64,000 bases of DNA from Psychrobacillus sp. NEAU-3TGS (lineage in GTDB: Bacteria; Bacillota; Bacilli; Bacillales_A; Planococcaceae): contig NZ_JAPNOZ010000012.1 of NCBI RefSeq assembly GCF_029955155.1, positions 1,185,753-1,249,752 on the forward strand, given 5' to 3'. Both the position numbers and the translations under genes were made by a program. The first letter of the stretch is position 1. Each line of letters starts with the position of its first letter. The notes under the pieces are model-generated. The model was not told the DNA's origin and ran no database searches. It saw only the letters and a list, made by a program, of their open reading frames with translations. Shown piece by piece: positions 1 through 64,000 of the stretch.

Positions 1-1098
1 TTCTTTTCGACGTATGACTTGATCATTTGTAATCTTAGAATCTTTTACATTTTCATAGAGTGATTTACCTGTAATCGTCATACGATCCGGATGAACCGCT
101 CCTGGAATTTCGCAAAGTTCTTTTATAATGGCACTAACTCCTCCTGCAAGATGAACATCATGCATCGAGTAATCAGAAGCTGGCATAATCTTCGATAAAT
201 AAGGAACACGCTTCGCTACTTCATTAATCTCTTTCACGTCGTATTCGATTTCTGCTTCATGAGCGATAGCTAATGTATGTAGTACTGTATTTGTAGAACC
301 ACCCATCGCCATGTCTAGTGCGAATGCATCGTCTATTGTTTCTTTCGTAACTAAATCACGCGGTTTAATATCTTCTTTTACCATTCTTACAAGATGTTGT
401 GCCGCTTCTTTAATAAGGCGATGACGTTCGTCGGATGTAGCAACAATCGTTCCATTACCCGGTGGTGTCAACCCTAGCATTTCCATTAAAGAGTTCATTG
501 AGTTTGCTGTGAACATCCCTGAACATGAACCACATGTTGGACATGCATTTTGTTCGATGTCTAGTAGTTGTTCTGCTGTCATTCCACCTGATTTATAAGA
601 ACCAACACCTTCAAAAACGGAAGTAAGTGAAAGTTGTTTGCCGTCAGCTGAAGTACCAGCTTCCATCGGACCACCTGATACAAAAACAGATGGGACATTC
701 GTTCTTACTGCTGCCATTAACATTCCTGGAGTGATCTTGTCACAGTTTGGAATGTAAAACACACCATCGAACCAGTGGGCATTAATAACAGTTTCCGCTG
801 AATCTGCAATCAGTTCACGACTCGGAAGTGAATATCTCATCCCGATGTGTCCCATTGCAATCCCATCATCTACACCAATCGTGTTAAACTCAAATGGAAT
901 TCCACCAGCTTCACGTATTGCTTCTTTAACGACCTCTGCAAATTTATTCAAATGCATATGGCCTGGAATAATATCAATATAGGAGTTACAAACGCCAATA
1001 AACGGCTTATCTAAATCTTTTGTTTTGACCCCAGTTGCATAAAGTAAACTTCTGTGCGGGGCACGGTCTACACCTTTTTTAATCATGTCACTTCTCAA
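1..1098 (-). CDS. ilvD: Dihydroxy-acid dehydratase IlvD (3' end lies outside the window)
   Basis: This enzyme dehydrates 2,3-dihydroxy-isovalerate and 2,3-dihydroxy-3-methylvalerate to the 2-oxoacids of valine and isoleucine synthesis, using an Fe-S cluster in the cytoplasm. The visible 366 codons are about two thirds of the usual ~560. They begin [20 protein letters not shown], the usual IlvD N-terminus, and contain the cysteine motif [21 protein letters not shown] chose TTG at 1098 as start because AGGAGCG lies seven bases upstream and the family N-terminus begins there. The reading frame is open to the window edge. Upstream lie a perfect CcpA-type site and a CodY-like box, which fits the control of branched-chain amino acid genes known in Bacillales. 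Confidence 0.95.
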
Positions 1099-1179
1099 TT
1101 TTAATCGCTCCTATACTTACCGCTTATCTAGCGTTTAGCTTTGCAGCTTTAGACTATTTATAGTCTTCTTTAGTTTGTG

Positions 1180-1194
1180 AATTTTCTCACAATA
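1180..1194. promoter_or_regulatory. CodY-like box in the ilvD leader
   Basis: The sequence AATTTTCTCACAATA matches the CodY consensus AATTTTCWGAAAATT at 12 of 15 positions and lies about 80 bases upstream of the ilvD start. CodY is known to repress ilv genes in Bacillus. Three mismatches make this a candidate only. Confidence 0.4.
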
Positions 1195-1285
1195 TTTAAT
1201 ATATTGTAGTTATCATATCGCCTTTAAAATGCCCCGTCAACACCCTTTTTTAAAATAATCTGTTAGTTTGGAATATTCATATACT

Positions 1286-1301
1286 ATGTAATCGTTTACA
1301 T
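1286..1301. promoter_or_regulatory. Catabolite-responsive element (cre, CcpA site) upstream of ilvD
   Basis: ATGTAATCGTTTACAT fits the cre consensus WTGNAANCGNWNNCW at every position and is itself nearly palindromic. It is about 190 bases upstream of the ilvD start. CcpA activates the ilv-leu operon in B. subtilis, so a cre here is expected; the effect in this organism is inferred. Confidence 0.6.
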
Positions 1302-1356
1302 TTGCGATATATCGCACTTTACACGCTTGAAAAATAATTGTGAATTTTTTGTTCAA

Positions 1357-1394
1357 AATAAAAAACCTCTCCACTTCTGTGGTGAGAAAGGTTC
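1357..1394 (-). terminator. Terminator-like hairpin upstream of ilvD
   Basis: Read on the minus strand, CTCACCAC and GTGGAGAG pair around an AGAA loop with one A-A mismatch and are followed by GGTTTTTTATTTT. No gene ends just before it. It is either a leftover terminator or an attenuator in a long ilvD leader. I see no T-box core sequence next to it. Confidence 0.5.
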
Positions 1395-1582
1395 TCAAAG
1401 GCATATTCTGTCTACGTTTAATGAAATATTGGGATACAATTCGGAGTCATGTGGGGTGGCATTATTTTCTATTAACTAACAAAATTAAGCTAAGGGAAAC
1501 CATTTTATAGATGAAAGCAACTAGTTCTGCATCGTGAGCAATTAATTTTGAACTGAGGACAACAACTGTATTAATACGCAAA

Positions 1583-1611
1583 GAAAAAACCTTCCCGTAG
1601 ACCTGGGAAGG
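1583..1611 (-). terminator. Terminator of the small membrane protein gene
   Basis: On the minus strand CCTTCCC and GGGAAGG form a perfect 7-bp stem around an 8-base loop, followed by TTTTTTC. It lies a few bases after the stop codon of the gene at 1619-2050. Confidence 0.85.
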
Positions 1612-1618
1612 CAAGTAT

Positions 1619-2050
1619 TTACCATAGATTCGGCTTGGCTACCATGAACCAAAGCATTATAAGTAACAATAAAATATAGAGCCACACAGAGCGACGTAAT
1701 TTTAAAACAAGCGTATTCAAATCAATCTTCTCATCTCGAAACAATCGAATATTCGGCTTAAACGCTCGCGCTAGAAAAACAATCGAACTTACCATTACAA
1801 CAATCGTCATAATGACCCATGACGTCGACCACGGCCAATTTCCTTGCCACATAAGCAAAATCCCAGATACAACAAGCACATGCCCAGCATGCTTTACAAT
1901 CCGTATAGCAGCTTGGAACACCTCTAAATGTGAATCTAACAACTCTCTATTTTGGAGTTTCATCCTATTTAATAACGGAAAAAGTACAAAGAACGGACCA
2001 ATAGATAAAATTGCGCTTAATACATGTGTAAATACTATAAATTTATACAT
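1619..2050 (-). CDS. Small four-helix integral membrane protein, function unknown
   Basis: The 143-residue product has four hydrophobic segments, at about residues 1-26, 51-68, 76-96 and 121-139, with few charged residues and no signal peptide. It therefore should sit in the cytoplasmic membrane. The pattern HVLSAILSIGPFF at the N-terminus resembles small DUF2269-like membrane proteins, but I cannot name a function. The ATG at 2050 follows AGGTGATT, and TATAAT lies a little further upstream, so it appears to be transcribed alone, ending at the strong terminator just downstream. It does not share an operon with ilvD. Confidence 0.75.
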   Translation of the reverse strand: MYKFIVFTHVLSAILSIGPFFVLFPLLNRMKLQNRELLDSHLEVFQAAIRIVKHAGHVLVVSGILLMWQGNWPWSTSWVIMTIVVMVSSIVFLARAFKPNIRLFRDEKIDLNTLVLKLRRSVWLYILLLLIMLWFMVAKPNLW

Positions 2051-2271
2051 AAAATAATCACCTAAGTATATTATACGGTATTGTGTCGGAGAAGGTTGTG
2101 TCTAGTTGAGGAAGATTTTGTGGTATAGGGGGAGGTTCGCTTACGCGCAACAGAGAATAAGTTTCTCTCAACAATCTAGTGCTTACTCGCAATATTTGGA
2201 GTCAGTTTAAAAATTGGACATGTTCAAATACGAACTTCATACTAACAGAAAATAAAGAGAGCGTGTCTTTG

Positions 2272-2394
2272 ACTGCAGTTCAAACTAGAGAACTGTGCGA
2301 ATAGTTAGCGAAGTTGAAAGTGGAAGAAGAGCTGCAAGAGGAAAGTGAAATCATAAAAAAGGTCATGCATGTCTTCGTCCAAGGTCACACATGT
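2272..2394 (+). pseudogene. Remnant of an IS3-family OrfA transposase
   Basis: Frame 1 from 2272 reads TAVQTRELCE, a stop at 2302, then LAKLKVEEELQEESEIIKKV. This is the C-terminal leucine-zipper pattern of IS3-family OrfA proteins (ELRRLxxENxxLKxExxILKKA). There is no start codon, one internal TAG, and no recognisable OrfB or terminal inverted repeats, so it is a relic. Identification rests on the heptad and ILKKA-like pattern only. Confidence 0.5.
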
Positions 2395-2520
2395 TATTTA
2401 AGCTCATGTAGGGACATCAAAATGAATATATATCGCGTGGTGAAGTTGTAGAGGATTCTTCCGTGGATATTACAAAAGTATTAAAGGCAAAAGCGAGACC
2501 AGATACTCGGGGAAATAAAA

Positions 2521-2556
2521 AAAAATCAACCTGTGTTATAGAGGGTTGAATTTTTA
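2521..2556. terminator. Bidirectional hairpin terminator
   Basis: TCAACC and GGTTGA form a 6-bp stem with a 12-base loop. It is flanked by an A-run on the left and ATTTTT on the right, so it could stop transcripts in either direction. Confidence 0.5.
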
Positions 2557-2775
2557 CTTCTAGATACACAAGTACCCAGAACTATTATTATTTTACTATG
2601 CTATAGGAGCTGGAACTCCCGCTTCTTAGAGATAAAAGACTAATTAGTGAAAATCCCTAATATTCCCTAGAGAAATTAAACATATACGTATTTGATTGCA
2701 CATATACATAATAAAAGGGCTATCTCTATCATTTTACGCCCTAAAAAACTGCACCATTTATGGAGGTGAATACAA

Positions 2776-2883
2776 ATGACAACATACGAATTGCTAAGCT
2801 TACTCATTCAACTATCTGGCGGTTGGATTGCTTTTATGTCGGTGGCGTTGTCAGTTATCTTTTTCTTATCAAGAAAGAAGTAA
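2776..2883 (+). CDS. Putative holin-like type I toxin peptide (TxpA/Hol_Tox-like)
   Basis: A 35-residue peptide starts MTTYELLSLLIQLSGG and ends in SRKK. It has a single hydrophobic helix of about 20 residues and a basic C-terminus, the build of the holin-like toxins of type I toxin-antitoxin loci in Firmicutes. GGAGGTG lies eight bases before the ATG, one of the strongest ribosome sites in the window. The stop codon is inside a 13-bp perfect inverted repeat, and a strong terminator follows about 130 bases later, so the mRNA has a long structured 3' tail. Such toxins are normally silenced by an antisense RNA. The family assignment is from length and pattern, not from a search. Confidence 0.65.
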   Translation: MTTYELLSLLIQLSGGWIAFMSVALSVIFFLSRKK

Positions 2884-2924
2884 CCGCCCCCATCGGCAGG
2901 AGTGTGGACAATTACTTCTTTCTT
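2871..2924. repeat. Perfect 13-bp inverted repeat over the toxin stop codon
   Basis: AAGAAAGAAGTAA at 2871-2883 is the exact reverse complement of TTACTTCTTTCTT at 2912-2924, with a 28-base spacer that can extend the stem. The left arm contains the toxin stop codon. No T-run follows, so it looks like an RNA-stability or translation-control element rather than a terminator. Confidence 0.8.
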
Positions 2925-3015
2925 CTTTAGCCAAAAGCTTTTTCTGCCCAACTAATTACGTCGTCGTACGATGCACAAAATCGACCATGATTTTGTCTAG
3001 CAGTCTACCATTTAG

Positions 3016-3049
3016 GACTGAGTGCTGAAACACTCAGCCCTTTTTTATT
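3016..3049 (+). terminator. Terminator of the toxin transcript
   Basis: CTGAGTG and CACTCAG pair around CTGAAA and are followed by CCCTTTTTTATT. This is a strong Rho-independent terminator on the plus strand. Confidence 0.85.
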
Positions 3050-3369
3050 GTATGTTAGGTTTATAATTATATGATGAATTGTTGTTTGAAGTGTAATACG
3101 ATATCACTAAATTCATTAAGAAACCTAGATTTCTTTATACTTCGTTATTGTGAAACAATAAAGCTTGCGCATAGGACTTACTACAACTCCATATGTGAGT
3201 AACTTTTATCTATAGTATGCAACAAGCACCAATAATAGAAACAATACTTTTAGTATTTTCCTAGAATCAGTAAAATGTGCTCAAAAAAGTATTTATTTTT
3301 AGAAATCTGAAGAGAATGGAATTTTAGTAGTTATCTAGATCACTGTGATTTATTAAACCTGAAATGATA
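3050..3369. other. Intergenic stretch without a recognisable feature
   Basis: About 320 AT-rich bases between the toxin terminator and the end of the YiiX-like gene. I see only weak short hairpins here, and no gene. Confidence 0.5.
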
Positions 3370-3960
3370 TCATGGAGTGATTTCGAACAAAGGTTTGACA
3401 TAGGGATCTGCCGCAATATGTTCTGGGAAAATAAAACCCATTGGATCGCGTGAAAGCTCTATTTCCAATTGCTTGTAGCATTCGTCTACGAATTCAGAGC
3501 ACATATATTCAAAATCCTCCGTATGTCTTACGATTCCTAAACTTATGCGTGCAACAATCTTGGCTATCTCGTCTTTGTCATAATTTCGATTAAGCAAATC
3601 AATCGCTTTTCCACACATACTTTTTATTTTTTCTTTATCAAAATCAGAACTATCAACAACTTCATGTCGGGCTACATACATTTCTCCATTATACTTTTCC
3701 TTACTATTTTCATAATTGTAAAGATAATGTGATAATGGGACCACCCTGACACCGTCGTCTTCTACACTTTCCAATACAAGTACACGCTCATTCCAATAGA
3801 CTAACAAGGCTACATGACTGAATACAGAGTTTGATAGTTTTTTTATCATCTCACTGACTAAATAGCGTCCGCTACAAAAAAGAATATCTCCTGTTTTTAT
3901 TTTGCTTTTTGCTAGTTGATAGGAAATCTGGTTTATTCCATTAAATTTACTAGTCCCCAT
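3370..3960 (-). CDS. YiiX/YaeF-like permuted papain-fold hydrolase
   Basis: This 196-residue cytoplasmic protein has the circularly permuted NlpC/P60 (papain) layout. GDILFCSG at 24-31 begins the fold, SHVALL carries the presumed catalytic His49, and E64 lies in the VLESV strand. Cys154 in MCSEFVDE is the presumed nucleophile. In this family the histidine precedes the cysteine, as seen here. Family members are amidases or thiol hydrolases acting on peptide or lipid amides; the substrate here is unknown. There is no signal peptide, so it is not an obvious wall enzyme. The ATG follows GAGGAGCG. It lies about 110 bases downstream of the protease-nuclease gene on the same strand, separated by a hairpin, so co-transcription is likely. 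Confidence 0.75.
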   Translation of the reverse strand: MGTSKFNGINQISYQLAKSKIKTGDILFCSGRYLVSEMIKKLSNSVFSHVALLVYWNERVLVLESVEDDGVRVVPLSHYLYNYENSKEKYNGEMYVARHEVVDSSDFDKEKIKSMCGKAIDLLNRNYDKDEIAKIVARISLGIVRHTEDFEYMCSEFVDECYKQLEIELSRDPMGFIFPEHIAADPYVKPLFEITP

Positions 3961-4013
3961 TTATAATCGCTCCTCAAATCAATGTTATCTACCTATATTA
4001 AGGGTTAGTTGGC

Positions 4014-4038
4014 CCAGTGGTAGAGCCGCTACCACTAG
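4014..4038 (-). other. Intercistronic hairpin between protease-nuclease and YiiX-like genes
   Basis: AGTGGTAG (4016-4023) and CTACCACT (4029-4036) form a perfect 8-bp stem with a 5-base loop. No T-run follows on either strand, so it more likely affects mRNA stability or partial readthrough than full termination. Confidence 0.45.
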
Positions 4039-4070
4039 GGGAACAATAGCTAAATTTTAATGTTCAAATT

Positions 4071-5870
4071 TCAGAGTTTTATATCCTCGGGTGCATCAAT
4101 GACATATCCTATTATCGATTCTAATTGATTGATAGGATCGTAATTACGTAAATCTTCAAAATCAAGACCTGTAGTCTCCTCAATTTTTGAAATGGGCACT
4201 TGGTACGTTTTATATTCACCGTAAGCAAATTCCAAATCCTCAATAAGATTTTTTTGAGTCTGCAAATAAGCAGTTGCAGAGAGGTTTCCATCTTTCTTAA
4301 CAATGACTGCTATTTTCCAAAATTCTGCCGGTATCTGAACGCCTCTGTAAATAATGTCATCCATCCTAAAAACTGGTCCAGTAAACACCGTTACTTTAAG
4401 ATTCGAGTTTTCGGCATTATCTAAAATATAATTCTCCAGATCCAACCAGGTTTTTTGATTCAACTTACTTTGCTGAGGAGCACAATTGGTAAAGTGGAAC
4501 GTATCCTTATTTGCCCTTTCCGCCGAATCTCCCCAAACAGGATCAAGCCGGCGGACAAGATGTCCCCGATCAAGCGGATTATTTTTATATAATTCAGGAC
4601 CGCACTGGTACTCTATTTCGATGCGAGAATCGAGATACCATTTGTCATTACGGCCAATCTTCATCAACTGATTGCCGTCAATATTAACCACCGTATAATA
4701 TGCTAAACGGCGTGATTTGCTCATGACAATTGAAAAATGCGTATAATGGAGCACATTGCTTCCGTCTTTTAACTGGGCAACATCCTGTTCAAGATCAGAT
4801 CTGAACATCGGATGAGGAACTTCATAATCGTCACCAAGAAATTGAGTGTCATAGCCGGTCGAACCTTCATACCATGAATCGCTTAACTCCTCAACTACCA
4901 TCTCCTCAGAAGTAGGACCTTGGACTTTCCACCCCTTCACAATGTCATTTATTAATAACTTTTGATCTTCACCCAAGTTGGCGCTTTGCTCCACGACAAA
5001 CTGGATAATACTGCTTATGCGAATCCCTTCATTGGCAATAAATTTAGCCGCATCCTTTGGATCTGGAACGCCTGCATGGTGGAGACAGATTACGATCCAT
5101 TCGTCATTATATACAGGTGATCCAGAGGATCCAGGCATGGTATCTGTGGAGTAATGAATATAGTCGTCAAATACATCCATAATTTGATTTTCTCTAATCG
5201 CAACAGCTTTAGGGGCCCCTGAAGGATGTTGAATAATTGATACATATTCACCAACCAACCCTTTTCCAGTTTGCGGAATGAGGGGTAAGAACCCAAAATC
5301 ACTTACTTTGGTGCCATCAGCAGACATATCCTCTATCGCGACTAATGTGAAATCAAGCTTCTGATCCGTTATAAATAAACGCTCAGGTGTTAAACGGAAG
5401 GTTTTCATCGGACGTTCTTTTAAGTCAAGATCAACTTCATAGTTGAATTGTGCGCGACTAAACTGAGCCGTATCGTAGTTCTCCAAAACATGATTATTTG
5501 TAAGCAATAACGAAGGTGATACAAGAAAACCTGTAGCATGTCCGAGAACCCTGCCTATTCGATCTCGAATTTCGATTCTACAAACTGGTCTAGCTGCTTG
5601 CAGACCTGCTTCAAGATAAGAGATAGGAAATAGATCATCTTGACCAATAATACGCTCCATAGCAAGTCCATCACGTGGATCTATAATCGCTTTACGAAGT
5701 GTAACTCGCTCAGGCGTATCTACTTCCAAGGGATTTTTAATTTGCAGTTCACTAGCAATTCGTTCACGTTCACTAGAACGTGCGATGTAACGCTTTAATG
5801 CTTGTTGTTGTTGCAAATCTACAAGACTCATATTATAGCTTTGAAACTTATCAAGTCGTTTAATAGACAT
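4071..5870 (-). CDS. Trypsin-like serine protease fused to a NUC1 DNA/RNA non-specific endonuclease
   Basis: The 599-residue protein has two enzyme domains. Residues ~95-295 are a chymotrypsin-fold protease: His127 in LLLTNNHVLE, Asp173 in KLDFTLVAIE and Ser249 in PGSSGSPVY form the triad. Residues ~360-590 are a beta-beta-alpha metal nuclease: DRGH at 434-437 gives the general base His437, and TNCAPQQSKLNQKTWLDLE at 461-479 supplies the metal-binding asparagine and glutamate. No signal peptide or membrane segment is visible, so both enzymes should be cytoplasmic. The first ~90 residues are a basic and polar region of unknown role. AAGGAGGATAAAC precedes the ATG. A divergent intracellular subtilisin lies 430 bases upstream and a papain-fold hydrolase downstream. 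A protease that controls its own nuclease is the natural hypothesis, but this is inference. Confidence 0.9.
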   Translation of the reverse strand: MSIKRLDKFQSYNMSLVDLQQQQALKRYIARSSERERIASELQIKNPLEVDTPERVTLRKAIIDPRDGLAMERIIGQDDLFPISYLEAGLQAARPVCRIEIRDRIGRVLGHATGFLVSPSLLLTNNHVLENYDTAQFSRAQFNYEVDLDLKERPMKTFRLTPERLFITDQKLDFTLVAIEDMSADGTKVSDFGFLPLIPQTGKGLVGEYVSIIQHPSGAPKAVAIRENQIMDVFDDYIHYSTDTMPGSSGSPVYNDEWIVICLHHAGVPDPKDAAKFIANEGIRISSIIQFVVEQSANLGEDQKLLINDIVKGWKVQGPTSEEMVVEELSDSWYEGSTGYDTQFLGDDYEVPHPMFRSDLEQDVAQLKDGSNVLHYTHFSIVMSKSRRLAYYTVVNIDGNQLMKIGRNDKWYLDSRIEIEYQCGPELYKNNPLDRGHLVRRLDPVWGDSAERANKDTFHFTNCAPQQSKLNQKTWLDLENYILDNAENSNLKVTVFTGPVFRMDDIIYRGVQIPAEFWKIAVIVKKDGNLSATAYLQTQKNLIEDLEFAYGEYKTYQVPISKIEETTGLDFEDLRNYDPINQLESIIGYVIDAPEDIKL

Positions 5871-6303
5871 GTTTATCCTCCTTAAATTATAAAATTGAAG
5901 TACATTATTTTATTTTGACTATTCTAACATTTCAGTGATTTCATTGGAAGTTACTTTTTACGGGTATTATAATAGATTTTTAGTCCAAAGACTCAATAGC
6001 TATTTAACGGTTACTCGCAACATGTAACATGCACTACTTTTAGAAATATTTCTTTATATTTCTGAACTTTAATAGTGAATAAGCGCTAAATAGGATACCT
6101 CTCAAATAAGTCTTCTGAATCTATTATTCAAATTAATTAATATTGATTTGACGGAATAATCAGATAATGATAAGATTTATTTTACAGTAAACTAGCACTT
6201 CTAATAGAAACAAAGCTATTAGTAGATTCCCCATAACAGTAAGTTGATGATAAAAGTTTTTGAATTTGAATAGGTTTCCAATAATACTTTGAGGAGGTAT
6301 AAA
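5871..6303. other. Divergent intergenic region between protease-nuclease and ispA
   Basis: 433 AT-rich bases must hold the promoters of both divergent genes. I could not settle on a convincing -35/-10 pair and see no gene, repeat or strong hairpin. Confidence 0.5.
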
Positions 6304-7268
6304 ATGGATAATTTTGTTCATGTAATTCCATATGAAGTGATTGTACAAATGACGGAGACCAACGAAATTCCTACAGGCGTAGAATTAATTCAAGCACCCA
6401 AGATCTGGGACAAAACAAAAGGAAAAGATATTACGGTAGCTGTCCTGGATACAGGATGCGATTGTAGTCATCCCGATTTACAAGAACGGATTATAGGCGG
6501 TCGTAACTTTACGGACGATGATGAAAGCAATCCCGATATATTCCTCGATTACAATGGACATGGCACTCACGTTGCCGGAACGATTGCTGCACAGAAGAAC
6601 GACAAAGGTGTAGTCGGAGTAGCTCCTGAATCAAATTTACTTATTATAAAGGTATTGAATAAAAAAGGCTCGGGACAATATGAGTGGATTATCAATGGAA
6701 TCAATTATGCCATTGAACAAAAGCGGATATTATCTCCATGTCGCTAGGCGGTCCAAATAATATGCCTGAACTTCATGAAGCGATTAAAAAGGCTATCAGT
6801 AACAATATCCTTGTAGTTTGTGCTGCTGGAAATGAGGGTGACGGCGACGATTCAACCGATGAATTCGCCTATCCAGGCTGTTATAACGAAGTCATTAGTG
6901 TAGGTGCAATAAACCTTGAGCGTCGCTCTTCCGATTTTACCAATTCTCATAATGAAATCGATTTAGTTGCTCCGGGAGAAAAGATCCTCTCTACGTATTT
7001 AAAAGGCAAGTATGCAACATTAAGCGGAACTTCAATGGCTGCACCTCATGCCTCTGGGGCACTTGCTCTCATAAAAAGCTTGGTCAACCACAATTTCGGT
7101 CGGGAACTATCAGAGCCTGAGCTCTATGCTCAGCTAATTAAAAGGACGATTCCACTAGGTTTCTCGTCCAAGCTTGAAGGTAACGGCCTCGTTTATTTGA
7201 CGGTAATCGAACATTTGAGCGGTGTATTTGAGAAGGAGAGTAAAGAGTTGGTTTTGAGTTCACAATAA
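6304..7268 (+). pseudogene. ispA: Intracellular subtilisin IspA, split by a one-base deletion
   Basis: IspA-type proteases are cytoplasmic S8 peptidases made without a signal peptide and held inactive by a short N-terminal extension. The ATG at 6304 follows GAGGAGGT. The extension carries VIPYEV, matching the inhibitory LIPY motif of this family. The triad is Asp49 (AVLDTGCD), His86 (NGHGTHVAG) and a serine in LSGTSMAAPH at about residue 244; CAAGNEGD carries the oxyanion asparagine. The frame breaks at the A-run 6719-6722: one extra A would join INYAIEQK to ADIISMSLGG and restore a normal ~321-residue enzyme. All other residues look functional. It may be a sequencing error, a recent null mutation or, less likely, slippage. 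A strong terminator follows. Confidence 0.9.
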
Positions 7269-7318
7269 TTACGATTAAAAGTGGCGGGACTTCCTATTTT
7301 TCGGACATTTATAATCAT

Positions 7319-7362
7319 AAAACGCGGTCCGAAGATTTCACGGAACGCGTTTTATTGTTTTT
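7319..7362 (+). terminator. Terminator of ispA
   Basis: AAAACGCG and CGCGTTTT pair, with TCCG/CGGA extending the stem internally, followed by ATTGTTTTT. It lies about 50 bases after the ispA stop. Confidence 0.8.
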
Positions 7363-7398
7363 GATAAATTTGAACTTTTTATGTGTAACCTAGAGCCC

Positions 7399-7543
7399 GT
7401 TTCTCGCAATATTCTCAAGAACCGCAAGATAGACTGACTGAATCGCAAGATCATAGCTTAAAATCGCAAAATACTCGCCCCAACTCGCTAGGTAGCAACC
7501 CAGAATAGCAAGATCCCCCCTCCGAATCGCAAGATACTCTTCT
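7399..7543. repeat. AATCGCAAGAT repeat array A
   Basis: About six degenerate copies of a unit with core ATCGCAAGAT (variants ACCGCAAGAT, ATAGCAAGAT, ATCGCAAAAT) are spaced roughly 20-30 bases apart. The array lies between the convergent ends of ispA and a chemoreceptor gene. The same unit recurs at 49460-50015 and 59930-60165. Confidence 0.75.
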
Positions 7544-7548
7544 TCCAT

Positions 7549-7581
7549 ATAAAAAAGCGACCCCAATTTCTCGGAGTCGCT
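7549..7581 (-). terminator. Terminator of the first chemoreceptor gene
   Basis: On the minus strand AGCGACTCC and GGGGTCGCT pair around a short loop and are followed by TTTTTTATAT. Confidence 0.85.
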
Positions 7582-7594
7582 ACTAAACTATCTA

Positions 7595-9280
7595 TCAAAT
7601 TTTAAAATGGCTTACTTCTGATTGAAGTGTTTCTGCTAGATCTGCTAATGTTTGCGCATTAGCTGTAATTTCTTCATTGGCTGCAAGCTGTTCTTCTGTA
7701 GCCGCACTTGTGTCGTTTGCACCGTCTGCAGCTATAGATGCTAGCTGCTGAACCTGTTGCACACTTTCTGTTACGGACTCAGTCATCGCGTGAATTTGCT
7801 CAATTGCTGCGGAAACAGATTCTACTTTAAACACTACAGCTCCCACACCGCTTTCAATTTCTTTGAATACTTGGATGGATTCTGTTGTTTTTAATAGACC
7901 TTCTTCTACTTTTGAGCCGCCTGTCGTAATTGCTTTTACAGCTTCACCGGATGCTGATTGGATTAGTTGAACCATTGATCCAATTTCGGATGCAGAGTTT
8001 TTCGATTGCTCCGCAAGTTTGCGTACTTCTTCCGCTACTACTGCAAACCCTTTTCCATATTCTCCAGCACGCGCTGCTTCAATTGCCGCATTTAAGGCAA
8101 GCAAATTCGTTTGCTCCGAAATATCTGTAATAAGGGATGTGATAGATTGGATTTCACCGGAATGTTTCGCCATACTTTTCATAATTTCTGTTGTTTCATT
8201 AAATGTCGTATGTATTTTTTCCATTTGACCAGCTACATCTGTAACAACGGAAGATCCTTTTGTTATAAGGTTCTGTACGCCATCCGTCGATTGCAACATT
8301 TCTTCGTTGTTTTTGGCAATTTGACCAATACCTTCTTGTAATTCTACGATCGATTTCACCGAAGATTCCATATGACTCATTTGCTCTTCACTTGCAAGCA
8401 TTTGTCCTTCTGCTGATTTTGCGACCATTTGAGTGGAAGCTAAACTTTCTTCTGAACTTGCAGATAGTTCTTCTGCGTTAGCGGCAAGTTGCATCGAAGA
8501 GTCTCGGACATTAGAAACAATATTTCTAAGATCGGTAATCATCTTATTAAATGCAACAGCCATTTCGCCAACTTCATCTTTATTTTTAATCTTAATAGTT
8601 TCAACTACCAAGTTACCATCAGCTATATCTGCAAGACCTGCAGTAACCTTTGTAATTGGTTTGGAAATGCTTCTACTGATGAAATGAGAAACGAGTACAC
8701 CAATAATAATGCTTGAGATAGTTAGTATCATTGTGACTATATTTGTAAGTTTTACATACTCATCTAGATTTTTTTGTGCCTGATCCACGTGTGCTTGTTG
8801 TATTTGTTCTAATTGTGCCAATGTATCCAATATAGTTTTGTTAAGTTCCTGAGAATTTGCTGCATATTGAGCAAACATACCATTTTTTCGTTTCAAATCA
8901 ATTATTTTATTATTCGATTCAAATAATTTAACTGTATCGTTTTTAAGATCTTCCATTAATTTTAATGAAGCTTGATCATCAGCTAAGCCATCTATCAATT
9001 CCTGTGCAACTTCAGATCCTTCTTTCATTTGTCCATCTAATTTCTGAATGGAATCTTCCTTGCCGAACATAACAAATTCTAAAACAGAGCTTGACATATC
9101 CTTTTGAATAATTTCAATTTTTTCTAAAAGATCTACTCTTCTCATATCTTCGTCAATAATTGTTTTATATCTATCCGTAATATCAATAGTTGAGAAGATA
9201 GATAAAGCACTTGCAATTATTAATAGGAGCAATACCGCCAAAAATCCAAACCACATCTTTCTACTAATCGTAAATTTCAT
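7595..9280 (-). CDS. Methyl-accepting chemotaxis protein (first of two)
   Basis: This 561-residue receptor has an N-terminal membrane helix (~11-30) and an extracellular four-helix-bundle-type sensor region to ~175. A second membrane helix lies near 180-200, a HAMP linker ([15 protein letters not shown]) follows, and the rest is a long cytoplasmic signalling domain. The hairpin tip carries the conserved stretch [19 protein letters not shown], which binds CheA and CheW. It should feed an attractant or repellent signal into flagellar motor control; the ligand is unknown. It is 60-70% alike in the cytoplasmic part to the neighbour at 9435-11123 but differs in the sensor. It has its own SigA-type promoter. 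Confidence 0.95.
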
Positions 9281-9341
9281 CCTATGACTCCCTTTTTTCC
9301 TATAAACTTATTTTATATATTAATTACTTAGTAACTATACT

Positions 9342-9370
9342 ATTATACATTCGGAAAGGTATTTTGTCAT
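9342..9370 (-). promoter_or_regulatory. SigA-type promoter of the first chemoreceptor gene
   Basis: On the minus strand ATGACA is followed after exactly 17 bases by TATAAT, about 62 bases upstream of the chemoreceptor start. This is a near-consensus vegetative promoter. Confidence 0.7.
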
Positions 9371-9382
9371 ATTCCATAATCA

Positions 9383-9421
9383 TAAAAATGGCCTTAAATC
9401 GAATTCTCGACTTAAAGCCAT
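9383..9421 (-). terminator. Terminator of the second chemoreceptor gene
   Basis: AATGGC(T)TTAA and TTAAGGCCATT pair around a nearly palindromic centre and are followed by TTTTATG on the minus strand. Confidence 0.8.
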
Positions 9422-9434
9422 TGATATTTCTTTG

Positions 9435-11123
9435 TTAGATTTTAAAATGGCTAACAGTACTTTGAAGCGCTTCCGCAAGGTCTGCTAATGTTTGAGCATT
9501 GGAGGTAATTTCTTCGTTGGCAGCTAATTGTTCCTCCGTTGCAGCGCTTGTATCATTTGCCCCATCTGCAGCACGTGCTGCCAAACGTTGTACTTCAAGT
9601 GAGCCTTCTGACACAGATTCCGTCATCGCTTGAATTTGCTCAATAGCTGCAGAAACTGATTCAATTTTAGAACCAACCACTCCGACCGCTGTTTCGATTT
9701 CATTGAATACATCAAGTGAATCATTCGTTTTAGCAAGACCATCTGCCACTTTGTCTCCACCAATCATAATCGCTTTCACTGCATCATCCGAGGCAGTTTG
9801 AATGATGTGGATCATCTTTTCAATTTCAAAGGCAGAGTTTTTAGACTGCTCTGCAAGTTTTCGAACTTCTTCTGCTACTACTGCGAAGCCTTTACCATAC
9901 TCACCGGCACGTGCTGCTTCAATAGCCGCATTTAACGCCAACAAATTCGTCTGCTCAGAAATATCCGTTATAAGTGCGGTAATGGACTGAATTTCATCTG
10001 AATGCTTCGCCATATTATGCATAATTATCGTTGTATCTTTGAAAGTGGAATGGATCGTATCCATTTGAACAGCAACATCTGAAACTACAGCTGAACCTTT
10101 TTTCACTAATTTAGTCACATCATCCGCAGCTTGCAGCATTTCTCCATTATCAACTGAAATCTGTCCGATTCCCTGTGCTAATTCATTCATGGAGTTAACA
10201 GAGGTGTCCATATGGCGTACTTGCTGTTCACTTGTCGCCATCTGTGATTCTGCAGATTGGGCAACCATTTGGGACGAAGCTAAACTCTCTTCGGCACTTG
10301 CTGAAAGTTCTTCCGCATTTGCAGCAAGCTGCATTGAAGAATCGCGAACATTTGAAACAATTTCACGAAGATCTACAGACATCGCGTTAAAGGCAATCGC
10401 CATCTCTCCAACTTCATCTTTATTTTTAATGTGAATAGGCTCAACAGTTAAATTGCCTACTGCGATTTCCGACAAACCGGCCGTAACGCGCTTAATCGGT
10501 CTTGAAATACTTCGACTGATAAAATAAGCTAATATGATTCCTAATAATACTGCTGTTACCGTAATTAAACCAGCAAATATTTTAGCCCCTCGCTCATAAT
10601 TTGTTATTTCCACCCGCATGCTTTCCATATCATTTTGGAAAAACTGTTCCATTTCCTCTAGGATACTTATCATACTCTCACTAATCGACTTTGCTTCCGT
10701 AGAAAGCTTACTAACCTCCACGGTATTATTATTCATCTTCGCCGCAATAATTTCTTCATTATTTTTAGCATAAAGCATCATTTTTTTATCAAAATCATTT
10801 GACAGCTCAAGCATTTCGGGAGAAAAAAGAATACCTTTTAATTGTTGCGCGAGCTCTGTTGTTAATACATGATTTTCAGATATGCTTTTCTTCGATGCAT
10901 CTGTATTAGATAGTAAATAATCCATTACACTTCTAGTAGTGTCCTTTTGAGCCATTTCTATATCTTTCACAAGATTCACTTTCACAGCCTGGTCATCTAA
11001 TAGAAATTGATATTTACTACTCGTATTCATCATCGCCATAATGGTAAGCACAGCAACGACAATTAGTAAAAATAAAATAGCAGAAAAACCAAGCCACATC
11101 TTTTTCCCAATCGATATTTTCAT
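9435..11123 (-). CDS. Methyl-accepting chemotaxis protein (second of two)
   Basis: A 562-residue receptor with the same plan as its neighbour: membrane helix at ~11-30, extracellular sensor, second helix near 185-205, HAMP ([19 protein letters not shown]), and a signalling domain containing [19 protein letters not shown]. It ends in the same [10 protein letters not shown] type of tail. The sensor part is only weakly similar to that of the first receptor, so the two likely see different ligands while sharing the chemotaxis machinery. It starts 28 bases after the LysM-NlpC/P60 gene on the same strand with no terminator between them, so the two are probably co-transcribed. Confidence 0.95.
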
Positions 11124-11151
11124 AGGAAATCTCCCTCCAACTAATCCGCTA

Positions 11152-11913
11152 CTAATTCACGCTTACCGCATGAAAACGTTTAAAGGAAACAAAATGCTCT
11201 TTCCAATAAACATTACTTAACTTTGTAATCTCAACGCCTTTTGAACCCGCATGTATAAACTCATCGTTGCCTATGTAAATGCCCATATGAGAGATTCCCT
11301 CTTTATATGTATTTTCGAAAAATACTAAGTCCCCAATTACAGGAGTCGAAACAGGTGCACTTTGAGTAAAATAACTTTCACTGCTTTGTCTTGTTATATT
11401 CAGACCTGCTTGTGTATGTACAAAATAAATAAATCCGCTACAATCAAATCCAGCAATTGTATTTCCTGCATACAAATACGGAGTGCCTTCCAATAATTTA
11501 GCAAAATCTACTAGCGTACTGTAAACAGCTTGTCCACTCGTAGAAAGAGCTTTTGCTTCCCCTTCTACAGGTGTAGGAGAAGTAATCAGTGTTTCTGCCT
11601 TAACTTGCGCTGGTTGTACAACCTTTTCTGTTGTTACTTGCGTTACAGGTTTCGTTGCTACGACCGGTTGTGTCACTTTTGACGTTGTCTTTGCTGCTAC
11701 CGGCTTTTTTACTACCAATTTCTGCTTTACATAAATATTCTCTTTTGTGAGCTTATTCCACGTTTGCAAGTCTTTCACGGAAACTTTATTTGCTTTTGCA
11801 ATTTTCGTTAAAGTATCCCCTTTTTTCACTTCATACAAGCCAGTAGTGCTTGCAGAGGCTATAGATGTAAATGAAAATAAAAGAACCGTTACTAAAAGCA
11901 CCTTTTTAAACAT
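11152..11913 (-). CDS. Secreted LysM-NlpC/P60 peptidoglycan endopeptidase
   Basis: The 253-residue precursor has a signal peptide ([21 protein letters not shown]), one LysM wall-binding domain (~27-70, [15 protein letters not shown]), a Thr/Val-rich linker and a C-terminal NlpC/P60 domain. The catalytic cysteine is in FDCSGF, the histidine in ISHMGIYIG, and a third polar residue in FIHAG. Such enzymes cut D-gamma-glutamyl-diamino acid bonds in wall peptides during growth or separation. The start ATG follows AGGAGGAG. No gene precedes it on this strand until the terminator near 12030, so transcription probably begins in the 100 bases upstream. Confidence 0.92.
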
Positions 11914-12013
11914 ATAAACTCTCCTCCTATTAGACTATTAATTTTATCATAGCATTAATTTGCTATTTTCACACTATTAATTTTGAAAAGATATTTCCTG
12001 GGAAATGAGCGTT

Positions 12014-12052
12014 TTAAAAGCTCCAAGAATGGTTATCTTCTTGGAGCTTTTA
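12014..12052. terminator. Bidirectional terminator after fliT
   Basis: AAAAGCTCCAAGAA and TTCTTGGAGCTTTT form a perfect 14-bp stem around an 8-base loop, with T-rich sequence on both strands. It ends the flaG-fliD-fliS-fliT operon. Confidence 0.85.
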
Positions 12053-12072
12053 CTATTAACTTATGTGACATA

Positions 12073-12426
12073 TTATTTTTTCTTATCGTAAAAGGTGCCA
12101 TCTCGATATACTTGATTATAAGGATCCATATAGGCATTTACGGACACTTTTTTCTTTTGCTGCTCGGATATATCTAGACGTATATCTTTCAGATAAACTT
12201 TGAGCTTCGCTTGAAGTGTTTTTTCTAAAGGAAGTAGCTCTTCTCCGAACGTTTGTTCCTCATTCGAAAACGGGGCTTGAATAGTAGGTTGCAATTTATC
12301 CCGTTCAGTCAAAAGTTTATCAACTTGTTCGATTACCGCATCTCGCTTATCTTCTCCTCGTACGTCTAATATCCTAGTTAAAAGCTCTGTAACCCTTTTC
12401 CAGTCTTTTAAACTATCTCGAATCAT
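12073..12426 (-). CDS. fliT: Flagellar protein FliT (FliD chaperone)
   Basis: FliT is the small export chaperone for the filament cap protein FliD. The 117-residue protein is mostly helical and hydrophilic and ends MDPYNQVYRDGTFYDKKK, the conserved C-terminal tail of Bacillus FliT. Its ATG overlaps the fliS stop by four bases (ATGA), showing translational coupling. Sequence conservation in FliT is low, so position directly after fliS is the main support along with that tail. Confidence 0.85.
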   Translation of the reverse strand: MIRDSLKDWKRVTELLTRILDVRGEDKRDAVIEQVDKLLTERDKLQPTIQAPFSNEEQTFGEELLPLEKTLQAKLKVYLKDIRLDISEQQKKKVSVNAYMDPYNQVYRDGTFYDKKK

Positions 12427-12824
12427 ACTTCACCTGTTTGACCATATTGTTTTTGGCGATTAATTTGAATGACTTGTTTCCACGTATCACGGAACTCAGT
12501 CGTATATCCAATCACTTCGTCTACCTTAGCGGTATCATTTTGAATATTAGCCTCTACTAATCGATTAATCATATATTCATATAAAGAAGCCATCGATGCA
12601 GAAACAGCAACCGACATATCTAACGTGATCATCAATTCACGTAGAATATTTTGTGCTTTTTGGATATTCGTATTTTTTAGTTCAATGTCTTTTGTTTCGA
12701 TTCCTTTTTTCGCTTGGTTCAAAAACTTCAAGCAACCATTATACAACATTAGTGTCAATTCACCCGGTGTCGATTGGGTTACACTATTTTGTTGATATGC
12801 TTTATATGGATTATTTACAGCCAT
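12423..12824 (-). CDS. fliS: Flagellin chaperone FliS
   Basis: FliS binds the disordered C-terminus of flagellin in the cytoplasm and prevents early polymerisation; in B. subtilis it also links flagellin to the FliW-CsrA switch. The 133 residues show the family features: an N-terminal NPYKAYQQNSVTQSTPGELT segment, LMLYNGCLKFL, and the helical bundle with LYEYMINRLVEANI. Length is normal. It follows fliD by about 40 bases and overlaps fliT. Confidence 0.97.
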   Translation of the reverse strand: MAVNNPYKAYQQNSVTQSTPGELTLMLYNGCLKFLNQAKKGIETKDIELKNTNIQKAQNILRELMITLDMSVAVSASMASLYEYMINRLVEANIQNDTAKVDEVIGYTTEFRDTWKQVIQINRQKQYGQTGEV

Positions 12825-12862
12825 ATTTTACACTCCTCATTTTTTAACACTTTTTAACTTAA

Positions 12863-14371
12863 TTATTGCCCACCAAATGCATTCATTAGATAAGATGATT
12901 GGTTATTTGCTCGTAAGATCGCTGATTCCATTGCAGAGAATTGTTTGTAATAGCGCGTTTCGATTAACTGAAGACGATCTTCAAAACGTGAAATTTGATC
13001 TTCAAAACCTTTTAATGTACGGCCAAGTGAAAACGTAGTATTTACTGCTGTATCCGTACCGGCCTTTTCAATCACTTTTTTACGCGTATCATCTAAAGTA
13101 GCAACTAATCTCCTTGCCAACCCTTTATCCGCATCTGTAGGACCATCAGCGGCAAAAAGTTCATAAACTTGATTAGGATCATCCGAAATTGCTTTACGTA
13201 ATTTCGTTTCATCAATTACTAATTTACCGTTTTCCATATAATTGTTAGAAGTAGTGATACCTATCTCACTTAATCTATCGGCACCAAGAACCCCGCCAAC
13301 AGCTGCATTTAATGCAGAACGCATTTGACTTAATGCACTGGAAATAACACTATCATTCCGAAGTGTCCCACTCTTCGCTTTTTCTTCCCAAAGTTCGATT
13401 TCTTTCTCCTTCATATCTGTTTTTTGCTCAGTAGAAAGAGGTTGGAAATCTCTATATTTTTTTTCACGAATTTCGCCGTTTAAGTTTTCGATTAACTTGT
13501 TATATTCATCTACGAATTTTACTACAGATTCTAAAATTTTATCAGTATCAGGAGCTGAACTAAACGTAATGTCTGACTCGCTTGCTTTTTTCAGTGAAAC
13601 TTCGAATCCATTGATTTGGAAAGTGTTGGACTGACGTTGTGTCTCTAAACCATTGTATACAAAAATGGCATTCTTACCTTCTGTCGCAACAGCTCCAGAA
13701 ACTTTCAAAAAGTTATTAGTATCTCCCTCAATTACGATTTCTGGAGGATTAGTTATGATATTTCCGCCTGCGTCAACTGTATTTGCAATTTCACCACTAT
13801 TTTTTGCAGTAAAGGCCATCTTCCCCGTAAATGAATCATAGAATGCATTAACACCTGAATTTTTGTTGATGTCATTTAGCACACTTTGCATAGTGGAGTT
13901 TTCATCAATTTTTACTACATAACCATCTTTATCTAAAGTGCCATCTGATTTTATCGCCTTAATAGTAAATGAAGATGGTACCTCGACGTTCAAATCTTTT
14001 AGTTTTTTTGTTAAATCAGCATCAGAAGCTAAAACTCGATTGGTACTTTGCATAGTTGCTGCTTCTGCAAGCTGTTTTACATTGATCTTCCCTGTAAAAT
14101 CGCTTGTCGAACTAATATTTCGTACACTAATTTCGTCTGGAGCTGAGCTAGTAACCGTTTTTTGAATGTAAGTAGATTGACGCAGCATTGTATCACTTGT
14201 TAAATTTCGAAAATCAAACAATTTTTTATTCGCTGCTCTATAATCATCACGTTGCCACTCCATGTATTGCTTCTTTTGCATTATCTTATCTAAAGGAATC
14301 CGTTGTGCATTCATTAATTCCTTAATCATCGTATCTGTATCCATACCACTTGCTAATCCGGTAATACGCAT
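12863..14371 (-). CDS. fliD: Flagellar hook-associated protein 2 FliD (filament cap)
   Basis: FliD caps the filament tip and helps exported flagellin polymerise. The 502-residue protein starts RITGLASGMDTDTMIKELM, the FliD N-terminal signature (D0 helix). It has a flagellin-IN-type central region (FQINGFEVSLKKASESDI near 273-290) and a FliD C-terminal domain ending in the coiled coil ISRFEDRLQLIETRYYKQFS. Length is typical of Bacillales. It lies 15 bases downstream of flaG and is served by the SigD promoter before flaG. Confidence 0.97.
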   Translation of the reverse strand: MRITGLASGMDTDTMIKELMNAQRIPLDKIMQKKQYMEWQRDDYRAANKKLFDFRNLTSDTMLRQSTYIQKTVTSSAPDEISVRNISSTSDFTGKINVKQLAEAATMQSTNRVLASDADLTKKLKDLNVEVPSSFTIKAIKSDGTLDKDGYVVKIDENSTMQSVLNDINKNSGVNAFYDSFTGKMAFTAKNSGEIANTVDAGGNIITNPPEIVIEGDTNNFLKVSGAVATEGKNAIFVYNGLETQRQSNTFQINGFEVSLKKASESDITFSSAPDTDKILESVVKFVDEYNKLIENLNGEIREKKYRDFQPLSTEQKTDMKEKEIELWEEKAKSGTLRNDSVISSALSQMRSALNAAVGGVLGADRLSEIGITTSNNYMENGKLVIDETKLRKAISDDPNQVYELFAADGPTDADKGLARRLVATLDDTRKKVIEKAGTDTAVNTTFSLGRTLKGFEDQISRFEDRLQLIETRYYKQFSAMESAILRANNQSSYLMNAFGGQ

Positions 14372-14386
14372 GAAATCACCAACCCT

Positions 14387-14755
14387 TTATATTTTCTTAT
14401 CTACGAAAAGACCTACAAAATCTCGCATAGCTGCGTACATATCCATTAATTTCTTTGATGGAATCTCTCGAACAACTTCATCTGTTTTGGAGTTAATTAG
14501 TGTCACATAATACGTTTTCAACTCTTCATGATATTTAAATCGGAGTTCGGTATTAGTTGTCTCTAAAAACTTATTCATACTATCTGTCATTTTCTTTGCT
14601 TTTTCAGCAGGTAAATGCTCTCGTTCTACATTTTCTTTTAATAGAGAATTACTTTCAGTTTGAGTAGAAATTGGTTCAACTGGTTCTATATCAGCTGTTT
14701 TTACAGACGTATTGAATGGAACATTTATAGCAGATTCAGCAATTCGATTCACCAT
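14387..14755 (-). CDS. flaG: Flagellar protein FlaG
   Basis: A 122-residue FlaG-family protein (YvyC in B. subtilis), first gene of the flaG-fliD-fliS-fliT operon. The C-terminal half, LRFKYHEELKTYYVTLINS followed by REIPSKKLMDMYAAM, is the conserved FlaG core, while the N-terminal half is low-complexity and poorly conserved. FlaG affects filament length in several bacteria; its mechanism is not firmly known. The ATG follows GGGGGCAAG. Confidence 0.95.
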   Translation of the reverse strand: MVNRIAESAINVPFNTSVKTADIEPVEPISTQTESNSLLKENVEREHLPAEKAKKMTDSMNKFLETTNTELRFKYHEELKTYYVTLINSKTDEVVREIPSKKLMDMYAAMRDFVGLFVDKKI

Positions 14756-14794
14756 ACGGATCTTGCCCCCTTGTATATATAAATCCTATTGTTT

Positions 14795-14820
14795 ATATCG
14801 GTTCCTTTTAGATAATTTTA
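14795..14820 (-). promoter_or_regulatory. SigD promoter of the flaG-fliDST operon
   Basis: On the minus strand TAAA (14820-14817), 14 bases, then ACCGATAT (14802-14795) matches the SigD consensus TAAA-N14/16-GCCGATAT with one mismatch. It lies 40 bases upstream of the flaG ATG. Confidence 0.85.
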
Positions 14821-14920
14821 ATCCATTTACTATCAAAAAGAATTTGTTGCTAGAATTTTAATGAAATACCTAGTTATCCCTTAAGCTAATCTGACATAAC
14901 AAAAATACTGTATAAGCAAA

Positions 14921-14973
14921 ATAAAAAGCGTCCCAAAGGTCGTCTCTATAAGACCTTTTAGGACACTTTTTAG
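14921..14973. terminator. Bidirectional terminator between the catabolic cluster and flaG
   Basis: GTCCCAAAGGTC and GACCTTTTAGGAC pair around an 8-10 base loop, with A-run on one side and CTTTTTAG on the other. It ends the long minus-strand catabolic transcript. Confidence 0.8.
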
Positions 14974-15023
14974 TTACGTTCAAACCTATAAAATCGGTTG
15001 GATACCTGATTTATGTTTGTAAA

Positions 15024-15923
15024 TTAAATACTTACCGTTTGCTTTTTTATTTCCACGCCCATATTTTTTTCATAAATTTGAGCAATTGCACAGTGATCTT
15101 CATCGGCTTTTCCTAAGGCTTCCATTTCCTTCATATAATCGAGAACTATGTTGGACATAGGAATTTCAACACCCATTTGTTCAGCATAATCAACGGCGTT
15201 CTGAAGGTCTTTTTGATGGACAGCAATTCTTGCGCTTGCTTCGAAGTTTCTACTTATAATTTTTGGCGCTTTCACTTCAAACATTTTACTTCCCGCATAT
15301 CCATCTTTAATTGCATAATACAGTGTTTCTGGATCAATTCCAGCCTTAACAGCAAAAGCTAACCCTTCCGACATGGCACCGAGATAACAACCAGCCACCA
15401 TATTATTGGCAAGTTTAGCAATGCTTCCACTCCCTGATTTACCTATATATGTAACAGAACTTCCAACGCAATGAAGTAAAGGATTAACTGTATCAAAAGT
15501 TTCCTTTTCCCCACCACACATGAGGGCAAGGGTACCTGCTATTGCCCCAGGTTCTCCACCACTTACAGGAGAATCCAAGAGATAGATGCCTGCCTGCTTC
15601 GCCTTCTCATACATTTCTCTTATCACAGCTGGAGCTGTAGAACTAAAATCTACAATTATAGTTCCTTTTTTTCCGTTATCTATAATTTCTTGAATACTTT
15701 TTTTAACCAGTTCATTAGAAGGTAGACATAAGAAAATAATATCGCTTTGTTGATAGATTTCCTCTATATTCTCTACGAATTTTCCTCCATTACTATTAAA
15801 ACTATTACGTTTTTCTTCAAAAACATCATAGCCCACAACGGAGAATTCGCTTTTCTTTACTAGATTTAATGCCATCGGTAATCCCATTATACCTAAGCCT
15901 ATAAAGCCGATTTTTTTACTCAT
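15024..15923 (-). CDS. 3-hydroxyisobutyrate / tartronate-semialdehyde dehydrogenase family enzyme
   Basis: A 299-residue beta-hydroxyacid dehydrogenase of the MmsB/GarR family, oxidising or reducing a 3-hydroxyacid with NAD(P). The Rossmann motif IGFIGLGIMGLPMALNL is at the N-terminus, the substrate-binding stretch DSPVSGGEPGAIAGTLA follows, and the catalytic lysine is in GSIAKLANN. I start at 15923 (MSKKIGF) because AAGGGTG lies just upstream; an in-frame start 48 bases earlier overlaps the dehydrogenase gene and adds residues foreign to the family. It is the last gene of the catabolic cluster. Substrate is uncertain: 3-hydroxyisobutyrate and tartronate semialdehyde are both plausible. Confidence 0.88.
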   Translation of the reverse strand: MSKKIGFIGLGIMGLPMALNLVKKSEFSVVGYDVFEEKRNSFNSNGGKFVENIEEIYQQSDIIFLCLPSNELVKKSIQEIIDNGKKGTIIVDFSSTAPAVIREMYEKAKQAGIYLLDSPVSGGEPGAIAGTLALMCGGEKETFDTVNPLLHCVGSSVTYIGKSGSGSIAKLANNMVAGCYLGAMSEGLAFAVKAGIDPETLYYAIKDGYAGSKMFEVKAPKIISRNFEASARIAVHQKDLQNAVDYAEQMGVEIPMSNIVLDYMKEMEALGKADEDHCAIAQIYEKNMGVEIKKQTVSI

Positions 15924-15954
15924 TCGTTCACCCTTTTCTACCAGTTTATCTGAA

Positions 15955-17361
15955 CTATTTATTAAAGGCATGGATAGCTCTTTTTTCTGTCGCTAAAGCA
16001 GCTTCTCTAACTGCTTCCGTTAAAGTTGGATGTGCATGGATCGTTTCGATTAAATCTTCAATCGTAGCTTCCATTCCAATAGCTAAGGCACATTCAGCAA
16101 TGATATCGGTTGCTCTTGGTCCTAAAATATGAACCCCAAGAACTTCTTTATACTCTTTGCCGACGATTACTTTGACCATGCCTTCTCCGCCATTCATGAT
16201 AAGTGCTTTTCCATTAGCCATAAGAGGGAAATTACCTGTTACATATTCAATTTCTTCCTCTTTTGCCTTTTCTTCCGTTAAACCAACACCGGCAAATTCA
16301 GGGTTGGTATAGACACAGGAAGGAACAGTTTTTCCATTGTAAAAAGCGTCCAATCCCATTGCATTTTCTGCAGCTATTTCACCTTGAACAGATGCTACAT
16401 GGGCTAGCATTACTTGTCCTAAACAATCACCTATTGCATAGATGTTTTTCACATTTGTTTCCATTCTTTCATTTACTTGAATTCGGCCACGGTCATTCCC
16501 AATATTAGCTTTCTCAAGCTTCAAGCTTTCCGTATTGGCTCTTCTTCCTACGGCAACAAGAACTTTTTCTGCCTCAAAGTTTATCACTTCGCCTTTGTAT
16601 TCAACATTTACTTTCGCGCCTACTGATGAGGATTCAACAGACTGCACCTTTGCTTCTGTATAAATATCAATGCCGTTCTTTTCCAATTTTGCTCTCAATT
16701 GAGCAGTTAGCTCTCCTTCCATTAGTGGAAGGAGTTTAGGCAGTGCTTCAATGATAGTAACCTTTGTTCCGAATTGACTGTAGATGGATGCAAATTCAAC
16801 ACCAATAACCCCGCCCCCAATGACAACAAGGGATTTAGGAACTTCTGTAAGGGAAAGAGCACCAGTAGAATCAATACAATGCTCATTATCTTTCACTCCA
16901 GGAATTGGTGGAATCGCCGGAACAGAACCTGTTGCAAGAATAATCTTCCCGCCACTTAATGTTTCTTGCGTTCCGTCTGCTTTCTTTATAGACAATGTTT
17001 TGGAAGAGATAAACTCAGCCGTACCGTTGATTACTTTAATTTTGTTTGCTTTCATTAAACCGTTAATCCCATTTACTAGCTGACTGGAAACGCCATCCTT
17101 CTTCTTCAATACCTTTTTCCAGTCAAACCCATTAACACTCACATTAATCCCAAACTCATTCGCATGTTGTGCTTCTGCCAATAAGTCCGCAGAGTGAAGC
17201 AACACTTTGGTAGGAATACAGCCAACATTTAAGCAAGTACCGCCTAATTTACTTTTTTCAATTAATGTTACTTTTCCCCCTAGTTGGGCCGCTCTAATTG
17301 CGGCCACATATCCACCAGGTCCTCCTCCAACAACAATGATTTCTTGACTTCCGTTGGACAA
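15955..17361 (-). CDS. lpdA: Dihydrolipoyl dehydrogenase (E3)
   Basis: E3 re-oxidises the dihydrolipoyl group of E2 with FAD and NAD+. The 468 residues contain the FAD motif VVGGGPGGYVAAIRAAQLG, the redox-active disulphide GGTCLNVGCIPTK (Cys43, Cys48), the NAD motif VVIGGGVIGVEFASIYSQFG and the C-terminal HAHPTLTEAVREA with the catalytic His-Glu pair. Length is normal. The start is TTG at 17361 behind a GGGGGG-rich ribosome site. It lies directly after E2 and completes the dehydrogenase complex of this operon. Confidence 0.96.
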   Translation of the reverse strand: MSNGSQEIIVVGGGPGGYVAAIRAAQLGGKVTLIEKSKLGGTCLNVGCIPTKVLLHSADLLAEAQHANEFGINVSVNGFDWKKVLKKKDGVSSQLVNGINGLMKANKIKVINGTAEFISSKTLSIKKADGTQETLSGGKIILATGSVPAIPPIPGVKDNEHCIDSTGALSLTEVPKSLVVIGGGVIGVEFASIYSQFGTKVTIIEALPKLLPLMEGELTAQLRAKLEKNGIDIYTEAKVQSVESSSVGAKVNVEYKGEVINFEAEKVLVAVGRRANTESLKLEKANIGNDRGRIQVNERMETNVKNIYAIGDCLGQVMLAHVASVQGEIAAENAMGLDAFYNGKTVPSCVYTNPEFAGVGLTEEKAKEEEIEYVTGNFPLMANGKALIMNGGEGMVKVIVGKEYKEVLGVHILGPRATDIIAECALAIGMEATIEDLIETIHAHPTLTEAVREAALATEKRAIHAFNK

Positions 17362-17427
17362 TTTCCTATCCCCCCTTACGTAAAATCGTTCTAAATAGAC
17401 ATAAAAGATTCTTTTATCCGAAAAGAA

Positions 17428-18663
17428 TTAGAGAATAATATTAATAGGTTCTTCAAGCAATTTTTTAACATCTAGTTGGAATACAGCAGCTGCAGACCCA
17501 TCAAGAAGTCGGTGATCAAATGTTAACGATATGGTCATTACTTGTTTTTTGAATACATTACCTGCATCATCCATATCCAACTCACTTTGAATCGTATTTA
17601 CTCCAAGAATTGCTGCATTTGGTTGATTGATGATTGGAGTAAAGGATGTAACTCCGTACATGCCTAGATTCGAGATTGTAAATGTAGAACCTGTATATTC
17701 ATCCAGATTGAGTCTTCCTTCTCGTGCTCTTAAAGCCAAATCTTTTGCTGCTTCGGATAACTCTTCGATACCCATCTTATCTGCCTCTTTAATAACTGGT
17801 ACAACAAGGCCTTCATCCAATGAGACAGCCATCCCAAGATTTACATGAGCCCGTTGTATAATCTTGTCTCCATCTAAACTTACTAATATATTTTTATTCT
17901 TCTTCAATGCTTTAGCGACTGCTTTCAACATAAAATCATTTACGGATAATTTTGTTTCTCGATTTGCATTCAATTGTTTTCTGAATTCCATTAGCTTCGT
18001 CACATCAATTTTGACATCCTGTGTCACAACCGGAATTTCATTGTGAGATTTGTACATTCTTTCCGCAATTGTTTTTCTCATTCCAGAGAGTTTAACAACT
18101 GTATCGCCATCCATTAACTCAAGATTTTCAGCTTTAGTTGCAACTGGTTCCGCGACAGTTTGTGTAGGAGTTATTGATATAGGCTCTTCAGCCTTTTTCA
18201 ATATATCCTGTTGAATAATTCTTCCCCCTGGACCCGTTCCGATGAGATTTGTAAAATCGACTCCCATTTTATCTGCGGTTTTCCGTGCAAGAGGAGAAAT
18301 TTTGATTCTTCCGCTTGTCTTTGTTGGTAATGATACAACCTTTTCTTCAGCTGTTACTTCCGTTTCAACAAGGTTTGCATCTTCCACAGCTGTAGCTGCT
18401 CCATCTGCTACATCTACAGCTTCACCCGGCTGTCCGATGAAAGCTAACAAACCTTTTACAGGAATATCTTCTCCTTGTTGCGCCACTATTTTTAATAAGA
18501 CACCTTCTACTTCACTTTCTATTTCGCTCGTTAATTTATCCGTTTGGATCTGTACAATAGGCTCACCGATCTTTATTTCGTCACCTTCTTGTTTTAGCCA
18601 TTGATCTACGGTTCCTTCTTCCATCGTAAGACCTAACTGTGGCATACTGACTGCAACTGCCAT
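17428..18663 (-). CDS. Dihydrolipoamide acyltransferase (E2) of a 2-oxoacid/acetoin dehydrogenase
   Basis: E2 carries the lipoyl arm and transfers the acyl group to CoA. The 411 residues comprise one lipoyl domain (1-~78, lipoyl lysine 43 in QTDKLTSEIE), a Glu/Thr-rich linker, a peripheral subunit-binding domain (ISPLARKTADKMGVDFTNL) and a catalytic domain. The catalytic motif FDHRLLDGSAAAVF is near the C-terminus. It sits between E1 beta and E3. Domain plan and length fit acetoin dehydrogenase AcoC as well as branched-chain and pyruvate E2 proteins, so the acyl substrate cannot be decided from the sequence. Confidence 0.93.
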   Translation of the reverse strand: MAVAVSMPQLGLTMEEGTVDQWLKQEGDEIKIGEPIVQIQTDKLTSEIESEVEGVLLKIVAQQGEDIPVKGLLAFIGQPGEAVDVADGAATAVEDANLVETEVTAEEKVVSLPTKTSGRIKISPLARKTADKMGVDFTNLIGTGPGGRIIQQDILKKAEEPISITPTQTVAEPVATKAENLELMDGDTVVKLSGMRKTIAERMYKSHNEIPVVTQDVKIDVTKLMEFRKQLNANRETKLSVNDFMLKAVAKALKKNKNILVSLDGDKIIQRAHVNLGMAVSLDEGLVVPVIKEADKMGIEELSEAAKDLALRAREGRLNLDEYTGSTFTISNLGMYGVTSFTPIINQPNAAILGVNTIQSELDMDDAGNVFKKQVMTISLTFDHRLLDGSAAAVFQLDVKKLLEEPINIIL

Positions 18664-18729
18664 ATCTATTAACCTCCAAAACTCATTTTCTTAAATCATT
18701 GTGAATTCCTTCCAACCAAAGAAACTGTT

Positions 18730-19725
18730 TTACACTAAACTAACCGATTTATTTAATACTTTCTTAACGGCACCAACAATATCATCTACTTGTGGGAAAT
18801 TCGCATCTTCTAGCGGCGGGCTGAAAGGTGATACGATATTAAGTCCCGCAACCCTTTCAACTGGAGAGTCAAGTTCATCAAATAATTCCTCCATTATTTG
18901 AGCACTTATTTCACCGCCGAAACCGCCTCTTTTCACGCCTTCTTCCACTATGACTACATTATGTGTTTTTAAAACTGATTTTTTTATCGCTTCCCAATCT
19001 AGTGGCACTAATGTACGTAGATCCAATACTTCCGCATCGATACCTGATTTTTCTAATTCCTTGGCAGCATCTAACGCAAAATAAACCTGTCTGCTCCAAG
19101 TAATAATGGTTACATCTTTTCCTTCTCTCTTTACATCCGCTTCACCTAGAGGGATTATATATTCACCTTCAGGAATTTGTTCCTTTTTTGCATAAAGAAG
19201 TTTATGCTCTAGGAAGATAACTGGGTCATTATCTCTAATGGATGCCTTAATTAAACCTTTTGCATCCTCAGCAGTTGAGGGACATACTACCTTCAAACCA
19301 GGAATATGGGCAAATAAAGCCTCGAGACACTGAGAGTGCTGTCCAGCATTTCTTCTTCCTGCTCCCATAGGGGCACGAATCACCATAGGAATGGTCATTT
19401 GACCGCCAGTCATATAACGTAGCTTTGCTGCTTGGTTCATAACAGGGTCTAGACTCACACTAATAAAGTCGTTGTACATTAATTCAACAACTGGTCTAAT
19501 ACCTCTCATGGCCGCCCCTACTGCCATCCCTGTAAAGCCTAATTCTGAAATAGGTGTTTCAACGACGCGTTCCGGACCAAATTCATCTAAAAACCCTAAT
19601 GTCAAAGCAAATGGACTACCCATTTTCCCTAAATCTTCTCCTACCATAATGACATTTTCATCTCTTACCATTTCTTCGTGCATTCCTTCTCGAATCGCCG
19701 CACTCACACTAACTTTTTTACTCAT
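18730..19725 (-). CDS. E1 beta subunit of a TPP-dependent 2-oxoacid/acetoin dehydrogenase
   Basis: The 331-residue beta subunit pairs with E1 alpha to decarboxylate the substrate and reductively acylate the lipoyl arm. It has the transketolase-like stretches VIMVGEDLGKMGSPFALT, ETPISELGFTGMAVGAAMRG and RAPMGAGRRNAGQHSQCLEA, and the C-terminal domain ends with VERVAGLNIVSPFSPPLEDA. The ATG overlaps the E1 alpha stop by four bases with AAAGGAG upstream, so the subunits are made in step. Similar to AcoB and PdhB; the AcoB-like compact length does not settle the substrate. Confidence 0.93.
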   Translation of the reverse strand: MSKKVSVSAAIREGMHEEMVRDENVIMVGEDLGKMGSPFALTLGFLDEFGPERVVETPISELGFTGMAVGAAMRGIRPVVELMYNDFISVSLDPVMNQAAKLRYMTGGQMTIPMVIRAPMGAGRRNAGQHSQCLEALFAHIPGLKVVCPSTAEDAKGLIKASIRDNDPVIFLEHKLLYAKKEQIPEGEYIIPLGEADVKREGKDVTIITWSRQVYFALDAAKELEKSGIDAEVLDLRTLVPLDWEAIKKSVLKTHNVVIVEEGVKRGGFGGEISAQIMEELFDELDSPVERVAGLNIVSPFSPPLEDANFPQVDDIVGAVKKVLNKSVSLV

Positions 19726-20738
19726 CGTACAACACTCCTTTCGTTATCTTGAGAATAGACATCCGTTGTTAGTTCACTGAGATCAGGATATGGAGAATTA
19801 ACGGCAAACTCATATGCCTCCTCGATTTCTTTTTTCATCGCTTCATCAATTTCTACCATTTCAGCTTCCGTCACATCATTTTCAAGCAAGTATTCTTTGA
19901 ATCTCTTAATTGCATCCTTTTGATATGCTTCTTCAATATATTCTTTTGGACGATAACTGGAAGGATCACCACAATAATGGCCTTCATGTCTAAACGTTTC
20001 ACACTCAATGATCGACGGCCCGTTACCAGCTCTTGCGTAGTCAACCGCTTCCTTAACTGCTTCATATACAGCTAATACATTATTGCCATCCACTGTTTTT
20101 CCTGGAATATCATAAGCTACCGCTCTTACAGATAGGTTAGGGGTGTTTGTTACGGATTTTATGTCAACCGAAACACCAAGACCATTATTTTCGATTAGAT
20201 ATATAACCGGAAGCTTCCATGTTGCAGCCATATTAATGGATTCATGGAATGCACCAGTATTCGCACCAGAGTCACCGAAGAAACAAAGTGTAACTTCATC
20301 CGTCCCTTTAATTTTTGAAGCCAATCCGGAGCCTGTAGCAATTGGGATACCTGCACCAACAATACCGTTGGCACCAAGGATTCCTAAGTTGACATCTACG
20401 ATATGCATCGATCCGCCTTTACCTCCGCAATAGCCTGTTGCTTTCCCGAAAAGCTCAGCCATTGTCTTATCTGTTTTGGCTCCCTTTCCAATACAGTGGC
20501 CATGACCACGATGTGTACTTGTAATAAAATCAGTTTTCTCAAGAGCATAGTTTGCACCAACTGCCGTTGCTTCCTGACCAATACAAAGGTGGATATTGCC
20601 CGCTAACATTCCTTTGTTAAAACATTCGCCTGCCTTTGTTTCAAACGTTCTGATCCTCACCATTTCTTCATACAACTTAACTAAAAATTCTTTTGAATAT
20701 TTATTTTCTATTTCCATATTACTTTTTACGTTAACCAA
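19722..20738 (-). CDS. E1 alpha subunit of a TPP-dependent 2-oxoacid/acetoin dehydrogenase
   Basis: The alpha subunit (about 338 residues) binds thiamine diphosphate. The TPP motif runs from FFGDSGANTGAFHESINMAA to LPVIYLIENN, and the active-site histidine region STHRGHGHCIGKGA precedes it. FRHEGHYCGDPSSYRP gives the phosphorylation-loop-like segment. I prefer TTG at 20738, which has GAGGTG eight bases upstream; a GTG nine bases earlier sits too close to that site. It begins a four-gene E1-E1-E2-E3 block about 145 bases after the DUF35 gene. The acetoin dehydrogenase AcoA is the nearest match by pattern. Confidence 0.93.
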   Translation of the reverse strand: MVNVKSNMEIENKYSKEFLVKLYEEMVRIRTFETKAGECFNKGMLAGNIHLCIGQEATAVGANYALEKTDFITSTHRGHGHCIGKGAKTDKTMAELFGKATGYCGGKGGSMHIVDVNLGILGANGIVGAGIPIATGSGLASKIKGTDEVTLCFFGDSGANTGAFHESINMAATWKLPVIYLIENNGLGVSVDIKSVTNTPNLSVRAVAYDIPGKTVDGNNVLAVYEAVKEAVDYARAGNGPSIIECETFRHEGHYCGDPSSYRPKEYIEEAYQKDAIKRFKEYLLENDVTEAEMVEIDEAMKKEIEEAYEFAVNSPYPDLSELTTDVYSQDNERSVVR

Positions 20739-20810
20739 TTTCTCCACACCTCTCAGTTTTTAATAGATTCTCATAAAGAACGAATGTGAAACATGGATTG
20801 CATTTTTCAA

Positions 20811-20833
20811 ATTCCACAATTAACTTATGGAAT
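20811..20833. promoter_or_regulatory. 23-bp dyad upstream of E1 alpha
   Basis: ATTCCACAATTAACTTATGGAAT at 20811-20833 has ATTCCA/TGGAAT arms with inner AA/TT pairing. It lies in the only sizeable gap inside the operon, 73 bases before the E1 alpha start, and could be an operator for an internal promoter. No protein can be assigned. Confidence 0.3.
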
Positions 20834-20882
20834 CGCTTACTATTTTTCATATGGCAAGACTATTTCCAAGGATTTCCACAAC

Positions 20883-21194
20883 CTAGTTCTTTGAAAAAAT
20901 ATACGTGTTCTTTTCATTCGAAATGCATGTTACTTTATCATTAATCTCAACTGGTTCTGATATTCTCCCTGTTACTCTCAATCCGTTAGGTAGTTCAACT
21001 AACGCTACGGTATACGGAGTTAAGTGTGCAAACTCTTGGGATGTGACATGAATTCTTGTGGAAGAGAAAACTTTGCCTTTTCCATTCACTTCAGTCAATT
21101 TAAATTCAGCGTTTTTGCAGTTAGGACATACCCATTTCTTCTGAGCAAACTGACGCTCACATTGACAACATTCAAATACTCGTATATTTGTCAT
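20883..21194 (-). CDS. Zn-ribbon OB-fold protein (DUF35 family), thiolase partner
   Basis: This 103-residue protein has a rubredoxin-type zinc ribbon with four cysteines (CCQC near 9-12 and CPNC near 23-26) followed by an OB-fold domain (KGKVFSSTRIHV, TPYTVALVELPNGLRV). DUF35 proteins form complexes with thiolase-like enzymes and, in sterol side-chain degradation, with MaoC-like hydratases and aldolases. The ATG overlaps the stop codon of the thiolase gene upstream by four bases, which strongly supports a physical partnership. No catalytic role of its own is implied. Confidence 0.9.
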   Translation of the reverse strand: MTNIRVFECCQCERQFAQKKWVCPNCKNAEFKLTEVNGKGKVFSSTRIHVTSQEFAHLTPYTVALVELPNGLRVTGRISEPVEINDKVTCISNEKNTYIFSKN

Positions 21195-22333
21195 GATCTA
21201 TTCACTCCTTCAAAAATATGAACAGTAGAATAGGCACCTGTGCCTCCAAGGTTTTGGGCTAATCCGATTCGAGCTCCTTCCACTTGGTTGCAACTTGTTC
21301 CTCTAAGCTGAGAGACAATTTGATATATTTGTGCGAGGCCTGTCGCTCCTATTGGATGTCCTTTTGAGAGGAGACCACCACTTGTATTTACTGGTACTTT
21401 ACCTCCATGTTTCGTCAGTCCTTGTTGGATAGCTTCCCATCCTTTACCTTTTTCGAAGAATCCAAGCTCTTCAATCGCCAGCATTTCAGTCATGGAAAAA
21501 CAATCATGTAGTTCAACTACATCAATATCATCTGGACCGATTCCTGCAATTTCATAAGCTTTTCTTGCAGATTCTTTAATCGCAGGCAAACTTAAGAGAT
21601 TGGCTGCTTCTTGCATTTGAGTTGTACCGGAAGCCTGTGCAGATGCTCTAACAATGACTCCATCTTCACCTTTAGAAAGTACGATTGCCGCAGCACCGTC
21701 AGTCGTTGGCGAGCAATCAAAAAGTCCTAAAGGATCTGTAATCATTCTTGCAAACATAATTTCTTCCATTGTAGTTGGTTTCTTAAATTGTGAAATTGGA
21801 TTGTTTACGGCATACTCGCGATTCTTTAGTGCAACCATTGCTAAGTGCTCTTTAGACGCCCCAGTTTCATAAAAGTAGCGATTGGCCAAGGTTCCAAAAA
21901 AACCTGGAAATGTTAAGCCTGCATTCTTTTCATTTGAATCATTATCCATTGCTGCATTTATTGCTCTTGTAGTAACTTCTGTTGGTGAATCTTTCATTTT
22001 TTCTACTCCAGCAATTAGCACATTTTCATACTCTCCACTCTTAATCATGAGATAGGCTTGACGGAAAGCAATCCCGCCTGATGCGCAAGCACCTTCCACT
22101 TTTGCTGTTGGAATTGGTCCTAATCCTAAATCATTTGCCACAAGAGCTCCTAAAATCTCTTGATTTGCCAATTGTCCAGACATGGAATTACCGACATACA
22201 CGGCATCTATTTTTGGAAAATTGGCTTCTCTTAAGGCTTCTAAACATGCGTCCAACAGCAACGTTTTTAATGAAACATTTTCATGTTTGCCGAATGCAGT
22301 TATTCCAATTCCAGCTACCTTGACCTTATTCAT
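21191..22333 (-). CDS. Thiolase family protein (SCP2-type acetyl-CoA acyltransferase)
   Basis: The 380-residue enzyme is of the SCP2-thiolase type that pairs with DUF35 proteins. The nucleophilic cysteine is in KVEGACASGGIAFRQA, the histidine in VVELHDCFSMTE, and the C-terminal motif is SGGLLSKGHPIGATG, with the conserved GHPIGATG. It should cleave a beta-ketoacyl-CoA with CoA or run the reverse condensation. It overlaps both neighbours (acyl-CoA synthetase upstream, DUF35 downstream) by four bases, so these three genes form a tightly coupled unit. The acyl substrate is unknown. Confidence 0.92.
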   Translation of the reverse strand: MNKVKVAGIGITAFGKHENVSLKTLLLDACLEALREANFPKIDAVYVGNSMSGQLANQEILGALVANDLGLGPIPTAKVEGACASGGIAFRQAYLMIKSGEYENVLIAGVEKMKDSPTEVTTRAINAAMDNDSNEKNAGLTFPGFFGTLANRYFYETGASKEHLAMVALKNREYAVNNPISQFKKPTTMEEIMFARMITDPLGLFDCSPTTDGAAAIVLSKGEDGVIVRASAQASGTTQMQEAANLLSLPAIKESARKAYEIAGIGPDDIDVVELHDCFSMTEMLAIEELGFFEKGKGWEAIQQGLTKHGGKVPVNTSGGLLSKGHPIGATGLAQIYQIVSQLRGTSCNQVEGARIGLAQNLGGTGAYSTVHIFEGVNRS

Positions 22334-23811
22334 GTAGTTACACTCCCATATATAGCTTTCAACTCACGTTTTAATATTTTTCCATAACTGCTTTTCGGAA
22401 GCTCTTTTACAATATGAATCTCTTTTGGCTTTTTGAAGCTTGCTAGATTGTTTTTACAAAGTTCTAACAGCTCTTCTGGTTCAACATGAGCTCCCTCATT
22501 TAAAACGCAGTAAGCGATAACCGCTTCTCCCCATTTTTCATGCGGCATACCAACTACAGAAGTTTCCTTGATACCATCATGTTTATTTAAAACTTCTTCA
22601 ATTTCACGAGGGTAGATGTTTAAGCCGCCGCTAATTATGACATCTTTCTTCCGGTCCACAATGTGTAAGTAGCCATTTTCATCTGTCCATCCTAAATCGC
22701 CTGTATAAAGCCATCCATCACGAAGTGCTTCATTTGTAGCTGGTTCATTTCTCCAGTAACCTTTCATTACCAGTGGACCCTTACAAATAATTTCTCCTAT
22801 CTTTCCATGGGGAAGAGCTGCTCCTTCATCATCAACTATCTTCATTTCGACAAATGGACCTGCAGCACCGCACGATTCTAGTCTATTAGCTAATTCATTG
22901 CGAGGCATTACTGTTATCGTCATCGGTGCTTCTACTTGGCCATATGTTTCTATGAAAATAGGACCTGCTTTTTCAATGGCTTGCTTTAATTTGCTTGCTG
23001 CAATTGGGGAACCAGCCATATTGATTGATTTAATATTGGCGAGTTTTTTTGGATCGAAATCTGGATTTTGTATCATTAAATTCACCATGGTTGGAACCAT
23101 AAAGATGAAAGTAACCTTTTCTTTTTCCATATCATTTAAGAATTCAGCTGGTTCAAATTTATCAAATACAATTTGTGTTAAACCGAACAGCCAAGAAATA
23201 TGGGATAAAGGATTACTACCGTGTGTTAATGGTGCTACATGGCCAGCAACATCATCTGGTGTGATTTCACATGCGAGTGCCAAGGACAAGGCGCTTGAAA
23301 CCATATTTCGGTGCGTGACCATAACACCTTTTGGTCTGCCGGTTGTACCCGATGTATACATAATGGCAAAAAGATCATCTTCTTCTGTAGCTATTTCTGG
23401 CTCAACACTTTCTTGTGACATTAACCATTCTTCATAATCATTTCCGATAAAGATTTTTTGACTATCCGTATCAATCGCATTTAAATATTCTTCTTCACCG
23501 ATGAGCACTTTCACTTCAGCATTTTCTAATATAAATTCCACTTCTTTTGGGTGAAGCCGATAATTCACAGGTACTTTTATAAACCCACCAAAAGAGACTC
23601 CCAAATCCAATTCAACATGTTCTAAGCGGTTTGACATAAGGATGCCAATACGGTCGCCTTTTTCAACTCCAGCACTTCTTAGTGCAGCATATAATTGATA
23701 GGAACGCTTTTGTAATTCCTTATAAGTGATTCCGCGATATTTATCCTTCACAGCCAGTTTTTCAGGATATCTTTTGAACACTTTATTTGCTAAATGGGCA
23801 ATGGTCTGCAT
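22330..23811 (-). CDS. AMP-forming acyl-CoA synthetase
   Basis: The 493-residue ANL-superfamily ligase activates a carboxylic acid to its CoA thioester via an acyl-AMP. Visible motifs are the P-loop AIMYTSGTTGRPKGVMVTH, the A5-like TYGQVEAPMTIT, the A7 motif GWLYTGDLGW with the hinge DRKKDVIISGG, and the catalytic lysine in KSSYGKILKREL near the C-terminus. The start directly follows the stop codon of the PPC-domain gene (TAAATG). Together with the thiolase it indicates that the pathway works on CoA esters of an imported acid, either a fatty, aromatic or branched one. Confidence 0.94.
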   Translation of the reverse strand: MQTIAHLANKVFKRYPEKLAVKDKYRGITYKELQKRSYQLYAALRSAGVEKGDRIGILMSNRLEHVELDLGVSFGGFIKVPVNYRLHPKEVEFILENAEVKVLIGEEEYLNAIDTDSQKIFIGNDYEEWLMSQESVEPEIATEEDDLFAIMYTSGTTGRPKGVMVTHRNMVSSALSLALACEITPDDVAGHVAPLTHGSNPLSHISWLFGLTQIVFDKFEPAEFLNDMEKEKVTFIFMVPTMVNLMIQNPDFDPKKLANIKSINMAGSPIAASKLKQAIEKAGPIFIETYGQVEAPMTITVMPRNELANRLESCGAAGPFVEMKIVDDEGAALPHGKIGEIICKGPLVMKGYWRNEPATNEALRDGWLYTGDLGWTDENGYLHIVDRKKDVIISGGLNIYPREIEEVLNKHDGIKETSVVGMPHEKWGEAVIAYCVLNEGAHVEPEELLELCKNNLASFKKPKEIHIVKELPKSSYGKILKRELKAIYGSVTT

Positions 23812-24318
23812 TTAGTCAATCTCCTTTGAATCATAGAAACTAAATAAGTTGTATCCAAGTCCTTTATGCACTTCCCTTTTTGGCTGAATCCCTTCAGATA
23901 CAAGTATCGTAAATTCAACTGTAGCCGCAACAGGATTTCCACTATTTAAGAAATGTCCTCCCGTTAGACTTTTTCTATGATCAACAAATACTCCGTGAAA
24001 GTGGATATCTAGCTCTCCTTGTTCATCCTTTCCGATGATTCCATTTCCTGAAAGCAATTCCACTGGTGTTTCCCATGTCAACGGATTAGAATAGAACATT
24101 TTATTGTTTTCATAGTTTATTTGAATAATCGATACCCTTGATAAGGAACCAATGCAAGAAATAGTGCCGGATGTGATGTCATGCTTCTGACAGATTTTCT
24201 TGAAGCCTTCGATAAGATCTTCTCCCGGTGCCAGAAATCCCATGATGATTCCTCTTTTTTCATCGAAAACAGACTGCGAAACACGTACTGGACTCACTTT
24301 TTCCACTAGTTTATCCAA
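23812..24318 (-). CDS. PPC (DUF296) domain protein
   Basis: This ~168-residue protein consists almost wholly of a PPC/DUF296 domain: LAPGEDLIEGFKKICQKH, GTISCIGSLSRVSI, ELDIHFHGVF and a closing strand VAATVEFTILVSEG. The family occurs in plant AT-hook proteins and as stand-alone bacterial proteins; it forms trimers, and bacterial members have histidine clusters that can bind metal (here HFHGVFVDHR and GGHF). The function in bacteria is not settled. I start at TTG 24318, which has GGAGGTG six bases upstream; the gene overlaps the SDR gene by eight bases. Its place inside an acyl-CoA pathway operon suggests an enzymatic or binding role rather than DNA binding. Confidence 0.8.
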   Translation of the reverse strand: MDKLVEKVSPVRVSQSVFDEKRGIIMGFLAPGEDLIEGFKKICQKHDITSGTISCIGSLSRVSIIQINYENNKMFYSNPLTWETPVELLSGNGIIGKDEQGELDIHFHGVFVDHRKSLTGGHFLNSGNPVAATVEFTILVSEGIQPKREVHKGLGYNLFSFYDSKEID

Positions 24319-25078
24319 TTGCAGCACCTCCACATACTTTTAAGACCTGGCCTGTCGTATAAGCCGACTCTTTGGAAGCAAAGTATAATACAGCTTCAGC
24401 AATTTCTTCCGTTGTTCCCATTCTTTTAATGGATTGATTGTCTACGTTATAGGCCATCCCTTTCGTAATTGCTGTTTCTACTCCACCTGGCGCTACACTA
24501 TTTACCGCAATTCCTAGAGAGCCCACTTCTTTTGCTACCCACTTCGTAAAGGCAATTACGCCTCCCTTTGAAGCTGCATATGCCGGGCCTGAACGTCCTT
24601 TTGTACTTCCTGGTTCAAATCCTGATAAATGTCCTCCAATAATTCCGGAGATTGAACTAATATTCACAACTCTTCCATATTGTTGTTCTTTCATATATGG
24701 ATAGATAACGGCTTGTGTAAGGAAGAAGGTCGCTTTTAAATTCGTTTCTATGTCTCGATCCCACATTTCCTCTGTCATTTCTTCTAAATCAAGCCTACTT
24801 GCAGTGCCCGCATTATTAACGAGAATATCTATTCTCCCAAACTCTTCATGTGTTTGTTTGACTAAATCCTGGATAGCTTCCTTATTCCTAATATCCACTT
24901 CAAATGAAAGTGTTTTGACGTTTGGATTAATTTGTGCAATCTCCTGCTTCGTTTCTTCACTTGGCAATAGATCAACCAATACAACATGTGCTCCTTCTCT
25001 TGCCAATGTTTTTGCACATGCCGCGCCAATTCCTCTTGAAGCTCCTGTAACTATTGCTACCTGATCATGTATTCTCAT
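24311..25078 (-). CDS. SDR family NAD(P)-dependent oxidoreductase
   Basis: A 255-residue classical short-chain dehydrogenase/reductase. It shows the cofactor motif VTGASRGIGAAC, the NNAG motif (VNNAGTASRL), the catalytic Ser in NISSISG and Tyr-x-x-x-Lys in YAASKGG, and the C-terminal YTTGQVLKVCGG. It probably oxidises a hydroxyacyl or alcohol intermediate, plausibly 3-hydroxyacyl-CoA ahead of the thiolase. First gene of the enzyme block after the regulator; ATG follows GGGAGG. Overlaps the PPC gene. Confidence 0.92.
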   Translation of the reverse strand: MRIHDQVAIVTGASRGIGAACAKTLAREGAHVVLVDLLPSEETKQEIAQINPNVKTLSFEVDIRNKEAIQDLVKQTHEEFGRIDILVNNAGTASRLDLEEMTEEMWDRDIETNLKATFFLTQAVIYPYMKEQQYGRVVNISSISGIIGGHLSGFEPGSTKGRSGPAYAASKGGVIAFTKWVAKEVGSLGIAVNSVAPGGVETAITKGMAYNVDNQSIKRMGTTEEIAEAVLYFASKESAYTTGQVLKVCGGAAIG

Positions 25079-25160
25079 TGAATAAATCCTCCCATGGTTT
25101 TATACTTTAAACTTTATAAGGTTATATAAGATTCTTTTCATTAAGACTCTCTTTCTTGTA

Positions 25161-25952
25161 TCAGTAATATTCCCTCTTCTGGTTGCCTATTAGATTAGAA
25201 ATTTTTTCAGATAGTTCCATTGCCTTTGGTACGACCATACGTATTTTTTCCTCCGTCATACGATAGGAGACCCCAGCGATACATAAGGATGCTACCATTT
25301 GATTGGTGTTATCATATATTGGAAAAGCAATTCCTGTTAAATAGTGTTGCCATTCCTCATTATCAACTGCAAATCCTTGCTTCCTAATTTTTGCTATTTC
25401 GTTTATAAACTTTTCTTTACTTAGTATGGTGTTTTCAGTAATTTCCTTTAATGGCTCTCTATCCAAATACCTTTCTAACTCATCATCAGTGAAATGAGCC
25501 AAGTAAAGCTTTCCACTTGCCACACAATACAACGGTGCACTTTCTCCTGGGGACACCACAATTCTAAGCGCTGATGGACTTTCGATTTTTTCCAAATAGT
25601 GAACCTTATCGTTCGAGTATGAAGCGATGACAGTACTTTCTTTTACCTCATTCGCAAATTCAATTAAATAAGGTTTTATAATATCCAGAAAATGAAGCTG
25701 AAAATAGTTTTTCATACCTATTGAATGGAGTTTTGTCGTCATATGATAGCGATCATCATCATGCTTTTTGATATAACCAAGATTTTCAAATGTAGTTAAA
25801 AATCGATGAATCGTAGCTTTGTTACTATTCATTAATTGAATTAATTCTGTAAATGTACTTGGTCTATCAGCAATTTGCTCCAGAATGCGAATTGCTTTTT
25901 CAACAGTCTTTATATTTTGAGATATTATGTATCCCTCCCTACTGTTCAGCAT
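25161..25952 (-). CDS. IclR family transcriptional regulator
   Basis: The protein has an N-terminal winged helix (TVEKAIRILEQIADRPSTFTELIQ, then NKATIHRFLTTFENLGYI) and a C-terminal effector domain with IASYSNDKVHYLEKIES and TGIAFPIYDNTNQMVASLCI. IclR proteins sense small organic acids and control degradation operons; this one likely regulates the surrounding genes. The start is uncertain. A TTG at 26003 has AGGAGG in front, but that AGGAGG is part of the terminator stem after dctM, so I prefer ATG 25952 (263 residues). A GGGAGGG 20 bases further on has no standard start codon behind it. Confidence 0.88.
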   Translation of the reverse strand: MLNSREGYIISQNIKTVEKAIRILEQIADRPSTFTELIQLMNSNKATIHRFLTTFENLGYIKKHDDDRYHMTTKLHSIGMKNYFQLHFLDIIKPYLIEFANEVKESTVIASYSNDKVHYLEKIESPSALRIVVSPGESAPLYCVASGKLYLAHFTDDELERYLDREPLKEITENTILSKEKFINEIAKIRKQGFAVDNEEWQHYLTGIAFPIYDNTNQMVASLCIAGVSYRMTEEKIRMVVPKAMELSEKISNLIGNQKREYY

Positions 25953-26003
25953 GTTTAGATTCCATTGATTACAGAAAAATAATAATACACTGATTATTTG
26001 CAA

Positions 26004-26040
26004 AGAATGGCCTCCTGATACTATTCAAGAAGCCATCTTT
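26004..26040 (-). terminator. Hairpin terminator after dctM
   Basis: ATGGCTTCTTGA and TCAGGAGGCCAT pair with two G-U/mismatch positions around ATAGTA, followed by TCTTTG on the minus strand. The T-run is weak, so readthrough into iclR is possible. Confidence 0.55.
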
Positions 26041-26051
26041 ATCATTCATTG

Positions 26052-27338
26052 CTACCGCATATTTAATAATTCAGGCAGCCATAAGCTAATCGCTGGAATA
26101 TATGTAACTAGTAATAGTACTACAATTGCGACAAGAACAAATGGAATTACCCCGATTGAAATTTGTTTTAGCGAAAGTCCCGTTAATCCAGAGGCGACAA
26201 AGAGATCCAGACCGACTGGAGGTGTTACTAGACCAATCGCTAAGTTTAAAGTCATTAAAATACCGAAATGAACCGGGTCTATTCCCATAGCCATTGTGAT
26301 TGGTAAAAAGATTGGCAAGAAGATATAAAATGCTGAGATAGCATCAACAAACATACCGGCAATCAAAAGAATAATCGTTATAATTAAAAGCATGGTGAAT
26401 TTGTTATCAGCGACACTCATTAATGCTTCAGCCACATCTGTTGCAATTCCCTCCACGGTGATTAACCATGCAAATGTGGATGCAGATGCAATAATAAGCA
26501 TGATCATCGATGTAGTTTTAGCTGATTCCAGTAATATTGCTGGAAGTTTTTTGATTTGGATTTCCTTATAAATAAATATTCCTACAAATAAACCGTAAAA
26601 CACAGCAACAACTGCTGACTCAGTCGGAGTAAAAATACCTGTATAAATCCCGCCTAGTATAATGATTGGTGCTAAAAGGCCCCAAATAGCATCTTTAAAA
26701 GCAGCCCAAATTTCTTTATTGCTTGCTTTTGGTATAGTAGGGATCTTCTCTTTCTTTGCTATAAAATAACTAGTAATAATTAAAGCTAACGCCATTAAAA
26801 GTCCAGGAATTATACCCGCTATAAATAGCTCACCAATGGACACTTCAGCGATAACCCCATAGACAATATAAGCTATACTTGGGGGAAGGATAATTCCAAT
26901 TCCTCCTGCTGTCGCAAGTAGTCCGCCTGACATATCACTACGATAACCAGCTTTGACCATGGCAGGAATGATTATAGAACCGACTGCTGCCATAGTTGCA
27001 GGTCCAGATCCTGAAATTGCTGCAAAGAATGTAGCTGCTACAACAGAAACGATAGCTAATCCACCTGTATAATGACCTGTAAGCGTTTGTGCAAGATGAA
27101 TCAATCTCCTTGAAATACCTGCTTTTTCTAAAATTAGCCCCGCTAAGAAGAAGAACGGAATAGCTAATAAGGTAAACTTAGTTAAGGATGAAAACATTGT
27201 AGATGGCAATGATTGAATGGGTAGATCAAATATAAGTAATGTCGCAGCTGTCGACAATCCCAAGGCGACCGCTATTGGCATATTTAGAAATAGGAGTAGA
27301 AAAAAAAGGCCAAATAAAACTACTGCTGTCATACTCAT
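26052..27338 (-). CDS. dctM: TRAP transporter large membrane subunit DctM
   Basis: The 428-residue protein is an 11-13 helix membrane transporter, the ion-coupled channel of a tripartite ATP-independent periplasmic-type (TRAP) importer. Family stretches include FFLLLFLNMPIAVALGLS at the N-terminus, SGSGPATMAAVGSIIIPAM, GGIGIILPPSIAYIVYG and NLAIGLVTPPVGLDLFVASG. Use of the Na+ or H+ gradient is typical of the family. It overlaps dctQ by four bases and follows it in the dctP-dctQ-dctM order. Confidence 0.95.
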   Translation of the reverse strand: MSMTAVVLFGLFFLLLFLNMPIAVALGLSTAATLLIFDLPIQSLPSTMFSSLTKFTLLAIPFFFLAGLILEKAGISRRLIHLAQTLTGHYTGGLAIVSVVAATFFAAISGSGPATMAAVGSIIIPAMVKAGYRSDMSGGLLATAGGIGIILPPSIAYIVYGVIAEVSIGELFIAGIIPGLLMALALIITSYFIAKKEKIPTIPKASNKEIWAAFKDAIWGLLAPIIILGGIYTGIFTPTESAVVAVFYGLFVGIFIYKEIQIKKLPAILLESAKTTSMIMLIIASASTFAWLITVEGIATDVAEALMSVADNKFTMLLIITIILLIAGMFVDAISAFYIFLPIFLPITMAMGIDPVHFGILMTLNLAIGLVTPPVGLDLFVASGLTGLSLKQISIGVIPFVLVAIVVLLLVTYIPAISLWLPELLNMR

Positions 27339-27814
27339 TTCGCCTCTCCCCCTTCCTGACTACTCTTTAAATTGACTATGTAACCTTCCCAAAATCTAAA
27401 AAGACATAATAGAGCGCCAAGGGGAACAGCTAATCCCATAACCCACTCTGGTAGTCCGAGTGCCGGTGTTAATTGTTTGTACTCAAACTGCGCTACAACC
27501 ATTTCTGTTCCATACCACAAAAGAATCGCAAAGAATACTGTTGTTAAGCAGCCCATCAAAAAAGAAATAACATTTTGGAGCTTCTTTGGAAGGAAATCCG
27601 TTATCAAAGCAAAACCTAGATGTCCATTTTCTCTTGCAAGCAAAGCAGCACCGATAAAAATAATAAAAGCAAACAGATTCGTTGTTATTTCTTCCGTGAA
27701 CGAAAAAGAAGTATGGAACAAATACCTGGAAAGTACATTTCCAAATGTTATTAAACAGATGATAATCATGAGAATAATAAGTATCCATTCTTCTAGTTTC
27801 ACTAATATCCGCAA
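27335..27814 (-). CDS. dctQ: TRAP transporter small membrane subunit DctQ
   Basis: A four-helix membrane protein that partners DctM. It has helices near residues 8-27, 38-60, 78-98 and 120-140 and the family stretch FGNVLSRYLFHTSFSFTEEI. I start at TTG 27814, which has AGGAGGAG seven bases upstream (159 residues); an ATG 33 bases earlier lies before that ribosome site and has none of its own. The stop overlaps the dctM start. Confidence 0.9.
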   Translation of the reverse strand: MRILVKLEEWILIILMIIICLITFGNVLSRYLFHTSFSFTEEITTNLFAFIIFIGAALLARENGHLGFALITDFLPKKLQNVISFLMGCLTTVFFAILLWYGTEMVVAQFEYKQLTPALGLPEWVMGLAVPLGALLCLFRFWEGYIVNLKSSQEGGEAK

Positions 27815-27885
27815 AAATTCTCCTCCTATTCTAGTTAAAAAATACATCTAATTTTTTTCTTTCCCACTTACCAAAAATCTATTTT

Positions 27886-27913
27886 GGTAAAAAGGAGAAT
27901 CCCCCTTTTTACC
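27886..27913 (-). promoter_or_regulatory. Intercistronic hairpin between dctP and dctQ
   Basis: GGTAAAAAGG (27886-27895) and CCTTTTTACC (27904-27913) form a perfect 10-bp stem with an 8-base loop and no T-run behind it on the minus strand. Such hairpins behind binding-protein genes commonly stabilise the upstream message so that the binding protein is made in excess over the membrane subunits. Confidence 0.6.
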
Positions 27914-27920
27914 GAATAGA

Positions 27921-28931
27921 CTATTGTCTAAACTTATCAAGCAAATCTTTACCTACAATTCCCTCATATTTATCAATAACCGGTTGTGCTAATTCTTGGA
28001 ATACAGCAATTTGCTCTGGAGTTAATGTAGTAACCTCCATCCCTAGCTCCTCTAACTCTGAAAGAATTTCTTCATTCTGTTTTCTATTTAACTCAATTTG
28101 ATATTTTGCAGCATCTTGACCCGTTTCTTGAATGATTTTACGTGTTTCTTCATCTAATCCATCAAATAGTTTTTTGTTCATTCCAAAAATCAGTGGATCG
28201 TACATGTAGTTCCAAACTGTAATATAATCTTGTACTTCATTTAATTTTGAGTTGTAGATAATATTAAGTGGATTTTCTTGTCCATCAATTACACCTTGTT
28301 GTAGAGATGTAAATACTTCAGAGAAATTCATAACGGTTGGATCCCCACCGAATTCTTTGTACGTATCTACCATCATTTCTGTAGCTGGTGTTCTAATTTT
28401 TAATCCTTTTAAATCTTCAGGTGAAGTAATCGCATGCTTACTATTTGTAATTTGGCGGAAACCACCTTCACCATACGCCAGTGGTTCAATACCTTTTGTT
28501 CTGATTAGCTCTTTTAATTCTTCTCCGCCTTCACCATTCATAGCAGCGTCTGCTTCTTCGTAGGTAGGTAGTAACCATGGTAGAGTTGGAGTCGCAAACT
28601 TCTTATCTAAAACATTGTAAATAATCATAGAATGGATAGAAATGTCAGTAGAACCATTTTGAACTGCTTCTACTCCTTTTGGAGAGTTTCCATTTGAAAG
28701 TGATTCATTTGCATACAGCTTCAGTTCAATTCGTCCGTCTGTTTTCTCTTGTAGATCTTCATTCCATTTTTCTACAGCCTTCGCCCATGTATCTTGCTCC
28801 GATGTAGTTACACTTACTTTTAGAGATAATTTTTCTTTACCTGAGGCCTCTGACCCACTAGATTTATCGCTGCAACCAACAATCATTGTTATTAAGAATA
28901 GAATCAAACCAATACCTAAAATTTTCTTCAT
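27921..28931 (-). CDS. dctP: TRAP transporter solute-binding lipoprotein DctP
   Basis: A 336-residue extracellular substrate-binding protein, anchored by lipidation at Cys20 (signal peptide ending in MIVGC). The DctP fold is seen in KLYANESLSNGNSPKGVEAV, GLKIRTPATEMMVDTYKEFG with the conserved arginine that binds the carboxylate of the ligand, and SLQQGVIDGQENPLN. The arginine indicates an organic-acid ligand, which fits the acyl-CoA synthetase in the cluster; its exact nature is unknown. First gene of the import operon, preceded by a cre-like site and a palindrome. Confidence 0.95.
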   Translation of the reverse strand: MKKILGIGLILFLITMIVGCSDKSSGSEASGKEKLSLKVSVTTSEQDTWAKAVEKWNEDLQEKTDGRIELKLYANESLSNGNSPKGVEAVQNGSTDISIHSMIIYNVLDKKFATPTLPWLLPTYEEADAAMNGEGGEELKELIRTKGIEPLAYGEGGFRQITNSKHAITSPEDLKGLKIRTPATEMMVDTYKEFGGDPTVMNFSEVFTSLQQGVIDGQENPLNIIYNSKLNEVQDYITVWNYMYDPLIFGMNKKLFDGLDEETRKIIQETGQDAAKYQIELNRKQNEEILSELEELGMEVTTLTPEQIAVFQELAQPVIDKYEGIVGKDLLDKFRQ

Positions 28932-29012
28932 ACTTTTCCCCCCGTAATTTTATTGTTTTTATAAGTTTGTTAGCTTAATTACCAAACTCTACTGTTCTTT
29001 AAGAGCTTTAAA

Positions 29013-29026
29013 TGAAAGCCCTTTCA
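29013..29026. promoter_or_regulatory. cre-like site (CcpA) upstream of dctP
   Basis: TGAAAGCCCTTTCA differs by one base from the symmetrical cre TGAAAGCGCTTTCA. It lies about 85 bases upstream of the dctP start, a usual place for catabolite repression of an import operon. Confidence 0.55.
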
Positions 29027-29101
29027 AATTTTATTGAGTTTCGTTTTAACTACAAACTTAACAAGTGGCAAATGATCCCTTTTCCCCTTTCCCCTTAGTT
29101 A

Positions 29102-29118
29102 GTTTCATATAGTGAAAC
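29102..29118. promoter_or_regulatory. Palindrome, candidate IclR operator
   Basis: GTTTCATATAGTGAAAC is a perfect 6-bp inverted repeat with 5-base centre, placed between the divergent dctP and BASS genes. IclR-family operators are often palindromes of this size with GTTTC/GAAAC arms. Assignment to the IclR protein in this cluster is inference from position. Confidence 0.45.
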
Positions 29119-29259
29119 CGAGGTTTTATTTATTACATTTTTAATTATTGTTAATTTTCTTTTAATTGTCAACATTTAAAATTATAAATTTTTTCATTGA
29201 CTAATTTATCGTCTATTATTATCATTCAATAGTATATAAACCAATAGAAAGGGATGGAA

Positions 29260-30249
29260 TTGTTGACGGCTTTAAGTAATGCTATATCTAGCAAATTACC
29301 GTTACTTATCCTTTTGACGGCAATGGCTACCTACTTTTCTCCCGTATATTTAAAGACGGCAACTTGGATTCCTGGCCTTCTATTAGGCATTGTTATTTTT
29401 TTTACTGGAATTTCTATGAATGTATCAGCCATCAAAGATATACGAACAAAAAAAAGAGAATTACTCTTAACTGCATTATTAAAGTGGACAATTACGGTCA
29501 TTATTTCGATTGCGTTAGCTTATTTGTTTTTCTCCTCTAACCCAGAAATCATGGCAGGTATCATACTATCAGGTACAGTACCGAGTGCTACAGCCGCTTC
29601 ACTTTATACATTTCTAGCAGGTGGAAATACATCTCTTGTTATTGCTTCTTCTTTAATTGATATTGCTTTCAGTCCAATTGTCACTCCTTTATCTATGTTA
29701 AGAATATCAGAAACCCAAGTGTCTATTTCTTTTTTTAGTTTGCTACGTTCTTTTATAATGATTGTTGTTATTCCGCTAGGGGCAGGTATTATCATCCAAC
29801 GTTTATATCCAAAATCTGTGAACTATTCTAAAAACATAACAAAGCTAGGATCTTCCCTTTCACTTTTGCTTATTATTCACACCTTAGTTGGAAATGGGAA
29901 AGAAGCAATTTCTTTAGAGCTAGGAATCATTCCTCTAATAGCACTGGCTTCCTTTATACAAATTGTTTTTCCAATGATAGCTGGATATTTTATTGCAAAA
30001 AAACTATCTGTTAGTGAAGCGGATGCAAGAGCCATTCTATTTCAAGTCGGTCTATGTAATACAGCACTCGCTTCTATTCTTGCCTTTGAATTTATTGGCG
30101 AGCTTGCTGCCATCGCACCGATTATTAATATGATTATCAATCTTTCTGTCGGAGCACAGATTGCAAATTATTTTGCTAAGAAAGTCATAGTGGAAACAGA
30201 AAATTTAAAGACTATTACTCAAATAGAACAATTAAGTGAAAATGACTAG
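29260..30249 (+). CDS. Bile acid:sodium symporter (BASS) family transporter
   Basis: A membrane protein of about 330 residues with ten predicted helices. The helix-4 crossover SGTVPSATAASLYTFLAGGN and the segment VASSLIDIAFSPIVTPL match the BASS/SBF family, as does the second half FQVGLCNTALASILAFEF. Members import or export organic anions such as bile acids, pyruvate, pantothenate or ketopantoate with sodium. TTG at 29260 fits the ribosome site AGAAAGGG; ATG 29254 is too close to it. It is divergent from the TRAP operon and shares its regulatory region, so it may carry the same or a related acid. Confidence 0.85.
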   Translation: MLTALSNAISSKLPLLILLTAMATYFSPVYLKTATWIPGLLLGIVIFFTGISMNVSAIKDIRTKKRELLLTALLKWTITVIISIALAYLFFSSNPEIMAGIILSGTVPSATAASLYTFLAGGNTSLVIASSLIDIAFSPIVTPLSMLRISETQVSISFFSLLRSFIMIVVIPLGAGIIIQRLYPKSVNYSKNITKLGSSLSLLLIIHTLVGNGKEAISLELGIIPLIALASFIQIVFPMIAGYFIAKKLSVSEADARAILFQVGLCNTALASILAFEFIGELAAIAPIINMIINLSVGAQIANYFAKKVIVETENLKTITQIEQLSEND

Positions 30250-30392
30250 TAACTGAAAAGGAGAAAGGAGAAAGGAATTGAATTGGACAAAAGTTTAGGT
30301 CGCTAACTATAGGAAATATCTAATTTTGAATCATTTAATTAATTGAAAGAAAATTATTCTAATACATATCTTAGTAGAATTGGGGTGCAATT

Positions 30393-31184
30393 ATGGTAAA
30401 TCGTTTAAAGGATAAAGTTGCTCTTGTATTTGGAGGAGGATCAGCTGGAGAAGGCTGGGGAAACGGGAAAGCGGCAGCTGTAGCTTATGCGCGTGAAGGG
30501 GCAAAAGTGATGGTAGTAGACTTAAATGCAGAAGCAGCCGAACAAACTAGTCAAATTATTTTGAGTGAAAATGGAATTAGTTCTTATACAACTGCAAATG
30601 TGACAAACTCAGTTGATGTTCAAAAAGTCGTTTCAGACACAATAAAGGAATTTGGTCAAATTGATATTCTTCATAACAATGTAGGATTACCACAAATGGG
30701 AAGCGTCACAGATATATCCGAAGAAAATTGGCAAAAAGCGATGGATGTCAATCTAAAGAGTGTATACCTTGCTATGAAGTATGTTATACCGCATATGAAA
30801 GAAAGAAAAAAAGGGGCAATTGTAAATATTTCTTCCCTTGCTGGAATTCGTTATATAGGCTATCCATACCCTGCCTATAGTGCATCAAAAGCAGCAGTGA
30901 ACCATCTTACATCATCTGTAGCGCTTGAATATGCCTCCTATGGAATTCGTGTAAATGCGATAATGCCAGGACTTATCAATACACCGTTAATCTATAATAG
31001 CATCTCTGGACAATACGATAACGTAGATGAAATGGTAACTGCTAGAGATGCTAGTGTTCCTACTGGTCGCATGGGAACAGCTTGGGATATAGCTAATGCA
31101 GCTGTCTTTCTAGCATCGGATGAGGCAAGTTTTATCACGGGTGTTTGTCTTCCAGTGGATGGAGGACAGTCTATTCGTTGTTAG
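30393..31184 (+). CDS. SDR family oxidoreductase (second in the cluster)
   Basis: A 263-residue classical short-chain dehydrogenase with a longer glycine loop than usual (FGGGSAGEGWGNGKAAAVAY) at the cofactor site. DLN after VMVVD suggests NAD preference, HNNVG is the NNAG-equivalent, SSLAG carries the catalytic serine and YSASK the Tyr-Lys pair; ITGVCLPVDGG closes the fold. ATG follows GGGGTG. It lies about 140 bases after the BASS gene on the same strand and ends in a strong terminator. The unusual glycine loop is shared with some cyclohexanol and levodione-like dehydrogenases, but I cannot fix the substrate. Confidence 0.9.
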   Translation: MVNRLKDKVALVFGGGSAGEGWGNGKAAAVAYAREGAKVMVVDLNAEAAEQTSQIILSENGISSYTTANVTNSVDVQKVVSDTIKEFGQIDILHNNVGLPQMGSVTDISEENWQKAMDVNLKSVYLAMKYVIPHMKERKKGAIVNISSLAGIRYIGYPYPAYSASKAAVNHLTSSVALEYASYGIRVNAIMPGLINTPLIYNSISGQYDNVDEMVTARDASVPTGRMGTAWDIANAAVFLASDEASFITGVCLPVDGGQSIRC

Positions 31185-31271
31185 GGTTTGACATAGTGGA
31201 TTTTAATAGGGGGATTTAAGATGAAAGATATTCTATTCTATCGAAAGATTACTAATATATATAATTATCTA

Positions 31272-31303
31272 AGCCTGAAATATCATTTATTTCAGGCTTT
31301 TTC
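31272..31303 (+). terminator. Terminator of the plus-strand BASS-SDR unit
   Basis: AGCCTGAAATA and TATTTCAGGCT form a perfect 11-bp stem with a 5-base loop followed by TTTTTCAT. Confidence 0.88.
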
Positions 31304-31866
31304 ATATTGCTAAGCATTTCTTGGAGTTTATATCGATTTGTGGTAAAAGATTTTAATAAGACAAATTAAAAAGTAATGGACAATATTAGTAATCTAATAA
31401 CATCGATAAACTAAATAAAAAACTTTACTGTTCGAGAGCAATTAATCTTAAATATTCGGTTTTACTAATTTCTATTTACTCAAGAATATATGTTTTTTTA
31501 ATAATATCTCTAAAGTTTCTCCTAACCTATTCTACTTAAACTGTGTCCATTTCTATGTTCAACGTATTTTTTCCAAGTTTTTTTCTCTCGTATCTTCTTA
31601 CAGTTTCGAATACTAAGGGGATGCGCAAAAGGTATTTAATTTCAAGACGCCCTTTTAAGGATCTATAAATTAGCTGACCTGTTCAAGTTGACTCATAAAT
31701 TATACCTTCTGAATAAGCATCAGCTCTTTTTTTAACTAGTAATTTTTCAGAATGTAATTTACTGTTACTTGAGAGATAAATAATAAATAATATTACCTTT
31801 TAACTAACTCAGCACTAAATTACGTATGCATCAGTAAATCTCTGATATTCCCTCTAATACCTTCAT
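31304..31866. other. Intergenic stretch with a possible decayed gene
   Basis: About 560 AT-rich bases without an intact gene. On the minus strand 31617-31472 is an open stretch that reads KKTWKKYVEHRNGHSLSRIG and resembles a helix-turn-helix piece of a transposase or recombinase. It has no start codon, and the identification is weak. A minus-strand ATG (MKVLEGISEIY) touches the stop of the acetyltransferase gene but ends after 11 codons. Confidence 0.3.
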
Positions 31867-32514
31867 TTATTTATTCTCTTTATACAATAACCGTCCTGGA
31901 TTACCTATAATTACGGCATTTTCTGCAATGCTATTTAATACAACACTGCCCATTCCTATTAATGAACCCGTTTTAATTTCAACACTATTTCTTACACTAG
32001 CACCTGCTCCTAAATAACAAAAGTCCTCGACCTTGACCCCTCCCGCTAAGTTAACACTGCTAGCACAAATATTGTATGACCCTAGACGACAATCATGGTT
32101 AATTACAGTATTGGAGAGAACTATACAAAATTCTCCTATTTTCACATTAGAGCCCACGAATACATTTGGAAAAATAATAACTCCATTCCCCAAAGATGCA
32201 GACTTTGATATTCTTGCAGACGGATGAATTATTTTCTCAAACCTGTCTATCCCTATACCTAAATCAGAAATAATTCTTCCTCTTTTTTTATAGCTCTTCT
32301 CACTCCCAATAGTAAATACAAAAAAAATATCTTCGGGAAAAGTTTTAGCAATTGGTAGTCCACCTAGAACTTTATAACCATTCAAAACAGTATTATGCAA
32401 TTGTTCATTGTCATCTAAATAACCTAAAATTTCATATTTTTGATTTCCCAATTCTGAAATTTCTTGAATTATTTCTACAATATCAATCGAATTTCCACCT
32501 GTTCCGATAACCAC
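31867..32514 (-). CDS. PglD/NeuD-like sugar O- or N-acetyltransferase
   Basis: This protein has the PglD plan: an N-terminal Rossmann-like domain (VIGTGGNSIDIVEII, GYLDDNE, FVFTIGSE) and a left-handed beta-helix of hexapeptide repeats (IHPSARISKSASLGNGVII onward) ending IIGNPGRLLYKE. The catalytic histidine lies in SNTVINHDCRLG. Members acetylate an amino or hydroxy group of a UDP- or dTDP-sugar with acetyl-CoA. The GTG at 32514 is the first start in frame. It truncates the first strand, and an ATG directly behind the aminotransferase stop (32528) would give the usual MEKKIVVIG start if the A-run 32517-32524 had nine As instead of eight. Confidence 0.85.
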   Translation of the reverse strand: MVIGTGGNSIDIVEIIQEISELGNQKYEILGYLDDNEQLHNTVLNGYKVLGGLPIAKTFPEDIFFVFTIGSEKSYKKRGRIISDLGIGIDRFEKIIHPSARISKSASLGNGVIIFPNVFVGSNVKIGEFCIVLSNTVINHDCRLGSYNICASSVNLAGGVKVEDFCYLGAGASVRNSVEIKTGSLIGMGSVVLNSIAENAVIIGNPGRLLYKENK

Positions 32515-32528
32515 TATTTTTTTTCCAT

Positions 32529-33650
32529 TTACTCATTCGCTTTCAATATGTTCATTAATTTTGTTGTTATGAATCTAATATCATCCTTATCTAAAAGAGG
32601 ACTGAGTGGTAAAGCTAGTCCTTGTTTATACAAATTACTCGCTGTATGTTGAGATAAGTTTTCAAAATCATATTTTTTTCTATAATACGTTAATTCACCA
32701 ATGGCTTGAGCACCTAAATTAGTCTCAATACCTTCTAATTTAAGGCTATGAATTACATTTCCACGATCAATTATATCTTCTAAAACCACCATAAATGTCT
32801 GCCAAGCATGACCCTCAATTTTTTTAGGAAGTTGGATATGGGGACATTCTCTCAAAAACTTATAATAGTATTCAACTAATTCGTTTCTTTTCTGAATCCA
32901 CTTATTGAACTTCTTCAACTGATGAATTCCCAATACAGCTTGGAACTCAGTCAACCGATAATTAAATCCAGGTAAGACAAAATCCATTGAACCATCTTCT
33001 AATCTTTCTAATCCATGGTTTCTCAACAGACTAATTCTTTTGTTTAGTTTTTCATTTTGTGTAACAACTGCCCCACCTTCACCAGTGGTGATTGCTTTTC
33101 TTGGATGCCAAGAGAAGCATCCAATATCTCCAAAAGTACCCACATGTTGCCCGTTTATTGTCGTTCCTAATGCACAAGCAGCGTCTTCCACAACAAACAA
33201 ATTATACCTTTTGGCAATATCTAAAATACGTGTCATTTCTGCTGGTGCCCCAAATTCATGAACAACCATAATTGCTTTTGGAGTTTCTTTTCCAGAGTAA
33301 TTTATTATGGTTTCTTCTAACTTATCAGGATCTATATTATAAGTAGAAGCATCTACATCAATCAAAATAGGCTTAGCCTTTTGTATCTCAAGTACATTTA
33401 CTGTAGCTGGATAAGTAAAACCAGGCACGAATACAGCATCGCCCTCACCTATTTCAAGGGCAGCCAATGCAAGGTGTAATGCAGAGGTGCCACTCGAAAC
33501 TGCCAAAACATTTTGAGCACCCATATATTTCTTTAATGCTTGTTCAAAATCCGCAACATATTGCCCCTGAACTAGCATTCCTGTTCTTAATACATCTGAT
33601 ACTGCTTGAATCTCTTCTTCACTAATTATAGGTTGTGATAACTTAATCAT
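32529..33650 (-). CDS. DegT/DnrJ/EryC1 family PLP-dependent sugar aminotransferase
   Basis: The 373-residue enzyme transfers an amino group from glutamate to a keto-sugar nucleotide. PLP-site features are SSGTSALHLALAALEIGEGD, VVEDAACALGTTINGQ and FSWHPRKAITTGEGGAVVT with the Schiff-base lysine in PRKAI. Then come LRNHGLER and LPGFNYRLTEFQAVLG, family landmarks. Length is normal. Its ATG overlaps the epimerase stop by four bases, and the acetyltransferase follows at once, giving a keto-sugar, amino-sugar, acetyl-amino-sugar series. Confidence 0.94.
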   Translation of the reverse strand: MIKLSQPIISEEEIQAVSDVLRTGMLVQGQYVADFEQALKKYMGAQNVLAVSSGTSALHLALAALEIGEGDAVFVPGFTYPATVNVLEIQKAKPILIDVDASTYNIDPDKLEETIINYSGKETPKAIMVVHEFGAPAEMTRILDIAKRYNLFVVEDAACALGTTINGQHVGTFGDIGCFSWHPRKAITTGEGGAVVTQNEKLNKRISLLRNHGLERLEDGSMDFVLPGFNYRLTEFQAVLGIHQLKKFNKWIQKRNELVEYYYKFLRECPHIQLPKKIEGHAWQTFMVVLEDIIDRGNVIHSLKLEGIETNLGAQAIGELTYYRKKYDFENLSQHTASNLYKQGLALPLSPLLDKDDIRFITTKLMNILKANE

Positions 33651-34624
33651 ACCATCACTTTCCTTTTGAAAAATTCTGCTGTTTTTGCAATACCTTCTTC
33701 TAAATCCACTTTTGCTTCAAATTCTAAAATTTCTTTTGCTTTATCAGTTTGAGGAACACGGAGTTCAATATCAACTGCAGTTTTCGCAACAAAAGAAACT
33801 TTCGACTCTGACTCTAATGTTCTAATTACAGTATTAGCTAAACCATAAATCGTTGTGACAGTACGAGAGTTACCAATGTTGAACGATTCTCCAACCGCGT
33901 TGTCGTATACTAATGTTCTTAGTACACCTTCAACCATATCATCTACATAGCACCACGCTCTAATTTGTGTACCATCACCATGAATTTGAATTTCTTCATT
34001 GTTCAAAGCTTTAGTAATGAAAGTACGAAGAGCACCTTCACCTACCTGGCTAGGTCCATACACGTTAAATGGCCTTACTGAAACAGTCGGCAAGTTATAT
34101 TGTTTGTAATATGCGTACGCCATATGTTCCTCTGCTAGTTTACTTACAGCATATGTCCAACGTGCTTCCCCAACTGCTCCTAATACTGCTGGACTAGTTT
34201 CTTGCGATTTAAATGCCAATTGTCCAAAAACTTCACTTGTACTGAAGCATATAACCCGCTTGCAGTCTTCTAGTGTTGTCGCTGCTTCGAGTAGATTTGC
34301 AGAACCTACCATGTTAACTTGCATTGTTTTTACAGGGTTTTTTACAACCGTATCGATTCCCGCAATACCAGCACAGTGAATAACATAGTTAGATCCTTTA
34401 ATATTTTCTTTTAAATGCTTTAAATCTAATACATCTCCTTTAACCACCGTTAAATTGGGATGACTTCTAAATACTTTATCTTTCAGTGCATCGCGATCAA
34501 AATTATCATAAATGATTACTTTGTTTGATTCTAGTAAAATTCCTGCTAAAGTAGAACCAATAAAACCAGCACCACCTGTAATAAAAATTTGTTGGTCTTT
34601 AATTTTCTCTAGTAGATTTTTCAT
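33647..34624 (-). CDS. NAD-dependent sugar-nucleotide epimerase/dehydratase
   Basis: A 325-residue extended SDR enzyme. The NAD motif ITGGAGFIGSTLAGIL is at the N-terminus, the catalytic Ser-Thr region is FSTSEVFGQL and the Tyr-x-x-x-Lys pair is in YAVSKLAEE. VRPFNVYGPSQ follows in the sugar-binding half. These fit UDP- or dTDP-sugar 4-epimerases and 4,6-dehydratases. It starts the three-gene sugar operon behind the glycosyltransferase terminator and likely makes the keto-sugar that the aminotransferase uses. Confidence 0.92.
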   Translation of the reverse strand: MKNLLEKIKDQQIFITGGAGFIGSTLAGILLESNKVIIYDNFDRDALKDKVFRSHPNLTVVKGDVLDLKHLKENIKGSNYVIHCAGIAGIDTVVKNPVKTMQVNMVGSANLLEAATTLEDCKRVICFSTSEVFGQLAFKSQETSPAVLGAVGEARWTYAVSKLAEEHMAYAYYKQYNLPTVSVRPFNVYGPSQVGEGALRTFITKALNNEEIQIHGDGTQIRAWCYVDDMVEGVLRTLVYDNAVGESFNIGNSRTVTTIYGLANTVIRTLESESKVSFVAKTAVDIELRVPQTDKAKEILEFEAKVDLEEGIAKTAEFFKRKVMV

Positions 34625-34796
34625 AAATGTACCCCTTTTAATAACTTTTATAGTTAATTATACTATTTTCAACTTAATAAACATTATTTCTTCACTAAAA
34701 TTTTAATATCAATATATAAAGACTTAACCGAAAATAATTTTTATGTTAACAATACTATTATATTCTCATCATACACAGTCTTGAATGTATGAATAC

Positions 34797-34846
34797 AAAC
34801 GAAAATACGAGAAACAATCCCAATATTCTACGGATTCTTTCTCGTA
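34797..34846 (-). terminator. Terminator after the large glycosyltransferase gene
   Basis: ACGAGAAA-C-AATCC and GGATT-C-TTTCTCGT form a 13-bp stem with one mismatch around an 11-base loop, followed on the minus strand by ATTTTCGTTTG. It separates the glycosyltransferase from the sugar-biosynthesis operon. The rest of the 324-base gap 34625-34948 shows nothing further. Confidence 0.7.
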
Positions 34847-34948
34847 CTTTGGATTTTAAAATATTATTTGCAGTGAGTTTTTTTACCGAGATTATTCATA
34901 AAATTCTCTTTCCTGACTATAAGTTTCTGTATTATCCTTTTTTATATC

Positions 34949-37930
34949 TCAGTTGGAATTATAAATAGTTAGTAAATCTTTAGCTATTTTTGTATGATCA
35001 TGATATTGCTCTACATAGCTTCGTCCTTGTTTACCAAGATATATCCTCAATTCGTAATCCTTAATTAATTGTTCTAATTGTTGTTCTATATTCTCAGGAT
35101 TAGCTGCAAAGATTGGAATTTCCTTAGGATAAAAATCCTTCATAAATTCACTTATATTACAAATAACCGGCTTTTCCATTGCCATTACTTCTAAAGATAG
35201 TAAACCATGTCCCGCACTATGCAGTTGATCGATTATAATATCAGCACTTTGGTATACTTGCTTTGCTTGCTCATGAGACCTGTTCTGCACTAACTTATAC
35301 TCAAAATCATATTTTAATTGTAGTTTTTCAATAGCAGCATTTATTAAATTAGTACCTTTAAAATCAGAAGAAGTTGGAGCATGAACAATTACTGGTTTAT
35401 CCTTTCTAAATTTAAACTCTGAATTAGGAACATACTCACTTAAATCTAAAGCCTGTCTTACTATATGAACACGATTGTAAAATCCTTTTACATATTCATA
35501 CAGTTCTGCATCTGCAACTATACAATCATTAATATAATTACCTAAAAAGTTTAATTGTTTAATTACTTGTTCTTCATTTTCATTTTTACTTTTAGCATAT
35601 GGATTCAGTATTTTCGCTATAGATAGTCTTCTAACATCTGTTCCCCAATGGTGCATGAAGACTTTTTTATTACTTTCTTTTAATAAAGGTAGATCCATTA
35701 AGTTAGGCATTAAGGATGTATTATAGTGGAAGTGAAAAACATTAAATACTGAGTTTGCCGCTTCATAAAGTTCTTTTATTGCTTTATTTTTATTATTAAC
35801 TTTATCAATATCCAATGTATGTGAACTATCATAACTTAAATAGCTAGGATAGTAATTTACACCTATTGCATTAACACCACTTAACTGATTTTGTGCCTTA
35901 ACTAAAGTATTCATTTGATTCGCAATTTCTATTGTTCCATGTAATATATTTAAATTTTCTTTTTTACTCTTAACTATCTTTATTGAATCCATTATGTCAT
36001 TAACTTGAAAATCTGCTTTAATTTCTTGTATTAAAAGTGTTAACAGAGAGGAATAGTATGGATATTCTACTCCTGCTTCTTTTAAGTACTTAATAGCTAG
36101 CTCCTTATTTCCTAGATTACGTTGCAAAGAATATAAATACATTATCATAAAGAATTTTTCTTCTTTATTTTCATGGGTATTGTATACTAGGCGGATTCTA
36201 TCCATATTAAATATATATTTTATAGTTGATATACCTTTATCTAAATACGTATAAAAGATTTCTTTTAAGTTAGATATAGATTTTTCCTTATTATTTTTCC
36301 TATCTTCAATCTCCGATAACAGTAAAACATTTGCTATCGCAATATATACTCTATTAAGTTGAAAATCATTAAAACCAAAATCATTCTTAAGACTCTCTAA
36401 AAAATACTTTTTCGAACCTTCATTATCAATTAAAACCTTAACGATTTTCTTTATTGTTAAGCTATCAATCTTCTTAAAATATCTGATTACGTAATGATAT
36501 TCCATTAAATAGGTTACAAATTCAATAATTAATCCGTCATTAAATTTAATAATATCGTAATTATTGATAAACTCAGTCAACAACTTTTTAGGATTTTGTG
36601 TTATACGAATTTTGTTTAATAGACCATAGTCATCATCTGAAATAGAAAAAGTATATTCAATGAGTTCCTTTTTCTCTTGATCAAAATCTTTTTTCAAAGT
36701 TTCGAAATAATTTAGGAATGGATAACGTTGGTCTTCTTCAATATTTTTATATAAATTATACAACTCAGATTCGTTTTTCTCTTTAATGAATATTTTTGTT
36801 AACAGTTTCACTTTTAAAGCACTGTCTAAATCCTTAATTTCATTCAAAAATGACTTGTACTGCCCTATACCCTCATTAATTTTAGTCTCTTTATAAAGTA
36901 TTGATATTACTCGATCTAACGTTTTTTCAAGTGCAGTTTTATCAAGAGAATACATCTCGACTGCTGTAAAATTCGACAAGTCTAATTTATTTTTAGTATA
37001 TCGTATATTTAATTCAATATATTTACTTAACATTTCAATACCCTTTGAGTACTCTTCTAATGAGATGTAGGCATGACCTAAATAATAGTACAAATCAAGA
37101 TAATGCTTATTATATGATAGCCCCTCTATGCAAATGTTAATAACTTGTTCGAACTGATTAGTATGGAGTGCCATACGCGCATATTCACCAAATACATAAT
37201 ACCGGTGAGTAATTAATCTTTTATCTTGTTTTTTCATTGATTCATACGCTTTTGTAATTTCCTCTATCGCAATTGCCGAATCTCCATGCATCATGTATGA
37301 ACGCGCAAGCTGGAATCGATAATACACATGTTCAGAATCTACTTCGAGCTCTTTTTTTAGCATATTTGCTGTGCGCTGAAACTTCTTTTCCATTAAATCT
37401 TTATCTTCATTAATATATCCATAGTGCATAAGCTGAATATCATGGGCTGTCAATACAGGTTGTTGATAGATTGGTTGGTTATGTACAGTACCTTTATATT
37501 GAAACGCTCCACCATTTTTAAATATTCTCTCTTGAAAATGGTAAACGTGTTTATTCAATTTTATTGATAATAAGTTTTTTTCCCTAATTCTAATCGTGTT
37601 ATAATTATTGATTTTGTCACTTTCAAACAGATAAAGCAATTCGTTAGGTGTTTCAAGTTCTTCGTCAGCATCAATAATAAAAATCCATTGTCCCTTAGCA
37701 TAAGAAATCGAAATATTACGCATATCTGAAAAATTACCATTCCATTGATGAAAGTAAACATTATTTGTATATTCTTTTGCAATTTCTACTGTTTGATCTG
37801 TTGAACCAGTATCAACAATAATCAATTCTGCGTGATTTCCTTCTAACAAAGGCAATAAGCTATCCAAACATCTACGTAAATTTATCTCTTCATCCTTAAC
37901 AATCATACAAATACTTAACTTCTTAGTCAT
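34949..37930 (-). CDS. Two-headed glycosyltransferase (GT2, TPR region, GT4-like C-terminus)
   Basis: The 993-residue cytoplasmic protein begins with a family 2 glycosyltransferase (1-~230): CMIVKDEEINLRRCLDSLLP, LIIVDTGSTDQTVEIA and the metal-binding FIIDADEELET. A long helical TPR-like region (~235-650) with YYLGHAYISLEEYSKGIEML follows. The last ~330 residues resemble a GT-B glycosyltransferase: VIVHAPTSSDFKGTNLI, then SADIIIDQLHSAGHGLLSLE and VMAMEKPVIC. Position immediately behind flagellin and a small unknown gene, and next to amino-sugar genes, points to flagellin glycosylation, as with Maf-type or FgtA-like enzymes elsewhere. Acceptor and sugar are inferred. The gene overlaps the upstream gene by eight bases. 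Confidence 0.88.
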   Translation of the reverse strand: MTKKLSICMIVKDEEINLRRCLDSLLPLLEGNHAELIIVDTGSTDQTVEIAKEYTNNVYFHQWNGNFSDMRNISISYAKGQWIFIIDADEELETPNELLYLFESDKINNYNTIRIREKNLLSIKLNKHVYHFQERIFKNGGAFQYKGTVHNQPIYQQPVLTAHDIQLMHYGYINEDKDLMEKKFQRTANMLKKELEVDSEHVYYRFQLARSYMMHGDSAIAIEEITKAYESMKKQDKRLITHRYYVFGEYARMALHTNQFEQVINICIEGLSYNKHYLDLYYYLGHAYISLEEYSKGIEMLSKYIELNIRYTKNKLDLSNFTAVEMYSLDKTALEKTLDRVISILYKETKINEGIGQYKSFLNEIKDLDSALKVKLLTKIFIKEKNESELYNLYKNIEEDQRYPFLNYFETLKKDFDQEKKELIEYTFSISDDDYGLLNKIRITQNPKKLLTEFINNYDIIKFNDGLIIEFVTYLMEYHYVIRYFKKIDSLTIKKIVKVLIDNEGSKKYFLESLKNDFGFNDFQLNRVYIAIANVLLLSEIEDRKNNKEKSISNLKEIFYTYLDKGISTIKYIFNMDRIRLVYNTHENKEEKFFMIMYLYSLQRNLGNKELAIKYLKEAGVEYPYYSSLLTLLIQEIKADFQVNDIMDSIKIVKSKKENLNILHGTIEIANQMNTLVKAQNQLSGVNAIGVNYYPSYLSYDSSHTLDIDKVNNKNKAIKELYEAANSVFNVFHFHYNTSLMPNLMDLPLLKESNKKVFMHHWGTDVRRLSIAKILNPYAKSKNENEEQVIKQLNFLGNYINDCIVADAELYEYVKGFYNRVHIVRQALDLSEYVPNSEFKFRKDKPVIVHAPTSSDFKGTNLINAAIEKLQLKYDFEYKLVQNRSHEQAKQVYQSADIIIDQLHSAGHGLLSLEVMAMEKPVICNISEFMKDFYPKEIPIFAANPENIEQQLEQLIKDYELRIYLGKQGRSYVEQYHDHTKIAKDLLTIYNSN

Positions 37931-38255
37931 TAGTTATACATCCATCCCAATAAGACAATAGTGGTTCCAGTTCGTACTTTAGAAGGTCGCTAACAAATAA
38001 ATAATCTTTCTCCTCCACTTTATCAAGGAGTAATTCCACTTTCTCGTTGAATAAATCCAGATCAATATCAATCATATTATTTTGCGATAAGATTATGGTG
38101 GTCTCTGTTAACATAGATAAATCCTCTAACCAAAATAGTAAACGATCAATCTCTTCTCCATTCTCTAAACTTATGCAAATAGAATCAATACGAGAGATTA
38201 AGTTTTTAGTTAATGTTTTTAGCGAGTTTTTTAGTTCAAATAATTGTGTATCCAT
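37923..38255 (-). CDS. Small helical protein between hag and the glycosyltransferase, function unknown
   Basis: A 110-residue acidic, all-helical protein with no membrane segment or known motif. It begins MDTQLFELKNSLKTLTKNLI and has leucine-rich heptads that could form a coiled coil. It overlaps the glycosyltransferase by eight bases, so the two are translated together, and it starts 50 bases after the hag terminator. I do not recognise the family. A partner or chaperone for the glycosyltransferase or flagellin is a reasonable guess from position only. Confidence 0.75.
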   Translation of the reverse strand: MDTQLFELKNSLKTLTKNLISRIDSICISLENGEEIDRLLFWLEDLSMLTETTIILSQNNMIDIDLDLFNEKVELLLDKVEEKDYLFVSDLLKYELEPLLSYWDGCITND

Positions 38256-38267
38256 ATTATCTCCCTT

Positions 38268-38305
38268 TTAAAAAAAGCCGACTAATATAATTAGCCAGCC
38301 TTTTT
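38268..38305 (-). terminator. Terminator of hag
   Basis: On the minus strand AAGGCTGGCTAAT and TTAGTCGGCTT pair with two mismatches around ATATA and are followed by TTTTTAAAA. It should end most hag transcripts, with some readthrough into the glycosylation genes. Confidence 0.75.
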
Positions 38306-38327
38306 ATTAATCTTGCTAGAGTTTCAA

Positions 38328-39454
38328 TTATCTTAGTAACTGAAGAACCCCTTGTGGTTGTTGGTTTGCTTGAGCTAACATAGCTTGAGCTGCTTGAGAA
38401 AGGATTGAATTTTTAGTTTGATTCATCATTTCTTTCGCCATATCCACATCACGAATACGTGATTCAGCAGCAGTTAAGTTCTCTGAAGCTGTACCAAGAT
38501 TGTTAATAGTGTGTTCTAAACGGTTTTGGAATGCACCTAGTTTAGAACGTTGTGAAGAGACATCTTCAATTGCTTTGTTAATAGCAGAAATAGAAGCTTC
38601 TGCTGCTGATGAATTACTAACATCAATACCGTTAACATTTAATGCTGATGAACTCATATCTTCAATAGAAACTTTCATTGTTTGTGATGAATTAGCTCCA
38701 ATTTGGTACGTTAAAGAATTATCAGCTAAATTTTTCACTGCTTCACGAGTTGTGAAAGTTGCTTCTTGGCCAATTGAGCCAGTGCTTAATGCACCAATTG
38801 TCACACTAGCGTCACCAATTGATACAGCGCCACCACCAGAAGTCGTTACTGTTCCAGAAACTCCTGATTCATCAGTATAAGTTAATGTATAAACTCCGCT
38901 ACTATTTGCAGAACTGATTTTAACATTATATGTTTTATCTTCAGTTATTGTTGCAGCCCCTGCAATACCTGTAAATACAGTTTTATCTGAAACCTCATTA
39001 AATTTCGCAGATTGTGCTTGATCACTAACACCTTTTAAATCACCATTAACAATTTCTTAGTGTTGAATTCAGTTGTATTTGCAATTCGATCAATTTCTTC
39101 AACCAATTGATCCATTTCTTTTTGAAGCTCAGCACGGTCTGTGTCTGTATTTGTATCATTAGAAGATTGTACTGCTAATTCACGCATACGTTGAAGGATG
39201 TCATGCGTTTCATTTAAAGCACCTTCTGCAGTTTGAATTAAAGAGATACCATCTTGAGAGTTCTTAGAAGCCATATCCAAACCACGAATTTGTCCACGCA
39301 TTTTTTCAGAAATAGCAAGACCAGCTGCATCATCTCCAGCACGGTTGATACGCATACCTGAAGCTAGTTTTTCCATAGATTTAGATTGCGCATTTGTTGC
39401 ACTACCTAACTGACGGTGTGTGTTAAGAGCTGCGATATTGTGATTAATAATCAT
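38328..39454 (-). pseudogene. hag: Flagellin Hag, split by a one-base deletion
   Basis: The filament subunit. The N-terminal part ([16 protein letters not shown], the D0/D1 region with [20 protein letters not shown]) ends in EFNTKKLL and then hits a stop. The rest continues in another frame: [17 protein letters not shown] through a short variable part to the C-terminal SRIRDVDMAKEMMNQTK and ILSQAAQAMLAQANQQPQG. One missing A near 39046-39047 (two present, three needed) explains the break; repaired, it gives about 375 residues with a small central domain. Everything else is intact, so this is either an assembly error or a recent motility-loss mutation. GGAGG precedes the ATG. Expression is controlled by a SigD promoter and CsrA. 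Confidence 0.95.
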
Positions 39455-39479
39455 TGTTAGTTCCTCCTTGGAATGTGTT

Positions 39480-39497
39480 GCTCACATCCTTGTGAGC
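39480..39497 (-). promoter_or_regulatory. CsrA-binding hairpin in the hag leader
   Basis: On the minus strand GCTCACAAGGATGTGAGC forms a perfect 7-bp stem that presents AGGA in the loop and contains CACAAGGATGTG. This closely fits the CsrA target RUACARGGAUGU. The second GGA lies in the hag ribosome site 15 bases on, giving the two-site layout known from B. subtilis hag. Confidence 0.88.
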
Positions 39498-39566
39498 AGT
39501 GTTTGTTTTTTGTATGAGACAAGAGAACCGAGCCGGCCGGACCCCGTTTTTCTTGCTTACATAGAT

Positions 39567-39593
39567 ATTATCGGAATGGAAAGATAATGTTTA
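39567..39593 (-). promoter_or_regulatory. SigD promoter of hag
   Basis: On the minus strand TAAA, 15 bases, then CCGATAAT matches SigD (TAAA-N15-GCCGATAA). It lies about 115 bases upstream of the hag start, leaving room for the CsrA-bound leader. Confidence 0.88.
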
Positions 39594-39630
39594 ATAGTTT
39601 TATTAATATTTTTTTGAACCACCTTTGAAA

Positions 39631-39846
39631 TTAGTCTTTATTGTTTTTGAAAACGTCTAGATTGTTGATTACTGATTCCGTATTAGATGTTGATACATCT
39701 TGTCTTAACTCTCCACGGATTACATCAATACTTCTTGGAGCACGTATACCGATTTTCACTTGTTCTCCTTTTACTTCAGAAATAATAATTTCCACATCTT
39801 CGCCGATCCAAATTGTTTCTCCTACTTTTCGAGATAATACTAGCAT
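39631..39846 (-). CDS. csrA: Translational regulator CsrA
   Basis: A 71-residue CsrA that binds GGA motifs and blocks translation of hag mRNA. Starting at ATG 39846 it reads MLVLSRKVGETIWIGEDVEI, the family N-terminus, with the RNA-binding VKIGIRAPRSIDVIRGEL. An in-frame start 48 bases upstream would add residues that overlap fliW and are foreign to CsrA; GGGGTGAGC just before 39846 decides the start. It sits four bases after fliW, whose product antagonises it. Confidence 0.97.
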   Translation of the reverse strand: MLVLSRKVGETIWIGEDVEIIISEVKGEQVKIGIRAPRSIDVIRGELRQDVSTSNTESVINNLDVFKNNKD

Positions 39847-39850
39847 TTGC

Positions 39851-40288
39851 TCACCCCTTTTGACTTTCTGATGAGATGAGATGACGAATGGCATATTCTT
39901 CGTTATTTAAAATAACTTGTTTTGCTTTTTTGTTTGTTGTATTTAAAATAATTGGTGCTTTTAAATTGATTGTTGATCGAGCAATTGTTTCTTTCAAAGA
40001 TACAATTGCAAAGACTGCAACTTCTTTTTCGTCTTTTATTTGAAGAGCGTGTACTGTTGCTTCCTCTAACTCTAAATTGTAGTTTGTTGTAATTGTATAT
40101 GGATTGGTTACAATAAATGCTAAAGCTTCTGTTTGTGTTGATTGCAATATATGAAATACATCATTGTCTTCAATCGGAAGTAATGCAAAGTCTCTTTCTT
40201 CTTCAAAACCTGGTATGCCATGTTCGAATGTCATGAGGGTGGAGGGGTCAATTACTATTTCGCCCATATAAGCTGTTTTGATTTTCAT
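39851..40288 (-). CDS. fliW: Flagellar assembly factor FliW
   Basis: FliW binds flagellin and, when free, sequesters CsrA, so flagellin levels are held steady (FliW-CsrA-Hag switch). The 145 residues show the family features: FEHGIPGFEEERDFALLPIE, AFIVTNPYTI and the C-terminal APIILNTTNKKAKQVIL. AAGGAG precedes the ATG. Neighbouring csrA and hag complete the switch. Confidence 0.96.
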   Translation of the reverse strand: MKIKTAYMGEIVIDPSTLMTFEHGIPGFEEERDFALLPIEDNDVFHILQSTQTEALAFIVTNPYTITTNYNLELEEATVHALQIKDEKEVAVFAIVSLKETIARSTINLKAPIILNTTNKKAKQVILNNEEYAIRHLISSESQKG

Positions 40289-40310
40289 TTGTTTAGCTCC
40301 TTATGTTAAG

Positions 40311-40865
40311 TTATACACGCCAGTCGATTGTTAGTGATGCATGGTGGAGCATTTCTACTTTTACTTTTCCTGGTGTGTAGTTATGAATTGGTTTATTGGT
40401 AGACGTGTTATTGATTACTTTTTGTGGTTCTATTTGGATGTCGACGCTTCCTGGTTGAAAGTTTACTTTGACACTCCCTTGCGACGGAATGAATTTGATA
40501 CCTAATGAAGAATAGCGTTGTCTTCCTGATTGTTTTGCTTGACTAGCAATGGGATTTCCACCATTTTCTATTCGCATTAGTTCGGTGCCTTGTTGTGCAC
40601 GTCTCACAGTTCCTTCAGATACAGCTTGATGTCCTTCCGCAGCGAAGTCTTCCATTCTTTTTCTAACACTTTTTAGATCTAAGTCGGCACGTGCTTGTTC
40701 CGTGTCTATGGAAAGCTGTGGTTTTGTCGTTTTCATCGTTTGGACCGCTTTTGGTTGTTGTAGATCTAGATTGGCACTTGGTTGCTCAATCTGCTGAACT
40801 GGTTTTTGTATATTTAAATCGATTTGTGCTTTTGTTGAGTTTATTTGGAGTTTTGGGATATTCAT
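40311..40865 (-). CDS. yviE: YviE-like protein (DUF6470)
   Basis: A 184-residue protein that always occupies this place between flgL and fliW in Bacillales. It begins IPKLQINSTKAQIDLNIQKP and has the motif DLKSVRKRMEDFAAEGHQAV and the tail KVEMLHHASLTIDWRV. The role is unknown; it is hydrophilic and without a signal peptide. ATG follows AAAGGGTG. Confidence 0.88.
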   Translation of the reverse strand: MNIPKLQINSTKAQIDLNIQKPVQQIEQPSANLDLQQPKAVQTMKTTKPQLSIDTEQARADLDLKSVRKRMEDFAAEGHQAVSEGTVRRAQQGTELMRIENGGNPIASQAKQSGRQRYSSLGIKFIPSQGSVKVNFQPGSVDIQIEPQKVINNTSTNKPIHNYTPGKVKVEMLHHASLTIDWRV

Positions 40866-40884
40866 CTTTTTTCACCCTTTAAAG

Positions 40885-40920
40885 AAAGCGTTTGGAACAA
40901 TTTGTCCAAACGCTTTTTAT
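40885..40920. terminator. Hairpin between flgL and yviE
   Basis: AAAGCGTTTGG and CCAAACGCTTT form a perfect 11-bp stem around a 10-base loop. The T-run is better on the plus strand; on the minus strand TCTTTAAAGG follows, so the stop is probably partial. Confidence 0.6.
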
Positions 40921-40922
40921 TA

Positions 40923-41813
40923 TTAACGTAAAAAATCTGTAAGTGTAGGTTGAATAATTCGAGCACCTACTGATAATGCAGCACGATGGATAGATTCTTG
41001 AGTAATCATTTCCGTGATTGCTTTTTCATAGTCGATGTCTTCGTTAGAAGAAAGTTGCTTTGTCACAATAATTTCTTGTGCTCCTAGTCTGTCTTCCATC
41101 ATTTCTACTCGATTTTGACGTGCACCTATATCTGCACGGGCCGCTAAAACAGTATCCTGATTTCCACTAATTTCCTCTAAGTATTTCGCAATCTCTGGTC
41201 CTGTTGCTACAGGAGTTTTTGAACTGTCAAGTACTGACTCAATATTTTCCATCATTTTATCAATATCTTCAAACATTTTTTTTCCATTTGTATTTACTTT
41301 GATTTCTACCCCATCGTATACTTCAATATTAACGGAACCATCGACTCCAGTTTCTCCTAGTAAGTTTCCGTTATTATCATACAATGGTGATAATGTCTTC
41401 GTTCCCGAGAAAATATATTTATCTCCCACTTTCGTGTTAGCTAAATCACGAATTTGTGCTTTTAGTTGAGTTATTTCAACTTTTATCTTTTCTCGATCTT
41501 CAGGAGTTTTTGTATCATTCGCAGCATCCGTTACTAGTTCTTGTACTCGCTTCAGTGCTGATCCAACTTTATCTAGTGCATCATCAGAACTGTCTAACCA
41601 ATTGTTTACTTCACCTAAATTACGTTGATATTGCTCAACTTTGTTTAAATCCGTACGGTAGCCAATTCCTTTAATAGCTACTACTGGATCTTGAGAAGGA
41701 CGTGTTATTTTCTTACCTGAGTTGATCTGTTCTTGTAGTGTTGCCATTTTGTTATAGCTATTTGATAAATTTCGAAGCATATTAGTAGAAAGCATTGATT
41801 GTGTTACGCGCAT
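40923..41813 (-). CDS. flgL: Flagellar hook-associated protein 3 FlgL
   Basis: The second hook-filament junction protein. The 296 residues start RVTQSMLSTNMLRNLSNSYN with flagellin-like D0 helices and INSGKKITRPSQDPVVAIKG, and end EKAITEMITQESIHRAALSV. The C-terminal helix is flagellin-like. AGGAGGT precedes the ATG, immediately behind an interspersed repeat element that separates it from flgK. Confidence 0.96.
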   Translation of the reverse strand: MRVTQSMLSTNMLRNLSNSYNKMATLQEQINSGKKITRPSQDPVVAIKGIGYRTDLNKVEQYQRNLGEVNNWLDSSDDALDKVGSALKRVQELVTDAANDTKTPEDREKIKVEITQLKAQIRDLANTKVGDKYIFSGTKTLSPLYDNNGNLLGETGVDGSVNIEVYDGVEIKVNTNGKKMFEDIDKMMENIESVLDSSKTPVATGPEIAKYLEEISGNQDTVLAARADIGARQNRVEMMEDRLGAQEIIVTKQLSSNEDIDYEKAITEMITQESIHRAALSVGARIIQPTLTDFLR

Positions 41814-41835
41814 GTGATTGACCTCCTATTTCTTT

Positions 41836-41956
41836 TTCTAGCTCCAACGCCTTGCCCCTCGGGATCAAATGTGAAATTACTGTGGTGGCTGAAGAGCTGC
41901 CTCCTCTCAATTCCCCATTTGCCTGTCAGGACAGAAGTAGGCGCTTACGCTTTTCT
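41836..41956. repeat. Interspersed repeat element between flgK and flgL
   Basis: A ~120-base element with GC content above its surroundings. Its ends, CTAGCTCCAACGCCTTGCCC and AGGCGCTTACGCTTTTCT, are inversely related (GGCGTTGGAGCTAG, AAAAGCGTAAGCGCC). This matches the widely dispersed Bacillales intergenic repeat whose ends read AGAAAAGCGNAAGCGCC and GGCGCTGGAGCTAGA, recalled from other genomes. No ORF inside. Confidence 0.65.
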
Positions 41957-41959
41957 ATT

Positions 41960-43492
41960 TTATAGTCCTACTCGGCCCATGCCGTTAATAATTTTATCTA
42001 ATGTTTCATCTACTACTGTAATCATTCGTGCAGAGGCATTGTATGCTTGTTGGAATATAATCATATTTGTCATTTCCTCGTCTAAAGAAACGGAGCTGAC
42101 GGCAGCACGATTATTTTCTACTGTTAATTTAATAGTCGCTGAATTATAAGCCAACCGATTTGCCTGTTCTCCATCTACTCCAAGTTTACCGATGATAGAT
42201 TGATAGAAAGATTGCACTGTAGTATTGGTTGTGGAACCTATCGTTAAAGGAGCAAATTTCATATTACTAAGTAATAATGCATTTGCCCCATTACCTTCCT
42301 CTTTTCCAGTGGATGAAGAAGCAGCCAATAGAGATGGGTCGCTTTCAAACATTGAATCCACAGAAATAGTACTTGCTGAAATTTGACCATTTGTTTTAGA
42401 AACAAAAAAGTCTTTTCCAACATCCCCGTTTAGATCAGTGCCACCTTTGTGTATCTCATTAAACTTTTCCGCGAAAGCTACAGCCATATCATCAAGGTTT
42501 TTAAGCATTTCTGGATAAAATCCTTTTGTAGTTCCATTACTTGAATAACCATAGGAATCAATTGTTGCTAACAATTTACCCTTAGTTTTTTCTAAATCAC
42601 TATAACTAATCGTTCCTCCTGCTGCATTACCCTTACTTACTACTGTAAACTGGGTAAAAGGTTCAAAACTATTATCTTCATTTAAACCATCAGCCTTTAA
42701 AGTTGCAGCATCTTTTCCATCTACAACCTCAACTAATCCGCTGTTTGTTTTAATAGATACCTTCACTGCGCCTTCAGCAATTGCCAATGCATTTCCACCG
42801 GATTTAGAATATTCTATTTCAATTGGGAAATAGGTGTTTAATTCATCTAGTAAAGTATCTCGAGCGTCATATAAATCATTTGGCAAATAACCGTTCGGTT
42901 CAATTTGTTGAATTTGCTCGTTGATGGATGCAATTTGATTCAGAATAGAGTTCACATCATTTGTTGATACCCGTATTTCATTCTTTAAATTTCCTTGAAT
43001 ATCCGTCAGTTGTTTGTTGATATAGTTAAATGATTCTGCAACTGCAATCCCCCGTTGAACAACTACTTTTCGAGCACCAGCATTTTCTGGATTAGCACTT
43101 AAATCCTGAAGCGATTTCCAAAATTGATCTAATGAAGTATTTAGACCAAATTCGGATGGTTCTGAAAGGATATCCTCCATTTGGGAAATTGCATTAGATT
43201 TCGCTTCCCAGTACCCTAGTTTATTGGTTTCCTGACGGTATTGACGGTCAATGAACTGATCACGAATACGTTGTACAGATTGCGCTTGTACACCTGTTCC
43301 AAGATGACCTGGTATTTTCGGAGCATTTAAACCTGTTCCTGGATAACCTAGTGTCGCTTCCATGTTCACTCGTTGACGGGAGTAGCCGAGTGTGTTGGCG
43401 TTAGAGATGTTATGTCCAGTGGTATATAGTGCGGATTGTTGTGTGTATAGTCCGCGTTTACTTGTTTCTAATCCCATGAATGTTGAGCCCAT
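41960..43492 (-). CDS. flgK: Flagellar hook-associated protein 1 FlgK
   Basis: The first hook-filament junction protein. The 510 residues start GSTFMGLETSKRGLYTQQSA with TTGHNISNANTLGYSRQRV, the rod/hook-family signature, and close with the FlgK tail VSLDEEMTNMIIFQQAYNAS. Length is usual. AAGGAGG precedes the ATG, 12 bases after flgN. Confidence 0.97.
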   Translation of the reverse strand: MGSTFMGLETSKRGLYTQQSALYTTGHNISNANTLGYSRQRVNMEATLGYPGTGLNAPKIPGHLGTGVQAQSVQRIRDQFIDRQYRQETNKLGYWEAKSNAISQMEDILSEPSEFGLNTSLDQFWKSLQDLSANPENAGARKVVVQRGIAVAESFNYINKQLTDIQGNLKNEIRVSTNDVNSILNQIASINEQIQQIEPNGYLPNDLYDARDTLLDELNTYFPIEIEYSKSGGNALAIAEGAVKVSIKTNSGLVEVVDGKDAATLKADGLNEDNSFEPFTQFTVVSKGNAAGGTISYSDLEKTKGKLLATIDSYGYSSNGTTKGFYPEMLKNLDDMAVAFAEKFNEIHKGGTDLNGDVGKDFFVSKTNGQISASTISVDSMFESDPSLLAASSSTGKEEGNGANALLLSNMKFAPLTIGSTTNTTVQSFYQSIIGKLGVDGEQANRLAYNSATIKLTVENNRAAVSSVSLDEEMTNMIIFQQAYNASARMITVVDETLDKIINGMGRVGL

Positions 43493-43504
43493 TAGGTTGC
43501 CTCC

Positions 43505-43999
43505 TTATGCTTGTGAATCGAAGTAGGCTTTACCTTTGGAAGGGGCTTGTACTTCGGATTTTGAGTAGTTTATTTGGTCTGGCTTTGGTCGTAATGTATC
43601 TAAGGTTAAGTTGACGAATTGTAGTGATTGTAGTGTCAGCTTTTGGTTTAGGTCGTTTTGGTATTTGAGCGATTCTACTGTTAGGAGTAGCTTGTTGCGT
43701 GCTGTTCCTAGCTGCTCTTTTTCTTCGTTTGTGTTGGTATTTTCTAAGACTAGTGCAACAGTTGGTTTGTCAGTAGGAGCAATTCCTTTTGCTCGAAGGT
43801 AATCCGTTACCTCTGTTTGACGCTGTTGTTCTAGCTGAGAAATGCCTGCTACGTGTGCCTGCTCGTCCTTGAGCAGTTGGTTTAGACTGTCCATGTCGCC
43901 AGTTTTGATTGCTTCTGTTTTTTTGTATGCTATTTCTAGTAAACTTTTGTGTAGCATGTCAAGTTTCGTAAGAGATTGCAATATCTTTTCGATGGACAT
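43505..43999 (-). CDS. flgN: Flagellar export chaperone FlgN
   Basis: FlgN (YvyG) is the chaperone for the junction proteins FlgK and FlgL. The 164-residue, mostly helical protein has the FlgN pattern: EKILQSLTKLDMLHKSLLEI, then DLNQKLTLQSLQFVNLTLD near the C-terminus. AAAAGGAG precedes the ATG. It sits between flgM and flgK as in B. subtilis, which supports the assignment. Confidence 0.92.
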   Translation of the reverse strand: MSIEKILQSLTKLDMLHKSLLEIAYKKTEAIKTGDMDSLNQLLKDEQAHVAGISQLEQQRQTEVTDYLRAKGIAPTDKPTVALVLENTNTNEEKEQLGTARNKLLLTVESLKYQNDLNQKLTLQSLQFVNLTLDTLRPKPDQINYSKSEVQAPSKGKAYFDSQA

Positions 44000-44013
44000 G
44001 TTTTAAGCTCCTT

Positions 44014-44277
44014 TTACAGACGGTAATAATTAAGAATATTAGTTGCTAGCTTCTTGGCGTCTACTTGGTATGTGCCCGCATCAATTTGCGCTTTGATAGC
44101 GGCAACTCGTTCTGCTTGGTTTACCTCCACTGGAGATTTTGTTTGCATGCTTTTTGCAGCAGATGAGATTTCTAGTTGATCGGTAGTAGGTTTTGCCACC
44201 TGCTGTGTTTTTTCCACTTGTTGTTGGTTGCGTTTGTATGGGTTTACTTGGTTTAATCCAATGTTCGTGATTTTCAT
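44014..44277 (-). CDS. flgM: Anti-sigma factor FlgM
   Basis: FlgM holds SigD inactive until the hook is complete. The 87 residues begin MKITNIGLNQVNPYKRN. The conserved C-terminal region, RVAAIKAQIDAGTYQVDAKK followed by LATNILNY, binds sigma. GGGAGGA precedes the ATG. It has its own SigD-type promoter in the gap to yvyF. Confidence 0.95.
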   Translation of the reverse strand: MKITNIGLNQVNPYKRNQQQVEKTQQVAKPTTDQLEISSAAKSMQTKSPVEVNQAERVAAIKAQIDAGTYQVDAKKLATNILNYYRL

Positions 44278-44319
44278 ATGGTGATGTCCTCCCTTCTTCG
44301 ATAAAAGTGTCTACCGTTT

Positions 44320-44346
44320 ATTTCGGTTTGATCTGTAAAGTGTTTA
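44320..44346 (-). promoter_or_regulatory. SigD-type promoter of flgM-flgN-flgK-flgL
   Basis: On the minus strand TAAA, 15 bases, then ACCGAAAT resembles SigD (TAAA-N15-GCCGATAA) with two to three mismatches. It lies about 45 bases before the flgM start, where B. subtilis also has a SigD promoter. Confidence 0.6.
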
Positions 44347-44363
44347 GAGTTTTTTTAAATCAC

Positions 44364-44391
44364 GAAAAAACTCCCACATATAGTGAGAGTT
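44364..44391 (-). terminator. Terminator of the comF-yvyF unit
   Basis: On the minus strand AACTCTCAC and GTGGGAGTT pair around TATAT with one mismatch and are followed by TTTTTCG. It overlaps the yvyF stop codon. Confidence 0.75.
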
Positions 44392-44797
44392 ATCTATAGT
44401 CCTTATGGTATGTATTTTCTTGCGTGTTTACTTTTTCTCGGAATTCTTGCGCTGCTTCGAATTGGCGAAGGCCTGTTTTTAACTCTTCCGTACAGCTAGT
44501 GCATAGTTTTCCTTGTGTTGTTAGTTTACCACAGTTGTCGCATGGGTAGCCAAGGTTTGGAAACAAGGCTGGCTGCAGGCGACCTTTTCGCACCCATTTG
44601 TGTAGCAATGATTCTTCTACACCCGTTGCTTCGACGATTCGTTCAACGGTTGCCGCACGGTTTTCTCTCTTTCGCAAGAAACGATACACCGTCTCATATA
44701 ACTTTTCTTCATTCGTGGCGCAGTTATTGCACACATCTCTTATCCCTGTATAGTTAAAAAAGTCGCCGCAGGATGGGCAATTTTTTAGTTCTCCCAT
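44390..44797 (-). CDS. yvyF: YvyF flagellar-operon zinc protein
   Basis: A 135-residue protein with paired cysteines for zinc at both ends: CPSCGDFF and CNNC near the N-terminus, PCDNCGKL and LCTSC towards the C-terminus. A helix-turn-helix-like middle reads VERIVEATGVEESLLHKWVR. This is the TIGR03826-type protein found between comFC and flgM. Its exact role in flagellum or competence control is unclear. GGAGGGATCC precedes the ATG. Confidence 0.92.
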   Translation of the reverse strand: MGELKNCPSCGDFFNYTGIRDVCNNCATNEEKLYETVYRFLRKRENRAATVERIVEATGVEESLLHKWVRKGRLQPALFPNLGYPCDNCGKLTTQGKLCTSCTEELKTGLRQFEAAQEFREKVNTQENTYHKDYR

Positions 44798-44842
44798 GAG
44801 GATCCCTCCAAGTTCAGTTGTCTCCTCTTTTATATCGGCAGA

Positions 44843-45466
44843 TTATCCTTTTATTAAAGTAATTGCTTCGACCCTTGTTGCTCCTGCGTCTTTTAGTAGT
44901 TTGGCAGCATGGTGGAGGGTTGCGCCGGTTGTGTATATGTCATCGAATAAAATATAGTGTTGCGCTTCTACCCTATTCATAACTTCAAAAAGTGGACTCG
45001 CTTCTAAGCGTTCCTTTCGTGTCTTTTTACCTTGTTCACTAGTTGCCGTTTTAGATAGTAGATGTTGAAAAGGAATGTCTGCACTATTTAATAGCTCGTC
45101 GACTTGTGCAAATGTTCTTTGGATTAGTTTTTCTGGATGCATCGGGATTGGGACGACAATGCCTTCATTACCTTCGAATGCTTGGTGCAATGTTTTAGCA
45201 AATACTTGTGCCAGCGCTACGTCTTGTAAAAACTTATATTGATGCAAATAGCTTTTCATCGCTTCGTTGTAAGAATAAAGTGCCGTGACGGTATCCACTG
45301 CTCCCTCGTAGCAAGTGCCTTGGAAGTCACTGAAATCGATCGTTGCATCTGACTTTTTAAAGTTGCTGAAACACCTGTCACATGTAGAGGACTCTTTTTC
45401 ATATAGAAATAGCTTCCTCCATGTCGGGGATGGTTGAAATGTAGTGCCACAAATTAAACAGTTCAT
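44843..45466 (-). CDS. comFC: Competence protein ComFC (phosphoribosyltransferase family)
   Basis: ComFC supports DNA uptake in transformation, probably with the ComFA motor. The ~207-residue protein has an N-terminal zinc motif (CLICG and CDRCF) and a C-terminal phosphoribosyltransferase fold with the PRPP loop HYILFDDIYTTGATLHHAAK. I start at ATG 45466, which overlaps the comFA stop (ATGA); a TTG 12 bases earlier adds nothing typical. No comFB lies between comFA and comFC, unlike B. subtilis. Confidence 0.94.
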   Translation of the reverse strand: MNCLICGTTFQPSPTWRKLFLYEKESSTCDRCFSNFKKSDATIDFSDFQGTCYEGAVDTVTALYSYNEAMKSYLHQYKFLQDVALAQVFAKTLHQAFEGNEGIVVPIPMHPEKLIQRTFAQVDELLNSADIPFQHLLSKTATSEQGKKTRKERLEASPLFEVMNRVEAQHYILFDDIYTTGATLHHAAKLLKDAGATRVEAITLIKG

Positions 45467-46791
45467 GAACGATTCCAACCCTCTATTGCAGTTTGTGCTT
45501 TGTCCATTTCCCGGGAGATGCCGTGATGGAAAAAGACAATATCCCCGTCTGGGTATTGGAAAGAACGACCGACACGACCGCTTATTTGAATCAGTGCACT
45601 TGATGTGAAGATTTTTTGTTCTGCTCCAACTACTGCAACCTGTACATTTTCAATTGTTATGCCTCGTTCTAGGATGGTTGTTGTGAGCAAGCCAGATATT
45701 TTCTTTTCTCTTAGTTGCATGACTAACTCTTTTCTATCGGGATGTTCAGCGTGTACTCTTGGTAAATCGCCTGGGAAATTTTCGAGCATTTCGATGGTCG
45801 GTAGGAATACGAGAAATGGAGTGTTTGTTTTTGTTTTTTCCTCAATCCATTGTTGGAGTTTATGTGGGACTTTTCCTTTGTTTAGTTGCCTAGCGTAACC
45901 CCATAGACTGTCGAATCTAGGTACGGGTAGGTCATGCCCGTGATATCTTCTGGAAAGAACAGATTGGTTCGTTGTTTGGAGTGATTTTGTTGGTGTTGCG
46001 GTGACGTAATGAATGGCGGCTTCTTGTTTTGTTGCTTTTTTCACTGCTCGTTGTAGGGTCTCATCTGCGTAATACGGGAAAGCATCTGCTTCGTCGACGA
46101 ATACTACATCGAAAGCTTTTTCAAATCGGTAGAGCTGATGTGTAGTGGAGAGTATTAGTTCGGCAAATCCTTCTTGGTCGGGTGCTCCGCCGTATAAAGC
46201 ATGAATCGTTGTTTTTGGAAATACTTTTTGGAAACGTGGGAATAGTTCTAGGATGACATCGGTTCTTGGGGCTGCTACGCATACTCGCTTTCCCTGCTCA
46301 AGACATCGAAAGATGGATAAGAAGAGTAGCTCGGTTTTTCCAGCTCCACAAACCGCGTGCAAGAGGTGGGATTTGTTTTGTTCTACACTTGTGAGTAGTT
46401 CTTCGCTTGCTTTTTTCTGGAGAGGGGTTAGCCTACCGCTCCATGCAAATTCATGAGCGTTCGCGCCGCGGGCATGGTCTGAGTGCCAAAGCAGCAACTC
46501 GGAACAACTACTTACCCGCCCCATTCGAATGCAGTGGCGGCAATAGGTGCAATTTTGGTTACAGCGTGCGCAGTGAAATGTGTGAAATAAGTGCTGGGTT
46601 GTGTTGTGGCATCGGTTGCAGACGTACTTCTTTAATTGACCAAAAAGGGCTTGGTTTTGTTCTTGTTCTATGCCGGGTTTGAGGTGGATGTGGCCGTTTT
46701 CGATGTGGGCGTCGATGGCTTCGCGCGGGAATGGGATGTGTTCGCGAAGCCAGATGCGGCCAGTGAGAAATTGTTGTAGCTGTTTGTCCAT
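45463..46791 (-). CDS. comFA: Competence helicase/translocase ComFA
   Basis: An ATP-driven DEAD-type protein that helps pull single-stranded DNA into the cell. The ~442 residues contain a four-cysteine zinc finger (YVCNRCHN, CARCNQ, CTYC), Walker A HAVCGAGKTELLF, Walker B VVFVDEADAFPYYAD, the TATPT motif and the helicase C-terminal QISGRVGRSFQYPDGDIVFF. ATG 46791 has AAGGAG seven bases upstream and is preferred over two earlier in-frame starts that overlap degV. Confidence 0.96.
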   Translation of the reverse strand: MDKQLQQFLTGRIWLREHIPFPREAIDAHIENGHIHLKPGIEQEQNQALFGQLKKYVCNRCHNTTQHLFHTFHCARCNQNCTYCRHCIRMGRVSSCSELLLWHSDHARGANAHEFAWSGRLTPLQKKASEELLTSVEQNKSHLLHAVCGAGKTELLFLSIFRCLEQGKRVCVAAPRTDVILELFPRFQKVFPKTTIHALYGGAPDQEGFAELILSTTHQLYRFEKAFDVVFVDEADAFPYYADETLQRAVKKATKQEAAIHYVTATPTKSLQTTNQSVLSRRYHGHDLPVPRFDSLWGYARQLNKGKVPHKLQQWIEEKTKTNTPFLVFLPTIEMLENFPGDLPRVHAEHPDRKELVMQLREKKISGLLTTTILERGITIENVQVAVVGAEQKIFTSSALIQISGRVGRSFQYPDGDIVFFHHGISREMDKAQTAIEGWNRS

Positions 46792-46802
46792 GGGCATTCT
46801 CC

Positions 46803-47648
46803 TTAGTTGGTTTTTACCCATCCTAGACCCATCGAGCCTTCACCAAGATGTGTGCCGATTACAGGGCCGAAATAGCTGATCGTGAACTCAACGTTTGGTA
46901 GATTTGCTTCTAACTCGGTTTTCCATGCGATCGCTTCTTGTTCATTGTTTGCGTGGATGATGGTCGCTTGCAGTTTTGCGTATTTGTTTGCATCTTCTTG
47001 AAGCAGGTCTGCAATACGTTTCATCGCTTTTTTACGTGTTCGAACTTTTTCAAATGGAACGATGATTTTGTTTTCGAAGTGAAGGATTGGTTTTACTTGC
47101 AGTACGTTACCAATGACACGTTCGATGCCGTTTAGACGACCGCCGCGGTGCAGATGGTCGAGGTTGTCCACCATGAAGTAGGCACGAATTGTTTGTTTCA
47201 TCGTGTTTAGTTCTTGTAGGATTTCTTCTGGATGTGCTCCTTTTTTAGCCATTTGTGCGGCTTTAAGCACGTAGAAGCCTTGTACCATGCAGGAAATTTC
47301 TGAGTCGAATGTATATACGTTAAGGTTGTCCACTATTTCACCGGCTTGTTTGGCACCTGCGAGTGTTCCACTAATACCGCTCGATAGGTGGATGGAAATG
47401 ACTGCGTCGTAGTTTTTGGATAGTTCTTCGAAGGTACTGACAAAATCTCCAAGGGCAGGCTGTGACGTTTTCGGTAGCGTGCGCTCATTGCGAACTTTGT
47501 CGTAGAATTCGGTTGCGTTAATGTCGATTTCTTCTTTGTAAGTGTCATTTCCGATGACAACGCTTAGTGGCACCATGCGAATGTCGAGTTTTTCGCGAAT
47601 TTCTTTTGGGATATAGGCGGTGCTGTCTGTTACGATTGCTGTCTTCAT
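46803..47648 (-). CDS. degV: DegV family fatty-acid-binding protein
   Basis: DegV/FakB proteins bind one fatty acid and present it to the kinase FakA. The ~281 residues begin KTAIVTDSTAYIPKEI and contain KTSQPALGDFVSTFEEL, ISIHLSSGISGTLAGAK and the RGGRLNGIERVIGNVLQVKP stretch. All are family hallmarks. I start at ATG 47648; a GTG 12 bases upstream lies directly on the ribosome site AGGAGT. Its place between comFA and degSU is as in B. subtilis (yviA). Confidence 0.94.
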   Translation of the reverse strand: MKTAIVTDSTAYIPKEIREKLDIRMVPLSVVIGNDTYKEEIDINATEFYDKVRNERTLPKTSQPALGDFVSTFEELSKNYDAVISIHLSSGISGTLAGAKQAGEIVDNLNVYTFDSEISCMVQGFYVLKAAQMAKKGAHPEEILQELNTMKQTIRAYFMVDNLDHLHRGGRLNGIERVIGNVLQVKPILHFENKIIVPFEKVRTRKKAMKRIADLLQEDANKYAKLQATIIHANNEQEAIAWKTELEANLPNVEFTISYFGPVIGTHLGEGSMGLGWVKTN

Positions 47649-47703
47649 TTTGTGAATCACACTCCTATTGATAAGTTTACTGAATTAGGGTAGGAAATGG
47701 AAG

Positions 47704-47752
47704 CAAAAAAATGCCCCAGACATGATATTTGTCATATATGCCCGGGGTGTGA
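47704..47752 (-). terminator. Terminator of the lipoprotein gene
   Basis: On the minus strand CCCC and GGGG with an inner ATGACA/TGTCAT-like pairing fold into an imperfect hairpin, followed by ATTTTTTTGC. It follows the lipoprotein stop. Confidence 0.65.
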
Positions 47753-47753
47753 T

Positions 47754-48332
47754 TTATTCTGTTGCGGTGTCTCCGATGAAGTATACGCTTGTGACAAGCC
47801 ATTTGCCGTCTTCTTTGACGAAAACAGTTACTTGACGACCGTCACGATCGAGTTTTGCACCGGTATCTGGTTGTTCTAGTGCGATGTGGATGTTCGCGAA
47901 TACTTGTGCATGTGTTTTGTCGTATTTGATGATCGTTGTGTTATCAGCCGTTCGGATGGTGTCGTAGTCGTTGAATGTTTGCTCAACCACTACTTTTTCA
48001 TCCTCATAGTTGAAGCCTTCTGGATTTTTGGAAATAGTGTTCATGTAGCGGTTGATGTCTTCTTCGTTGAACGCTTCCATGTATTCATCGAAGGCTTTCA
48101 GTATTGCTTCTTTTTCTTTTGCTGGTACGTTGGTTGCTTCTTCGATGTTGCCACCAGCCATTTCGAAGCCGACTTCAGATTTGTCGGTTGCGCCGTGGTC
48201 GGTTGTTTTTTGGGTGTTGGTTGGTGCGATATCGTTTACGGACCCTGTGTTTGTGTTTGTATCTTCATTACTACTGCATGCTGCTAGAAGTAGTGCAATA
48301 GTTGCGATGGCTAGTGTATGGATGATTTTCAT
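47754..48332 (-). CDS. Lipoprotein with an NTF2/SnoaL-like domain
   Basis: The 192-residue precursor has a lipobox LLAAC (Cys19) and a Thr/Asn-rich spacer, so it is anchored on the outer face of the membrane. Residues ~75-190 fit a small NTF2-like cone fold: AILKAFDEYMEAFNEEDINR, paired strands with TIIKYDKTHAQVFANIHIAL and the closing WLVTSVYF. No catalytic residues can be named and the function is unknown. It is transcribed alone, ending at a terminator. Confidence 0.8.
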   Translation of the reverse strand: MKIIHTLAIATIALLLAACSSNEDTNTNTGSVNDIAPTNTQKTTDHGATDKSEVGFEMAGGNIEEATNVPAKEKEAILKAFDEYMEAFNEEDINRYMNTISKNPEGFNYEDEKVVVEQTFNDYDTIRTADNTTIIKYDKTHAQVFANIHIALEQPDTGAKLDRDGRQVTVFVKEDGKWLVTSVYFIGDTATE

Positions 48333-48468
48333 ATGTACAATTCCCTCCTGCTAGTGGATATTTTGTCATACTTAAGACGAAAACTCAATTAATTGGTTTC
48401 ATGTTAGATTAGGTGGAATGTTCTGTTAGTTTGTTGTATGATTTTGGGGATGGAGGTGAACTAGACAA

Positions 48469-49404
48469 TTGGTTATAAAACAATATGCTTTATTGAAAAG
48501 ATTGCGTATCCCACATGTAAAAGAGGAGGATATTCGGAAAGATATTCACCAAATAGAGTCTGGTTTGCGCGGAGAAAATCGACTATTACAGAAATTAAAC
48601 GAATTACGCTTGCCTGGACCATATCGAATTTTCTCAGATTTGAGTTTACAATCTGGAGAGTGGAAAGTTCAGATTGATTGTTTAGTAGTTACTGACCGCT
48701 GTTGCATCGTGTTAGAGTCTAAAAATATTAGTGATGACTTGTATTTTAATGAGAACTCTGATGAATTTTATAAAGTAGATAGAGCCGGTCAGGAAGTAGT
48801 TTATCGCAATCCCTATTACCAGCTTTTAAAACATATTCGATTTATGAAAGAGTTCTTCCAATTATTAAATTTTCCCCAAATGAAAGTAACAGGTGCCGTG
48901 GTATTAACCGCCAAGTCCTGTAGAATCCGCCAGAAACCAACCCATTATCCCATTTTCAAATTAGAAAGTATTATCGAGAAAATCCTACACATGTATGAAT
49001 CTCCCTCTTCTTTTAGCTTGAGCAATGAACAGATAGACTCTATTGAACAAACGTTATGGAAAAAGCAATCAACTTTTATCCATCGCCCCCTTTGTGAAAG
49101 CTATCAAATTTCTCCAAATGAGTTGATCCGAGGAGTGGAGTGTCCGAAATGCGGCATGCTAGGTATGAAGCGAACAGGTAAAGTATGGACATGCTCTAGT
49201 TGCAAGCAAAAGTCTCGCGATGCCCATAAACATGCTGTTGAAGAGTACTTTTGGTTGGTGAGTAAAGAAATGAGAAATAGAGATTTCCGTGTTTTTTGCA
49301 AGGTAGATTCTGTTTATGCAGCTTCTCGTATGTTGAGTAATATGGATTTACAGATTCATAGGGCCGGGCCTAAGACATTTTATACGCAGAAAAAGGATCG
49401 ATGA
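48469..49404 (+). CDS. NERD (nuclease-related) domain protein with C-terminal zinc ribbon
   Basis: The 311-residue cytoplasmic protein has a NERD domain (~35-150): GLRGENRLLQKLNELRLPGP, then YRIFSDLSL, then QIDCLVVTDRCCIVLESKNI. The D-x-V and E-x-K residues are those of the restriction-endonuclease-like core. Residues ~218-245 form a zinc ribbon (CPKCGMLGMKRTGKVWTCSSC). NERD proteins are presumed DNA-processing enzymes; none is well characterised. TTG 48469 has GGAGGTG ten bases upstream. It stands alone and ends in its own terminator. Confidence 0.88.
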   Translation: MVIKQYALLKRLRIPHVKEEDIRKDIHQIESGLRGENRLLQKLNELRLPGPYRIFSDLSLQSGEWKVQIDCLVVTDRCCIVLESKNISDDLYFNENSDEFYKVDRAGQEVVYRNPYYQLLKHIRFMKEFFQLLNFPQMKVTGAVVLTAKSCRIRQKPTHYPIFKLESIIEKILHMYESPSSFSLSNEQIDSIEQTLWKKQSTFIHRPLCESYQISPNELIRGVECPKCGMLGMKRTGKVWTCSSCKQKSRDAHKHAVEEYFWLVSKEMRNRDFRVFCKVDSVYAASRMLSNMDLQIHRAGPKTFYTQKKDR

Positions 49405-49421
49405 AAATCGATCTTTTTTTT
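49395..49421 (+). terminator. Terminator of the NERD gene
   Basis: GGATCGAT and ATCGATC pair around GAAA and are followed by eight Ts. It overlaps the stop codon. Confidence 0.85.
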
Positions 49422-49459
49422 GTTGGATGGTGGCTGGTAAGGTAGTGTGTTGAAAATAT

Positions 49460-50015
49460 ATTGCAAGATTCACTGACATTTTTTGTGAGTCGCCAGATAC
49501 TATGCCAGAATCACAAAATAGAGGTTGCTTATCGCAAGATAGGATTTGAGAATCGCAAGATTGACTCCAAATCGCAAGATCCCTGTCACTTTTTGTGAAT
49601 CGCAAGGTAGCACCCCCGAATCGCAAAATAGAGGCTGCTTATCGCAAGATTGACTCCAAATCGCAAGATCCCCTGACATTTTTTATGAATCGCAAGGTAA
49701 CGCCTCCGAATCGCAAGATACTAGGATGGAATTGCAAAATAGAGGTTGCTTATCGAAAGATTGACTCTTCATATCGCAAGATCCCCTGTCACTTTTTGTG
49801 AATCGCAAGGTACCACCTTCGAATCGCAAGATACTATACCAGAATCGCAAAATAGGATCTGAGAATCGCAAGAATGACTCTTCATATCGCAACATTCCCT
49901 GACAATTATTGAGAATCACAAAGTAGCACCTCCGAATCGCAAGATACTATGCCAGAATCGCAAAATAGAGATTGCTTATCACATGATTGACTCTCCAAAT
50001 CACAAGATCCATCTT
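49460..50015. repeat. AATCGCAAGAT repeat array B (largest)
   Basis: About 555 bases between the convergent NERD and degU genes are built from more than twenty copies of a short unit with core ATCGCAAGAT or ATCGCAAAAT. They are grouped in a higher-order repeat of roughly 85-115 bases: each copy runs CTGTCACTTTTTGTG, AATCGCAAGGTAGCACC, CGAATCGCAAAATAGAGG and TTGCTTATCGCAAGATTGAC, with variants. No gene fits: the ORFs seen inside are repeat translations without ribosome sites. Confidence 0.85.
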
Positions 50016-50023
50016 CTCGCCCA

Positions 50024-50058
50024 AACAAAAATCCTCTCGCCCGCGGGCAAGAGGATTT
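50024..50058 (-). terminator. Terminator of the degSU operon
   Basis: AAATCCTCTTGCCC and GGGCGAGAGGATTT pair almost perfectly round a GC centre and are followed by TTGTTTGG on the minus strand. Confidence 0.85.
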
Positions 50059-50067
50059 CTTATCTGT

Positions 50068-50742
50068 TTATCGTACTTCAACCCAGCCGTTTTTGATGCC
50101 GGTTACTACTGCTTGGGTGCGGTCGTTTACGTTCATTTTTTGTAGAATGCTTGAAACGTGGTTTTTTACTGTTTTTTCGGAGATGAATAGTGTTTCTCCG
50201 ATGGTGCGGTTACTTTGACCGTCTGTTAGTAGTTGGAGTACTTCGCATTCGCGCTTTGTTAGTAAGTGGAACGGGCGGCGAATTTCGGTTTGATGGAAGT
50301 TTCCTTTGTTTTCACGTTCGCTTAGGCGACGGAATTCTGATACTAGGTTACGTGTTACTTTTGGATGTAAGTATGAGCCGCCTTTTGCTACTACTTTAAT
50401 TGCAGAGACTATTGCGTTTGCATCCATTTCTTTTAGCATGTATCCAAGTGCGCCAGTTTTTAGGGCATGAGATACGTATGTTTCGTCATCGTGAATGGAT
50501 AGGATGATTACTTTTGCATCAGGAAATTTTTCTAATAGCTCTGCTGTTGCTTCTACACCATTTTTGGTCGGCATATTAATATCCATAAGTACTACATCTG
50601 GAATGTATTGCTCGTAAAGGCGAAGCACGTCATTGCCGTCGTCACCTTCTGCTACTACTTCGAATGTGTCTTCGAAATCTAGAATGCGTTTTACTCCTTC
50701 ACGGAATAGTTGGTGATCATCTATAATTATAATTTTTGTCAT
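50068..50742 (-). CDS. degU: Two-component response regulator DegU
   Basis: DegU controls exoenzymes, competence and motility. The 224 residues have a receiver domain with the acidic pair Asp8/Asp9, phospho-acceptor Asp54 in [13 protein letters not shown] and the conserved lysine in [14 protein letters not shown] LuxR-type DNA-binding domain follows ([20 protein letters not shown] and [20 protein letters not shown]). Length is usual. AGGAGGAAA precedes the ATG, 30 bases after degS. Confidence 0.97.
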
Positions 50743-50772
50743 GTATATTTCCTCCTAATAAAAACCCAATAG

Positions 50773-51918
50773 TTATTCTTCTTTTATGGGAATGCCGAAC
50801 AGAATAGTGGCGCCTTTTCCTGGGGAAGAAATGATTTTCATCGTTCCTTCCAGCAAGTCCACTCGTTCTTGCATTCCGATTAAACCAAATGATTTTTCTT
50901 TTACAACTTGTGGATCAAAGCCGACCCCATTATCTTTGACGATAATATTCAACTTTTGTTGCAACCATTCTACTTTTACCCATGCTTCCGTGAACTTTCC
51001 GTGCTTAATACTGTTCGTTAAACATTCTTGAACTAGTCGGAAAATGGCTACTTCGAAATTGGTTTGCATACGTTTTTCTTCTCCGAAAGCTTGGAAATTA
51101 ATCTTTTTCGTTGGATTGTATTCCTCAATTGTAGATATGTATTTTCTAAGTGTCGGAATTAGTCCTAAATCATCGAGTGCCATTGGGCGAAGATCGTAAA
51201 TGATTCGCCGAACTTCTGAAAGTGCATTTCGAACCATTGTCTTTAGTTCGATAATTTCTTTCATCGCTTCTGCTCCACCACGCTGCTCGTATGTAAGATT
51301 GATTAAATCTGTTCTAAGTAATACGTTGGCAAGCATTTGTGCAGGACCATCATGTATTTCGCGAGAAAGTCGTTTACGCTCTTCCTCTTGAGCTTCGATA
51401 ATTTTTAAAGTAAAATCTTGTTTAATCTTTGCGTTTTCTAAAGCCTCTCCTACGTCCTTTAAGTCAGATGTTAAATAGTTCATCACTATATTTACTTGGT
51501 TGACTAGTTGATCGGCACGCTCAATCATTTCTAAAAGCCCTTGTAATCTGCGTTCTAATTCATCTCTTCGTAGCCTTAACTGCTTTTCTTCATTGCGCTT
51601 TATGAGGAGCTTTATTTGAATATCGTTAGCAGTTTCGTAAGCACTACGTACCTGCGGCTCATCGTATGAGTCAAAGTTTTTTGAGACTTCCGCTAATCGG
51701 TTACGAGCTATTCTAGAATTCGCTTCCAGCGTATCTCCTTCTAAAATAACGACTTCGATGTTGCTTCGAATTATTTCTAGCTCCACTTTCATTTCTTCGA
51801 AGCTTTGTCGACTTTGTTCGCTTATAATGAATATATCCCTTTTCGAATGATCCATCACTTCGACCATTCGATCGAAAATAACATCTAACGATTGAGTATT
51901 CAAATTCTTTTTCGTCAT
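50773..51918 (-). CDS. degS: Sensor histidine kinase DegS
   Basis: The cytoplasmic sensor kinase for DegU. The 381 residues comprise an N-terminal coiled-coil sensor (DegS domain) to ~175, the HisKA_3 dimerisation domain with the phosphorylated histidine in RLSREIHDGPAQMLANVLLR, and a HATPase with VKDNGVGFDP and GLIGMQERVDLLEG. No membrane segment, as is typical of DegS. Its ribosome site AAAGGAG is part of a 35-bp tandem duplication directly upstream of the ATG. Confidence 0.97.
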   Translation of the reverse strand: MTKKNLNTQSLDVIFDRMVEVMDHSKRDIFIISEQSRQSFEEMKVELEIIRSNIEVVILEGDTLEANSRIARNRLAEVSKNFDSYDEPQVRSAYETANDIQIKLLIKRNEEKQLRLRRDELERRLQGLLEMIERADQLVNQVNIVMNYLTSDLKDVGEALENAKIKQDFTLKIIEAQEEERKRLSREIHDGPAQMLANVLLRTDLINLTYEQRGGAEAMKEIIELKTMVRNALSEVRRIIYDLRPMALDDLGLIPTLRKYISTIEEYNPTKKINFQAFGEEKRMQTNFEVAIFRLVQECLTNSIKHGKFTEAWVKVEWLQQKLNIIVKDNGVGFDPQVVKEKSFGLIGMQERVDLLEGTMKIISSPGKGATILFGIPIKEE

Positions 51919-51921
51919 CTG

Positions 51922-51991
51922 TTTTTTTCTCCTTTAAGCATGTAAATGAGTCTCCATTTTTTTCTCCTTTAAGCATGTAAATGAGTCTCCA
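51922..51991. repeat. Exact 35-bp tandem duplication over the degS ribosome site
   Basis: The 35-base unit at 51922-51956 is repeated exactly at 51957-51991. Each copy contains a seven-base T-run and CTCCTTT, which on the minus strand is AAAGGAG followed by seven As. degS therefore has two ribosome-binding sites in series, with only the nearer one well placed. Confidence 0.95.
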
Positions 51992-52091
51992 TTCATAAAT
52001 GCTGACAAACTTTATTATAGCACTTAATAACTAAAAATAAATTAAAATTACTTTACAAGTATATTTCAAATGATACAGGGAGGAAATTTTT

Positions 52092-52727
52092 ATGAGAAAT
52101 GATTACCATACAGTCAAAGGTTACGGGGAGAGCGAGACCATCATTCAAAAGTCACGCTTTCTCACATATGTTGAACGAGCCGAAACCGAGCAGGATGCAC
52201 AGGATTTCATTAATAATATCAAACAACTGCATAGAGATGCCACTCATAACTGTTCAGCATACATAATTGGGGAGCATGATAATGTCCAAAAAGCGAACGA
52301 TGATGGTGAGCCAAGCGGGACTGCCGGTGTACCTATGCTTGAAGTGCTAAAAAAACAAGGGTTAAAAGATACAGTAGTAGTCGTCACACGCTATTTTGGA
52401 GGCATCAAACTTGGTGGTGGAGGTCTTATTCGGGCATATGGAAAAGCAACAACTGAAGGGATTGCCGCAGCAAAAGTAGTAGAGCGAAAGTTGCATCATT
52501 TGATGAAAGTACAGGTAGATTATACATGGCTAGGTAAGGTAGAAAATGAAGTAAGAAATTCTTCCTATCCCCTAAAAAAAATAAATTATGCAGATTCCGT
52601 CGAATTTTTTGTTTACACAGAAGCAAATGAGGAAATCACATTTACTAACTGGATCATCGAAATGACGAACGGCCAAGCAAAAATTGAAGTTATTAACAAA
52701 GAATTTTTGGAATTTGATGTGAATTGA
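52092..52727 (+). CDS. yvyE: YvyE, IMPACT/YigZ family protein
   Basis: A 211-residue protein with the UPF0029/YigZ N-terminal domain (IIQKSRFLTYVERAETEQDA, HRDATHNCSAYIIG) and the characteristic DDGEPSGTAGVPMLEVLKKQ, VVVTRYFGGIKLGGGGLIRA stretch. The C-terminal part is a DUF1949-type ferredoxin-like domain. The family may act on ribosomes or translation stress, as human IMPACT does through GCN2; in bacteria the role is open. Divergent from degS, as in B. subtilis. GGGAGG precedes the ATG. Confidence 0.95.
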   Translation: MRNDYHTVKGYGESETIIQKSRFLTYVERAETEQDAQDFINNIKQLHRDATHNCSAYIIGEHDNVQKANDDGEPSGTAGVPMLEVLKKQGLKDTVVVVTRYFGGIKLGGGGLIRAYGKATTEGIAAAKVVERKLHHLMKVQVDYTWLGKVENEVRNSSYPLKKINYADSVEFFVYTEANEEITFTNWIIEMTNGQAKIEVINKEFLEFDVN

Positions 52728-52755
52728 ATTATACTTTTACATAAGAGGTGATGAA

Positions 52756-53913
52756 ATGAAAAAGTTATCCATATTAATCCTATTGCTTTTTAGTTTAAGT
52801 GTTGCTCCTATGATTTCATCGGCAGCCTGTACCACTCCTGTGTATTGGGACGGTGTGGAGCTCAAGTCAGGTCAAATAGGGCGAGTGCTCATTCAAAAAC
52901 CAACGACTATTTACAAAAATGTAAACGGAAATTTCGAGTTTTCAAGAACGGTACATCCTGGTGAAAATTATCGAGTCTATGCAAATAAGTCTACCTATTA
53001 CCATCTAGGCGGTGGCTTAGTTATCAAGGATGATGCATCGATTTTGTATCAAACTCCATCCAAGCAAAAATTGAGTTGTGTAAAGAATACCTCTACATCG
53101 TTAACGATTGGAGATTCGACAACAGCTGTTTCAACAAAGCTTGGAACAGCGCAAAAAAAGGTGACCAATGAATTTGGAGCTTCCACTTCTATTTATCATC
53201 AAAACTATCAAAACTTTTATGCTATCAGTTTATTAAACAATAAAATTGCATCTCTTTATACTAAAGATAAGCAGTATAAGGTCCATGGTGTAGGAATCTC
53301 CAATACAGTTAGCGAACTAGAAAATAAATTAGGTACGAATTATCAAACGACCGGCAACACATATCCCGTCGAAATTATCACGTATCAATTACCAAAATAC
53401 GAAGCTAACTTTTTTATCGATGTACATAATGACAGTAAGATTTCTGCCATTCTCTTAGTAGATTATCAATTAATGAATAAAAATCCGAATTTATATCCGA
53501 AGAAATCCGCTTCTTTGGAAGCTAGTTATGAATCGTTGTTATTTGAATTAATTAATGCAGAAAGAAAAGTTCAAGGAGTTCCTGTTTTGCAAAATGCTTC
53601 AAAAGTGGCTACGGTTGCTAGAAAGCATAGTGTAGATATGGGGACCAATGAGTATTTCAGTCATGAGAATTTACAGGGGCAATCCCCGTTTGATCGACTT
53701 GCAAATGGTGGTGTGACTTTTAGGAATGCTGGGGAAAATATAGCAACCGGATATACGAATGCTTATTTTGCTCACGAGGCGTTGATGAATTCCCTTGGAC
53801 ACCGTAAGAATATTGTAAGCACTGCGTATACACATGTTGGTGTGGGAGTTTTCTTTGCTAAGTGGACGTATGGGTCTATTCCATATTATACGGAGAATTT
53901 TATTAAGCCTTAA
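52756..53913 (+). CDS. Secreted CAP-domain protein (YkwD-like) with CAP-associated N-terminal domain
   Basis: The 385-residue precursor has a signal peptide (KLSILILLLFSLSVAPMISSAA). It is followed by a short SH3-like or unknown segment, a CAP_assoc_N-type domain (SLTIGDSTTAVSTKLGTAQK to about residue 245) and a C-terminal CAP/SCP domain. CAP landmarks are LFELINAERKVQGVPVL, EYFSHENLQGQSPFDRL, AGENIATGYTN and LMNSLGHRKNIV. Bacterial CAP proteins are secreted and lack a proven activity, though some cut or bind wall material. It is 28 bases downstream of yvyE and probably shares its transcript; a strong terminator follows. Confidence 0.92.
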   Translation: MKKLSILILLLFSLSVAPMISSAACTTPVYWDGVELKSGQIGRVLIQKPTTIYKNVNGNFEFSRTVHPGENYRVYANKSTYYHLGGGLVIKDDASILYQTPSKQKLSCVKNTSTSLTIGDSTTAVSTKLGTAQKKVTNEFGASTSIYHQNYQNFYAISLLNNKIASLYTKDKQYKVHGVGISNTVSELENKLGTNYQTTGNTYPVEIITYQLPKYEANFFIDVHNDSKISAILLVDYQLMNKNPNLYPKKSASLEASYESLLFELINAERKVQGVPVLQNASKVATVARKHSVDMGTNEYFSHENLQGQSPFDRLANGGVTFRNAGENIATGYTNAYFAHEALMNSLGHRKNIVSTAYTHVGVGVFFAKWTYGSIPYYTENFIKP

Positions 53914-54319
53914 CTAGATTAGTATAAAACCTATTGGAATGTTTACAGAGGTCTTTGGAGAGACTTATTGCTATATCATTACCGATTGAATTTATAAGAG
54001 AGACTGGTTCATGACTGTCGTCACGAACCAGTCTCTCTTTTTTTCGGTAATCTTATTGCGTCTGCCTATCCGTCGCCCTCCTTCAACAGTACAAGTAAGG
54101 TTAAGATCTTTTGGGATAATTAGTGAAAAGATACTTTCCAATTCATAAAGGAAGCACCTGAAGATGAAATTTCAGGTGCTTCTACGCTTCTCTATAGGAT
54201 AAATAATAACTATTTTTTGGTCATATACCCTTTAACCAGTAGAAAATACTTAGCAAATTTAAGAAGGTATTCGGCATGTAGAAAGACTTATATGAAGATT
54301 TTAACAATTAAAGATTAAG
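53914..54319. other. Intergenic stretch with hairpins
   Basis: About 400 bases with no gene. It contains the terminator of the CAP gene and, at 54150-54183, a second perfect hairpin (GAAGCACCTGAA / TTCAGGTGCTTC) without a T-run. Confidence 0.55.
53996..54044 (+). terminator. Terminator of the yvyE-CAP unit
   Basis: GAGAGACTGGTTC and GAACCAGTCTCTC form a 13-bp stem, extended by TGAC/GTCA with one mismatch, followed by TTTTTTTC. Confidence 0.9.
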
Positions 54320-54604
54320 TTAGTTTGAATTTTTAAGTAACACTTTATGAATTTTCTTTTGATATTTTATTTGATACCTAGTCTTACTTTTCATTTTTTC
54401 AATGTTAAATTTTCCTATAATATAACGAACATCTTTGTATTCTTAAATTAAGTTTTCAAATTTAATATCCTTAAGATAATTTTGAAACCATTGGTATTCT
54501 TGAAGAGATTTAATATTCTTCTCTATTTCTTCTTCTGTTACATCCTTTGTAAAGGAAAATAGCAGTGTACCTAGTGAACCTAATAACTCAAACAGCGGTC
54601 CCAA
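54320..54604 (-). pseudogene. Unrecognised small protein gene with an internal stop
   Basis: TTG at 54604 has AGGAGGTG seven bases upstream and opens 53 codons starting GPLFELLGSLGTLLFSF, then TKDVTEEEIEKNIKSLQEYQ, ending FENLI and TAA at 54443-54445. The same frame continues without a stop for 41 more codons (EYKDVRYIIGKFNIEKMKSK and a basic tail) to a TAA at 54320. A CAA-to-TAA change would join both parts into one ~94-residue protein with a hydrophobic N-terminus and basic C-terminus. The short form may still be made. Not recognised as any family. Confidence 0.5.
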
Positions 54605-54700
54605 GAATGACACCTCCTAATATAACTTCTACTCTATTTTATACGATTGATTTTAAAAAAGGTTTCTTTCTAAATCAACTACTGAATTCCTAACCGCAAA

Positions 54701-54752
54701 CTAAAAAGAGCATCTCCCCGTCATTAAATGACTTAGGAGATTGCTCTTTTTT
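54701..54752 (-). terminator. Terminator of the wall-hydrolase operon
   Basis: On the minus strand AAAGAGCAATCTCC and GGAGATGCTCTTT pair, with TCAT/ATGA inside, and TTAGTT follows. It overlaps the stop codon of the SpoIID-domain gene. Confidence 0.85.
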
Positions 54753-56283
54753 AGTACTTCTCGATTGTTGTACCTTGGTAATAATGTTTCAAAATGCGGT
54801 CGTATGTCCAACCTGCGTCAGCTCGGGCTTTTGCTCCCCATTGGCTCATGCCGATGCGGTGACCGAAGCCTTTACCTTTTACGGTAACGGTATCGATACC
54901 GCCGGTTGTTCCAGTTGTTGATACGATGCCTTCATTTGTTTGAATGTTAACATTACCACTTGGAATAGTTTCTACACCAGTTGCAGTTTGTACAGATGTA
55001 CCTGTTAAGGAAGAGATATCCGTTGTTCCATTTGTTTGTTGCACGGAAACTTCCGTTATGCCAGATGGTTTAGTGAAACTAATATCATACCAACTAGATT
55101 TTAAGGATGCATTGTTTGCATCTAAAAATACGTTTCTCATAACTGTTTCGTTGCCTGTGATCGTTTTTTCTCCTGAATTAGTAATAGCTGTTACAGCTGT
55201 TACTTCTCCGTTAGAGCCACCTTTTGTTAGCTTTACATCTAACAAAACATCGGTGCTGCTAAATCCGAACTTCTTCAGGATATTTGCTTTCGATATAGAA
55301 ACTGTCCAGTTATCGTATGGTGACTTTTCAATGGAATCGTCTACAGATACGAATTGTGGTACTTGGGCAGTGTCCCAAACCTCGCCGATATTCGCTGTTT
55401 TACCACCACTTGCAGCGTAGTAATATGCTTGTACGAGCTTGCCGTTTGATTTCACTACTAAATCTTTTGTTGCATCAACAGCTGAATTGGTGCTTTTTTG
55501 TTCAGATGTATAGCCTTTGTACATTTGGTCTTTTGTTGTACTACTTAAAATGCCTGCTTTACTTAATGTATAGCTTCTAGCTGCAACTGTTTGTGCTTTT
55601 AATGCTTCTTGATGCCAAGATGCATACGATTCGTTTGGAATAACTCCTTTTAAATAGTTTTCCAAATCTAGTCGATTCACTATTTGCACAGTTGCACCAG
55701 ATTTTACAACGTTAAAGCTTCCGCGAAACTGAGTGCCAGTTGGTGTTTTTCCAAGTGGAAGTGATGAAACTTCCGCTACCTTTGCATAAGTAGCCGGTAC
55801 CCAAGAAGAAGCACCCTGTTCGTCTGTAATCGAATACCATACTTCACCATTTGCATTTGTAAATTCATTTACGAAGTTTGCACCTTGGAAAGCTTTATAG
55901 GATTTTACTGTTTCATAGTCAGCAGTTGCACCTTTTTTTCCATCGACATCTGATGTGAAGACAACCATTTTTTCATTGCCAGTTAACGCATGTAAAGCAA
56001 ATCCGTTCGCTGAGAACATAGAAGCTCCAGATTGATAAATCGATACTTCGCCGTTCACTTGTGAAAAAGTAACCGGTGTGTTCGGTAATGCGAAAAACAT
56101 TTCTTTTGTCGTTAGGTTTTCTAGCTTATAAATACCAGTTAGATTAAGCGAAGTGGAGGAAGCGTTGTGCACTTCGACTCGAACTTGCTTTGAATAACTT
56201 TCTTGCTTGTAGGCAAATGCAGTATTGGAAACTGCTAAACTAAGTGCAACTACTGATAGACCAGTTATTAGTTGTTTAAACAA
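54751..56283 (-). CDS. SpoIID/LytB-domain wall protein
   Basis: The 510-residue precursor has a signal peptide ending in NTAFA, an SH3-like segment near 130-170 and a SpoIID domain. That domain shows VNRLDLENYLKGVIPNESYA, ALKAQTVAARSYTLSK, YYAASGGKTANIGEVWD and the C-terminal KGKGFGHRIGMSQWGAKARA motif, typical of LytB/SpoIID. SpoIID itself is a lytic transglycosylase of sporulation, and LytB stimulates the amidase LytC; with an amidase gene in the same operon the LytB-type role is the better reading. It starts directly at the stop of the SH3 protein gene. Confidence 0.9.
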   Translation of the reverse strand: MFKQLITGLSVVALSLAVSNTAFAYKQESYSKQVRVEVHNASSTSLNLTGIYKLENLTTKEMFFALPNTPVTFSQVNGEVSIYQSGASMFSANGFALHALTGNEKMVVFTSDVDGKKGATADYETVKSYKAFQGANFVNEFTNANGEVWYSITDEQGASSWVPATYAKVAEVSSLPLGKTPTGTQFRGSFNVVKSGATVQIVNRLDLENYLKGVIPNESYASWHQEALKAQTVAARSYTLSKAGILSSTTKDQMYKGYTSEQKSTNSAVDATKDLVVKSNGKLVQAYYYAASGGKTANIGEVWDTAQVPQFVSVDDSIEKSPYDNWTVSISKANILKKFGFSSTDVLLDVKLTKGGSNGEVTAVTAITNSGEKTITGNETVMRNVFLDANNASLKSSWYDISFTKPSGITEVSVQQTNGTTDISSLTGTSVQTATGVETIPSGNVNIQTNEGIVSTTGTTGGIDTVTVKGKGFGHRIGMSQWGAKARADAGWTYDRILKHYYQGTTIEKY

Positions 56284-56988
56284 TTATTTCACCTCAGTAA
56301 GCGTACTTAGCACCCAACCTTTATTTCCTTTAGCGGTTTGTACATTGTACCATATTTCACCATTAGCATTTTTGAAGGAATCTAAATATTTTAAAGAAGT
56401 TCCTTTTGCTACTAATTCAAGTGATTTGTAGTTCGTTGTAGCACCTTTTCTAACGTTCACTGCTTGTTTAGCTACTACTTCAGAAGGCACGACATTGCTC
56501 GGTTTTGTTGTTGTAACATCACCAGAGAATACCCAGCCTTTTACGGTAGCAGATATTTCTACGCGGTACCAAATACCAGTAGCCGCTTTATGTTGATCGA
56601 TTACTTTTAGTCCTTTATTTGCTCCGAAAGTTGCTAATACTTTGTAGTCACGAGTTGCACCACTATGCACTTTTACACTACTGCCAGTCGTATATACAGT
56701 TGCTGGTAGACCAGTAGAAGGATCTGGTGTAGTCGTTGGTGGTGGCGTTACAACCGTTCCACCTTCTGCAACTGCTTTTTGTAATTGTTTAATAATCGCA
56801 TCTTGTTCAGCCACTTTTTTTTCTAGTGCAGTTACTTTTGTATTAATAGGATTTAGTTGGGCTTGTACCCATTCAACAGAAGCAAGTAAAAGGTTGGAAT
56901 TTGCTTTTGTCGCACTAGGCACTGTAATTGTAAGCAGTAAGCTTAAACCTAGCACTGCACCAACCGTTGCTAAAAGTTTCTTTTTCAT
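56284..56988 (-). CDS. Secreted SH3-domain protein
   Basis: The ~234-residue precursor has a signal peptide (KKKLLATVGAVLGLSLLLTI), a short coiled coil (NTKVTALEKKVAEQDAIIKQ), a Thr/Pro linker, and two bacterial SH3 domains (~98-160 and ~172-234). The domains carry the KVHSGATRDYKVLATF and NVRKGATTNYKSLELV signatures. SH3b domains bind wall peptides. There is no catalytic domain, so it is probably a wall-binding accessory protein. Start ATG 56988 gives a normal signal peptide; ATG 56997 is closer to GAGGG and cannot be excluded. It sits between the amidase and the SpoIID gene. Confidence 0.85.
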   Translation of the reverse strand: MKKKLLATVGAVLGLSLLLTITVPSATKANSNLLLASVEWVQAQLNPINTKVTALEKKVAEQDAIIKQLQKAVAEGGTVVTPPPTTTPDPSTGLPATVYTTGSSVKVHSGATRDYKVLATFGANKGLKVIDQHKAATGIWYRVEISATVKGWVFSGDVTTTKPSNVVPSEVVAKQAVNVRKGATTNYKSLELVAKGTSLKYLDSFKNANGEIWYNVQTAKGNKGWVLSTLTEVK

Positions 56989-57006
56989 CGTATACATTTC
57001 TCCCTC

Positions 57007-59610
57007 TTATTGTTTGAAATAGTTTTCTAATCCTTTTCGAATTCCTGTTGCTGCTTTTTTCTGGAATGCAGCGGAAGCTAGTTGTGCTTCTTCTGTTGGG
57101 TTCGATATAAAAGCAAGCTCTACAAGAACAGAAGGAAGTTCGTTCATACGATTTACATAAAATACTTGTTCTTTTACTCCACGATTATACGTACCTATTG
57201 CTTTTACTAAATCCGATTGAATGCTCTTAGCTAGCGTTAAGCTGCGCGGTCCGTTAAAGTTAACCGTCGCATTATAATACGTCGTCGTACCTTTAGAAGA
57301 AGCATTAAATGCATCAGCATGAAGACTAATGAATGCATCATAATCCGATTTATTTGCAATATCTGTGCGTTGTTTTAACTCTAAGAAGACATCTGTACTT
57401 CTTGTTAAGACTACTTCTGCTCCAGCAGCTTCTAACTCTGCTTGTAATGCTTTAGCAGTTGCAAGCACAACGTCTTTTTCTCTCTTTCCATTTGGTCCGA
57501 CTGCTCCAGGATCTTTTGCACCGTGTCCAGCATCCAAGATGATTTTCTTACCTGCTAATCCTTTTGGTACAACTTTGATCGTCAATTCTTTATCATAATC
57601 ACGAATTGTATACGTGTAATTAGGATCGAATGTGATCAATAAAACAGAAGTTCCACCAGAAACTTTCTCTACTTTCATACTTTTCACACCAGTAACGGAG
57701 GATTTAATCTCGTTTATATTTGATAGATTACCAAATATGCGTAAAACATTCGCAGAAGGCGTTGAATAAGTAATATCGAATTTAGATGGTTTGGTCCATA
57801 CCATATAGTTTTGACCATTTCTTACTTCTGTTCGACCATTCGATAATTGGATCGGTGAAGCATCTGAAAGCATAGAAGCTTGAATCCATCCGCGTTTTTC
57901 ACTTTGTGTTTCAATATTTACCCAACCATTCAATGTACGAAGCACTCTTACTGGTGTGTTTACATAAATTGTGTCTACTTTTTTCGCAGTAGCACTTGCT
58001 CCGTTGTATACAGTAGCTGTTTTCGTCCCATATTTAGTTGGAATATTGTCATTTACTTCAAAGTCTGGGATCCAGCCTTCTTTACCACCAGCATTAATCT
58101 GAATCCAAGTAGTACCGTCTGTAGCCTTCAATTTGTTTAATACGGTAAAACTTGTGTTTTTAGCAAGACCTTGTAGAACTGCAGAATTATAATTGCTGTT
58201 TGCGTATAATAAAGCATTTGCTCTCTTAATCGTCCCTTTTTCACCTGCACCAGGTGTAACGATCGGTGTTTCTTCAACAGAATCTCCGATGGATACAACG
58301 GATTGATGCAACCAAGCTTCTCCACTTGTCGTGTTTACTTTATACCATTTTTCCGATTTAGCGTCTGTTGCATATTGACTTGAATCAAATACATCATTTT
58401 GTCTCGCTTGAGTCACCACATCGAACGTAATTGCTGGGCCTGAACGCATATTTGCTACAGGTACAGAAACTCTTAAGCTATTTTTCTCATCTACAATATT
58501 GGCATCAGTAGAAGGTGTTTCAGGTGTTGGATTTTCGGGTACAGTAGAAACAGTTTCAAATGCATCTGAAGGTATCCAACCTTTTTTCCCTACTGCATAG
58601 GTCACTTGATACCATTTTTCCTTGGAAGCGTTTGTAAACTCTTGGTGGATAGATAGTTTCGTTCCAACTTGAATTGTCGCTACCGTTTTATAGCTTTTCG
58701 TTGCTCCAGAGTGAACAGTAGATGTTTTACTCACTACTTTGCTTGCTATCGATGAATCTTCGAATGCAGAAGCAAGTACCCAGCCCTTTTTGCCAGTTGC
58801 ATAAGTAACCTGCAACCATTTTTCTTTGGATGCATTTGTAAACTCTTGATGGATTACGAGAGTTGTCCCAGGTTTTACTGTGGAAACGACTGCGTAACTT
58901 TTAGTTGCCCCTTTATGAACAGTTGTTTGTTGTACAACTTTCATAGAAGTTGCTGTTTCACCAGCTGTAGCGTTTAATACAAATAAATCCGATGTTACCC
59001 AGCCTTTTTTACCGTTATATTCAACGTTAAACCATACTTCATTTTGGGCATTTGTAAATGCACTTAGTACTTTCAATGAAGTTCCTGCTGGAATTGTAGC
59101 AACTACTTTATAAGAAGTTGTTGCACCACTTCTCATATTCGACGCATTTTTCCCTATTTTTTGTGTCGTTCCCACATAAGAAATACCAGTAGATGTGGAA
59201 GCTGCTTTGACTGCAGTTTGAGCAATTGGTTTAACTGGCTCATTAATAACTACACCACTTTCACCAGCTGTAACATTTATTTCGAATAATTCGGATGTTA
59301 CCCAGCCTTTTTTACCGTTATATTCTACATTAAACCAGACTTCTTTTTCCGCATTTGTAAATGCATCTAGTATTTCCAAAGAAGTGCCTGCTGGGATTGT
59401 AACAACTTTGCTATAGGAAGTTGTTGCACCACTTCGCATATTCGCAGCGTATTTCCCTATTTTTTGTGTGGTACCTGCTATTTGTTGAATTTCGTCTAAA
59501 ACTAGAGATGAATTCGAAGCGGCATATGCAGTTGGTGATTCACTCGCAAGAAGATTAAGTGGCAAAAGAACAGAAGTTGCTAAGACAGATGATGCGATTA
59601 CTTTTTTCAT
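57007..59610 (-). CDS. N-acetylmuramoyl-L-alanine amidase with seven SH3 domains
   Basis: This 867-residue wall hydrolase has a signal peptide, seven bacterial SH3 domains (from ~45 to ~590; the first two start GTTQKIG and the next two share GATKSY), an AMIN-like beta domain (~595-690) and a C-terminal Amidase_3 domain. The amidase has zinc ligands in ILDAGHGAKDPGA, KREKD and FISLHADAF, and the catalytic glutamate in VELAFISN. It should cut the bond between muramic acid and the stem peptide during growth, division or flagellar passage. It leads an operon with the SH3 and SpoIID proteins, resembling lytC with lytB. The SH3 coding repeats are alike at DNA level and could recombine. Confidence 0.93.
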   Translation of the reverse strand: MKKVIASSVLATSVLLPLNLLASESPTAYAASNSSLVLDEIQQIAGTTQKIGKYAANMRSGATTSYSKVVTIPAGTSLEILDAFTNAEKEVWFNVEYNGKKGWVTSELFEINVTAGESGVVINEPVKPIAQTAVKAASTSTGISYVGTTQKIGKNASNMRSGATTSYKVVATIPAGTSLKVLSAFTNAQNEVWFNVEYNGKKGWVTSDLFVLNATAGETATSMKVVQQTTVHKGATKSYAVVSTVKPGTTLVIHQEFTNASKEKWLQVTYATGKKGWVLASAFEDSSIASKVVSKTSTVHSGATKSYKTVATIQVGTKLSIHQEFTNASKEKWYQVTYAVGKKGWIPSDAFETVSTVPENPTPETPSTDANIVDEKNSLRVSVPVANMRSGPAITFDVVTQARQNDVFDSSQYATDAKSEKWYKVNTTSGEAWLHQSVVSIGDSVEETPIVTPGAGEKGTIKRANALLYANSNYNSAVLQGLAKNTSFTVLNKLKATDGTTWIQINAGGKEGWIPDFEVNDNIPTKYGTKTATVYNGASATAKKVDTIYVNTPVRVLRTLNGWVNIETQSEKRGWIQASMLSDASPIQLSNGRTEVRNGQNYMVWTKPSKFDITYSTPSANVLRIFGNLSNINEIKSSVTGVKSMKVEKVSGGTSVLLITFDPNYTYTIRDYDKELTIKVVPKGLAGKKIILDAGHGAKDPGAVGPNGKREKDVVLATAKALQAELEAAGAEVVLTRSTDVFLELKQRTDIANKSDYDAFISLHADAFNASSKGTTTYYNATVNFNGPRSLTLAKSIQSDLVKAIGTYNRGVKEQVFYVNRMNELPSVLVELAFISNPTEEAQLASAAFQKKAATGIRKGLENYFKQ

Positions 59611-59651
59611 TTGTTCCTCCTTGAAACCTGTGTTTTCTCCATTTTAATGCA

Positions 59652-59832
59652 CTAATCCCCATAAAACAATCCAACTAATGTAATTAAATCCAATGTCATA
59701 GAAATGTAATATATATAATAGAATTCTGTCATATTCTCTGCTGACTGGATTTCTAACGTAACAAGGGTCGAAATCGCTGAAATAAATTTCCAATAGCACT
59801 TGTAAAAATTAACACAAGTAAGGGTTAATCAT
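59652..59832 (-). pseudogene. Possible decayed small membrane protein gene
   Basis: ATG 59832 has a strong ribosome site (AGGAGGAATTCAACG) but its frame stops after seven codons (MINPYLC). Just downstream, other frames read LVLIFTSAIG and then KFISAISTLVTLEIQSAENM with further hydrophobic residues (SMTLDLITLVGLFYGD) to a stop at 59652. This looks like a membrane protein broken by more than one small indel. No family is recognised, and the alternative is a short leader peptide with a hairpin (ACTTGT/ACAAGT) over it. Confidence 0.35.
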
Positions 59833-59929
59833 CGTTGAATTCCTCCTAGCTCATACCAAACTTCTATTTATATACCAACTAATAGTTTTTAGTGGATATA
59901 TGAGTGAATCTCTAGATAGGAGCTTCCAA

Positions 59930-60165
59930 TTGCAAATTCCAACTTGAATCGCAAGATCTCCTTTGAATCACAAGATAAGGGCCTCTAATCACAAGATTCC
60001 CTTTGTGAATCGCAAGATAGGTTCCTCTAATCGCAAGATTCCCTTTCAGAATCGCAAGATAGGATCCTCTAATCGCAAGTTTCACTTTGAATCGCAAGAT
60101 AGGATCCTCTAATCACAAGATTCCCTTTCAGAATCGCAAGATAGGGTCTTTAAATAGCAAGATCT
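59930..60165. repeat. AATCGCAAGAT repeat array C
   Basis: About a dozen copies of AATCGCAAGAT (variants AATCACAAGAT, AATCGCAAGTT) spaced ~17-25 bases, in alternation: one copy followed by AGG-A-CCTCT, the next by TCCCTTT. The array lies upstream of the amidase gene and downstream of the LCP gene. The apparent protein on the minus strand (LAIRGSYLAI repeated) is only the translated repeat. Confidence 0.82.
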
Positions 60166-60196
60166 CTCACCTCTATCGACTATTAAATTTTTTCCA

Positions 60197-60224
60197 CAAA
60201 AAAAACAGCCTATTTCAGGCTGTT
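60197..60224 (-). terminator. Terminator of the LCP gene
   Basis: On the minus strand ACAGCC and GGCTGT pair around TGAAATA and are followed by eight Ts. It begins just after the LCP stop. Confidence 0.88.
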
Positions 60225-60228
60225 CGTT

Positions 60229-61269
60229 TTACTGTCCTATCGTTAAATCAGAGACAGTTTTTGATTTAATTTCACTTTGTGCGTTTTGACCGAAATCATC
60301 TAGGTTAAGCTGCAGTTGTTTCTTCACTTCTTCCAGCGACTCTTCGTCTATCAGGAAATAAGAGGTTCCTCTTATCATGGTGTCAACACCTTCTAGTTGA
60401 AGCTGCTCGATTGGTGATGATTTGATGTTTTGATAAGTCTTGATCAAACCAAAATAATCCGAAGATGGAATATTTGTTTTGACGTTATTGCCGACGTCTT
60501 TGATCATATCATCGATGTTAGCAATATTGCTTATGCTTGTTGCTTTGTTAATAATCTCTTGGATTACTTGTTTTTGTCGGATATTACGTCCGGCATCCCC
60601 TTGAGGATCTTTTTTACGCATACGGACGTAAGCAAGTGCTTCGTTCCCGTTTAAGAACATAGGACCTTCTGTATACTTCTTCCATTTTAAACTACCTGTC
60701 AGCTGAGCGCTGAAGGTAAATGGAACATCTACATCGACACCGCCTACTGTATCTACGATGTCTTCAAAACCTTGAAAGTCTGTGGAAACGTAATAATCAA
60801 TTGGAATATCTAATATTTCTTCCAATGTATTGATCGTATAGTTAATCCCTCCGAAAGCATAAGAGTGATTAATTTTAGTCTGGTATCCTAAGTCAGGCAC
60901 ATAAACTCTAGAATCTCGTGGAATACTGACCAAGGAGATTTTTTCTGTCTTCGGATTAATTGTTGCTAAGATTAAAACGTCTGCTCGACCATATTTTGCT
61001 TTTTCTTCATTTTCGATACCTGCTAATAATATGGTAAATGCAGAGTCTTCTGCTTTGGCACTTTCGATCTTGTTTTCTGCCTCTTCTGTTGGATTTGTAT
61101 CCTTTTCCAAGGGCTCGTATATTTTATTTATTGCATTTTTTGTCTGAAGCGATAGATTTGTGGCAAACACAATAACTCCAGAGAAAAGCACCATCGAAAT
61201 AATAAGTATTGTATATAAAAGTTTTCTTCTCGTCTTTGTTTTTCGCTTTTTTTGACGTGAAGTAGTCAT
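60229..61269 (-). CDS. LytR-CpsA-Psr (LCP) family wall-polymer ligase
   Basis: LCP proteins move wall teichoic acid or capsule-like polymers from lipid carriers to peptidoglycan, outside the cell. The 346 residues have a basic cytoplasmic tail (TTSRQKKRKTKTRRKLLYTI), one membrane helix (~17-38) and an extracellular catalytic domain. LCP landmarks are TILLAGIENEEKAKYGRADV, ISLVSIPRDSRVYVPDLGYQ, KINHSYAFGGINYTINTLEE and LAYVRMRKKDPQGDAGRNIR. These carry the conserved arginines and aspartates that hold the pyrophosphate. It lies between glycosyltransferase and wall-hydrolase genes, where LytR/TagU also occurs. Confidence 0.95.
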   Translation of the reverse strand: MTTSRQKKRKTKTRRKLLYTILIISMVLFSGVIVFATNLSLQTKNAINKIYEPLEKDTNPTEEAENKIESAKAEDSAFTILLAGIENEEKAKYGRADVLILATINPKTEKISLVSIPRDSRVYVPDLGYQTKINHSYAFGGINYTINTLEEILDIPIDYYVSTDFQGFEDIVDTVGGVDVDVPFTFSAQLTGSLKWKKYTEGPMFLNGNEALAYVRMRKKDPQGDAGRNIRQKQVIQEIINKATSISNIANIDDMIKDVGNNVKTNIPSSDYFGLIKTYQNIKSSPIEQLQLEGVDTMIRGTSYFLIDEESLEEVKKQLQLNLDDFGQNAQSEIKSKTVSDLTIGQ

Positions 61270-61349
61270 AATACTTCCCTACTTTACTGTTAAAATATAA
61301 TCTCACCAATTATACATAAATTTTTACTCGATGTATATGGAAAAGACCA

Positions 61350-62570
61350 TTACTTCTTCGTAAGGTTTTGCAAAAGATCTTTGACAATAGAAGCCCAGCT
61401 ATACTCATTTAGCGCAAGTTGTCTTCCGCTTTGTTTCATTTTTTCCCGATTTTCTTCATCCATTTCGACAAAATGGAACATAGTTTCTGCTATAGAATCG
61501 ACATTTTCAGGTTTTGCGACTAATCCAATGTTGTTATCGGTCACGATTCGCGCACTTTCTCCTTTTCCGCAGTAGAGCACTGGTACACCAGAAGATGCTG
61601 CTGGGAAAATTTTGGATGGGCGTGCCCCTTCAAACAAAGCGATATCGCGTAATGGCACGATACTTACATCCGTTACCGAAAATAGCTTCGGCATTTCTTT
61701 TAAAGGTAAGTGGCCTAAAAAAGTAAGATTTTGCAGACCTAATTCTTTCGCTAGCTGATGAAGTTTTTCTTCTTCTGGACCTGCTCCTGCGATTAAAAAA
61801 TGGGCATGTGGAACAGTTTCTTGCATTTTTTTAGCTGCATATAATATAAACTCTAATCCTTGTGCATAACCAAGATTACCACCATAGGCAAAGACAAATT
61901 TATCTTGTAAGTCGAATTTCTCTACATACTCCGAATTTTTTTCTGCCGGTTGGAAAAAGTTTGTGTTTACGCCATTTGGTAAAACAAATACTTTATCCTC
62001 TGGTTGAGAGTGATTAATAATATACGATCTAATACCATCTGTAGCAGTAGCAATTTTCCAAGAATGTTTGTATAAAAACGACTCTAAAATTTCCGCAAGC
62101 TTAATAAAAAACTTATTTTTTACAAGTCCTAGCTTCACAGCAGACTCCGGCCAAACATCCGCCACATTGAAAACAAATTTCGCTCCTTTTAGTTTGGCAC
62201 TAAGTAGGCCAGTTAACCCTAAAAAGATTGGCGGAGAATTTACAATGATAACATCTACTTTTCCTGCTTTCATTAGCCCGTAAAATGAACTGAAAGTAAA
62301 GGAAAAATAAGACACTAATCGTTTATAGAAAGTTCCCTTTTTCGAAGGGTAAATCCAAGTTCGGTGGACAGGAATTCCGTCCCATTTTTCAAATTCATAT
62401 TTTTTCCCTTTATACTCATCCGGAATAATTCCATGTGGATGATGAGGAAAAGCAGTCACTACTTGAATATCATGCCCTTGAGCGAGAAGTTCTTTACTAA
62501 CCTCATATACACGGATTTGTGGAGCACCTGTTTCAGGTGGGAAATGTTGACATAAATATACGATACGCAT
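61350..62570 (-). CDS. Glycosyltransferase family 4 (WbuB-like)
   Basis: A ~406-residue GT-B glycosyltransferase. The N-terminal RIVYLCQHFPPETGAPQIRV and VVTAFPHHPHGIIPDEYKGK resemble WbuB-type enzymes. The C-terminal domain has FAYGGNLGYAQGLEFILYAA and the nucleotide-sugar motif SIVPLRDIALFEGARPSKIFP, with E-x7-E-like spacing. It probably adds a sugar to a surface polysaccharide or teichoic acid precursor. ATG 62570 has GCGGTG seven bases upstream; the GTG nine bases earlier lies within that site. It is adjacent to galU, pointing to a UDP-glucose-derived donor. Confidence 0.92.
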   Translation of the reverse strand: MRIVYLCQHFPPETGAPQIRVYEVSKELLAQGHDIQVVTAFPHHPHGIIPDEYKGKKYEFEKWDGIPVHRTWIYPSKKGTFYKRLVSYFSFTFSSFYGLMKAGKVDVIIVNSPPIFLGLTGLLSAKLKGAKFVFNVADVWPESAVKLGLVKNKFFIKLAEILESFLYKHSWKIATATDGIRSYIINHSQPEDKVFVLPNGVNTNFFQPAEKNSEYVEKFDLQDKFVFAYGGNLGYAQGLEFILYAAKKMQETVPHAHFLIAGAGPEEEKLHQLAKELGLQNLTFLGHLPLKEMPKLFSVTDVSIVPLRDIALFEGARPSKIFPAASSGVPVLYCGKGESARIVTDNNIGLVAKPENVDSIAETMFHFVEMDEENREKMKQSGRQLALNEYSWASIVKDLLQNLTKK

Positions 62571-62583
62571 AGCTTTCACCGCT

Positions 62584-63447
62584 TTAATCTTTCAATTTAT
62601 TCTTCAAGTACGCAAGTAACGGCTCTCTTAAATTGTCCCGTTTTAATGCGAAGTCAAAAGTTGCTTGTAAAAATCCAAATTTATCCCCAACGTCATATCG
62701 TTTTCCTTCGAATATGTAAGAGTAAATAGACTCTTTTGCTAACAATGAATCAATTGCATCCGTTAACTGGATCTCACCTTTCGCATCTGGTTGTACTTTT
62801 TCTAGTTCATCGAAAATGGCAGGTGATAAAATATAACGTCCTACAATCGCTTGGTTGGATGGTGCATTTTCAATTGAAGGCTTCTCCACTAAGCGCTTCA
62901 CTGTAAACAAATCATTATCTGATTCACTATATTCAACTATTCCGTATTTATGAACGTCTTCGTCTGGAACTTCATTGACACCTAAAATACTGCTTTCTAC
63001 TTCTTCGTACTTCTCAATCATTTGCTTTAAAGCAGGTACTTCAGCATCGATAATATCATCCGGTAGCAGAACCGCAAATGGTTCGTTGCCGATGAATTTT
63101 TTCGTGCATAAAATAGCATGTCCTAGTCCCAGTGGTTCTTTTTGACGCATATAATGAATGTCCACTAAGTTAGAAATATTCTCAACTGTCTCTAGTAATT
63201 CATGTTTCCCTGTATTTTTCAACAGAAGCTCTAACTCGATTGATTTGTCAAAATGGTCTTCCATCGATTTTTTGTTGCGTCCAGTTACGATAATAATATC
63301 TTCAATTCCCGAAGCAATCGCTTCTTCAATAATGTATTGTAAATTTGGTTTGTCTACGATTGGTAGCATTTCTTTTGGTAAAGCTTTCGTTGCAGGTAAG
63401 AAACGAGTTCCAAATCCTGCTGCAGGAATGACTGCCTTTTTTATCAT
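62584..63447 (-). CDS. galU: UTP-glucose-1-phosphate uridylyltransferase GalU/GtaB
   Basis: Makes UDP-glucose from UTP and glucose-1-phosphate for teichoic acid glucosylation and glycolipids. The 287 residues begin KKAVIPAAGFGTRFLPATKA, then LPKEMLPIVDKPNLQYIIEE, and contain GLGHAILCTKKFIGNEPFAV and LLPDDIIDAEVPALKQM. All are hallmarks of the family (GtaB in Bacillus). AAGGTGATGG precedes the ATG. The next gene downstream is the glycosyltransferase, ten bases on. Confidence 0.97.
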   Translation of the reverse strand: MIKKAVIPAAGFGTRFLPATKALPKEMLPIVDKPNLQYIIEEAIASGIEDIIIVTGRNKKSMEDHFDKSIELELLLKNTGKHELLETVENISNLVDIHYMRQKEPLGLGHAILCTKKFIGNEPFAVLLPDDIIDAEVPALKQMIEKYEEVESSILGVNEVPDEDVHKYGIVEYSESDNDLFTVKRLVEKPSIENAPSNQAIVGRYILSPAIFDELEKVQPDAKGEIQLTDAIDSLLAKESIYSYIFEGKRYDVGDKFGFLQATFDFALKRDNLREPLLAYLKNKLKD

Positions 63448-63467
63448 ATTCCATCACCTTTCGAATT

Positions 63468-63598
63468 ATCAGACTGTCTTGAAAACGCTTCTCAGTCGAG
63501 GCACGCAGGACAAGGCGGAAGCGAATTGAACTAAAGTTCATGAGCTTACAACGATGTGCAAGTAACGAAGAATGAAAGCGTTTGTCAACGGTCTGATC
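63468..63598. repeat. Interspersed intergenic repeat between galU and the next glycosyltransferase
   Basis: A ~130-base element with inversely related ends: ATCAGACTGTCTTGAAAACG at the left and GTTTGTCAACGGTCTGATC at the right, enclosing a moderately GC-rich core with GGCACGCAGGACAAGGCGG. Sequences with these ends occur between genes in related Lysinibacillus/Sporosarcina-type genomes, from memory. It contains no gene. Confidence 0.6.
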
Positions 63599-64000
63599 AG
63601 TATTTTTCATACAATGAAAGCATATAATGCGCATTATCTATCCAGCTATAATGCTCTTTCACATGAGCTACCCCGGCTTTTCCCATAACAGCTCGTAAAT
63701 CGCTGTTTCTTGCCAGTTTTTTAAATGCAGTTGCTAACTGGTCTGGACTATTTTTATCGACCACGATGCCAGTCACATCTTGGACGACTACTTCTGGTAA
63801 GCCGCCGACGTTCGATACGACAACCGGTACACCACAAGCCATTCCTTCCACCGCGGCAACGCCGAAGCTTTCACTGTCCTCTGTAGATGGTACAGCAAAA
63901 ATCGACATTTTACGAATTATAGCAGGTACTTCTGTGTTTGGAACTTTTCCAGTAAATGTAGTAACATCTGCTATCCCTAAATCTTTTGCTAGTTGTTCAT
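63597..64000 (-). CDS. Glycosyltransferase family 4 (5' end lies outside the window)
   Basis: The C-terminal ~133 codons of a GT-B enzyme, open to the window edge. The first visible residues read EQLAKDLGIADVTTFTGKVP and continue IIRKMSIFAVPSTEDSESFG. The donor-binding stretch is SESFGVAAVEGMACGVPVVV followed by SNVGGLPEVV, the usual E-x7-E motif of family 4. Donor and acceptor are unknown; the neighbours (galU, WbuB-like enzyme, LCP) suggest surface polysaccharide synthesis. Confidence 0.9.
   Translation of the reverse strand, partial: EQLAKDLGIADVTTFTGKVPNTEVPAIIRKMSIFAVPSTEDSESFGVAAVEGMACGVPVVVSNVGGLPEVVVQDVTGIVVDKNSPDQLATAFKKLARNSDLRAVMGKAGVAHVKEHYSWIDNAHYMLSLYEKY

Follow-up and report, generated by a model that had tools for sequence, protein, structure and literature searches.

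A genomic island of Psychrobacillus with a trypsin–NUC1 fusion, an intracellular subtilisin and a C92 hydrolase as a candidate protease-controlled nuclease module

The fusion of a trypsin-like peptidase with a NUC1-type nuclease is an architecture that has already been published, in the NucA–trypsin system of Kaur et al. 2020 and in LypC. The NucA–trypsin conflict system ('System 3') was predicted by Kaur et al., who proposed a proteolytic cascade; it is described as mostly alphaproteobacterial and as having optional EAD1 and STAND/death-like partners (PMC7159879). LypC belongs to the CARD-NLR-like LypABC system of Caulobacter crescentus, in which its partners are a CARD-protease and an NLR-like ATPase; the peptidase is needed for lysis but the nuclease is not, and deletion of the nuclease domain destabilises the protein (PMC13236601). 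Tuck et al. 2025 have shown in HamMAB and AVAST that MBL pro-nucleases stay off until a trypsin-like protease cuts them (PMC12799240). Protease-gated nucleases are a recent theme of bacterial immunity.

In this study, a locus of Psychrobacillus sp. NEAU-3TGS was compared with these systems. The window (the whole 64,000-nucleotide stretch of DNA analysed) contains a genomic island of approximately 5.3 kb (2124..7403, no strand assigned) that holds a toxin-like ORF, a C92 hydrolase, a trypsin–NUC1 fusion and an intracellular subtilisin (ISP, S8). Similar to System 3, a NucA/Endonuclease_NS nuclease occurs here with a trypsin-like peptidase (fused, where System 3 uses fusion or one operon), and further peptidases, namely, the ISP and C92 proteins, lie near the fusion. 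System 3 loci can contain multiple trypsins, and System 3 sometimes adds an S8 peptidase in the same polypeptide, whereas here the subtilisin is a separate gene, and the host belongs to Bacillota and has the C92 protein in addition. None of the ORFs in window positions 1-14000, of which seven proteins were Pfam-scanned, could be recognised as a STAND NTPase with a death-like domain. The pro-nucleases of Tuck et al. differ further in that the MBL nuclease is encoded separately and the protease is fused to HamA, Avs or LmuA; our fusion has a NUC1 fold and no MBL. NucA, Serratia nuclease and EndoG (2o3b, 1zm8, 1g8t, 6m3f) share the NUC1 fold and catalytic residues, but they are separate proteins, NucA having the inhibitor NuiA, whereas the domain here is fused to a protease.

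Among tested relatives, the closest in domain order is LypC, which, compared by description and without alignment, likewise consists of an N-terminal trypsin-like peptidase, a flexible linker and a C-terminal NucA-type endonuclease. This order favours a CARD-NLR-type defence effector whose NLR sensor and CARD-protease are encoded elsewhere in the genome or have been lost. We regard this explanation as very improbable, since neither a CARD-trypsin-ATPase protein nor an NLR-like ATPase beside the fusion was recognised in window positions 1-14000 and EAD1 (PF19955) was unmatched in the genome of the strain, with the control genomes equally silent. Our leading explanation, held with about as much confidence as doubt, is that the NucA–trypsin module, which combines a protease with a sugar-non-specific nuclease, occurs in this island in a Bacillota form and acts as a proteolysis-controlled intracellular nuclease.

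The fusion protein and its possible control

The fusion gene (4071..5870, minus strand) encodes 599 aa, in which Pfam detected Trypsin_2 (residues 112-261, 5088..5537, minus strand; E 5e-20) and Endonuclease_NS/NUC1 (residues 359-573, 4152..4796, minus strand; E 3e-52). The sequence-only reading had proposed exactly such a fusion with complete active sites, and its residue numbers were right: His127, Asp173 and Ser249 in the protease and D434-R435-G436-H437 (DRGH) in the nuclease, which we take to be the catalytic residues of the respective families. Foldseek matched the trypsin domain to FAM111A, V8 and HTRA1. The protease triad was invariant in 27/27 full-length rows of alignment A1; D434, G436, H437, N462, N471 and E479 were invariant in all 34 rows, and R435 was replaced by K in three of these 34. 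The domains are joined by a linker (residues 290-338, 4857..5003, minus strand), whose residues 315-321 have a pLDDT under 50 in the predicted structure. Of the parts compared, the linker had the highest dN; in seven pairs its value exceeded that of either domain by a factor of 1.7 to 6.5. Between the window and L006, dN/dS was 0.045/0.537 for the trypsin domain, 0.046/0.340 for the NUC domain and 0.277/0.511 for the linker. These substitution patterns indicate that both catalytic centres are under purifying selection.

As regards the zymogen state, the cleavage and its direction, the trigger and the outcome, we infer the following. Most likely, the 599-aa protein would be a single-chain, zymogen-like enzyme that does no harm in the cytosol until proteolysis at or close to the flexible linker switches it on. 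The cutter could be the trypsin domain of the fusion itself, acting in trans between copies, or the neighbouring intracellular subtilisin, the family of which is described as pro-peptide-locked and calcium-dependent. The active nuclease would then degrade cytosolic nucleic acid, and the cell would die or be recycled.

The finding that lysis by LypC needs the peptidase and not the nuclease speaks against a simple reading in which a protease frees a killer nuclease. The trypsin domain may instead be the working output, with a role in signalling or processing like that of the LypC peptidase, and NUC1 may be mainly stabilising or accessory; the essential peptidase residue, the dispensable nuclease residues and the destabilising domain deletion of LypC (PMC13236601) all fit this. 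We consider it unlikely, given the invariant nuclease residues with low dN/dS and the persistence of trypsin-less NUC1 proteins. The latter occur naturally and are conserved (L021/L022, dN 0.032, dS 0.214), which also counts against the proposed protease-controlled module.

The island and its other genes

The island is bordered by a DUF2269-like gene on one side and two chemotaxis receptor genes on the other. It was missing from the corresponding site in all six genus-mates examined by blastn, with matches that stopped at window positions 2050-2123 and restarted at 7404-7601, approximately 85-950 bp apart in those genomes. The ISP, C92 and trypsin–NUC1 genes were found in the same 3/19 genus genomes (3/3 vs 0/16; the p-values ignore shared ancestry). 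The island genes at this site come or go as one unit. No integrase or terminal repeats (repeats of at least 18 nt) were seen, and this counts against a module. Within the window no tRNA genes were found and Rfam gave no match at gathering thresholds.

The three clustered hydrolases of different classes named in the sequence-only reading are all real, with the subtilisin frameshifted, and its description of them as cytoplasmic fits their hydropathy: the fusion, the C92 protein and the intact ISP orthologue all begin without a strongly hydrophobic segment. The supposed YiiX-like papain-fold hydrolase was recovered as a C92-family permuted papain-like hydrolase of the YiiX/YaeF type (196 aa, 3370..3960, minus strand; PF05708, E 1.4e-12). 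C92 was matched in 8/200 family genomes, two of them through short fragments only, and six of the eight also had a trypsin–NUC1 match, a co-occurrence for which the p-values ignore shared ancestry.

The subtilisin gene (6304..7268, plus strand) is separate from the fusion gene and divergent in orientation. Its identity as an intracellular subtilisin was upheld, but its frame is broken: a one-base frameshift near 6720 leaves two overlapping frames, 6289-6747 and 6738-7268. The orthologue L002 has an intact frame of 326 codons with the S8 catalytic motifs, a LIPY/F-type pro-peptide and no signal peptide. The frame is likewise intact throughout L002-L008, and Psychrobacillus lasiicapitis carries an intact copy. 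When the first 14 kb were compared with L002, only a single further indel that disrupts the frame of a called gene could be placed, in the last codons of a LysM gene near 11160. The frameshift of the supposed linker cutter speaks against gating by the ISP in the window assembly. The solved sequences closest to the L002 protein are the intracellular subtilisins 7xr8, 2wv7 and 2x8j, of which we take 2wv7 and 2x8j to be the B. clausii ISP and 7xr8 a major intracellular serine protease. They likewise have no signal peptide and a LIPY/F-type pro-peptide; the ISP genes of the loci studied here differ in adjoining nuclease genes, and the window copy in being frameshifted.

The borders had been read as a decayed transposase and a type I toxin. 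The candidate transposase stretch is interrupted by stops. A hydrophobic, TxpA/Hol_Tox-like ORF of 35 aa is present (2776..2883, plus strand) and conserved in related islands, but its Pfam Hol_Tox score of 14.5 bits lies below the cut-off of 23.3. The same ORF adjoins the ISP in L107-L109, whose genomes have no trypsin–NUC1 match. This would suit a chance neighbourhood, in which an acquired segment with unrelated hydrolases is stabilised by the adjoining type I toxin, as would the unrelated neighbours of many trypsin–NUC1 loci. Such a chance origin seems to us quite improbable, because ISP–nuclease and protease–nuclease linkage is repeated in differing arrangements and C92 is rare and found mostly in trypsin–NUC1-positive genomes.

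Membership of known defence families was rejected: PADLOC gave partial, single-domain matches for the fusion and for both pieces of the subtilisin (RT-Protease_XI, PDC-S45, subtilase, IetS), and none for C92. Carriage by phages was also set aside, as six phage records gave partial NUC-domain matches only, at 24-28% identity and none covering 80%. In two scans of viral contigs, one gave no pattern match and the other gave 47 pattern matches that contained no relative.

Neighbours of trypsin–NUC1 genes

Neighbours were tabulated at 52 non-redundant trypsin–NUC1 loci (61 minus nine near-copies). A protease of the sought classes lay within 3 kb at 14/52 loci and at 3-6 kb in 3/52 (Fisher p 0.007), in a test that leans towards an effect because its reference proteases were drawn from these and related loci. 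Some genes adjoin an astacin-like protease, a papain, a matrixin or a second trypsin. The pairing of protease and nuclease recurs, but many neighbours are unrelated: 38/52 loci, including all 10 non-redundant Erwiniaceae loci, have no such protease within 3 kb, and an ISP adjoins the fusion in only seven of the 25 full-length trypsin–NUC1 genomes of the family sample. A conserved protease island across all trypsin–NUC1 genes was rejected on these counts. The absence of a neighbour weighs less in that a fused protease needs none. The earlier proposal of a protease-gated module stands in part: the presence or absence of the unit, the recurring pairing and the published trypsin–NucA systems favour it, but the many unrelated neighbours, which the sequence-only reading itself had named as grounds against gating, and the frameshifted ISP do not. 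Three proteins join a relative of this trypsin module to other nucleases (Exo_endo_phos and Endonuclease_1); the gene of one adjoins an ISP-like S8 peptidase and that of another an astacin-like protease.

Intracellular subtilisins beside nuclease genes

An Endonuclease I (EndoI) gene lies downstream of the ISP, on the same strand and at no more than 400 bp, at 23 of the 42 high-identity ISP loci. The count covers the 42 strongest ISP rows only, and by eye no weaker row adjoins EndoI; the G066 pair, 6 bp beyond the limit, was not counted, and the G138 pair was counted although its EndoI is truncated. These tandems recur in several genera, and plasmids of Priestia megaterium and Lysinibacillus carry them too. 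In L122, the ISP stop overlaps the start of a trypsin-less NUC1 gene. It counts against a module that an ISP and a NUC1 gene, though both present, lie far apart in five genomes of one genus (G011, G030, G047, G072 and G082).

The recurrence of ISP–EndoI tandems in several genera strengthens the alternative that the island is a stationary-phase or mother-cell degradation set, in which ISP, nuclease and C92 are late-growth scavengers clustered by shared expression rather than for gating or defence. Published accounts give ISPs a part in protein turnover during stationary phase and sporulation (PMC6220982, PMC9549277), and none of the ORFs in window positions 1-14000 was recognised as a defence gene. 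The patchiness of the island (3/19 genus genomes) and the strong constraint on the fused trypsin domain, beyond what simple scavenging requires, weigh against a degradation set, which we consider possible but not probable. With regard to the protease-controlled nuclease preferred here, the linkages suggest that relatives repeatedly pair internal proteases with nucleases, and the pairing probably serves to hold a self-destructive nuclease off until needed. The link of ISPs to nucleases appears to be the new element here.

An ISP pro-peptide was found at the N-terminus of five EndoI proteins, all of one genus; the homology to ISPs spans approximately 30 residues (best E 1e-6 in a search among all ORFs of the set). 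The EndoI of L151, taken alone, matched less well, its best hit on an ISP of the set having E 0.004, and the EndoI of L145, which has a faint LTPYV stretch, was left out of the count. LIPY-like N-termini also arise by chance, as the loose pattern occurred in 5/1197 non-S8 ORFs of at least 150 aa, three of them unrelated. The pro-peptide-bearing EndoI genes do not adjoin an ISP, which counts against a module, and they could come from in-frame deletion.

A wider and more doubtful proposal is that ISPs of Bacillota, long viewed as enzymes of protein turnover, may be the activating or reciprocally restrained partners of cytosolic pro-nucleases, among which EndoI, NUC1 and trypsin–NUC1 would be exchangeable. 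The pro-peptide grafted on EndoI would be a docking or inhibitory tag, the whole a two-zymogen suicide switch and the island its transferable version. Should partner nucleases prove to be targets of ISPs, this protease family, much studied but vague in function, would acquire a role open to experiment, and caspase-like zymogen cascades could be studied conveniently in Bacillus-type bacteria. With the five pro-peptide-bearing EndoI proteins, the link can be tested directly. In a tree of 29 ISPs labelled by partner, with 6/26 inner branches open, several long rows and an arbitrary root, trypsin–NUC1 partners were clustered (two changes) and the EndoI label was scattered (four changes).

Island genes and genomic context

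The three hydrolase genes and a toxin-like ORF of the window form one island of about 5.3 kb (2124-7403). Sixteen genomes of the genus sample lack trypsin-NUC1; in the six of these chosen for comparison, all without the island, about 85-950 bp separates the DUF2269-like gene from the chemotaxis receptor genes that flank the island in the window, where the distance is 5.3 kb. Neither an integrase nor a long terminal repeat was seen at the island. A 34-nt repeat (TCGCAAGAT-like) occurs in five imperfect copies with 21-bp spacing just beyond its right end (7418-7535). The host genome comprises 4.42 Mb in 16 contigs, and its closest named relative is Psychrobacillus lasiicapitis, with 98% identity in the fusion protein.

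The sequence-only reading had named three hydrolases, and two were recovered as described: a 599-aa protein in which a Trypsin_2 domain is fused to a NUC1 (Endonuclease_NS) domain at the C-terminal end (4071-5870, minus strand), and a YiiX-like papain-fold protein, assigned to the permuted C92 family (3370-3960, minus strand). The intracellular subtilisin (ISP; 6304-7268, plus strand) was correctly identified; however, the gene is not intact, being split over two frames. The first 14 kb of the window was compared with L002, a locus with an intact ISP orthologue. The ISP frameshift near 6720 was accompanied by only one other placeable out-of-frame indel in called genes, in the last codons of a LysM gene (about 11160), and is therefore either recent or an assembly error.

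The fourth member (2776-2883) is an ORF for a hydrophobic protein of 35 aa that resembles type I toxins. Such TxpA-like ORFs also accompany ISP at L107 (6516), L108 (8437), L109 (6526) and L003 (two places), including beside ISP in genomes without trypsin-NUC1, and degenerate second copies exist.

Trypsin-NUC1 was present in 3 of 19 genomes of the genus sample, and the same three carried the C92 gene and a close ISP (match E up to 1e-60; the frameshifted copy was counted for the window genome). Across the family, the C92 gene was rare (8/200 genomes, two by short fragments only), and six of these eight had a trypsin-NUC1 match; ISP was commoner (86/200).

Conservation and neighbours of the trypsin-NUC1 fusion

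Sequence and fold searches placed the Trypsin_2 domain near V8 and Spl proteases, HTRA1 and FAM111A, and the NUC1 domain near NucA, Serratia nuclease and EndoG. In an alignment of the window with 33 of 40 relative loci, the trypsin triad was unchanged in 27/27 full-length rows, and NUC1 residues D434, G436, H437, N462, N471 and E479 in 34/34 rows. Both domains are under purifying selection, and dN of the interdomain linker was 1.7 to 6.5 times that of either domain in seven pairs compared. The predicted structure (mean pLDDT 78.1, pTM 0.51) fell below pLDDT 50 at linker residues 315-321, with further weak stretches at residues 1-6, 45-78 and 542-550. The fusion has no strongly hydrophobic N-terminal segment. 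Judged from its sequence, the fusion looks functional. Conserved trypsin-less NUC1 proteins also occur in Paenisporosarcina-type genomes (L021, L022, L100).

Trypsin-NUC1 ranges over Bacillota, Erwiniaceae, rhizobia, cyanobacteria and one actinobacterium. The sequence-only reading had proposed that recurrent pairing with S8 peptidases, YiiX-like proteins or known defence genes would support a system. When 52 full-length, non-redundant loci were surveyed, 14 had one of the protease classes sought within 3 kb, versus 3 at 3-6 kb; the remaining 38, among them all ten non-redundant Erwiniaceae loci, had none within 3 kb. Among the 14, the neighbour was ISP at six (L002, L004-L007, L110), two large flanking S8 proteins at L010, astacin-like at L011 and L012, papain at L018, matrixin at L076, M14 at L087 and a second trypsin at L120 and L121. 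On rhizobial plasmids, protease and nuclease occur fused or as adjoining genes, sometimes near an S1/P1 nuclease, phospholipase D-like or CHAT protein. In 3/295 Paenibacillus-type family genomes, a related trypsin module is joined to Exo_endo_phos and Endonuclease_1 in full-length proteins of 905-920 aa (L123:5976-8735, L124:5982-8699, L125:5795-8557); the L125 gene overlaps an astacin-like gene, and that of L124 has an ISP-like S8 and a free-standing Endonuclease_1 in its vicinity.

At five Planococcus-type loci (L084, L085, L089, L091, L094), the trypsin-NUC1 stop overlaps an ABC ATPase gene start by 4 bp. At L127 (5595-7633, minus strand), a caspase-fold (C14) gene closely follows a trypsin-like protein gene.

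Possible control of the nuclease by proteolysis

The trypsin-NUC1 architecture is already known. Kaur et al. 2020 (PMC7159879) define a NucA-trypsin system, propose a proteolytic cascade and mention S8 together with NucA. Trypsin-activated pro-nucleases, with a nuclease fold other than NUC1, are shown in Tuck et al. 2025 (PMC12799240). LypC shares the domain order of the fusion, and Banks et al. 2026 (PMC13236601) showed that lysis requires its peptidase, not its nuclease. The island is most likely a proteolysis-controlled cytosolic nuclease module, in which ISP, a second zymogen, may act as activator; we infer the gating step, its direction, trigger and outcome. The main rival is that these enzymes constitute a stationary-phase degradation set.

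Linkage of ISP to nuclease genes

No paper tying intracellular subtilisins to Endonuclease I (EndoI) or NUC1 genes was found among open-licence PMC papers. As a variant of a known theme, three things appear new: the island in Bacillota, the tandems of ISP with a nuclease gene, and the EndoI proteins that bear the pro-peptide. At 23 of 42 high-identity ISP loci in the window's family, EndoI shares the strand of ISP and lies no more than 400 bp away; the spacing is 11-41 bp in 22 of these tandems. The direct ISP-EndoI order recurs in the family and on plasmids (G173, G115, G063 and others; L134, L135; L145, L146, L157, L158), and a different S8 takes the place of ISP at L133. Three plasmid records have S8 directly upstream of EndoI; identity to the intact ISP was 59% in P. 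megaterium and 70% in L. fusiformis, and the P. filamentosa S8 is of a different type (31%). No EndoI match at E up to 1e-25 was found in the seven genomes with ISP adjoining trypsin-NUC1. At L122 (7001-8763, minus strand), the stop of the ISP gene and the start of a NUC1 gene without a trypsin part overlap; the product of this NUC1 gene shares 66% identity with the NUC1 domain of the window. ISP and a NUC1 gene are also both present, but apart from each other, in five genomes of a single genus.

Five EndoI proteins of one genus (L151:7856-8740, L152:7395-8306, L153:7197-8087, L159:597-1493, L160 from about 619) have an N-terminus homologous to the ISP pro-peptide, reaching the ISP mature start in most. 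All five retain the LIPYxV motif, which is reported to lie at the active site of ISP and inhibit the enzyme (PMC6220982); it was absent from the other EndoI proteins aligned or listed, except for a faint LTPYV in L145. None of the five genes adjoins ISP, so they may have arisen by in-frame deletion inside an ISP-EndoI tandem.
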